From Minisyncoccota bacterium (lineage in GTDB: Bacteria > Patescibacteriota > Minisyncoccia > Phycocordibacterales > UBA12079), in NCBI GenBank assembly GCA_023140255.1, contig JAGLLX010000002.1, positions 1 through 36,588 of the forward strand: 36,588 nt of DNA. Direction: 5' to 3'. A program made the translations under genes and the position numbers. Positions 1-36,588 of the stretch are shown here, in pieces (position 1 is the stretch's first letter; every line of letters begins with the position of its first letter). The notes under the pieces were generated by a model, which did no database searches, had not been told where the DNA came from, and worked only from the letters and a program-made list of their open reading frames with translations.

Positions 1-19
1 ATTGATAGTTTTTTTAATT

Positions 20-295
20 TTATTCCTCAATTTTTATTGCCTTACCTTCAGTTAAAGCTACTGTAATTTTTTCATAAGCAGAATTTAAAATTCTTTGAAA
101 AGTGCTGGTGGAAGTATCCATCTTAACTGCACAAGCTTGTTGGTCTAATTTTTTTATATTTTTTAGACGCAAAGCTTCAATTTCTTCTTTACTTAATTTT
201 ATTATTTCTAATAAGTTCATTTGTACTCCTTGAGGTTTGAAGTAAGCAATTTGAGGAGAAAAATTTACTCTCCTTTGTAATCTTGGTCTAGGCAT
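20..295 (-). CDS. DUF134 family predicted DNA-binding protein
   Basis: 91 aa, MPRPRLQRRV start and C-terminal HTH (ACAVKMDTSTSTFQRILNSAYEKI) typical of DUF134/UPF0251. Confidence 0.85.
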   Translation of the reverse strand: MPRPRLQRRVNFSPQIAYFKPQGVQMNLLEIIKLSKEEIEALRLKNIKKLDQQACAVKMDTSTSTFQRILNSAYEKITVALTEGKAIKIEE

Positions 296-362
296 AATTT
301 TTTTTATTTAAAAATATTTAACCCTGCTTATAAAGCAAGGCTAGATATTTTATTACTGGGAT

Positions 363-572
363 TTATCTGTTGCGTCGGCCAAAACCAAGTCGTCCGAAGA
401 AACCTTGTCTTCCTCGTCCAAAACCTCCTTGTTGTTCTAGGTTTCTTCCTTTTCCTTCTCCTCGTCCATCAAAAGGTCTTGCTTCTTGTGGTTTAGCGTC
501 ATCGCATTTTCCCATTTGGGCTCCTGTCTTAGGACCTTTTCCTGCAGGACCTGTTCCATCAAATTTAGGCAT
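363..572 (-). CDS. DUF5320-like Gly/Arg-rich small protein
   Basis: MPKFDGTGPAGKGPKTGAQMGKC N-terminus followed by GRG/FGR low-complexity tail; adjacent to DUF134 as often seen. Confidence 0.75.
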   Translation of the reverse strand: MPKFDGTGPAGKGPKTGAQMGKCDDAKPQEARPFDGRGEGKGRNLEQQGGFGRGRQGFFGRLGFGRRNR

Positions 573-786
573 AATAATATTTTAGTAAGTTAGGTTATTA
601 GATAAACTTAGATTTTAGGAATGAGTTTTTGTTTTGCAAAAATTCATTTCTGTAAGTTTACCGAGTAATCTAGAAAGAATAAACTTTCTTTTATTCTTTT
701 TTCTTACTGATTAATCTTTTTATAAAATCGACTTTTATAATTAAGAGTATATACCCATAATAAATTAAAGTCAAGGAAATTTAAAT

Positions 787-810
787 TCCAAAGTCCTCGA
801 GGACTTTGGA
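787..810. repeat. 24-bp perfect palindrome TCCAAAGTCCTCGAGGACTTTGGA
   Basis: Direct reading; self-complementary, no clear T-tract. Confidence 0.7.
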
Positions 811-968
811 GCTCGAAATTTTTTAAAAAAGTTTTTAAAAAAATAAATTTGCAAAAAAAGTTATCAACATATTTTTTTATTAAAAAAAGTTATAGAATTA
901 AGGTAACTAAGAAAAAAATAAAAGTTGGTCGTTTTTATTTTTACTTTTAAATAATAATTATAAAAAAT

Positions 969-1190
969 ATGGTTAAAGCAAAAAAAGCTGTGAAAAGAAA
1001 AGTAGCAAAAAAAGCTCCTAAAAGAAAGGTAGCTAAAAAGACTACTAAAAGAAAAGCAGTTAAAAAAGTTACTAAAAGAAAGGTAGCTAAGAAACTAGTA
1101 AAGAGAAAAGTAGTAAAGAAGAAAGTTGTTAAGAGAAAAGTAGCTAAGAAGCCAGCAAAAAGAAAAGTAGTTCGTAGAAAGAAAAAATAG
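969..1190 (+). CDS. Histone H1-like Lys/Arg-rich repeat protein
   Basis: 73 aa composed of KRKVAKK-type repeats. Confidence 0.75.
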   Translation: MVKAKKAVKRKVAKKAPKRKVAKKTTKRKAVKKVTKRKVAKKLVKRKVVKKKVVKRKVAKKPAKRKVVRRKKK

Positions 1191-1235
1191 AAACTTTTTA
1201 CTTAAAAACACCAGTCAGAAATGACTGGTGTTTTT
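1178..1235 (+). repeat. 58-bp direct repeat copy 1 (stop codon plus intrinsic terminator)
   Basis: Matches 3080-3137 with one mismatch (1190 g vs 3092 a); contains AAAACACCAGTCAgaaaTGACTGGTGTTTTT. Confidence 0.9.
1208..1235 (+). terminator. Rho-independent terminator after H1-like gene
   Basis: CACCAGTCA-gaaa-TGACTGGTG followed by TTTTT. Confidence 0.85.
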
Positions 1236-1346
1236 AATTAAATGATTTATATTATAAATAATATTGCTTTTTTAAATAAGCAGGTATACTATGTGTAATA
1301 GTTGATTTTTTAATCATAATTGGGATAGGAAAGGAGGTGAATTCAT

Positions 1347-1493
1347 ATGGAAGGGAAATTAACGCAGGTTAAACCTCTTATTTTAGATTTTGCAGAAACT
1401 GTTAAAATCGTTTATGAGGGAGAACAACAGGTTGTTTTTGGAGGTACCTCAATCGGTACTCATGATGAACCTGATTCTGCTGGTTTAGACTAA
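1347..1493 (+). CDS. Putative graspetide (ATP-grasp RiPP) precursor peptide, 48 aa
   Basis: ATG at 1347 preceded by AAGGAGGTGA (1331-1340); MEGKLTQVKPLILDFAETVKIVYEGEQQVVFGGTSIGTHDEPDSAGLD; Thr/Ser then Asp/Glu-rich C-terminus; directly upstream of an ATP-grasp ligase; absent from the supplied ORF track. Confidence 0.8.
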   Translation: MEGKLTQVKPLILDFAETVKIVYEGEQQVVFGGTSIGTHDEPDSAGLD

Positions 1494-1507
1494 ATGAAGG
1501 GATCTTT

Positions 1508-1540
1508 AAAAAGAGGGGCTTTTGAAGCACCCTCTTTTTT
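1508..1540 (+). terminator. Intercistronic hairpin (partial terminator/attenuator) between precursor and ligase
   Basis: AAAAAGAGGG-gcttttgaagca-CCCTCTTTTTT. Confidence 0.75.
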
Positions 1541-1572
1541 ATAGAAACTATTATATAAAGGAGGTTTGTTTT

Positions 1573-2502
1573 ATGATATTTATAATTGGAAATAGCAGAG
1601 ATTTAGTGGAACCCGTTGTTAGACATCTTCATAAAATTAGTAATGAAGAAGTTGTTATATTTAAGGCAGATCTTTGCCTTGAAAACGAAGGTGTTGGATT
1701 TTCTTTTATCAATAAGGAAATTGAAGTATTTTCAGATATTGGTATTTCAGAATATATTCTTAACAATGTTGAATCAGTATGGTTTTGGAAGCCAGTTTTA
1801 CCTAAGGTCCTAAGGGAATATTCTCCGCATGAAGAATCAGTTTTTATGTATCGACAGTTTTTGGCTTTATGGAGATCCCTAGCTTCACTTTTAAAAGAAG
1901 CTAGGTGGATTAATGATTATTATAAAATGCTCGAGGCTGAGCATAAACCTTTTCAGCTAAAAGTAGCACAAGATATGGGTTTTGTTATTCCTGACACCTT
2001 GATAACTTCTAATCCCGTTAGAGCTAAAGATTTTTGGAAATATTGTCAGGAAGAAATGATTGTTAAGACATTAACAACAAGTCTTCACGGGAATCGTATT
2101 ATTTTTACAAACAAGGTCACAGTAGAATTTATGAATAATATCGATAGACTTGTTTCTTCCCCTGTAATTTTCCAAAAGTTAATTAAGAAGAAGTTTGAAT
2201 TACGGATAACTGTGGTCGATAATAATGTTTTTGCTGCAGTTGTTAAAAGTTCATCAGAAATTGATTGGCGAAGGGGTTTAGGAGAAGCTTCTGTATTTGA
2301 ATTGCCTAGGAATATAAAACAACTTTGTGTTGATTATGTTTCAATGTTAGGTCTTCGGTTTGGGTGTATTGATATGATTATTACTCCTAATAATGAATAT
2401 TGTTTTTTAGAAATTAATCCAAATGGTCAATGGAAATTTATAGAGGAGCGCACAAAGCTTCCTATTGGAAAAGCTATTGCTTCTGCCTTAATTTCTAAAT
2501 AA
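1573..2502 (+). CDS. MvdD-like ATP-grasp ribosomal peptide maturase (graspetide ligase)
   Basis: SVWFWKPVLP, RWINDYYKMLEAEHKPFQLKVAQDMGFVIPDTLITS, VKTL, FQKLIKKKFELRITVV, DWRR, FGCIDMIIT...CFLEINPNGQWKFIE motifs. Start moved to ATG 1573 behind AAAGGAGG; the track start at 1522 is a TTG inside the hairpin. Confidence 0.88.
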   Translation: MIFIIGNSRDLVEPVVRHLHKISNEEVVIFKADLCLENEGVGFSFINKEIEVFSDIGISEYILNNVESVWFWKPVLPKVLREYSPHEESVFMYRQFLALWRSLASLLKEARWINDYYKMLEAEHKPFQLKVAQDMGFVIPDTLITSNPVRAKDFWKYCQEEMIVKTLTTSLHGNRIIFTNKVTVEFMNNIDRLVSSPVIFQKLIKKKFELRITVVDNNVFAAVVKSSSEIDWRRGLGEASVFELPRNIKQLCVDYVSMLGLRFGCIDMIITPNNEYCFLEINPNGQWKFIEERTKLPIGKAIASALISK

Positions 2503-2508
2503 AAAACT

Positions 2509-2536
2509 AAGAAGGGTCTGGACAACCCTTCTTTTT
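2509..2536 (+). terminator. Intrinsic terminator after ATP-grasp gene
   Basis: AAGAAGGGT-ctgg-ACAACCCTTCTTTTTT. Confidence 0.8.
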
Positions 2537-2542
2537 TATGTG

Positions 2543-2548
2543 TATAAT
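2543..2548 (+). promoter_or_regulatory. -10 element TATAAT for DUF6624 gene (apparently leaderless)
   Basis: TATAAT ends 7 nt before ATG 2556; TGGACA-like -35 at 2519-2524 lies in the preceding terminator loop. Confidence 0.5.
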
Positions 2549-2555
2549 GTAAACT

Positions 2556-3092
2556 ATGAATAAACAACTTAAATCAGATATATCTAAATATGTAACTCAA
2601 GATCAATATATAAGGAATTTATCTCTAAAATTTCCTAAAATAAAGGAATTGTGTTCAGAAGTGATTATCCAAGATGCTGTAACTAGAAAATTTGTTAAAA
2701 AAGTTTTAAATAAACATAAGTGGCCAACTATTTCATCAATCGGGGAAAAAACATCACATAATTTTTGGTTGTTAGTTCAACATATGGATAAAGATATTGT
2801 TTTACAAAAAAAAGCCTTAAGGTTTTTAGAGGAAGCTGTTGATAAAAATGAAGCAAACCCCAAAGATCATGCTTATTTAAAAGATAGAATTTTAGTTGCT
2901 GAGAATAAGAAACAGTTATATGGAACTCAATGGAAAATAGAAAACGGAGAATTATTTATGTTCTCGGTAAAAGATATTAAGAATTTAGAAAAAAGAAGAA
3001 AAGGTGTTGGTTTAACTATGGTAAATAAACAACAAGAACAATTAAAAAAAGAATATAAAAATATTTTAAAGAAAGTAATAAAGAAAAAATAA
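2556..3092 (+). CDS. DUF6624 domain-containing protein
   Basis: WPTISSIGEKTSHNFWLLVQHMDKDIVLQKKALRFLEEAV...AYLKDRILVAENKKQLYGTQW signature. Confidence 0.75.
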   Translation: MNKQLKSDISKYVTQDQYIRNLSLKFPKIKELCSEVIIQDAVTRKFVKKVLNKHKWPTISSIGEKTSHNFWLLVQHMDKDIVLQKKALRFLEEAVDKNEANPKDHAYLKDRILVAENKKQLYGTQWKIENGELFMFSVKDIKNLEKRRKGVGLTMVNKQQEQLKKEYKNILKKVIKKK

Positions 3093-3137
3093 AAACTTTT
3101 TACTTAAAAACACCAGTCAGAAATGACTGGTGTTTTT
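3080..3137 (+). repeat. 58-bp direct repeat copy 2 (stop codon plus intrinsic terminator)
   Basis: Matches 1178-1235 with one mismatch. Confidence 0.9.
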
Positions 3138-3161
3138 TTATTTGGTTTTTAGAAAAATTAA

Positions 3162-3198
3162 AAGGGAGAAAAGAAATATCTTTTCTCCCTCCCTTTTT
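3162..3198. terminator. Hairpin terminator (serves the minus-strand 80-aa gene)
   Basis: GGGAGAAAAG-aaatat-CTTTTCTCCC with A/T tracts on both sides. Confidence 0.7.
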
Positions 3199-3203
3199 TG
3201 TTC

Positions 3204-3446
3204 CTAGCAACATTTTTCTTCCAGTTTACAGACCATTGATTCTATTAATTCAGGCAAGTCATCAACAGAAAGAAAGCTTTCCTCTGAGTCAAGGATTAAA
3301 GTAGATAACCACTGATCTATGTTCCCGCTTATCCAAAGTAACACTCCGTCTCGATTTTCTTTAAGATTCTTTACTAACTTTTCCTTGGTGCTGTTAGATA
3401 TAATTTTCTCCGTGATTTTTTCAATCACTTCTTCAATCTTAATCAT
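3204..3446 (-). CDS. Small acidic protein of unknown function (80 aa, ends EEKCC)
   Basis: ATG at 3446 with AGGAGGA Shine-Dalgarno just upstream; the longer track ORF to 3533 is probably over-extended. Confidence 0.6.
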   Translation of the reverse strand: MIKIEEVIEKITEKIISNSTKEKLVKNLKENRDGVLLWISGNIDQWLSTLILDSEESFLSVDDLPELIESMVCKLEEKCC

Positions 3447-3682
3447 TTCCTCCTCCTTTTTTACTTGAGTACTGCTTAACTTTAAGTTACAAAATTCTAA
3501 ATTGAGTATATTGATTAATCTAACAAAAGTCAATAAAAATATTACTAAGATGGGACTCGGTCACGAGTTACTAATTATTTTCATTCATTTCACTCTGAAA
3601 ACAATAAGTACTCTTGACCCCGACTCAGAAAATTTCGGATTTTTTTCCGTCTTTCGGTTCCCACCACCTATTTCTTTACGAT

Positions 3683-3719
3683 AATTAAAAAAACTAGCTT
3701 AATGCTAGTTTTTTTAATT
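3683..3719. terminator. Hairpin terminator downstream of tmRNA
   Basis: TTAAAAAAACTAGC-ttaat-GCTAGTTTTTTTAA. Confidence 0.75.
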
Positions 3720-3723
3720 ATAG

Positions 3724-4142
3724 TGGAGACGGTGGGAATCGAACCCACGTGTGAATAATTTTTTTACTATGACTCTACAATATATAGTTTATTTTTATGT
3801 TTGAATAAAAAAGTCTAAAATAAACAAAACCTTTTTTATCGATTTTCTGAGTTTCGGAAACTTGGCGAAAAAATCAAATCTCTATATCCTGAAAATATTA
3901 TGCCGAAATAGATTATCCAGAAGTTCATCTATATGACACCAGTCGCATTAAAGCGAATTATGGTCTGTCCGCTTAACGAATTAAGCGAATGCCAATGCTG
4001 GAGCAGTGAAGTAAGGCGAAGCCATCTTTCCTGCTGTTTTAGTTAAGTCTGCACTTAAACTGTTCTACTGTTTTACGAGCTTAATAGAATACTCGATATT
4101 GCACATAATAAAAGGCAATTACCAGCGAAGCCGATCATCCCC
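3724..4142 (-). ncRNA. ssrA: tmRNA (ssrA), CCA not encoded
   Basis: 5' GGGGATGATCGGCTTCGC and 3' CGTGGGTTCGATTCCCACCGTCTCCA form a tRNA-like acceptor/T arm; internal tag reading frame; smpB immediately upstream. Confidence 0.9.
3981..4034 (-). other. tmRNA proteolysis-tag reading frame, approx. AGKMASPYFTAPALAFA*
   Basis: GCA GGA AAG ATG GCT TCG CCT TAC TTC ACT GCT CCA GCA TTG GCA TTC GCT TAA; exact resume codon uncertain. Confidence 0.65.
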
Positions 4143-4176
4143 ATATTTTTTATGTTTATATTTAATTGTAAAAGAA

Positions 4177-4629
4177 CTACTTAAGTTTCTCTTTCATTTC
4201 TCTGTCAGAGTCTCTTTTCATGTCTTTCTTTTTAATATCCTCTCGGTGGTCGTATTTTTTCTTTCCTCGTACAATAGCGATTTCCACCTTGATTTTATTT
4301 CCTTTATTATACATTGATAAAGGTATTATTGTCAATCCTTTTTGATCTTCTTTTTGCATTAAAGCTTCAATTTCTTTTTTATTTAAAAGTAAAGTTCTGT
4401 TTTTCTTTGGGTCATAGCTTTCAGGAGTGTTATTAGGTTGATATGGTGGAATATCTAAGTTAAAAATGATAGCTTCTCCTCCACGAATACTAATATGAGA
4501 GCCATCTAAAGATCCTTTGTTGTTTTTTATTGATTTTGCTTCAAAACCAAGCAGTTTGATACCTGCTTCAAATTTTTCTAAAATTTCATATTTTAGACTA
4601 GCTTTTTTATTTTTTATATAAGTAGCCAT
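4177..4629 (-). CDS. smpB: SsrA-binding protein
   Basis: NKKASLKYEILEKFEAGIKLLGFEAKSIKNNKGSLDGSHISIRGGEA...; adjacent to ssrA. Confidence 0.95.
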   Translation of the reverse strand: MATYIKNKKASLKYEILEKFEAGIKLLGFEAKSIKNNKGSLDGSHISIRGGEAIIFNLDIPPYQPNNTPESYDPKKNRTLLLNKKEIEALMQKEDQKGLTIIPLSMYNKGNKIKVEIAIVRGKKKYDHREDIKKKDMKRDSDREMKEKLK

Positions 4630-4677
4630 GAATGAATGATAGCATAATTTTGGCTATGAATGTATAATAAGCGCATC

Positions 4678-6624
4678 ATGGCTAAGAAAAAAAACATAAA
4701 AAATAATAACAAAAAAACTAAAAAAAATCAGAAAAAATCTCTTTTTAATCTTAATTTTAATAAAAAACCTTCAAAATTAGGATTCATAGGGAATCTTTTT
4801 AATGTAATTATTGTTTTTCTTTTAATCCTAACTATTTATTCTATGTTTTCTGATGAAAGAAAGGATATTGAAGAAATTTCTATTTCTGAATTAGTCGAAA
4901 GTGTTTCTATCGGAGAAGTACAAAGTATTGAAGTGTCTGGAGAAAAATTATCTGTTTTATATAAAGATGAAACCACTAAAGAGGCAAAAAAAGAAATGGA
5001 ATCATCCTTATCTGAATCTTTGATAAATTATGGGGTAAGTACTGAAGAGTTAAAGACAATTGATATCATTATTAAGAAAGAAAGTGGTTTTCAGTATGTT
5101 TTGTTTATGTTAATTCCTTTTTTAATCCCGATTTTATTTATTCTTATCTTTTTTTGGTTTATTTCAAGACAAGTTAAAGGTTCAAATATGCAAGCTTTTT
5201 CTTTTGGAAGTTCTAGAGCAAAACTAATTGATCCGAAAGATGCTAAACAAAAAATTACATTTAAAGATGTGGCTGGGGTGAAAGAACCAAAGGAGGAATT
5301 GTCTGAAATTGTAGATTTTTTAAAAAGTCCCAAAAAATTCTTAGATATTGGAGCTGAAATTCCTAAAGGTGTTCTTTTGATGGGGCCTCCTGGAACAGGA
5401 AAAACTTTGTTAGCTAGAGCTGTGGCAGGAGAAGCAAATGTTCCTTTCTTTTCTATTTCAGGTTCTGAATTTGTTGAAATGTTCGTTGGTGTGGGAGCTT
5501 CTAGAGTTAGAGATTTATTCAAGATAGCTAAAAAAATGTCACCGTCTATTATATTTATAGATGAGATTGATGCTGTTGGAAGAGCTAGGGGTGTTGGTAT
5601 GGGAGGAGGAAACGATGAACGAGAACAAACTTTAAATCAAATTTTAGTAGAAATGGACGGCTTTGACCCAAATGGGAAGGTAATTGTAATAGCTGCTACT
5701 AACAGACCTGATGTTTTAGATCCAGCTTTATTACGTCCGGGAAGATTTGATAGAAGAGTTTATATTGATGTGCCTGATAAAAAAGACAGACAAGCTATTT
5801 TAGAAATTCACTCTAAAAAGAAACCATTTACTGATGATGTGGATCTTGGAATTATTGCTCAAAGAACTCCTGGATTTTCTGGAGCTGACTTACATTCGTT
5901 AATGAATGAGGGTGCTATTTTAGCAGCTAGAGGAAATAATAAAAAAATCTCTCAAAAAGATTTAATTTCTTCTATTGAAAAAGTGATGCTTGGACCTGAA
6001 AGAAAAAGTCACATTATGACAGGTGAGGAGAAAAAAATAATTGCTTATCATGAAGTTGGGCATGCTTTATTGGCTACTTTATTACCAAATTCAGACCCGG
6101 TGCATAAAATTTCTGTAATTTCTAGAGGACAGGCTGCAGGTTACACTATTAAATTACCAGAAGAAGAAAAGAGTTTGTATTCTAAAAAATATTTCTTAGA
6201 TGATATAGGTGTTTCTTTAGGAGGTTATCTAACTGAAAAAATGATTTTTGGAGATATTACTACAGGAGCATCAAATGATTTACAAGTAGCTTCTAAGATA
6301 GCTAGAAATATGGTGACTAAATATGGGATGTCTGAAAAATTAGGACCGATTGCTTTTGAAAAATCCAATAAAATTTTATTACCTAATTATTCAAGTAGTG
6401 AAAAAAATTATTCAGATGAAACAGCTAGAGAAATAGATAATGAAGTTGAAGGAATTATAAATGGAGTAATGCAAAAAGCTAAAAATATTTTAGAAGAAAA
6501 CAGAAATGTTTTAGAAATAATTTCTAAAAAATTAATGGAGACAGAGACTTTAGAAAGAGAAGAGTATGAAGAGCTATTGATTTTAAATGGGATACAACCT
6601 AAAAAAGGATCATCAAAGTCTTAG
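4678..6624 (+). CDS. ftsH: ATP-dependent zinc metalloprotease FtsH
   Basis: [29 protein letters not shown]; start set at ATG 4678 because TATAAT (4663-4668) overlaps the track start. Confidence 0.95.
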
Positions 6625-6639
6625 TGTATTAAAATAAAG

Positions 6640-7317
6640 ATGTCTTTTTCAAAAAAACTAACAATAAAAATTCTTCAAAAAATTATCACTATTATTGTGG
6701 CCTTATTTGTTATTTATATTGCTGGTTTAGCCACTGGCTCAGGGATAAATATACTAAATATTGATACTAGTTCGTTAGATTTTGAACGTATACTTTTTAT
6801 TCCAGGGGTTAGTACTTCTGCTTCAGAATTAAATCGTTGGAAAAGGGATTTAGCTTTTAATTTCCCTGAGGAAGAAATTATTTTTTTAGATGAGATTTTT
6901 TATTTTCATTGGCAGGACGAAAAAACAGAAAAAATTGTAGAAAAAGGGATTAAGGTTTTGGATGATGGGAAAAGTACTTTAATTATTGCTCATAGTTATG
7001 GAGGGATATTAGCTAAAACTATTATTAATAAGTCTGAAAATGAAAATGTGGTTAAGTTAATTACAATGGCTTCGCCTCATACAATGGAATCCTTTGGAAT
7101 AGATGATTCAAAAGAATTTTTAAATACTCCAGATGAAGTAACTGTTCCTACTTATTCTTTTGGTGGTTATATTGATCCAATAGTTTTCTTTACTAAAAGT
7201 GATGTAGAAGATTCTGAACATTTAGATTTATGGTCAAATCATAATGGTTTTTTATCTAATAAAGATATAAGAAGAAAGGTGTTATTTTTTGCATTAGGTT
7301 TAAATTATACGGAATAG
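6640..7317 (+). CDS. Alpha/beta-hydrolase-like membrane-anchored protein
   Basis: N-terminal TM helix; IIAHSYGGILAK nucleophile-elbow-like motif (HSYGG). Confidence 0.6.
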   Translation: MSFSKKLTIKILQKIITIIVALFVIYIAGLATGSGINILNIDTSSLDFERILFIPGVSTSASELNRWKRDLAFNFPEEEIIFLDEIFYFHWQDEKTEKIVEKGIKVLDDGKSTLIIAHSYGGILAKTIINKSENENVVKLITMASPHTMESFGIDDSKEFLNTPDEVTVPTYSFGGYIDPIVFFTKSDVEDSEHLDLWSNHNGFLSNKDIRRKVLFFALGLNYTE

Positions 7318-7381
7318 AATTGATTTCAGAAGGAATTTAAGCTAATATTTTACCTATCTACTAATATGTGTTATTGAAAAG

Positions 7382-7405
7382 TTGTGTGGGCGGATAGCTC
7401 AGTTG
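7382..7405 (+). repeat. 5' fragment of the tRNA-Ile gene (24 nt)
   Basis: TTGTGTGGGCGGATAGCTCAGTTG vs 7537-7560, one mismatch. Confidence 0.8.
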
Positions 7406-7542
7406 AAGGAAAAACAATCTTCTTTGTTTTTCATCCGATTTTTCTATAAGAAAAAATTTCCGTTATTGAGCGAAGCGAGATAGGAAATAGGGAGGAAGTG
7501 TAGAGCTTATAATTTCAAGTGAGGGTAATTAGAAATTTGTGT

Positions 7543-7615
7543 GGGCGTATAGCTCAGTTGGTAGAGCGCGGAGCTTATACCTCCGTGGTCCCAGGTTCGA
7601 GTCCTGGTACGCCCA
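7543..7615 (+). tRNA. tRNA-Ile(TAT)
   Basis: Full cloverleaf: GGGCGTA/TACGCCC acceptor, GCTC/GAGC D stem, CGGAG-CTTATAC-CTCCG anticodon arm, CCAGG-TTCGAGT-CCTGG T arm; CCA not encoded. Confidence 0.85.
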
Positions 7616-7659
7616 CACACATTTTTAGTTTACCCGAACGATGGAATTATATCGGTAGA

Positions 7660-7691
7660 TATACCTCTGTGGTCCCAGGTTCGAGTCCTGG
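7660..7691 (+). repeat. 3' fragment of the tRNA-Ile gene (32 nt)
   Basis: TATACCTCTGTGGTCCCAGGTTCGAGTCCTGG vs 7576-7607, one mismatch. Confidence 0.85.
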
Positions 7692-7807
7692 CACACGCAC
7701 AAAAATATTAAAAACCAAAGCGTTTAGCTTTGGTTTTTAATTGCATTTGTTAAGGTTCTTTGCTAATGTCTAAATTAGATATGTAATTTTAAATAAGGGA
7801 GGGGAAA

Positions 7808-8056
7808 ATGAAAACAAAGAGATTTATAAATCCTGCAAGAGGTGATCGGCTAGCTGCTCTTAAAAGTATTGGGAAATTAGAGTGGCTTAATATTAATGTT
7901 CCATGTGAAAATTGTGGGCAAAATGCTCACCCATATCGTATCTGGGGATCTGATGGTTTGTGGGAGGATTGTTGTTATTGTTCCCATTGTCATTTTGATA
8001 CTTGGGAAGAAAAAAATTGGGTGTTGAATCAGTCTTTAGCCAACTTACGAAAATGA
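7808..8056 (+). CDS. Small zinc-ribbon-like protein
   Basis: SD GGGAGGGG; CENCGQ...CCYCSHCHF cysteine pairs. Confidence 0.65.
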   Translation: MKTKRFINPARGDRLAALKSIGKLEWLNINVPCENCGQNAHPYRIWGSDGLWEDCCYCSHCHFDTWEEKNWVLNQSLANLRK

Positions 8057-8076
8057 ATCAATTCGTTTTTTAAAAT

Positions 8077-10254
8077 TTATTCCAAATGAATAAGTTTCTC
8101 TAATTCGGAAATTTTTTCTAAAATAAGAGGGTGGTTTTGAAGTTCAGAATCACCCTCTATTATTTTTTTAGCTTCTGTTTGGGCTGCTTCTACTAATTTA
8201 ATATTTTTGATAGCTTCCATTGCTAAGTCAGACATTCCCCATTGTTTATTCCCAATCAATTCTCCAGAGCCTCTTAGTTTTAAATCAAATTCAGCTAATT
8301 CAAATCCGTTTTTTGCGGTTTTTAAGGCTTCTAATCTTTTTAAAGTTTTTTCGGTTTTTGTATCACTAAAAACAAAACAATAAGCTTGGTGGTTAGATCT
8401 GATAACTCTTCCACGAAGTTGGTGAAGTTGAGCTAGACCAAATCTTTCAGCTCCTTCTAAAATAATCATTGTCGCATTTTCAACATTCACCCCAACTTCA
8501 ACAACAGAAGTAGCAACGAGAATAGCGGTTTTACCAGAAGAAAAATCGTTCATAATTTCTTCTTTTTCAGAAGCTTTCATTTTGCTATGTAAAATTCCAA
8601 TTTCATATTCAGGGAAAACTTCTGTTTTAAGTCGTTGGGCTTCTGCAGTAACAGATTTTACTCGTAAAGCTCCTGCTTTATTAGGGTCAGGTTCTTCAAT
8701 ACGAGGGCAAATTACATATAATTGTCTTCCTTCTTCTAACTTTTCTTTTATTTTTTCATAAGTGCTATCTCTTTGCTGAGGAGTAACAATTTCAGTAATA
8801 ATTGGCTTTCTTCCATGAGGCATTTGGTCTAATAAAGTTAAATCAAGGTCTCCATAAATACTTAATGCAAGAGTTCTAGGAATAGGGGTAGCAGTCATAG
8901 AGAGTAGATGAGGAATTAACTCTTTGGTTTTAGAATTAGCCCTATTTTTTTTACTTAATTTTTGTCTTTGTAATATACCGAATTTGTGTTGTTCATCAAT
9001 AATAATATAAGCAAGGTTTTTAAATTCTACTGATTTTTGAATTAAGGAATGTGTTCCAATTAAAATTGGAATTTCTCCGTTGGCTACCCATTTTAAGAGT
9101 TGGGCTTTAGAGATTTTTGTCCATTCAGTGGGATTTACTTTTGACGGAAACTTAAAACAACCAGAAGAAGTAATCAAACCAATATTGATATTTAGATATT
9201 CAAAAAATTTAATAAAAGATTCAAAATGTTGTTTTGCTAAAATTTCAGTTGGTACCATATAAGCTGTTTGTAGATGAGCTGATGGTTGGTTTTTAGGGGA
9301 AGTGGTAGTAATAGCATAAATAGTGGCTGCAGCCACAGCAGTTTTTCCAGAACCAACATCTCCTTCTAATAAACGATTCATTGCATAGTCTTTTTTAAAG
9401 TCTTCTAGAATGGTTTTGATTGAACTTAGTTGAGATTCTGTTGCTTTGAAGGGAAATTTTTTGATAAAGTCGTTTAACTCTTTTTGGGTCTTAGATATTT
9501 TGAAGGAGGGGTTTTTTTGATACTCGGTTTTTTGCTTGGCTCTTAGAAGAGAAATAAAAAATATTTCTTCAAAAGCAAATCTTTTTTTTGAGGCTTGGGC
9601 GTCTGATTTTTTCTGAGGAGTATGAATCCAGATTAAAGCTGTTTTTAAAGTAGGAAGATTATATTTTTTTAAAATTTCTTTAGAAATAGGGTCTGAAATT
9701 TTATCTAAGATTCCTTCTGAAAATATTTTTTCAATTTTGTGATAGATCCATTTTGAATTTAGTCCGCGAGTTTCAGAGTAGACAGGAAAAATAAAGGAGT
9801 CAGAATCTTTTTCTTGAAATAAAGTTTCTTCAGATATAATAGGAAGAGAAGAAACATTTTGATATTCTGGATTAGCTAAATATAATTTTCCGTTTCTTTC
9901 TGAAATAGTTCCTGTAAATTTAGCATAAGATCCTTCAGCTAACATTTTTGAGATATAAGCTTGGCGAAACCAAATAGCTTTAATTACTCCACTAGCGTCT
10001 TCAAGAGTAGCTTCAGTCATTGGAATTTTTTTATAATAAGCTTTTGTGGCTTTTATTTTTTTAACTTGAGCGTAAATAATTATTTTGTCTCCTTTCTTTA
10101 GATTTTTAATTTCTTTTAAATCTTCAGTGCTTTCATAACGAGAAGGGAAATAAAACAATAAATCTTTAAGAGTATTTAAATCAAGCCTTTTCAATGCTTT
10201 TTTTTGGGCTTCAGTAGTTCTAAATTCTTTTTGTATAAGCGAGTTTAGTTTCAT
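8077..10254 (-). CDS. recG: ATP-dependent DNA helicase RecG
   Basis: GDVGSGKT, DEQHKFG, TATPIPRTLAL, GRVIRSNHQAYC motifs. Confidence 0.95.
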   Translation of the reverse strand: MKLNSLIQKEFRTTEAQKKALKRLDLNTLKDLLFYFPSRYESTEDLKEIKNLKKGDKIIIYAQVKKIKATKAYYKKIPMTEATLEDASGVIKAIWFRQAYISKMLAEGSYAKFTGTISERNGKLYLANPEYQNVSSLPIISEETLFQEKDSDSFIFPVYSETRGLNSKWIYHKIEKIFSEGILDKISDPISKEILKKYNLPTLKTALIWIHTPQKKSDAQASKKRFAFEEIFFISLLRAKQKTEYQKNPSFKISKTQKELNDFIKKFPFKATESQLSSIKTILEDFKKDYAMNRLLEGDVGSGKTAVAAATIYAITTTSPKNQPSAHLQTAYMVPTEILAKQHFESFIKFFEYLNINIGLITSSGCFKFPSKVNPTEWTKISKAQLLKWVANGEIPILIGTHSLIQKSVEFKNLAYIIIDEQHKFGILQRQKLSKKNRANSKTKELIPHLLSMTATPIPRTLALSIYGDLDLTLLDQMPHGRKPIITEIVTPQQRDSTYEKIKEKLEEGRQLYVICPRIEEPDPNKAGALRVKSVTAEAQRLKTEVFPEYEIGILHSKMKASEKEEIMNDFSSGKTAILVATSVVEVGVNVENATMIILEGAERFGLAQLHQLRGRVIRSNHQAYCFVFSDTKTEKTLKRLEALKTAKNGFELAEFDLKLRGSGELIGNKQWGMSDLAMEAIKNIKLVEAAQTEAKKIIEGDSELQNHPLILEKISELEKLIHLE

Positions 10255-10409
10255 CCCGTTAGAGATAATTTACGAAAAGTAAATAATCTTAATTTAATTA
10301 GTAATTTTAACCCCGCCAAATCTCTAACGGGATCTATTCCTTGTATTTTAGCACATTGCTGTGCTTTTTTATGATATAATCCTTTATTATAGATAATAAA
10401 TAAAATATC

Positions 10410-10964
10410 ATGCAAAAAACATTAAATAATTTAGCTAAAGCCTTTATAGGAGAAAGTCAGGCGAGAAATCGTTATACTTTTTATGCTAAAACAGCTAAAA
10501 AAGAGGGTTACGAACAATTAAGTGAAGTTTTTTTATTAACTGCTGATAATGAAAGAGAACATGCTAAGTGGTTGTTAAGATTAATTAATGAATTAGGTGG
10601 AAAAGATATTATAGTAGAAGCTGAAGTTCCTACTGTATTAGGAAATACTGTTGAAAATTTAAAATCAGCGATTAAAGGAGAAAGTTATGAAAATTTAACA
10701 ATGTATCCTGACTTTGCAACTATTGCTGAAGAAGAAAATTTACCAGAAATTGCAAAAAGATTAAGAGCTATTGCTGTAGCAGAAAAACATCACGAAGAAA
10801 GATTTAAAAAATTTTTGTATAACATAGAAAATAATAAAGTTTTTCAAAAAGATGAAGAAGTAAATTGGGTTTGTAGAAAATGTGGTTATTTACATAAAGG
10901 AACAGAAGCTCCAGAAAAATGCCCTTCATGTGACCACCCACAAAGTTATTTTGAAATGGAATAA
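10410..10964 (+). CDS. Rubrerythrin
   Basis: Ferritin-like diiron domain EREHAKW / EKHHEERF and C-terminal rubredoxin CRKCGYLHKGTEAPEKCPSC. Confidence 0.93.
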   Translation: MQKTLNNLAKAFIGESQARNRYTFYAKTAKKEGYEQLSEVFLLTADNEREHAKWLLRLINELGGKDIIVEAEVPTVLGNTVENLKSAIKGESYENLTMYPDFATIAEEENLPEIAKRLRAIAVAEKHHEERFKKFLYNIENNKVFQKDEEVNWVCRKCGYLHKGTEAPEKCPSCDHPQSYFEME

Positions 10965-11035
10965 TTAACTTATCTAGTTAAGAGAAAATCCTTTGAAATA
11001 TACAAGATAATTATATATTTCTAAATAAAATGATA

Positions 11036-11077
11036 AAAAGTCAACGGCTCACCTAGGTGAGCCGTTGACTTTTTTTG
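11036..11077 (+). terminator. Strong intrinsic terminator
   Basis: AAGTCAACGGCTCACCTAGGTGAGCCGTTGACTTTTTTT. Confidence 0.9.
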
Positions 11078-11130
11078 GTATATTGATAAGATAGAGAAAG
11101 ATGTAAGGTGATTATCTTGTAATCCGGTCG

Positions 11131-11308
11131 TCGTAGTTATTACCATCCATCAATGGTATTTACTACAAAGGAGACATTTTTTATGGGGATCGCTATTTTG
11201 TGCCTTGGGAGACGGGCACGTTAAAATCAGTCTTCACAAAGGACCTTTATATTTTTTTATATTAACAGACTCTTTATCCGTCCCCTCGCTTGTTTCTTGA
11301 GCGAGGGG
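11131..11308 (+). ncRNA. Candidate structured leader/short-peptide RNA
   Basis: GTAGTTATTACCAT-ccatca-ATGGTATTTACTAC hairpin, AAAGGAG + 13-codon ORF, GTGCC...GGCAC hairpin, CCCCTCGCT...AGCGAGGGG terminator. Confidence 0.4.
11183..11224 (+). CDS. 13-aa ORF MGIAILCLGRRAR (possible leader peptide)
   Basis: AAAGGAG SD upstream of ATG; no homology known. Confidence 0.3.
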   Translation: MGIAILCLGRRAR

Positions 11309-11310
11309 AT
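11282..11310 (+). terminator. Hairpin terminator
   Basis: CCCCTCGCT-tgtttcttg-AGCGAGGGG followed by T-rich sequence. Confidence 0.65.
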
Positions 11311-11388
11311 TTTATTATTTCTTTTTGAAAATTAACCTTTTTCCTTTAAGTAATAATGACTTAATTAAATTTAATTGTAGATATAAAT

Positions 11389-11406
11389 ATTCCATTTAAA
11401 TGGAAT
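11389..11406. promoter_or_regulatory. Palindromic operator candidate ATTCCATTTAAATGGAAT
   Basis: Perfect 18-bp palindrome upstream of TrpR/YerC-like gene. Confidence 0.6.
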
Positions 11407-11493
11407 GTAAACAGCTTAGTTTTTACAAATGCAAATAATAAGATCATTTTTTAATGAGATTTAAATAGCTATTTAAAGATATTAACTTATATT

Positions 11494-11511
11494 AGTCCAT
11501 TTAAATGGAAT
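11494..11511. promoter_or_regulatory. Second operator-like site (core TCCATTTAAATGGA)
   Basis: Same palindrome with one half-site change. Confidence 0.6.
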
Positions 11512-11565
11512 AATTATGTTATAATAATAGAAAAGAAGGTGTTTAATATATTTAAATAAAATAAT

Positions 11566-12012
11566 ATGGTTAGAGTGTCAAAACAAAAAATCGATAAAAA
11601 AGTTTTAAATCAAATTAATAATAGGTTAGTTGATGTTATTTCTAAATTGGAAACTAACATTTCTATAGCAAATTTTTTAAATGATCTATTAACTGAATCT
11701 GAAAAAATTGTTTTAGCGAAAAGACTTGCTATTATTTTTATGCTTCAAGAAAATATAAGTTGGTATAAAATATCTGTTTTGTTAAAAGTAAGTCCAACTA
11801 CTGTTAAAAAAGTAGTAATTGATATTGATTTAGAAGAATATGAAAATATCTTAAAAATTGTTAAACAAAGAAAAAATAGAATTACTTTTTGGGCTGGAAT
11901 GGACTTAACTTTAAGAATAGGAATACCTTCACTAGTAGGAGCAGGTCAATGGAATCTTTTAGATGAGATATATGAAAAATATCAAATTAAAAAGAACACT
12001 AAAAAGGAATAG
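11566..12012 (+). CDS. TrpR/YerC-YecD superfamily HTH regulator
   Basis: IANFLNDLLTESEKIVLAKRLAIIFMLQENISWYKISVLLKVSPTTVKKV matches TrpR-like HTH. Confidence 0.75.
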   Translation: MVRVSKQKIDKKVLNQINNRLVDVISKLETNISIANFLNDLLTESEKIVLAKRLAIIFMLQENISWYKISVLLKVSPTTVKKVVIDIDLEEYENILKIVKQRKNRITFWAGMDLTLRIGIPSLVGAGQWNLLDEIYEKYQIKKNTKKE

Positions 12013-12036
12013 TAAGGAAGAAAGTTTAAACATACC

Positions 12037-12068
12037 CTCTACTATTTCATTTAAATGGAATAGTAGAG
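12037..12068. promoter_or_regulatory. Third operator-like palindrome (extended)
   Basis: CTCTACTATTTCATTTAAATGGAATAGTAGAG, one mismatch from perfect. Confidence 0.55.
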
Positions 12069-12207
12069 AATTAAGTATAGACAAAGACAAATATAAAAAA
12101 GTTGCTGAAGGATTTGAGAATGAAAATAATTAGTTATTAGTTAAAGGAGTTGTGGCTAAAGAAAAGGAGTTTTAGTAGATGTAAGAAGTTTAAGATAATA
12201 ATCTTCT

Positions 12208-12233
12208 TACTATTCCATTTAAATGGAATAGTA
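12208..12233. promoter_or_regulatory. Fourth operator-like palindrome
   Basis: Perfect TACTATTCCATTTAAATGGAATAGTA. Confidence 0.55.
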
Positions 12234-12279
12234 GAGGGTGTATTTTTATAGATTAAAGTATAAAAATGTGTTATTTTAT

Positions 12280-12308
12280 ATTAAATATAACATGGAGAGC
12301 TGGCTGAG
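12280..12308 (+). repeat. 5' fragment of tRNA-Ser gene with upstream flank
   Basis: ATTAAATATAACATGGAGAGCTGGCTGAG vs intact ATTAAATATAATATATATGGAGAGTTGGCTGAG. Confidence 0.65.
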
Positions 12309-12379
12309 GGTGGACGACGAATGTTCAAACACATTCATTTCCATCTAATGATGGATTAAAAATTAAATATAATATATAT

Positions 12380-12466
12380 GGAGAGTTGGCTGAGCGGTTT
12401 AAAGCGCATCCCTGCTAAGGATGTGGGGAGGAAACTCCCTCGAGGGTTCGAATCCCTCACTCTCCG
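12380..12466 (+). tRNA. tRNA-Ser(GCT)
   Basis: GGAGAGT/ACTCTCC acceptor, anticodon arm CATCC-CTGCTAA-GGATG, long variable arm GGGGAGGAAACTCCC, T arm GAGGGTTCGAATCCCTC. Confidence 0.92.
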
Positions 12467-12520
12467 CAGTGAATACTTGTTATCGGCAGACCTTGGTGCC
12501 TTAATAGACAAGTATAAATA

Positions 12521-12546
12521 AAAAACACCCTTGCGGGTGTTTTTTG
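12521..12546. terminator. Bidirectional intrinsic terminator
   Basis: AAAAACACCCttgcGGGTGTTTTT. Confidence 0.85.
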
Positions 12547-12549
12547 CAT

Positions 12550-12717
12550 CTATTTACTCCAATGCCCGAGTACCCATTCCCATTGTTTACGACTATAATC
12601 GTAACGCCAATGAGCTCTAACCCATTTAGTTTTTCCTATTGGGCGTATAGTTCGCATATTTTGCATTTTATCTATTGGCTTTATAGGTCTAATGGGTTTT
12701 ATTTTTCTTATCACCAT
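12550..12717 (-). CDS. Small basic Trp-rich protein (55 aa)
   Basis: Start M at 12717, just downstream of DUF3892; KWVRAHWRYDYSRKQWEWVLGHW. Confidence 0.45.
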   Translation of the reverse strand: MVIRKIKPIRPIKPIDKMQNMRTIRPIGKTKWVRAHWRYDYSRKQWEWVLGHWSK

Positions 12718-12721
12718 AATA

Positions 12722-12994
12722 TTAACATTGAGGTAGAGATAAAAGATTATCTCGAGTTTCACCGTCAGCATCTGGTGCTGTTTTGATGTATGGGTTACCA
12801 AATGTTGGGCGTACCACATTTACATCAGAATATTCTCCTTGTTCCGAAACATAAAAAGAAGCTGATCCATTTTCAATTAAACGAATAACCTCTTCTCTTG
12901 TATGTATTACTCCGCTGTATTTAACATGAGTAATGTGTTGTAGAGAACTATAAGTATCAGGTTTCCTGATATGTGTAATTCTATATTCATTCAT
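12722..12994 (-). CDS. DUF3892 domain protein
   Basis: YRITHIRKPD...HITHVKYSG...TREEVIRLIENGSASFYV...GNPYIKTAPD...DNLLSLPQC. Confidence 0.75.
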   Translation of the reverse strand: MNEYRITHIRKPDTYSSLQHITHVKYSGVIHTREEVIRLIENGSASFYVSEQGEYSDVNVVRPTFGNPYIKTAPDADGETRDNLLSLPQC

Positions 12995-13041
12995 AATAGA
13001 AATTTCTTAGTGTGGTACTTAATAATATTCCAACTATTATG

Positions 13042-13160
13042 TATAATATATACAGTAGTGGTTGCACACCCTACTTACTTCGGAAAAAGTACCACCCTTT
13101 TCTAAAAGAGTAGGTACGCGGGCGACAATCTTTTTATTTTAGAATGGGGATTGTCGTTTT
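13042..13160 (+). ncRNA. Candidate short structured transcript
   Basis: TATAAT at 13042-13047; CCTACT/AGTAGG and CGACAATC/GATTGTCG+TTTT stems. Confidence 0.3.
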
Positions 13161-13240
13161 GCGTTATGTTGCTCTATACATTATACTCGTTTTAATATAA
13201 GTGTCAAACTTTTGACTGTCAAATTATGTAAATATATTTA

Positions 13241-13269
13241 TTGACACCTGATTCTAACTCGTGTAATAT
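13241..13269 (+). promoter_or_regulatory. Sigma70-type promoter for the LexA-like gene
   Basis: TTGACA (13241) - 17 nt - TAATAT (13264); ATG at 13283; TGTCAAA repeats just upstream. Confidence 0.6.
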
Positions 13270-13282
13270 ATAATATAATAAT

Positions 13283-13933
13283 ATGCATCAGATACAAAAA
13301 AAACTTACTAAGCTGTCACAAACTCACGATTTAAGATCTTTGGGGCTTCGCCAGATAGCTAGAATGATAGGAGAAAATCATCCTCAGAAAATTAAGTACC
13401 ATATGCAGAAGATGGGGATTTTAGAGGAACAATCTAAGTCAAAGATTAATATGAGTGATTCCCAACTGATCCCTATTCCTCTTGTAGGTTTGGCTAATTG
13501 TGGAGAAGCTACTATATATGCAGAATCTTACGATGATCAATTATTACAAGTATCCAAAAGAGTTATCCCTTCAAAAAACAAAGATTTATTTGCTGTGCAA
13601 GCAGTTGGGGATTCTATGAACCAAGCCAATGTAGATGGAAATAATATTGAAGATGGTGATTATGTGATAGTTGATCCTAATGATAAAGATTTTAAGAATG
13701 GAGACTATGTACTTTCATTAATTAACGAAATGGCTAATATAAAAAAGTTTTCAAAAGATATCCAAAACAAACAAGTAATTCTACTTTCAGAATCAACTGA
13801 AAATTACCCACCAATTTATATTCACGAAGATGACTTGTCATATTTTATGGCAAGCGGAAAGGTTGTTGCTATTTTAAAATCTCCAAAGAAAAATAAAAAA
13901 GAGATCGTTTTTGTTAAAGATGATAAAAAATAA
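13283..13933 (+). CDS. LexA/S24-type self-cleaving repressor
   Basis: N-terminal wHTH; ANCGEA cleavage-like site; VGDSMNQ Ser and MANIKKF Lys of the S24 dyad. Confidence 0.8.
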   Translation: MHQIQKKLTKLSQTHDLRSLGLRQIARMIGENHPQKIKYHMQKMGILEEQSKSKINMSDSQLIPIPLVGLANCGEATIYAESYDDQLLQVSKRVIPSKNKDLFAVQAVGDSMNQANVDGNNIEDGDYVIVDPNDKDFKNGDYVLSLINEMANIKKFSKDIQNKQVILLSESTENYPPIYIHEDDLSYFMASGKVVAILKSPKKNKKEIVFVKDDKK

Positions 13934-13934
13934 T

Positions 13935-15257
13935 TTATTTTATCTCAACAACTTTTTTAGTTATAACAATCTTAGATTTAAAGCATCCCATTAATTCTCT
14001 TTTTTCTTCATTAGTTCCATCTTTAAGAATATATTTAGAGTAGGTTTTTAAATCTATGTCTTTATGTTTTGTATTTTTGTTTTGGATTCCTAAAACTCCA
14101 CGATTAAATTTGTTAAATCTTTTTAATTCTTTTTCAAACTTTATTTGTACACCAGTATTATTTAAATCTATTGAATCAAGAATCTTTACTAATTGATTGG
14201 TTAGTTCTTCTTCTCTAATGTATGGATTTTTACAACAACGATCTTTTGATCTTCCACATCCATAATAAATATATCTTGCTGAAGTTCCATCCTTAAGTTG
14301 CTTATACTTTTCCTCTGCTGAAATTCCAGAGCCACACAATCCACAAACCATTAATTTAGTGAAAGCAAATTCTTTGCTTTGTCTGACTATATTATCTCGT
14401 TTAAGTTGTATTTGAACTTTATCGAAGATTTCTTTTGTAACTATTGGCTCATGTTTTCCTTTATACCAATTACCTGACCCTCTAGGATATTCAAAAGTTC
14501 CGTAATAAAAAGAGTTTTGTAATAAACGATAGATATTACTAAGTGCGAGATTATGGTTACCAACTGATTTAAAATTTAATTCAAATTTAAGCCATTGATG
14601 TATTTTTCTACCCGACCATTTTTCATAAGCCATCTTTTCAAATATCTTTTTGATAATCGGAGAACGATCTGAATCAATGATAACTTGGCACTTCTTGTCC
14701 ATTTCTTTTTGATTAAGATAACCAACAGGAGCAACTCCAGGCCATAATCCCATCTCACATCTTGTCCTTAATCCTCGTTTTACATTTATGCCTCTGTTAT
14801 CATTTTCCAGTTTTGCTTGCGAACCTAAAATCATTAATAAGAACTTTTCATTTGGGTTGTTACCAAATTGTTGTCCAAATGTTCTAATATCTAAAAGATG
14901 ACCTGAATCCATTAAGTCTACTACCTTTCCAAGATCACCTGCATTTCTAGAGATACGATCAGGAGCCCAAGTTAATATCCCATTATACTTGCCTTGTTTA
15001 ATTTCTTCTATAATTTCGTTAAAAATAGGTCTTTGTCCTGTTTCTTTAGCTGAATGACTTTCTTTTTTCATAGAGACTACTTCAAGTCCCTCTCTGTCAG
15101 CTAATAGAAGCATTTCTTTAATCTGTGAATCTATTGAAAGTATCTGTCTTTCTTCAGATTCTGTTGATTTACGAGCATAAAGACAGTACTTCACTTTAAC
15201 CGCAGGTATAACAATTTTCTCATTCAAAGTTGTTTTTATAGGGCTTTCTATCTGCAT
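13935..15257 (-). CDS. Large serine recombinase
   Basis: YCLYARKSTESEERQILSIDSQI catalytic region, LTWAPDRISRNAGDLG, Zn-ribbon CGLCGSGISAEEK...YYGCGRSKDRCC. Confidence 0.9.
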   Translation of the reverse strand: MQIESPIKTTLNEKIVIPAVKVKYCLYARKSTESEERQILSIDSQIKEMLLLADREGLEVVSMKKESHSAKETGQRPIFNEIIEEIKQGKYNGILTWAPDRISRNAGDLGKVVDLMDSGHLLDIRTFGQQFGNNPNEKFLLMILGSQAKLENDNRGINVKRGLRTRCEMGLWPGVAPVGYLNQKEMDKKCQVIIDSDRSPIIKKIFEKMAYEKWSGRKIHQWLKFELNFKSVGNHNLALSNIYRLLQNSFYYGTFEYPRGSGNWYKGKHEPIVTKEIFDKVQIQLKRDNIVRQSKEFAFTKLMVCGLCGSGISAEEKYKQLKDGTSARYIYYGCGRSKDRCCKNPYIREEELTNQLVKILDSIDLNNTGVQIKFEKELKRFNKFNRGVLGIQNKNTKHKDIDLKTYSKYILKDGTNEEKRELMGCFKSKIVITKKVVEIK

Positions 15258-15368
15258 ACTTACATACTATCGCTATGGTTTTAAAAGTCTAGGTTATTTG
15301 TTGGTAACTAAATTACCCTTATTTTTCAATGTGAGTTAAGATGTTAAGTTATGATAACCTATGAAGGC

Positions 15369-15397
15369 TTGACTTTGTATTTACGACGCGATAGAAT
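15369..15397 (+). promoter_or_regulatory. Promoter for R-M operon
   Basis: TTGACT - 17 nt - TAGAAT, 13 nt before ATG 15411. Confidence 0.6.
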
Positions 15398-15410
15398 ACT
15401 TATTAATATT

Positions 15411-17096
15411 ATGCGTAAAGATATAAAAGCAAAATTAAAAGAAATGCCAGAACTACTTACTATTGGACAAGTAGCCGAGGTTTTTTCTATCCATCCTGAT
15501 ACTCTTAGAAATTGGGATAAAGAAGGTATTTTGGTTCCTTTGCGAGTAGGAACAAGAAAAGACCGAAAATATAGACCTCAAGATATTCAAACTATTATGG
15601 ATAAAATGGGTAGTAAACTTACACTTCCCCAACTAGAGCAATTCCTTTGGAAAAGTGCTGATATTCTTCGAGGTAAAATTGATGGTTCTGATTATAAGAA
15701 ATATATTTTTGGACTACTTTTCTTCAAAAGAATTAGCGATGTTTGGGATGAAGAATACAAAAAAACAAAAAAAGAGTATGGGGATAAAAAAATTGCTCGT
15801 GCTGATTACAATCATCGCTTCCAAGTTCCTAGAGAATGTCGTTGGGCTGTCGTAGAAGAACAAGCAGAAAATATTGGTCAAAAACTTAATGAGATTTTTG
15901 ATAAGTTAGCAAATGCTAATAGTCCTAAATTAGATAAAATTTTTGATGATTTGGACTTTGCTAATAAAGATCGTTTCCCTAATGAAACCACTCAACGATT
16001 AATAAATCATTTTTCTCAATATAATTTTGGTGATACCTATATAAGTTCGGATTTGCTTGGAGATGCATATGAATATCTAATTAAACAATTCGCAGCGGAT
16101 GCAGGAAAAAAAGGTGGTGAATTTTATACGCCACGAGAAGTTGAAAAAGTTATTGTTGAAATTTTAAAACCTCACAAAAAAGATCATATCTATGATCCAA
16201 CTGCCGGATCGGGAGGATTTCTTCTTGAATCTTTTCATTATTTAAAAAATAAAGAAAATGAATCAGTAGCAAGAACTCTCTATTTAAACGGACAAGAGTT
16301 AAATATAGGAACTTTCGCAATTGCAAAAATAAATATGTTTTTGCACGGACTAGACGGAGCTGACATTCAGAGAGGAGATACTTTAGCAAATCCACAATTT
16401 CTAAATCCAAATGGAAGCTTGAAAACTTTTGATATTGTTGTGGCAAATTTTCCGTACGCAATCAAAGATTATGAATACAATATTTTAAAAACAAATAAAT
16501 ACGGAAGAATTGATGGATATGAAATGCCTCCTAAGAAAAATGCTGATTATGCTTTTATCTTACATATAATTAAATCAATGAATTCAAACGGAAGAGCAGG
16601 GGTTGTTGTTCCTCATGGGGTTTTATTCAGAGCAGGAGCTGAAGGTCGCATCCGAGAACAAATATTAAAAAATGATTTAATTGACACTATCGTTACTCTC
16701 CCTCCAAAACTCTTTTATGGAACAGGAATTCCTGCATCTATTCTCATTTTTAATAAAAATAAAACAGAGGGAAGAAAAAATAAAGTTTTGTTTATCAATG
16801 CTGAAAAAGAATTTTCAGAGGATAAAAATCAAAATTCACTTCGTGTTCAAGATATTCAAAAAATAGCAAAGACATACGATAAGTATAAAGATATTGAAAA
16901 TTATGCTCGTGTGGTTGATCTAAAAGAGATAGCAGAAAATAAATACAATTTGAATGTAAGTCTTTATATTGAAAATGGAGAAAAAGAAGAAGAGATTGAT
17001 GTTTCTGTTGTTAAAAAGGAATTAATTCAATTAGAAAAAGAACGAACTAAAATTGATAAAAAAGTCGAAGGGTTTTTAAAAATACTTAAATATTAA
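15411..17096 (+). CDS. hsdM: Type I R-M methyltransferase subunit HsdM with N-terminal MerR/excisionase-like HTH
   Basis: N-term LLTIGQVAEVFSIHPDTLRNWDKEGILVPLRVGTRKDRKYRPQDI; MTase motifs DPTAGSGGFLLES and ANFPYA; start re-assigned from 15351. Confidence 0.9.
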   Translation: MRKDIKAKLKEMPELLTIGQVAEVFSIHPDTLRNWDKEGILVPLRVGTRKDRKYRPQDIQTIMDKMGSKLTLPQLEQFLWKSADILRGKIDGSDYKKYIFGLLFFKRISDVWDEEYKKTKKEYGDKKIARADYNHRFQVPRECRWAVVEEQAENIGQKLNEIFDKLANANSPKLDKIFDDLDFANKDRFPNETTQRLINHFSQYNFGDTYISSDLLGDAYEYLIKQFAADAGKKGGEFYTPREVEKVIVEILKPHKKDHIYDPTAGSGGFLLESFHYLKNKENESVARTLYLNGQELNIGTFAIAKINMFLHGLDGADIQRGDTLANPQFLNPNGSLKTFDIVVANFPYAIKDYEYNILKTNKYGRIDGYEMPPKKNADYAFILHIIKSMNSNGRAGVVVPHGVLFRAGAEGRIREQILKNDLIDTIVTLPPKLFYGTGIPASILIFNKNKTEGRKNKVLFINAEKEFSEDKNQNSLRVQDIQKIAKTYDKYKDIENYARVVDLKEIAENKYNLNVSLYIENGEKEEEIDVSVVKKELIQLEKERTKIDKKVEGFLKILKY

Positions 17097-17100
17097 TGAT

Positions 17101-18543
17101 ATGATTAAAAATGATACTAATATGAATTTGGTTAAAAAAGAAGAAGATTCAACTCAAGCATTGCAGTTATTTGAAGAGCTTGTATTAAAAAGTATAGAAT
17201 CATACGGTCTGCCTGTCAGAAATGTTTTAGTTGCAACAGAAGAAAGAGCCGTTATATTTAAAAATATGTTGCCTGTTTTGCAAAAAGTAGAACCTAGTAA
17301 AATAAAAGATTCTGTTTATATTTCAAAATTTTTAGCAGCTTCTGCTGTAGGTTTATTTGACGCTGCTTTAAATTATTTATGGGATGAAACTATTTCAGAA
17401 ATTCGGAAAAGGGCGGTTATTTATGACATACAATATTTTTATGATAATGCAACGAATAGCGAAAGAAAGAGAAAGAAATTAAAAAAAGAAGAAGATATTA
17501 TTAAGTTAGACGATCACGAGCTTATACAAGGTGCTCGTAAAATAGGTTTAATTTCAGAAATTGGATATAAACATCTAGATTTTATAAGATTTAATAGAAA
17601 TTGGGCTAGTGCAGCTCATCCAAACCAGAATAAATTAACGGGATTAAAATTGATTTCTTGGCTGGAGACTTGTGTTGAGGAGGTTATCTCATTACCTCTT
17701 TCTAATGTTGCTATTGAAATACAGAAATTATTAATAAACATTAAGAGTAATGAAATTACAGAAGAAGATTCTAAAAAAATAATTTCTTTTTTTGATGAGC
17801 TTCCACAAAAACAAGCAAATAATTTAGCTTTGGGTTTTTTGGGAATATATACAGATGAAGATATATCTCCCACAACTCGTCAAAATATAAAATATTTAGC
17901 TCCTTCTCTGTGGGAAATGATTGAAGAGGAAACAAAAGTAAATATAGGGATACGTTATGGAAAGTTTATGGCTAATAACGATGAAAGCGGAGCTTCTTTG
18001 ATAAGAGGTTTCTTGGATATGGTTGAAGGGTCTTCGTATATTCCTGAAAATATAAAAATAGTTGAGATAGAAGATGCTATGGAAAATTTATTAGACATTC
18101 ACCATGCAATAAATAATTTTCACAATGAACCTATATTTGCAAAAGAGTTATACAATATTATTGGTAAAGATAATAAAATTCCTTCATCTATAATGAAAAA
18201 AACAGTATTTGGTATTATAGAAGTTTTTTTAACGAACGGGTATGGTGTAGCTTTTTGTGCCGAAAAATACTATATAGAATTGATTAAACAATTTAGTCAA
18301 AAAGAAGCCTTTTTTGCACTTATTTCTTTTACTGAAGAAGGAATAGCAAGTACTTTACAATTTTCTTTATGTGAAAATAAATATAGAGAATTATTAAATT
18401 TAATTAAAGACAAACTTACTTCTAGCGTTATTTTAGAGTTATTTGAAAAGGTTAGAAAATTTCAAGGAGATATTAGTTTAATTGGAAAAGATACAGATAT
18501 CAAACAAAAAATAGCTAATGCAAAAGTTATTTTAAAAAAATAA
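17101..18543 (+). CDS. Unknown R-M-operon protein, possible HEPN-like domain
   Basis: 480 aa between hsdM and hsdS; RNWASAAHPN (R-x6-H) motif. Confidence 0.5.
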   Translation: MIKNDTNMNLVKKEEDSTQALQLFEELVLKSIESYGLPVRNVLVATEERAVIFKNMLPVLQKVEPSKIKDSVYISKFLAASAVGLFDAALNYLWDETISEIRKRAVIYDIQYFYDNATNSERKRKKLKKEEDIIKLDDHELIQGARKIGLISEIGYKHLDFIRFNRNWASAAHPNQNKLTGLKLISWLETCVEEVISLPLSNVAIEIQKLLINIKSNEITEEDSKKIISFFDELPQKQANNLALGFLGIYTDEDISPTTRQNIKYLAPSLWEMIEEETKVNIGIRYGKFMANNDESGASLIRGFLDMVEGSSYIPENIKIVEIEDAMENLLDIHHAINNFHNEPIFAKELYNIIGKDNKIPSSIMKKTVFGIIEVFLTNGYGVAFCAEKYYIELIKQFSQKEAFFALISFTEEGIASTLQFSLCENKYRELLNLIKDKLTSSVILELFEKVRKFQGDISLIGKDTDIKQKIANAKVILKK

Positions 18544-18555
18544 AATCTTAAATTG

Positions 18556-19710
18556 ATGAAAACTAAAGAAAAACAAAAAAATATTCCAAAAGGTTGGAAA
18601 ATTAAGAAAATTAAAGACTTACTTGATTACGAAAGACCTGATAATTATATCGTCAAAAATACTAATTATAGAGATGACAAAAAGATCCCAGTACTTACAG
18701 CAAACAAATCATTCATTTTAGGTTATACAGATGAAGATTTTGGTATTTATGAAAATACTCCAACTATAATTTTTGATGATTTTACTACAGATAGTAAGTA
18801 TGTTGATTTTCCTTTTAAAGTTAAATCATCGGCTATAAAAATTTTAAAAGAAAAAAATAATGACATAGATTTAAGGTTTGTTTATGAAAAAATGAAATCC
18901 ATTGATTTTCCAAGGGGAAATCATAAGAGATACTATATTTCTCAATATCAAGAAATGAATATTTTGACACCGCCTTTTAAAGAACAACAAAAAATTGCGG
19001 AGATTTTAGAAACGGTTGATAAAGAAATAAAAAAAACTAATGAGATTATAAACAAAACAGAAAAGTTGAAAAGAGGGATAATGCAAAAACTTTTTATTCA
19101 AAAGGATAGAGACAAAAAATTTAAAAATAGAAAAGTTAACGAAATAGCAAATGTTTTAACAGGGAAAACACCTAAACGAATAAAAAAAGAATTTTATGAA
19201 AACGGTATCTTCCCTTGGGTTAAAAGTACAGAAGTTAATTTTGAAAGAATAAAAGATACTTCTGAAAAAATAACGAAAGATGCTATTAGAATTGAAAATA
19301 TGAAAATAGTTCCAAAGGGGGCTGTTTTGGTTGCTATGTATGGACAAGGAGTAACGAGAGGAAAAAGTGCAATTTTAGATTGTGAGGCAACAACTAATCA
19401 AGCCATTGCTTCAATTGTTCCAAATTCTGAATTAACGACAGACTATTTATTCTATTGGTTATCTTTTCAGTATGAAAATCTTAGAAATTTAGGGCATGGA
19501 GGTAATCAAAAAAATTTAAATTTAGATATTATTAAAAATATAGAAATTTTTCTCCCAGATACAAACTATCAGAAAAAAATTACAAAAATTCTTTCAGCTG
19601 TTGATGAAAAAATTTCAGTTAATAAAAAGCTAAAAGAAAAATTAACTCAACTCAAAAAAGGCCTTTCTCAAGACCTTTTGAGTGGTGAGGTTAGAGTTCT
19701 AATAACATGA
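18556..19710 (+). CDS. hsdS: Type I R-M specificity subunit HsdS
   Basis: Two TRDs each followed by conserved coiled-coil: PPFKEQQKIAEILETVDKEIKKTNEIINKTEKLKRGIMQKLF and LPDTNYQKKITKILSAVDEKISVNKKLKEKLTQLKKGLSQDLLSGEVRV. Confidence 0.92.
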   Translation: MKTKEKQKNIPKGWKIKKIKDLLDYERPDNYIVKNTNYRDDKKIPVLTANKSFILGYTDEDFGIYENTPTIIFDDFTTDSKYVDFPFKVKSSAIKILKEKNNDIDLRFVYEKMKSIDFPRGNHKRYYISQYQEMNILTPPFKEQQKIAEILETVDKEIKKTNEIINKTEKLKRGIMQKLFIQKDRDKKFKNRKVNEIANVLTGKTPKRIKKEFYENGIFPWVKSTEVNFERIKDTSEKITKDAIRIENMKIVPKGAVLVAMYGQGVTRGKSAILDCEATTNQAIASIVPNSELTTDYLFYWLSFQYENLRNLGHGGNQKNLNLDIIKNIEIFLPDTNYQKKITKILSAVDEKISVNKKLKEKLTQLKKGLSQDLLSGEVRVLIT

Positions 19711-20867
19711 TTTCAAAAAAAGAGATAGAAAGAATTATAGAGTATAAATTGTTGGGGCTAAAAGCACTCGGAGCTTTTGTTGTTGTTCTTTTTCAAAGTT
19801 CTATATTTTTTATATTTTATTTTATAATTGATATCTCACTCAGTTTTTATCAAAAGTATCAAGGTGATAAGAATCAAGATCTTTCTAACGAAGAAGTAAC
19901 AACTATTAAAAAAACAGCCACAAAAACACAAAAAACTCTTGATAAATTGGCTAGAGATCAAAAAGAATACAATATGGAAGAAGTTAGAAGAAAAGAATCT
20001 CTTTCTTTATTAAATAAACTTCTTACAGAAAGTGAAGTTCGAGAAAAAGATTTGTTATCACTTACCAGCACATCAGAATATTATCAACTTTTTGTTTACA
20101 GTGCCTCTCTTAGTCGGTTAGTTAAGTCATTAGACATTCCTGATTTTGGAACACAACCAAATAGACTTTACCCGATTTTTTTAAAAGATCTTGGTTTCGC
20201 AAGATTAGGGAAAGGATCCCCCTCTCTTTTGATAAATAAAAACAATTTAAAAGAAAAAAAACTTACAGATATTAAAGAATTTAAAAAGTTCTTGATGTAT
20301 CATTTTAGTAAAGTTAGAGGTAAAGAATGGAAAGATTTTATAGAAAAAGTTAAAAGTTTTGATAAAAATAAATCACAAAAATTAAAAAAAATTAATTATA
20401 GAGATATGGGTTATTTAAAAATTAATTTTTTACTAACCGAGACAAATATGAATATTACAAATGTTGGACTTGTTGATGGTGAACATTTAGGTCTTGGAAG
20501 TGTAAAAAACGATGAAGATATAAATAGACAAATACTTTTAAGAACTAATATTAAATCTGAATCAGATAAAGAAGATTTAAAAATTCGTATTAGAAAAGTT
20601 ATAAACAAACAAGATATATCTTTTCTCTTAAATGGAATATCTAAAAAAATTAAATTAAAAATTGAATCAGAACAAGATACTATAAAAGAAAATTTAAATA
20701 TTAAAACGGTGTTAGGTTTTAGTACAATAAATGAATCTGATTTAAAAAAAGAACTTGTACGAGTAGGATTAAACGAAAAAGAATCAAAATCTGTCTCGAA
20801 TAAAATAATAAGTCGTACCCAAGAATATCAATTAGCATTAGATAACTTACAAATAAATATAGAATAA
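19707..20867 (+). CDS. Novel membrane-anchored coiled-coil protein within the R-M operon
   Basis: TM segment GAFVVVLFQSSIFFIFYFIIDISLSF then coiled coil; ATGA overlap with hsdS, 1-nt overlap with hsdR. Confidence 0.7.
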   Translation: MISKKEIERIIEYKLLGLKALGAFVVVLFQSSIFFIFYFIIDISLSFYQKYQGDKNQDLSNEEVTTIKKTATKTQKTLDKLARDQKEYNMEEVRRKESLSLLNKLLTESEVREKDLLSLTSTSEYYQLFVYSASLSRLVKSLDIPDFGTQPNRLYPIFLKDLGFARLGKGSPSLLINKNNLKEKKLTDIKEFKKFLMYHFSKVRGKEWKDFIEKVKSFDKNKSQKLKKINYRDMGYLKINFLLTETNMNITNVGLVDGEHLGLGSVKNDEDINRQILLRTNIKSESDKEDLKIRIRKVINKQDISFLLNGISKKIKLKIESEQDTIKENLNIKTVLGFSTINESDLKKELVRVGLNEKESKSVSNKIISRTQEYQLALDNLQINIE

Positions 20868-23773
20868 TGAAATTCAACGAACAATATACAATAGAAAATC
20901 ATATCATTAAGTTCTTAGAAAAAGAGCTTAGTTATGAATACATAAAACCGAAGGACTTTGCAAAACTGCGGGAATTTGAAAATGAATATATTATTTCATC
21001 TCTTTTGCTTGATGCTATAAAAAAAATAAATAATGTTTCTGAAGATGAAGCTAAATCTGTATTACGAGAAGTTAGAAAAATAGATAATAATGAAGATTTT
21101 CTTAAAACTTTCCGTAATGGAATAAATCTCAAAGATTCTGAAACTGGGAAAATGAGAGATTACTTTATTATTGATTTTGATAATCTTGAAAATAATCGTT
21201 TTGTAGTAACCAATCAATTTTATTTTGAAGGAAATTCTGAAAATATAAGAACTGATGTTTTGGTATTTTTAAATGGTTTGCCTATTGTAAATATTGAAGC
21301 TAAAAGTCCTACCGCTTCAAGCACTGTAAATTATGCAAACGCTGTTGGACAAATAAAGAGATACGAGAGAAATGCCTTTAAACTTTTTTGGCCAAATTGT
21401 TTTAATATTGCTACTGACGGGCTAGAAACAGTTTATGGAGCTACTTATTCTCCAGCTCAGTATTTCTTGAAATGGAAAGAGGAGGAATTAAGTAAAAAAT
21501 ATGAAGAAGAACTTGAGATGACTTTATTTGCCTTATTATCGCAAGAAAGATTATTGGATATTATCAGAAATTTTATTCTTTTTGATAAAGATAAAGAACA
21601 AACCATAAAAAAAATTGCTCGATATCAACAATTAAGAGCAACTAATAAAATTGTAGAAAGAGTTAGAAAGGGAGAAGATAAAAGAGGACTTATTTGGCAT
21701 ACTCAAGGATCAGGGAAATCACTGACTATGTTTTTTACTGCATGGAAGTTACGATTTAATAAAAACTTAAAAAATCCAAAAATTTTTATCTTGGTTGATA
21801 GAATTGATTTAGATGATCAAATTTATGAAACTTTCGCAAATTGTGGAGGAGAAAATGTTGTGCGAGTAAATTCTCGTCGTGATCTTGAGAGAAAAATAAA
21901 ATCATCTGAAAGAGGAATTTTTATTTCAACTATTCAAAAGTTTTCTGAATTAGGAAATGATGTGAAAAATCTCGATGAAAATATAATTGTGCTTTCTGAC
22001 GAAGCTCACCGAGACAATGAGGGAATTTCAGCAATCAATTTAAGAAGTTCAATGGAAAATGCTTTTTTCTTTGGCTTTACAGGAACTCCTATTGATAGAA
22101 CTACTTTAAATACTCATAGAAATTTTGGAGCTGAAGGAGAAAGGTATCTTGATTATTATTCAATCAAACAAGCTATTGATGATGGAACTACTCTCCCTGT
22201 TACATATGAGGCAAGATTATCTAAATTTTTTATTGATGAAGAAAAACTTGATAAACAATTTGAAGAAATGACTGAAGGGCTTTCGGAAAAAGAAAAGGAA
22301 CAAATATCTAAAAAATATGGAAGAAAAGAAGCTATTGTAAAACTTGATAAACGAATGGAAGCAATTGCTCAAGATATTGTGGAACATTTTAAATTATATG
22401 TTGAACCCACAGGATTTAAGGCTCAGATTGTTTGTTATGATAGAGAGGCTACAGCTAAGTATAAAGAACTTCTTGATAAACTTGTCCCTAAAGACTGGTC
22501 AACCGTTATTTATTCCGCAGGTGATCCAAATACAAGTCCTGAAGAATTACAAAAATATAATACTACCAAGGCAAAAAGAGAGAAATTAATTAATGACTTT
22601 AAAGACCCTAATAGTCCTTTAAGGTTTTTATTAGTGTGCGATATGCTCTTGACTGGTTTTGATGCTCCTATTGAACAAGTGATGTATTTAGATAAGCCTC
22701 TCTGGGATCATAATCTTTTACAAGCTATTGCTAGAACCAACAGAATCTATCCAAATAAAGGAGCTGGGAAAATTATTGATTATTACGGAATAACTAAAAG
22801 TTTACATAAAGCTTTAGATTTTGATGAAAGTGAAGTTGATTCTGCGATGATTAATATAGATAAACTTAAAGAAGAATTCAAAGATATTCTAGATGAAATT
22901 ATGGATATTTTTATAAATGTAAATATTGAAGATCCTTCAATCGAGAATCTTCGTCGTTGTTTGAAAATATTTGCCGAAAATAATGAGAAGCAAAAATTCT
23001 TTAGTAATAAATATGGGCGATTAAAACTTTTGTTTGAAGTTTTGTCCCCTGATCCTTTTTTGAAAGAATTTGTGAGAAAGTTTGGATGGTTAACTAGTGT
23101 TTATATTGCTTTTAGTAAAGAATTTGGTGAAAGTGCTTATAGCTCAGAAGTTTTGGCTGAATATGGAGAAAAAGTTAAAAATTTAATTCAACAAAGAGTT
23201 GATTATGAAGGAATTACAAAAAATTTCAGGGAATTAAATATAAATGATTTATATGTGATGGAAAGACTGAATAAAATGGATGATGAAGATAAAGCTTTAA
23301 ATCTTGAAAAGATGTTGAAGCAAGAAATTTCTTTAAATGTTGATACAAATCCTGCTTACAAAAAATTTAGTGAAAGATTATCAGCCATCAGAAAAGAATT
23401 TGAGAAAAATCAAATTGATTTAGCTGAAAGAATTAAGCGATATCAAGAACTACTTGAAGATATAAAAAATAAAGGTGATGAAGCTAAAGAGCTTGGATAT
23501 TCATTAAAAGAATACGGACTTTATGTAATTTCGGAGGAATTTATTAAAGGAGACAAAAATCTGATAAGAGAATTTATTCAAGAAATGTCTAAAAGAATCG
23601 AAGGGGTTCTTGACGGAGGATGGCAAGAATCTTCTAAAAGAGATGAATTTCTGAAAGAAGTTAAACGAATTATTCAAGAATTAATACTAAAAGAATATAA
23701 AGAAAAAATAGAAGTTTCTGATTTCCATAAATATCTAAATCGTCTAGTAGACATCATAATTAAAAAATTCTGA
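20867..23773 (+). CDS. hsdR: Type I R-M restriction subunit HsdR
   Basis: PIVNIEAKSP nuclease motif, WHTQGSGKSLTM, LSDEAHRDNEG, FTGTPI, QAIARTNRIYPNK. Confidence 0.95.
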   Translation: MKFNEQYTIENHIIKFLEKELSYEYIKPKDFAKLREFENEYIISSLLLDAIKKINNVSEDEAKSVLREVRKIDNNEDFLKTFRNGINLKDSETGKMRDYFIIDFDNLENNRFVVTNQFYFEGNSENIRTDVLVFLNGLPIVNIEAKSPTASSTVNYANAVGQIKRYERNAFKLFWPNCFNIATDGLETVYGATYSPAQYFLKWKEEELSKKYEEELEMTLFALLSQERLLDIIRNFILFDKDKEQTIKKIARYQQLRATNKIVERVRKGEDKRGLIWHTQGSGKSLTMFFTAWKLRFNKNLKNPKIFILVDRIDLDDQIYETFANCGGENVVRVNSRRDLERKIKSSERGIFISTIQKFSELGNDVKNLDENIIVLSDEAHRDNEGISAINLRSSMENAFFFGFTGTPIDRTTLNTHRNFGAEGERYLDYYSIKQAIDDGTTLPVTYEARLSKFFIDEEKLDKQFEEMTEGLSEKEKEQISKKYGRKEAIVKLDKRMEAIAQDIVEHFKLYVEPTGFKAQIVCYDREATAKYKELLDKLVPKDWSTVIYSAGDPNTSPEELQKYNTTKAKREKLINDFKDPNSPLRFLLVCDMLLTGFDAPIEQVMYLDKPLWDHNLLQAIARTNRIYPNKGAGKIIDYYGITKSLHKALDFDESEVDSAMINIDKLKEEFKDILDEIMDIFINVNIEDPSIENLRRCLKIFAENNEKQKFFSNKYGRLKLLFEVLSPDPFLKEFVRKFGWLTSVYIAFSKEFGESAYSSEVLAEYGEKVKNLIQQRVDYEGITKNFRELNINDLYVMERLNKMDDEDKALNLEKMLKQEISLNVDTNPAYKKFSERLSAIRKEFEKNQIDLAERIKRYQELLEDIKNKGDEAKELGYSLKEYGLYVISEEFIKGDKNLIREFIQEMSKRIEGVLDGGWQESSKRDEFLKEVKRIIQELILKEYKEKIEVSDFHKYLNRLVDIIIKKF

Positions 23774-23775
23774 TA

Positions 23776-24348
23776 ATGAAAAAAGATATTACATTAAAAA
23801 ATAAAAAAATCTCATACACCCTTAAAAAGAGCACGAGGGCTCGAAGAATGAGGTTGGCGGTTTATTGTGATGGAAGTATAGTCGTAACCACTCCTCTTGG
23901 TTTGAGAGGAAATATTGTAGAAAAGTTTTTAACTGAAAAAACCCAATGGTTATTTACTAAATTAAATTTTTTTAAGCAATTTGAGGGCAAAGCAATTACA
24001 AAGTATAGTCATGAAGACTATTTAAAATTTAAAAAAGAAGCCTGTATCTTAGCTGAAAATAGAATTTCTTATTTTAATAAAACATATAAATTAAAATACA
24101 ATAAAATAAGTATAAAAAATCAAAAAACCCGTTGGGGTAGTTGTTCAAAAAAAGGTAATTTAAATTTTAATTATAAGATAGCGCTTTTGCCTGAAAAAAT
24201 TTCTGATTATATTATTGTTCACGAATTATGTCACCTAAAAGAATTTAATCACTCAAAAAAATTCTGGAATTTAGTTGCTAAAGCGATTCCTGATTATTTA
24301 GAAATTAAAAAAGATCTCAAAAAAAGTGGTTATCAATTTTATAAATAA
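23776..24348 (+). CDS. YgjP-like (DUF45) zinc metallopeptidase
   Basis: TRWGSCSKKGNLNFNYK...IIVHELCHLKEFNHSKKFW. Confidence 0.88.
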   Translation: MKKDITLKNKKISYTLKKSTRARRMRLAVYCDGSIVVTTPLGLRGNIVEKFLTEKTQWLFTKLNFFKQFEGKAITKYSHEDYLKFKKEACILAENRISYFNKTYKLKYNKISIKNQKTRWGSCSKKGNLNFNYKIALLPEKISDYIIVHELCHLKEFNHSKKFWNLVAKAIPDYLEIKKDLKKSGYQFYK

Positions 24349-24396
24349 AGAAGTTGTATTTATAAAATAATTGAAATTTCAGAAATTTTATGCACA

Positions 24397-25065
24397 ATGA
24401 ATATTAATGTAATTATAGGAGAATTAAATAAAACTCTTTACGAAAAACAACCTAAAAAAATAAGTAGCTCATGGATAGTCCAAAATGTTCCTCGTGCATA
24501 TAGATATATACACAAAAATATTAGAACTGAAACAAATGAAATAGACTGGGATAAAGTTACAAGTCTTTTGGAAAGAGATTTTCAAAAACGTTGGGTAAGG
24601 TATCGGAGAAAAGTAGTAAAGCCTTACACAAATAAAAAAGAAGTAGACATTGTTTTAAATAAATATAAAGATAAGTTATATACATTTATTACTTCGCTTG
24701 ATGATAGTGATTTTACTTCTAGAGATAAAATTCTTATATCCCTAGTTCGTCTATCTCAAAAAGGTAATGTTCTAGCCCAACAAGAATTAGTTATTTTACT
24801 GAAATACACTGTTGATGATTGGATTGATCGTTATTACTATTTAAAAAAATGGAAGGGCTATACTGATGATGTAGAAGACAAAATAAAAGGATGTATCCGT
24901 TGTTATAGATACACAGGTTCTTTTCTTGGTTATTTATATAAAACATTAGAGTATTCAGGAAGAGGTATTGTTCCTGTTCAAAAATTTTCTCTTGATGATC
25001 CTGTATTAGATGGGGTAAGAACGAGGATTGATTATGTTGTAGTGGAGGAAGATGAAGTTAGTTGA
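24397..25065 (+). CDS. Divergent sigma-70 region-2-like protein
   Basis: SQKGNVLAQQELVILLKYTVDDWIDRYYYLKKWKGYTDDVEDKIKGCIRCYRYTGSFLGYLYKTL resembles sigma2 organisation. Confidence 0.4.
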   Translation: MNINVIIGELNKTLYEKQPKKISSSWIVQNVPRAYRYIHKNIRTETNEIDWDKVTSLLERDFQKRWVRYRRKVVKPYTNKKEVDIVLNKYKDKLYTFITSLDDSDFTSRDKILISLVRLSQKGNVLAQQELVILLKYTVDDWIDRYYYLKKWKGYTDDVEDKIKGCIRCYRYTGSFLGYLYKTLEYSGRGIVPVQKFSLDDPVLDGVRTRIDYVVVEEDEVS

Positions 25066-25223
25066 CTAAAAGAAGAAATAAACGACGGTTAATGTTAATC
25101 GCTTCGCAACCGCCTAAAAATGAGTTAACATGTAGAATAATATCAATAAGTTTGGTATTATATTCATTAACAATTAAATATTAGTAGCCTAACCCTTTTG
25201 AATTTCAGGAGATATGGTGAAAA

Positions 25224-25366
25224 AATCCGCTAAAGTATAAAAGACTCCTAGTCAAAGTCACTTTAGCGGTCGTGCAGGGAAACTTGTACGGGTGGGCCTC
25301 GGTTCATCGCAATGGCTAGGAGCCTTTTGTATTCTCAAGGTTCCAACCATTTAAATCCGCTAAAGT
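25224..25366 (+). ncRNA. Candidate pseudoknotted/switching RNA element upstream of the 25368 gene
   Basis: CCGCTAAAGT (25227) / ACTTTAGCGG (25260) / CCGCTAAAGT (25357); GACTCCTAG/CTAGGAGCC stem; CGTGCAGG-GAAA-CTTGTACG hairpin. Confidence 0.5.
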
Positions 25367-25367
25367 T

Positions 25368-25868
25368 ATGAATTTAAAAAACCAACTTTCTCCTAAAGGA
25401 ACTGTTTTTTCTGAAAAAATAGAACGAATTGGAAAAAGAATATTACTAGGCTTTACTGCTTTTATAATTTTCTTGTTTATTATAACTAGTTTTATGGATG
25501 ATCCTGATCCAAGTAGTTACGCTGTAAAAAAAACTCCTGCTTCTGCAATAAAGATTGAAAAAGAAGAAGTGAAAGATTTATCTATAAGAGCTTTTGTATT
25601 ATCAAAACATTTTGTAGAAAGTTTTCTTAAATCTCCGTCTACTGCTGACTTTCCTTTTTTAGATTATTCAGTATTAGAACTAGGTGATGATAGATATAGT
25701 ATTCAATCATATGTTGATTCTCAAAATAGTTTTGGAGCAACCATGAGAACTAGATGGAAAGCTGTTTTGAGATATAACGGAGGTAGTGAATCAGATATTA
25801 ATAATTGGACGTTAAGAAGGCTTGAATTTGACGGAGAAGAGATGTATCAAGCTCCTCTTGAGCAATAA
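25368..25868 (+). CDS. Single-pass membrane protein of unknown function
   Basis: ILLGFTAFIIFLFIITSFM helix; C-terminal extracytoplasmic domain. Confidence 0.6.
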   Translation: MNLKNQLSPKGTVFSEKIERIGKRILLGFTAFIIFLFIITSFMDDPDPSSYAVKKTPASAIKIEKEEVKDLSIRAFVLSKHFVESFLKSPSTADFPFLDYSVLELGDDRYSIQSYVDSQNSFGATMRTRWKAVLRYNGGSESDINNWTLRRLEFDGEEMYQAPLEQ

Positions 25869-25893
25869 AATAAATATCTGATATAATATATCT

Positions 25894-26082
25894 AACAATT
25901 AAATAAAAGTCTTGGTCTAGAAGAATATATAGCGATAAATTATATATTCAACCAGTAGACGGAACATCCACTGCTCTACCCCGATCAAAGTTGAAGCTAA
26001 CTTTGTCTATAACCAAGCAATTCTATTTTAATAGAATTTGAGGTGAGGGCCTTCGAACTTAATTAAGTTTGAAGGCCCTTTT
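25894..26082 (+). ncRNA. Candidate small structured RNA with its own promoter and terminator
   Basis: TATAAT 25882-25887; CTTGGT/ACCAAG closing stem, GAATATATA/TATATATTC hairpin, CAAAGTT-gaagct-AACTTTG hairpin; terminator at 26047. Confidence 0.55.
26047..26082 (+). terminator. Intrinsic terminator
   Basis: GGGCCTTCGAACTTAATTAAGTTTGAAGGCCCTTTT. Confidence 0.85.
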
Positions 26083-26122
26083 GTTTATTTAATTGGATTA
26101 ATAGTTAATAAAAAATTAAATT

Positions 26123-26647
26123 ATGAATCAAATAATTAGTAAAAATTTAAAATATAACATTTTATCAAATAATTCTATAAAACTACCTTTGACTTATGAA
26201 GTTGAAACCATAAATAAGGAATTAATTGAAGGAAATCCTTATGATGATATAGGAGATGGTATTTGCGATAGATATGATAGATATGAATGTTTTTTGAAAC
26301 AACAACGAAGAACTCTTTTAAATAAAAGAAAATTTTTAATATCTTATGAAAAATATGGAGGGAATATTACAATTACTTGTAAAGTAATCGGGATAAAAAG
26401 CAGAAAAACTATATATAATTGGATAGAGAAAGATAAATATTTTGCTGAAGCAATGGAGGATATAACAAGTATAAAAGGAGATTTTTATGAAGATCTATTA
26501 TTAGCTTTTGCATATAAAGGAAATATTAGTGCTCTAAGATTTTTTCTTTCTCATAATCACCCTAAATATATGACTCATCGTAAATACTACAAACCTTCAG
26601 AAAAGAAAACTTATGGAGATCTATGTGATTTAAACTCAATCGTGTAA
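26123..26647 (+). CDS. HTH protein resembling phage terminase small subunit / phBC6A51-type helix-turn-helix
   Basis: GGNITITCKVIGIKSRKTIYNWIEKDKYFAEAMEDI...LLLAFAYKGNISALRFFLSHNHPKY. Confidence 0.6.
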   Translation: MNQIISKNLKYNILSNNSIKLPLTYEVETINKELIEGNPYDDIGDGICDRYDRYECFLKQQRRTLLNKRKFLISYEKYGGNITITCKVIGIKSRKTIYNWIEKDKYFAEAMEDITSIKGDFYEDLLLAFAYKGNISALRFFLSHNHPKYMTHRKYYKPSEKKTYGDLCDLNSIV

Positions 26648-26747
26648 TTTTAGGGTGTATATATGCAAAAAACGTGTAATTTTAAATTTATTCAAATTTT
26701 AATGATTAAATTAAACAGTTGGAAAATTTGAAAAACCCGTGTTTTTT

Positions 26748-27134
26748 TCCAATGGCTCCAATCATTTTATTAAAAACCTTGAAATACAGTAGATCTCTCC
26801 TGTGCGACATTTGCGACATTTCTAATTTTTTTTGAAAAAAAATGCTGTTTTCGTCCCATGTGTCCCGTTTGAGATTGGACCTTTCGATGAAAAACCTGTG
26901 TTTTTGTCCAATGAGTCTAACTTAATTAAGAAGTTTTTTAAAAATATCTAAAATTAGAATCATTTACTACCCATTGGACTTTTTTGAAAAACCCGCAATT
27001 TTGTCCAATATGTCCAACTTTTTTTGTAAAAAGTGCTATTTCGTCCGATTCGTCCGGTGAAATTTAATATTTTTCTAAAAATTTATAAAAAATAACAATT
27101 TCAATAGTTTCTCCTGTGTGACATTTGTTGCATT
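26748..27134. repeat. Array of seven dispersed 9-nt tandem doublets (GTCCAATNT-type)
   Basis: TCCAATGGC|TCCAATCAT 26748; TGCGACATT|TGCGACATT 26803; GTCCCATGT|GTCCCGTTT 26853; GTCCAATGA|GTCTAACTT 26906; GTCCAATAT|GTCCAACTT 27003; GTCCGATTC|GTCCGGTGA 27043; TGTGACATT|TGTTGCATT 27117. Confidence 0.65.
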
Positions 27135-27451
27135 TCTAGGATTTGTTTACTAAAATTTTCTAAAAAACCTTGAAATCTCGGCAATTTCAGCAACCACCAA
27201 ATTGCTATAGAATGTTGAAAATAAACATCTATTTTGATTTTTCTAATAATTTTTTACCCCCGACCCACAGTCATAAGAAAAATTACAAAAATAATGCTAA
27301 AATACCCTTATAATACTTAATTGTGCTATTACTTAACCTTAGTGGCCCGCAACATCGTGCTAGCACGAAGACGTTATTGTCTTCGGGTGCTCGAAGTAGT
27401 TTGTAGGCAAACTTCTATACAAATTTATTGGTTGTGTTAGGATAAAATAAA

Positions 27452-28144
27452 ATGAAGATTGAACCCAATTATAATGGCTTCCAAGAGTTTTTTTCTGAAA
27501 ACCAAAAAAACGCTAAAGAAGAATTCAAAAGCCTAAATGAAGAATTTAGTGGAATTTTTGACGAGGTAATAAAACTCGGAGTTGGAACAAATTTAGGAGC
27601 TGGCCAGAAACAAAAAGGAACGGCAATCACATTTTATCTTCGTGCTGCAAAATATTTATACACCTCTTATGATTTATCCATAACAGGACATACAGAGGAA
27701 TCAAGAATTTTACTAAGAAATGCTATTGAATTACTAATACTCGGCTTCCTGATTTCTGAAAAAGATGATGTATATAATCTTTGGCTTGAATGTTATGATT
27801 TAAGAATAAAGAATACCGATAAACACGGGAATGTTGATATGGAATTGGCAAAGGAAAAAAGATTTTGGGTTAGTCAGATAAGAACGGGTCACTTGAAATT
27901 TTTAGAAGATAGTAAAGACACTTCCCACCTGTATACAACCTGGAAAGATTTCTCAACACGTTATTCTCATGAAAATATGTACAATCTTGCTGTCAGAATA
28001 GAGACGAATGATGATAGAACTGAAATCTATATTGGAGACGGATACGATTCAAAGACAAGACGAATGCCTCAAAATTTACATCTAATATTGGATATTATGA
28101 AAGATATATTGTCTTTTATAAAAAAGATAAAACAGGAAATATAA
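27452..28144 (+). CDS. DUF5677-like / helical protein of unknown function
   Basis: SRILLRNAIELLILGFLISE...YNLWLECYDLR, all-helical pattern. Confidence 0.45.
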   Translation: MKIEPNYNGFQEFFSENQKNAKEEFKSLNEEFSGIFDEVIKLGVGTNLGAGQKQKGTAITFYLRAAKYLYTSYDLSITGHTEESRILLRNAIELLILGFLISEKDDVYNLWLECYDLRIKNTDKHGNVDMELAKEKRFWVSQIRTGHLKFLEDSKDTSHLYTTWKDFSTRYSHENMYNLAVRIETNDDRTEIYIGDGYDSKTRRMPQNLHLILDIMKDILSFIKKIKQEI

Positions 28145-28265
28145 CACGCACGAGGACCTTAATTTTGATAAATTGAAATAGTTAAAAATAACCTTACTGG
28201 ATTTAGCCGACCACAGTTCTAGCACGAGGTAGCCCGTAACAGTTTTTTAAAATAGCGATAGTATT

Positions 28266-28751
28266 ATGAATAATATTAAATTAAAAAAAGATTTAATAAA
28301 TAAAGATAAATATCAAGTATTTCTGTGTGTTTGTCCTGCAAATTTACTATTTAGTTTTGCAATACATCCGTGGTTTGTTATTAATCATAAGGGAACAGTA
28401 TCACGTTGGGAGGTTTTATTTCCTCGACGAAAACATAATTTAAGATTTGGTTATTTAAATAAAAATTTCTATTCTTTATTTCAAGGAATAGAAATTTTAC
28501 CGTTTTCTCAAAAATATTTTTGGAAAGGGAAAATATTGTCTAAAATAGAAGGGGATGAAAATTCTGTAGCTGCACAAATGATAGATTTTATTGAGAAATC
28601 TAATCAAAATTATCCGTATACTGAAAAATACTGTCTTATTGGTCCAAACAGTAATACTTATATTCAGTGGGTACTTAATTACTTTCCTCAGTCAAATATG
28701 GTTTTGCCATGGAATGCTATTGGAAAGAATAAAGCACGAAAGCTTAAATGA
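28266..28751 (+). CDS. DUF3750-like protein
   Basis: HPWFVINHKGTVSRWEVLF...YCLIGPNSNTYIQWVLNYFP. Confidence 0.6.
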   Translation: MNNIKLKKDLINKDKYQVFLCVCPANLLFSFAIHPWFVINHKGTVSRWEVLFPRRKHNLRFGYLNKNFYSLFQGIEILPFSQKYFWKGKILSKIEGDENSVAAQMIDFIEKSNQNYPYTEKYCLIGPNSNTYIQWVLNYFPQSNMVLPWNAIGKNKARKLK

Positions 28752-28763
28752 TTTCAATTAAAT

Positions 28764-29432
28764 TTAATGAGCCAAAGCCACACAAATAATTTGTTTAGGA
28801 TTGTGTTGTTGAAGGGTTCTTTTGGCTTCGTTCATGGTAGTTCCTGTAGTAATAACATCATCTAGTAAAATTATATTTCTATCTTGGATTAATTTTGGCA
28901 TTACAACTTTAAAACAATCTCTCAGATTTTCTTCTCTTTCTTCTTTACTCTTGGTTCTCGATTGGGGTAGGGTATTTTTCACTTTTTTTAAAATATTTTT
29001 CCGGTATTCAAAGGAACTATTTTTATCTAAGTTGTTTATTTCTAAAGCGATTAATTCTGTTTGATTATAGCCTCGCTCCCTTTTCTTTTTTGAAGTAATT
29101 GGAATGGAAATTAAAATAGGTTTATCAAAATTAGTTAGTAAATTTAACTCTGACAACTCTTCTATTAAATAATCGTAAGTAATTTGTCCAAAAAGTTGGG
29201 ATATTTTAATATTATTTTTAAATTTTAATGACCAGATTGCTTCTTTAACAAACTTATTCCTGTAATTAAATATTGCGATGGAATTTTTAAGAGGGGGAAT
29301 TTGGGCAGGGCTAGTTAATGATAAAAATTCCTCAATAGAAATATTTTTTAAAAGTTTTTGAGTCTTATTTAAAGGTAAAAAAGCATTTAAAGTTATTCCC
29401 CATATTTTATTAAAATAGTTGTTAAGTTTCAT
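28764..29432 (-). CDS. comF: ComF family phosphoribosyltransferase
   Basis: IPITSKKKRERGYNQTELIA and NIILLDDVITTGTTMNEA PRPP-binding motif. Confidence 0.88.
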   Translation of the reverse strand: MKLNNYFNKIWGITLNAFLPLNKTQKLLKNISIEEFLSLTSPAQIPPLKNSIAIFNYRNKFVKEAIWSLKFKNNIKISQLFGQITYDYLIEELSELNLLTNFDKPILISIPITSKKKRERGYNQTELIALEINNLDKNSSFEYRKNILKKVKNTLPQSRTKSKEEREENLRDCFKVVMPKLIQDRNIILLDDVITTGTTMNEAKRTLQQHNPKQIICVALAH

Positions 29433-29497
29433 TAACTATATGATATAATTAATATCAATATAGGGCGAGTTTTTTTAAATTAATGTGATTAATTGTT

Positions 29498-30667
29498 ATG
29501 TGGACAGATATTTTAGCAAAAACTAAAAGTTTAAATATTTTTAAAAAGAAATCTAAAAGTTTTTTAGGTATTGATATTGGTGGTTCTGCTATTAAAATAG
29601 TTCAATTAAAAAAAGATAAAGGTGTGGCTGTTCTGGAAACATATGGAGAAATGTCTCTAGGTCCTGTTGGCGGAACTGAAGTAGGACGCTCTACTAATTT
29701 AAACGATAAGCAGATAAGTTCTTCTATTTTAGATTTAATTAAAGAGTCCAGAGTTAGTGTTTTTAATTGTGGAATATCTATTCCTATTCGTTCTAGTTTA
29801 GTTTTTGAAATTGAAGTTCCTGAGATGCCAGAAAAACAGTTACAAAAAATTGTGCCTATTGAAGCAAGAAGATATATTCCAGTTCCTATCGCTGAAGTGA
29901 TCTTAGATTGGAGGATTATTCCAGAAGACCCTTTGTTAGAGGACGATGGAACTGAGGATAATCGTCCAGCTGTTAATAAATTTAAAGACGAAGATAAAAT
30001 TAAAGAAGGTGCTAACACAGGTAAAAAATTAAAGATTTTTGTTGTTGCTATTCATAAAAATGCTATAGAAAAATATAGAAGTATTGCCAAACAATCACAA
30101 TTAGCTTTGAACTTTTTGGAAATAGAAATTTTCAGTACAATTCGTTCTGTCGTAGACCATAATATTAGTACTGTAGCTATTTTAGATGTAGGGTCTAGTG
30201 TTAGTAAATTGTATATAGTTGAATATGGGGTGGTTAAAGACTCTCACATTATAAATAAAGGATCTCAAGATATAACATTAGCCATTTCTCGTACTTTAGG
30301 AATTTCTATAAAAGAAGCTGAAGAAAAGAAAAGAGAAATTGATTTAGCTAATACTAATAGCGAGAATAAAGAAATTAACGAAGTTATTGAGACAAATTTG
30401 AAATATATACTTATGGAAGTTAATAAAGTGTTAAAACAATACCAGACTAAAAATAGTAAAAATATTAAAGAGCTTATTTTTACAGGAGGGGGAACTGTAG
30501 TGAAAGGTTTAGAAGTATTTACTTCTAATAATTTAGAAATTAATGCTCGTATTGCAGATCCGTTTTCAAAAGTTAAAACACCTGCTTTTCTTGATGATGT
30601 TTTGGGAGAAATTGGTCCAGAATTTGCAGTTGCAGTAGGGTTAGCTCTTAGAGGGCTGGAAGGATAA
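29498..30667 (+). CDS. pilM: Type IV pilus assembly protein PilM
   Basis: FLGIDIGGSAIKIVQL, actin-like ATPase fold, FTGGGTVVKGLEVF; first gene of pilus operon. Confidence 0.9.
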   Translation: MWTDILAKTKSLNIFKKKSKSFLGIDIGGSAIKIVQLKKDKGVAVLETYGEMSLGPVGGTEVGRSTNLNDKQISSSILDLIKESRVSVFNCGISIPIRSSLVFEIEVPEMPEKQLQKIVPIEARRYIPVPIAEVILDWRIIPEDPLLEDDGTEDNRPAVNKFKDEDKIKEGANTGKKLKIFVVAIHKNAIEKYRSIAKQSQLALNFLEIEIFSTIRSVVDHNISTVAILDVGSSVSKLYIVEYGVVKDSHIINKGSQDITLAISRTLGISIKEAEEKKREIDLANTNSENKEINEVIETNLKYILMEVNKVLKQYQTKNSKNIKELIFTGGGTVVKGLEVFTSNNLEINARIADPFSKVKTPAFLDDVLGEIGPEFAVAVGLALRGLEG

Positions 30668-30798
30668 AAATACTTTTTAATATATCCACACCTTTCGTGA
30701 TGTAATTTGTTTTTTTAAGGTATAATATAAATACATAATTCTTGATCTCAAATTAGTTTATTTTTTATTGGGAGATAGAGCTAAATTATTTAAATTTT

Positions 30799-31368
30799 AT
30801 GGAGACTTCCTTTATTCCTAAAAAAAATTATAAAGAGAAAGCTGTTAATACTAAATATACGAGTTGGTTTTTGGTTATAGCTACTTTTATTTTTGCAGCG
30901 AGTGCTATTTTTGCAGGAGGAGTTTTCTTTTATAAAGGATTTTTAGAAAGTGAAATAAAAAATAAAAATACAATTTTGGAGAGAGAAAGAGGCGGTTTGG
31001 ATTTAGCTTTAATTCAAAAATTATCTAAATTTGATAAGAAAATAGAGGTAGCTAAAGAATTGTTAGATGACCATATTGCTTTAAGTTACTTATTTAATTT
31101 TTTGGAAGCTAATACATTAAAAGAAGTTATGTTTAATAATCTTAACTTTGAAGTAACTAAAGATGGTTATCAGCTTATTTTAGAAGGGAGAGCTAATAGT
31201 TATGCAGATGTAGCGGTGCAATCCAATGTGTTGAGCAGTAACAAGAATATTTTAGAACCAATATTTTCAGATTTAAGAGTAAATAGTAATGGAGATATAG
31301 TGTTTAAAGCTTCAATGAAAATGGACCCTAAGTTAATTTCTTATAAAGATAACTTAGAAGTAGAATAA
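30799..31368 (+). CDS. pilN: PilN-like pilus assembly protein
   Basis: Position after pilM; N-terminal TM plus coiled coil and ferredoxin-like region. Confidence 0.6.
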   Translation: METSFIPKKNYKEKAVNTKYTSWFLVIATFIFAASAIFAGGVFFYKGFLESEIKNKNTILERERGGLDLALIQKLSKFDKKIEVAKELLDDHIALSYLFNFLEANTLKEVMFNNLNFEVTKDGYQLILEGRANSYADVAVQSNVLSSNKNILEPIFSDLRVNSNGDIVFKASMKMDPKLISYKDNLEVE

Positions 31369-31372
31369 AATT

Positions 31373-31909
31373 ATGTTTAAGTTTATATTACCTACATTTT
31401 TAATATTACTATCAGGAGGATTATTTTTCTTTTACGCTGATTCTAGTTATCAAGATATAAAAGAATTAAAAGAAGAAAAAATTCAATATGACGAGGCTTT
31501 AAATAAATCTAGAGAATTGAGAGAAATTAGAGATGAACTATTGCAAAAATACAATAGTCTTGATTCTGATGATAAGGATAGATTAGAAAAAATTATTCCT
31601 GATAATGTAGACAATGTTAAATTGATAATGGAGATAGATTCAATTGCTTCTAAGTATGGAGCTGTTATTAGAAGAGTTGATGTTAATTCATCCATAGATG
31701 AGAGTGAGTCTTTAGGAAAAAGCGATAAGGAATATAACACTATTAAATTAGATCTTACTATTGAATCTTCATATGAAGATTTTAGTAAATTTTTAGGTGA
31801 CTTAAGTAATAATTTAAGAATAGTTGATGTTAATTTTCTTTCTTTTGAGTCAAATTATTTAAATTTATATCAGTTTAAACTTAGTTTTAAGACTTATTGG
31901 TTAAAATAA
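31373..31909 (+). CDS. pilO: PilO-like pilus assembly protein
   Basis: Single TM, coiled coil, LTIESSYEDFSKFLGDLSNNLRIVDVNFLSF. Confidence 0.75.
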   Translation: MFKFILPTFLILLSGGLFFFYADSSYQDIKELKEEKIQYDEALNKSRELREIRDELLQKYNSLDSDDKDRLEKIIPDNVDNVKLIMEIDSIASKYGAVIRRVDVNSSIDESESLGKSDKEYNTIKLDLTIESSYEDFSKFLGDLSNNLRIVDVNFLSFESNYLNLYQFKLSFKTYWLK

Positions 31910-31921
31910 TAAAATTTAAAA

Positions 31922-32293
31922 ATGTTAAAAAAGATATTTAAAAAACAAATTTTTTTGATACTGATTGCTGGTATATTGCTTGTTTGGTTAACCCAAGTTA
32001 ATGCTAGTTCAAGCTCTCAGTTGGTTTCAATTAGTGATGGTGGAGATATAGACAGGGTTGGTAGAGAAACTTTAGAAATATTGTTAACTTTGAAAGCATT
32101 AGAATTAGATGAAGAATTTTTTGAACTTCTTGTCTTTAAAGAGTTAAAAGATTTTAGTATTGAGTTAGAAGATAAAGCTAAAGGAAGAAATAATCCTTTC
32201 AAAGATTTTCTTTTTGATGATGATGAATATGAAGATCTAAATGACGATTTAAATGATAGTTTAGATGATGACTTCAATGAAGAAACTGAATAA
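31922..32293 (+). CDS. Secreted/anchored acidic protein in pilus operon
   Basis: N-terminal hydrophobic helix then Asp/Glu-rich tail; between pilO and pilB. Confidence 0.6.
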   Translation: MLKKIFKKQIFLILIAGILLVWLTQVNASSSSQLVSISDGGDIDRVGRETLEILLTLKALELDEEFFELLVFKELKDFSIELEDKAKGRNNPFKDFLFDDDEYEDLNDDLNDSLDDDFNEETE

Positions 32294-32307
32294 TTTAAAT
32301 TAATTAT

Positions 32308-34032
32308 ATGAAGTATTTAGATATCTTATCTAAAAAGAATATAGTTACTCCTGAATTAGTAGATACAATAGAAGAAAGTTTAGCTGTTAGTGAAGAGAAT
32401 AGTTTAGATAAAATTCTTGCTGAAAAAGGTGTAACAAAAGAGGAAATTCTTAAAGCTAAAGAAGAGTTTTTTAATTTACCTTTTAGAGACTTAAGTGTTG
32501 CTGAATTTTCAAATAAGATTTTAAAATATGTTCCTGAGAAATCAGCTTTACATTATAAATTTATACCATTAGGTATTGTTGATAATTTTTTAGAAATAGG
32601 GATTGTAGACCCTTCTAAAATAGAAGCTCGAGATGCAATTCAATTTATTTCTTCAAAGGTAGGTTTACCTTTTAAACTTTTTGTAATTACAGAGGATGAT
32701 TTTGAGTTATTGTTTGAAGGGTATCGTGGTTTGAGAGGTGAAGTATCTCAAGTTTTAGATGAATTTGAATTAGAGTTAACAAAAGATGAAGAAGAGATCA
32801 GTAAAGAACTTAATAAGATAGGGAAACATACAAAACAAGAAACTGTAATAAAAGAAGACGCTCCTATTACCAAAATGGTAGCTATTATTTTAAAGTTTGC
32901 TCATGAAGGAGATGCTTCAGATATTCATATTGAACCTGTGAGAGACAAAGTACAAGTTCGTTTTCGTGTAGATGGCGTTCTTGATGTTCATTTAATTTTA
33001 CCAACAAAAGTTCACCAAGCTGTAGTAGCTAGAATTAAAATTTTAGCTAAGATGCGTTTGGATGAAAAAAGAAAACCACAAGATGGTCGTTTTACAGCTA
33101 TGGTTGATAAGTCTAAGATTGATTTTAGAGTATCTACTTTTCCTTCTTATTATGGAGAAAAGGTAGTAATGCGTCTTTTGGAATCAAACAAAGGGGTAAC
33201 AAAATTAGAGGATACAGGTTTGTCTAAGAAACATCTGGAAGTAATAAGAAGAGGTATTAAAAGAGATCATGGATTGATTTTAATTTCTGGACCAACTGGA
33301 TCAGGTAAAACAACAACTCTCTATGCTATTTTAAATGAAGTAGATAGATTAAGTAAAAATGTATTAAGTCTTGAAGATCCTGTAGAAAAAAATGTTGAAG
33401 GTGTAAGTCAGTCACAAGTAAGACCAGAAATAGGTTATACTTTTGCTAGTGGACTGAGAACAATTTTGCGGCAAGACCCTGATATCATCATGGTGGGTGA
33501 GATTAGAGATAAAGAGACTGCTGCTTTAGCTATTCAAGCAGCTCTAACAGGGCATTTAGTTCTTTCAACAATTCACACAAATGATGCTGTTGGAGTTGTT
33601 CCGAGATTGGTTGAAATGGGAGTAGATCCGTTTTTAATTGCACCTACTTTGATTATTTCTATGGCCCAAAGATTAACTAGAAAATTAGCAGAAGGGTCAG
33701 GAAAAGCTCTCCCTGTAAAAGGAAGTATTAAAATGATTATTGATAAAACTTTTGAAGGATTACCAGACAAGTTTAAAAAAGATATTGTTTTTCCAGAATT
33801 TGTTTATGAAGCTACTCCTACTGAAAATAACCCTGAAGGGTTGAAAGGAAGGACTGGTATTTATGAAGTGCTTGAAATAGATTCTGATATTGAAGAAATA
33901 ATTCTAACAAGTCCTGACAGTGTCTCTCTTGAAAAAATAGTTAGAGAAAAAGGTATGATGACAATGAAAGAAGATGGTTTCTTAAAGGCGTTTAAAAAGA
34001 TCATTCCTTTTGCAGAAGCTAATAAGTTTTAA
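32308..34032 (+). CDS. pilB: Type IV pilus assembly ATPase PilB (GspE family)
   Basis: ASDIHIEP, GPTGSGKTTTLY, LSLEDPVE, GEIRDKETA, LSTIHTNDA. Confidence 0.93.
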   Translation: MKYLDILSKKNIVTPELVDTIEESLAVSEENSLDKILAEKGVTKEEILKAKEEFFNLPFRDLSVAEFSNKILKYVPEKSALHYKFIPLGIVDNFLEIGIVDPSKIEARDAIQFISSKVGLPFKLFVITEDDFELLFEGYRGLRGEVSQVLDEFELELTKDEEEISKELNKIGKHTKQETVIKEDAPITKMVAIILKFAHEGDASDIHIEPVRDKVQVRFRVDGVLDVHLILPTKVHQAVVARIKILAKMRLDEKRKPQDGRFTAMVDKSKIDFRVSTFPSYYGEKVVMRLLESNKGVTKLEDTGLSKKHLEVIRRGIKRDHGLILISGPTGSGKTTTLYAILNEVDRLSKNVLSLEDPVEKNVEGVSQSQVRPEIGYTFASGLRTILRQDPDIIMVGEIRDKETAALAIQAALTGHLVLSTIHTNDAVGVVPRLVEMGVDPFLIAPTLIISMAQRLTRKLAEGSGKALPVKGSIKMIIDKTFEGLPDKFKKDIVFPEFVYEATPTENNPEGLKGRTGIYEVLEIDSDIEEIILTSPDSVSLEKIVREKGMMTMKEDGFLKAFKKIIPFAEANKF

Positions 34033-34132
34033 TTTAGAAGATCGATTTTTCCCCAATTAATAATCATTTTAATACTTAAATTGTGTATAATTAAATAGAA
34101 TGTAGAAGTAAATTTCTACTTATTAAATAACT

Positions 34133-35185
34133 ATGGACTATAAAAAATTAATTGAAGATTTAATAAACAGTGTTGTAAAAGAAAATGGATCTGATATTCA
34201 TTTAACTAGAGACGAATATCCTGTAATTAGAGTGCAGGGGTCTTTGCATTATCTAGAAGCTATGCCCAAGCTTTCTTCAGATGATATAATGGGGATTGTT
34301 ACATATCTTTTAACTCCAGAATATAAGGAAGAATTTTTAAAGAATAAAGAAATTGATTTTTCTTTTGAAACAGAAGTAGCAAGATTTAGAGGAAGTTGTT
34401 TTTATGCACAAAAATCAGTTGGGGTTAGCTTACGACTTATTCCTAAGAAAGTAAAAACTTTGAAAGAACTTAACTTACCTTCTGTTTTAGAAACTTTTGC
34501 TCAAAAACAACAAGGTTTTTTCTTGGTGGTTGGTCCTATGGGTCATGGTAAATCAACGACCTTAGCTTCAATGGTAGAAATGATTAATCAGACTAAAGCA
34601 GAACATATAGTAACTATAGAAGATCCAGTTGAATATATTTTTCAAAAAGGAAAATCAATAATAGATCAAAGAGAAGTAAAAATAGATACAAAAGATTTTC
34701 CCACAGCATTAAGATCAGTATTCAGACAAGATGCTGATGTTATAATGATAGGGGAAATGCGAGGTATAGAAACAATTTCTACTTCAGTTACTGCGGCAGA
34801 AACAGGACATTTAGTTCTTTCTACTTTACATACTAACAACGCTCCTCAAACAATAGATAGAATTATTGATGTATTTCCGCCTCAACAACAAAACCAAATA
34901 AGGATTCAATTAGCTGGTTCATTATTAGGTATCTTTTCACAAAGATTAGTTCCTAGAATTTCAGGAGGAATGATTCCTGCTTATGAGTTATTAATAAATA
35001 ATAATGCTACTGCAAATTTGATTAGAGAAGGGAGAACTTTTGAAATTGCTAATGTGATAGAAACATCTTCAGCAGAAGGCATGGTAAGTTTAAATAAATC
35101 TTTAGAAGAATTAGTTAGAGTGGGTGAAATAACTTTAGAAAACGCAAGAAAATATTCATTTAGACCTAAAGAATTAAAGGGATAA
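34133..35185 (+). CDS. pilT: Type IV pilus retraction ATPase PilT-like
   Basis: GSDIHLT, GPMGHGKSTT (variant Walker A), TIEDPVEY, GEMRGIETI, LSTLHTNNA. Confidence 0.9.
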   Translation: MDYKKLIEDLINSVVKENGSDIHLTRDEYPVIRVQGSLHYLEAMPKLSSDDIMGIVTYLLTPEYKEEFLKNKEIDFSFETEVARFRGSCFYAQKSVGVSLRLIPKKVKTLKELNLPSVLETFAQKQQGFFLVVGPMGHGKSTTLASMVEMINQTKAEHIVTIEDPVEYIFQKGKSIIDQREVKIDTKDFPTALRSVFRQDADVIMIGEMRGIETISTSVTAAETGHLVLSTLHTNNAPQTIDRIIDVFPPQQQNQIRIQLAGSLLGIFSQRLVPRISGGMIPAYELLINNNATANLIREGRTFEIANVIETSSAEGMVSLNKSLEELVRVGEITLENARKYSFRPKELKG

Positions 35186-35192
35186 TAAAATT

Positions 35193-36398
35193 ATGTTATT
35201 TAAATATAAAATTATAGATAAAAATGGGGTTGAAAAAGCAGGTGAAATTGATGCTATCAGTGAAGAAGCCGCGATTACTTCACTGCAAGGACGTGAGTAT
35301 GTAATTACTTATATAGGGTCTGCTGATAAAAAGAATCTCTTGAATATGGAGTTTACTTTTTTGCAAAAGGTTTCTAATAAGGACATCGTTATTTTATCTA
35401 AGCAATTATCTACACTATTTAGTTCTCATGTTTCTGTTTTAAGAGTTTTCCGTTTATTAGGAGAAGAATCTGAAAATCCAGCTTTGAGAAGGGTTTTAAC
35501 AGCTGTAGCTGATGATATTCAAGGAGGATTACAAATTTCAGTAGCTTTATCTAAACATCCAAAGGTATTTTCTAGTTTTTATGTCAATATGATAAAGTCT
35601 GGAGAAGAGTCAGGTAAATTAAATGAAACTTTTGCCTTTTTAGCAGAGCATTTAGATAGAAATTATGACTTATTGTCTAAAGTAAAAAATGCTTTAGTTT
35701 ACCCAATTTTCGTTATTGTAGTGTTCGTAGTTGTTATGGTTCTGATGTTCACTATGGTTATTCCTAAAATAAGTATTATTTTGACAGACGCTGGACAAGA
35801 ATTACCTTTATTGACTAGAGCTGTGATTTCAACAAGTGATTTTTTACTGGATTACGGAATCTTCCTTCTTGTAATTTTAGTAATAGGTATTTTTATGTTT
35901 TTGAAATTTGCTCGTACTGAAGCAGGAAGATTATCTGTGGATAGACTTAAATTGAGTGTTCCTTATATAGGAGATTTATATAAAAAAGTATATTTAGCTA
36001 GAATACTGGGAAACATGCAAACCATGTTAACTAGTGGTGTTTCTATTGTGAAAACTATGGAGGTAACGACTTCTGTTGTAGATAATGTTGTTTATAAAGC
36101 GATATTAGAGAAATCTGTGGCTGCTATTAAGTCAGGAGTTTCTGTGTCAGAATCTTTAACTGGTTATAAAGAAATCCCTAATATTATGGTTCAGATGATA
36201 AAGATCGGAGAAGAAACAGGGGAATTTAATAAAGTTTTAGATACTCTTTCTCGTTTTTACGAAAGAGAAGTAAATGGAGCTGTAGACATGTTGGTAGGAA
36301 TGATTGAACCAGCTATGATTGTTCTTCTTGGTTTAGGGGTAGGAGGATTGATGGCTGCTGTATTAATGCCTATTTACAATATTTCATCAGCAATTTAA
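35193..36398 (+). CDS. pilC: Type IV pilus inner-membrane platform protein PilC (GspF family)
   Basis: FSSFYVNMIKSGEESGKL and IMVQMIKIGEETGEFNKVLDTLSRFYEREV repeats with TM helices. Confidence 0.93.
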   Translation: MLFKYKIIDKNGVEKAGEIDAISEEAAITSLQGREYVITYIGSADKKNLLNMEFTFLQKVSNKDIVILSKQLSTLFSSHVSVLRVFRLLGEESENPALRRVLTAVADDIQGGLQISVALSKHPKVFSSFYVNMIKSGEESGKLNETFAFLAEHLDRNYDLLSKVKNALVYPIFVIVVFVVVMVLMFTMVIPKISIILTDAGQELPLLTRAVISTSDFLLDYGIFLLVILVIGIFMFLKFARTEAGRLSVDRLKLSVPYIGDLYKKVYLARILGNMQTMLTSGVSIVKTMEVTTSVVDNVVYKAILEKSVAAIKSGVSVSESLTGYKEIPNIMVQMIKIGEETGEFNKVLDTLSRFYEREVNGAVDMLVGMIEPAMIVLLGLGVGGLMAAVLMPIYNISSAI

Positions 36399-36418
36399 AA
36401 AATTAAATATTATGTATC

Positions 36419-36452
36419 AAAAAAGGGTGAGGCTTTAGCCTCGCCCTTTTTC
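36419..36452 (+). terminator. Intrinsic terminator of pilus operon
   Basis: AAAAAGGGTGAGGCtttaGCCTCGCCCTTTTT. Confidence 0.85.
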
Positions 36453-36588
36453 TATATTATTTATCCCCAACCCCATTTTCTTTTTATAGGCATCTAAGAG
36501 TATAATATAGGAACAAACAATAAATTATACAGTCTTATAATTTTATTATTAATTATTATTAAGTAAGTCAAAAGTTTATAAAGTCTAT

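Follow-up and report, generated by a model that had tools for sequence, protein, structure and literature searches.

Graspetide loci are already known from bacteria of the candidate phyla radiation (CPR), in which Makarova et al. (2022, PMC8939145) distinguished two branches (1 and 2) of ATP-grasp enzymes. According to the accessible sections of that paper, the CPR loci also contain an uncharacterised family, 'cluster 23', whose members share conserved His and Arg residues and in many cases are lipoproteins, and a role of the peptides in competition between CPR cells or in host interaction is suggested. In the accessible part of a later survey (Carter et al. 2026, PMC13097080), DUF6624 proteins are described as common in groups 18, 20, 23 and 42 of the graspetides and as possibly a new biosynthetic enzyme, group 42 being rich in candidate phyla and in DUF6624.

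The window, by which we mean the whole stretch of DNA analysed (36,588 nucleotides), is a contig of a 564-kb genome that is 97% complete. The source organism and its congener G002 belong to the CPR/Patescibacteria, the source organism being of the ultra-small, symbiotic type. We propose that the locus listed in Table 1 is very probably a horizontally gained three-gene graspetide cassette. A ligase of the graspetide type, an adjacent conserved precursor, a leader motif and a core with donor and acceptor residues are all found in it; its ring pattern, crosslinking, export and function are predictions from sequence. As in the loci of Makarova et al., the host is a CPR bacterium, an ATP-grasp gene accompanies a short precursor with a Phhx(1,2)h leader, and an uncharacterised conserved protein is associated; DUF6624 is likely to be their cluster 23; in the window protein no signal peptide can be recognised. 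Neighbours resembling the Tiki superfamily or alpha/beta-hydrolases, present in some of their loci, occur in our set in genomes G184, G223 and G432. With group 42, as far as it is described in the accessible text of PMC13097080, the locus shares a candidate-phylum host and a DUF6624 neighbour, which are insufficient alone for membership. The resemblance to microviridin systems (MdnB/MdnC, AMdnB) lies in ligase homology over the ATP-grasp domain and in a leader segment, PLILDFAE, comparable to PFFARFL. Unlike those systems, the window has one ligase, a different core and neither an acetyltransferase nor a peptidase-transporter nearby. Both CPR graspetides and their association with DUF6624 having been published (2022 and 2026), the locus adds one more of a known type.

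Table 1. Features of the window and of the comparison loci referred to in the text
Sequence	Feature	Positions	Strand	Evidence or remark
Window	58-bp direct repeat, left copy	1178-1235	+	hairpin -23.6 kcal/mol, z -7.6
Window	Shine-Dalgarno of precursor gene, AAGGAGGTGA	1331-1340	+	direct reading
Window	putative graspetide precursor, 48 aa	1347-1493	+	direct reading, homologues, purifying selection
Window	intrinsic-terminator-like hairpin, precursor/ligase spacer	1508-1540	+	MFE -20.4, z -3.75
Window	putative ATP-grasp graspetide synthetase, 309 aa	1573-2502	+	NCBIfam profiles, PDB relatives, conserved residues
Window	DUF6624 protein, 178 aa	2556-3092	+	PF20329 1e-13
Window	58-bp direct repeat, right copy	3080-3137	+	hairpin -19.9, z -5.6
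Window	region resembling a separate island	13935-24348		by eye
G002, L014	second-ligase locus	1276-2268; 2334-2537	+; -	
G346, L029	locus related to second pair of G002	957-1142	+	
G432, L076	ligase frame	74-910	-	
L022	candidate precursor	1262-1432	-	
L025	candidate precursor	859-1011	-	
L021	candidate precursor	1289-1441	-	
L005	candidate precursor	1255-1410	-	
L058	short ORF beside DUF6624	1213-1335	+	
L060	short ORF beside DUF6624	2058-2171	-	
G007, L071	DUF397-like small protein (presumed)	2558-2767	-	

The first-pass annotation had assigned the ATP-grasp gene to the graspetide ligases from hallmark segments of its translation, all of which are present. Profile searches bear this out, the NCBIfam models TIGR04187 (200 bits, 4e-59), MvdC (197 bits, 6e-58) and MvdD (156 bits, 1e-45) scoring far above the RimK family, so that the protein does not cluster with non-RiPP ATP-grasp enzymes; grasp-with-SPASM reaches 79 bits. 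All of these scores lie below the curated cut-offs of the graspetide models, which marks the protein as a divergent relative and not as MvdC or MvdD proper. Its solved relatives are AMdnB, MdnB, MdnC and CdnC, with matches to PDB entries 7m4s (AMdnB, 2e-44), 5ig8 (6e-40) and 5ig9 (8e-32). Residues K165, R211, DWRR (231-234), D267, E280 and N282 are kept, and from general knowledge of the fold we take these to be the expected ATP-grasp centre. A mechanical ORF list places the start of the gene at TTG 1522; we prefer the ATG at 1573, 79 nt after the precursor stop, since it has its own ribosome-binding site (AAAGGAGG) and fits the homologues. No match to the ligase was found among viral contigs, and a viral origin was accordingly set aside. 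It is the only graspetide-type ligase in the source genome. The congener G002 carries, 3 kb from its first ligase, a second and unrelated graspetide-type ligase with a candidate 67-aa precursor, and genome G346 has a ligase and peptide related to this second pair; the two share the core HMT[IV]VTTxGxxPEMxDxxEDATR and have no adjacent DUF6624 gene.

The short ORF upstream had been read as a 48-aa precursor with a good Shine-Dalgarno sequence about 80 nt before the ligase gene, and its translation proved exact, with AAAGGAGGTGA located 6-7 nt upstream of the ATG. Homologues were found in G002 (46 aa), in G184 (48 aa), a member of another family of the same order in which the ligase is 54% identical, and in G432 (47 aa), from another order of the class, in which it is 52% identical. 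All three sit upstream of the orthologous ligase, so the ORF does not lack conservation, which would have told against it. The family was thus traced in four genomes: a class-wide search contributed G432, a phylum-wide search of 384 genomes gave no further member, and a pattern-based scan of 85,462 species genomes, which detects close relatives only, returned G002 as the sole close relative. The four accompanying ligases form one clade (support 100/99), which makes the ligase grouping congruent with that of the precursors. The ligase frame of G432 departs from its homologues near the C-terminus, close to the contig end, and may represent a broken gene or an assembly error. Between the window and G002, the aligned part of the precursor (leaving out the unalignable first residues) differs by 14 synonymous and two amino-acid codon changes, compared with a neutral synonymous fraction of 0.29 (binomial p 2e-6); NG86 gives dN 0.058 and dS 1.02, and in the core the changes are synonymous only. 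The precursor is under strong purifying selection.

All four precursors contain the Phhx(1,2)h motif that PMC8939145 gives for leaders, here in the form PLILDF or PLILDL (consensus PLILD[FL]AE, residues 10-17 in the window). The predicted core, T34 to D48, reads TSIGTHDEPDSAGLD in the window and equally in G002, TSRGTHDEPDTAGLD in G184 and TTQGTYDEPDSAGPD in G432, giving a C-terminal consensus T[ST]xGT[HY]DEPD[ST]AGxD that holds in 4/4. The hydroxyl donors and acid acceptors that the first-pass annotation had assigned to this segment (T34, S/T35, T38, D40, E41, D43, S/T44 and D48) are likewise kept throughout. By analogy with characterised relatives, PLILDFAE would dock on the ligase as PFFARFL of microviridin does; with ATP, the enzyme would activate the side-chain carboxylates of D40, E41, D43 and D48 within the last 15 residues, and the hydroxyls of T34, S/T35, T38 and perhaps S/T44 would attack them, closing ester rings. 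As the core has no Lys, rings of the amide type are not expected. The conserved donors and acceptors exceed the number needed for rings, and for that reason connectivity cannot be read from the sequence. It had further been proposed that this core may define a new graspetide group. In favour of this, the CPR branch 1 core TxxxTx(6-10)Dx(1-4)D, as quoted in the accessible part of PMC8939145, fails as a regular expression in the window, G002 and G432 and passes in G184 only; on the other side, CPR graspetides are published there, and a group with candidate phyla and DUF6624 (group 42, PMC13097080) exists. The precursor family may perhaps be uncatalogued, set apart from branch 1 by that pattern.

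The same annotation took the GG before the core as a leader cleavage motif, and here the relatives disagree: G184 has AQ at this position and G432 has AG, and GG is therefore not to be taken as the cleavage site. Its remark that no exporter is adjacent was borne out. Searches of the source genome gave neither a C39 peptidase (PF03412) nor an ABC exporter membrane domain (PF00664), the latter search being positive in 13 of 14 control genomes; for the exporter domain, congeners G001-G003 had nothing above cut-off and G184 and G432 did. At 97% completeness these absences are likely but not certain. None of conserved GG, PF03412 and PF00664, on which double-glycine cleavage by a C39 peptidase/ABC exporter would depend, was thus found, and leader removal and exit probably proceed without a peptidase-ABC transporter of the usual kind; it is more likely that a general protease acts or that the peptide stays in the cell. 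It seems doubtful that the whole of a larger picture holds, in which a cell lacking both exporter and C39 peptidase makes a graspetide that acts inside or leaves by another route and is matured with DUF6624 as a new RiPP maturation enzyme or partner. Use of the peptide in competition between CPR cells or in host interaction is a guess.

The spacer between precursor and ligase contains a hairpin with a T run. In G002 the spacer is of unrelated sequence, yet it too has a hairpin and T run at the same place; the spacer of G184 contains an inverted repeat rich in GC but lacks a T run. Partial termination here would probably yield more precursor than enzyme mRNA, the hairpin holding the latter below the former.

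The locus had been regarded as a two-gene system, a description that has to be extended because the transferred unit includes DUF6624 as a third gene, one that is also found again next to related ligases; this gene, the hairpin and the 58-bp repeats were all additional to the first-pass annotation. Among 397 sampled genomes of the order, the ligase was matched in 39 and DUF6624 in 32; 13 genomes had the two together, against 3.1 expected (Fisher p 1e-6, a value that ignores the kinship of the genomes). Of about 35 related ligase loci, 13, the window included, have DUF6624 within about 1.5 kb of the ligase, and it follows the ligase in the three precursor-family members with a contig reaching that far. 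Its alignment has invariant residues D16, Q17, H76, D110, Q120, G123, Q125 and R148. A profile search of solved structures found nothing (best E 0.62), and a structure prediction from two sequences (pLDDT 50, pTM 0.35) gave no hint of fold. Candidate precursors lie between ligase and DUF6624 in G342, G105, G142, G248 and G067, and, outside the present precursor family, DUF6624-linked loci have single-locus candidates with PITFLHAE, PITFLNAE or PFMFQFAE at the leader position. The candidates in L022, L025, L021 and L005, each with the ligase on one side and DUF6624 on the other, have PIT[FL] or PFMF leaders, and two of them share a core end like [NQ][DE]xDTFIQG-GDSDT (NDTFIQGSGDSDT, QDTFIQGTGDSDT). 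In L058 and L060 no graspetide-type ligase lies within 1.5 kb of DUF6624, but beside it are short ORFs that have good ribosome-binding sites and end in D/T-rich stretches (TGRSGAGDPDD, TTGRRMKDPD); these are possible precursors of another system. In CPR genome G007 a small protein, which we take to be DUF397-like, lies 0.6 kb from DUF6624.

The three genes are flanked exactly by two 58-bp direct repeats identical at 57/58 positions. The left copy comprises the final codons of a Lys-rich histone-like ORF and its intrinsic terminator, the right copy the final codons of DUF6624 and a terminator; the palindrome has these two copies genome-wide and none elsewhere. Congeners G003 and G001 lack the ligase. 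Their histone-like gene has the same tmRNA-smpB-ftsH surroundings but is followed by one related terminator only, and the cassette is absent there. G002 has the three genes at a different site, adjoining a NUDIX gene. The unique repeats and the empty site suggest that precursor, ligase and DUF6624 were gained together, most likely in one joint event at this site; loss from both G003 and G001 is a possible, less simple alternative. No recombinase is present inside the unit. Elsewhere in the window, a region holds a serine-recombinase-like ORF beside a type I restriction-modification-like set (HsdM-, HsdS- and HsdR-like) and a metallopeptidase-like ORF.

Two quite different interpretations of the first two genes were considered. 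A short ORF with a strong ribosome-binding site and a terminator-like hairpin directly before a gene could be a regulatory leader peptide, whose translation attenuates the ligase gene and which is no substrate at all. What is conserved, however, is the amino acid sequence, most of all in the last 15 residues, across ligases only 52-54% identical; no single regulatory residue is repeated in a run, the hairpins are unlike in sequence and the G184 spacer has no T run, and the ligase belongs to a family that modifies just such upstream peptides. We therefore hold attenuation to be very improbable. Equally improbable is that the enzyme is RimK-like and attaches amino acids to some protein or metabolite, with the ORF merely as a neighbour: it matches the RimK domain PF08443 (6e-12) and the RimK family model TIGR00768 (6e-20), but the latter at only 72 bits against 156-200 for the graspetide models, its best solved relatives are microviridin ligases, and the congruence of the precursor and ligase families speaks against it as well.

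More weight has to be given, within a graspetide system, to a position of DUF6624 outside biosynthesis, where it would serve in immunity or host interaction or be a mere passenger. In 19 of the 32 DUF6624 genomes no ligase was detected, which implies that the family has other contexts, several ligase clades are without it, and the search and model described above point to no fold. Its repeated occurrence next to ligases from several clades, in the five genomes named above with a candidate precursor in between, its place inside the gained unit and its high frequency in four graspetide groups, as given in the accessible part of PMC13097080, make this the less probable reading, though one with some standing. 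Most likely, DUF6624 would belong to the same pathway, as a partner or a tailoring protein.

The graspetide cassette proposed here is a compact and sharply bounded CPR unit, in which precursor, leader and core are defined by comparison and which could be expressed in E. coli. Hardly any natural product of CPR bacteria has been put to the test, and DUF6624 is an uncharacterised protein that is met repeatedly next to graspetide genes; the three short genes found here would make both a CPR graspetide and the role of DUF6624 testable.
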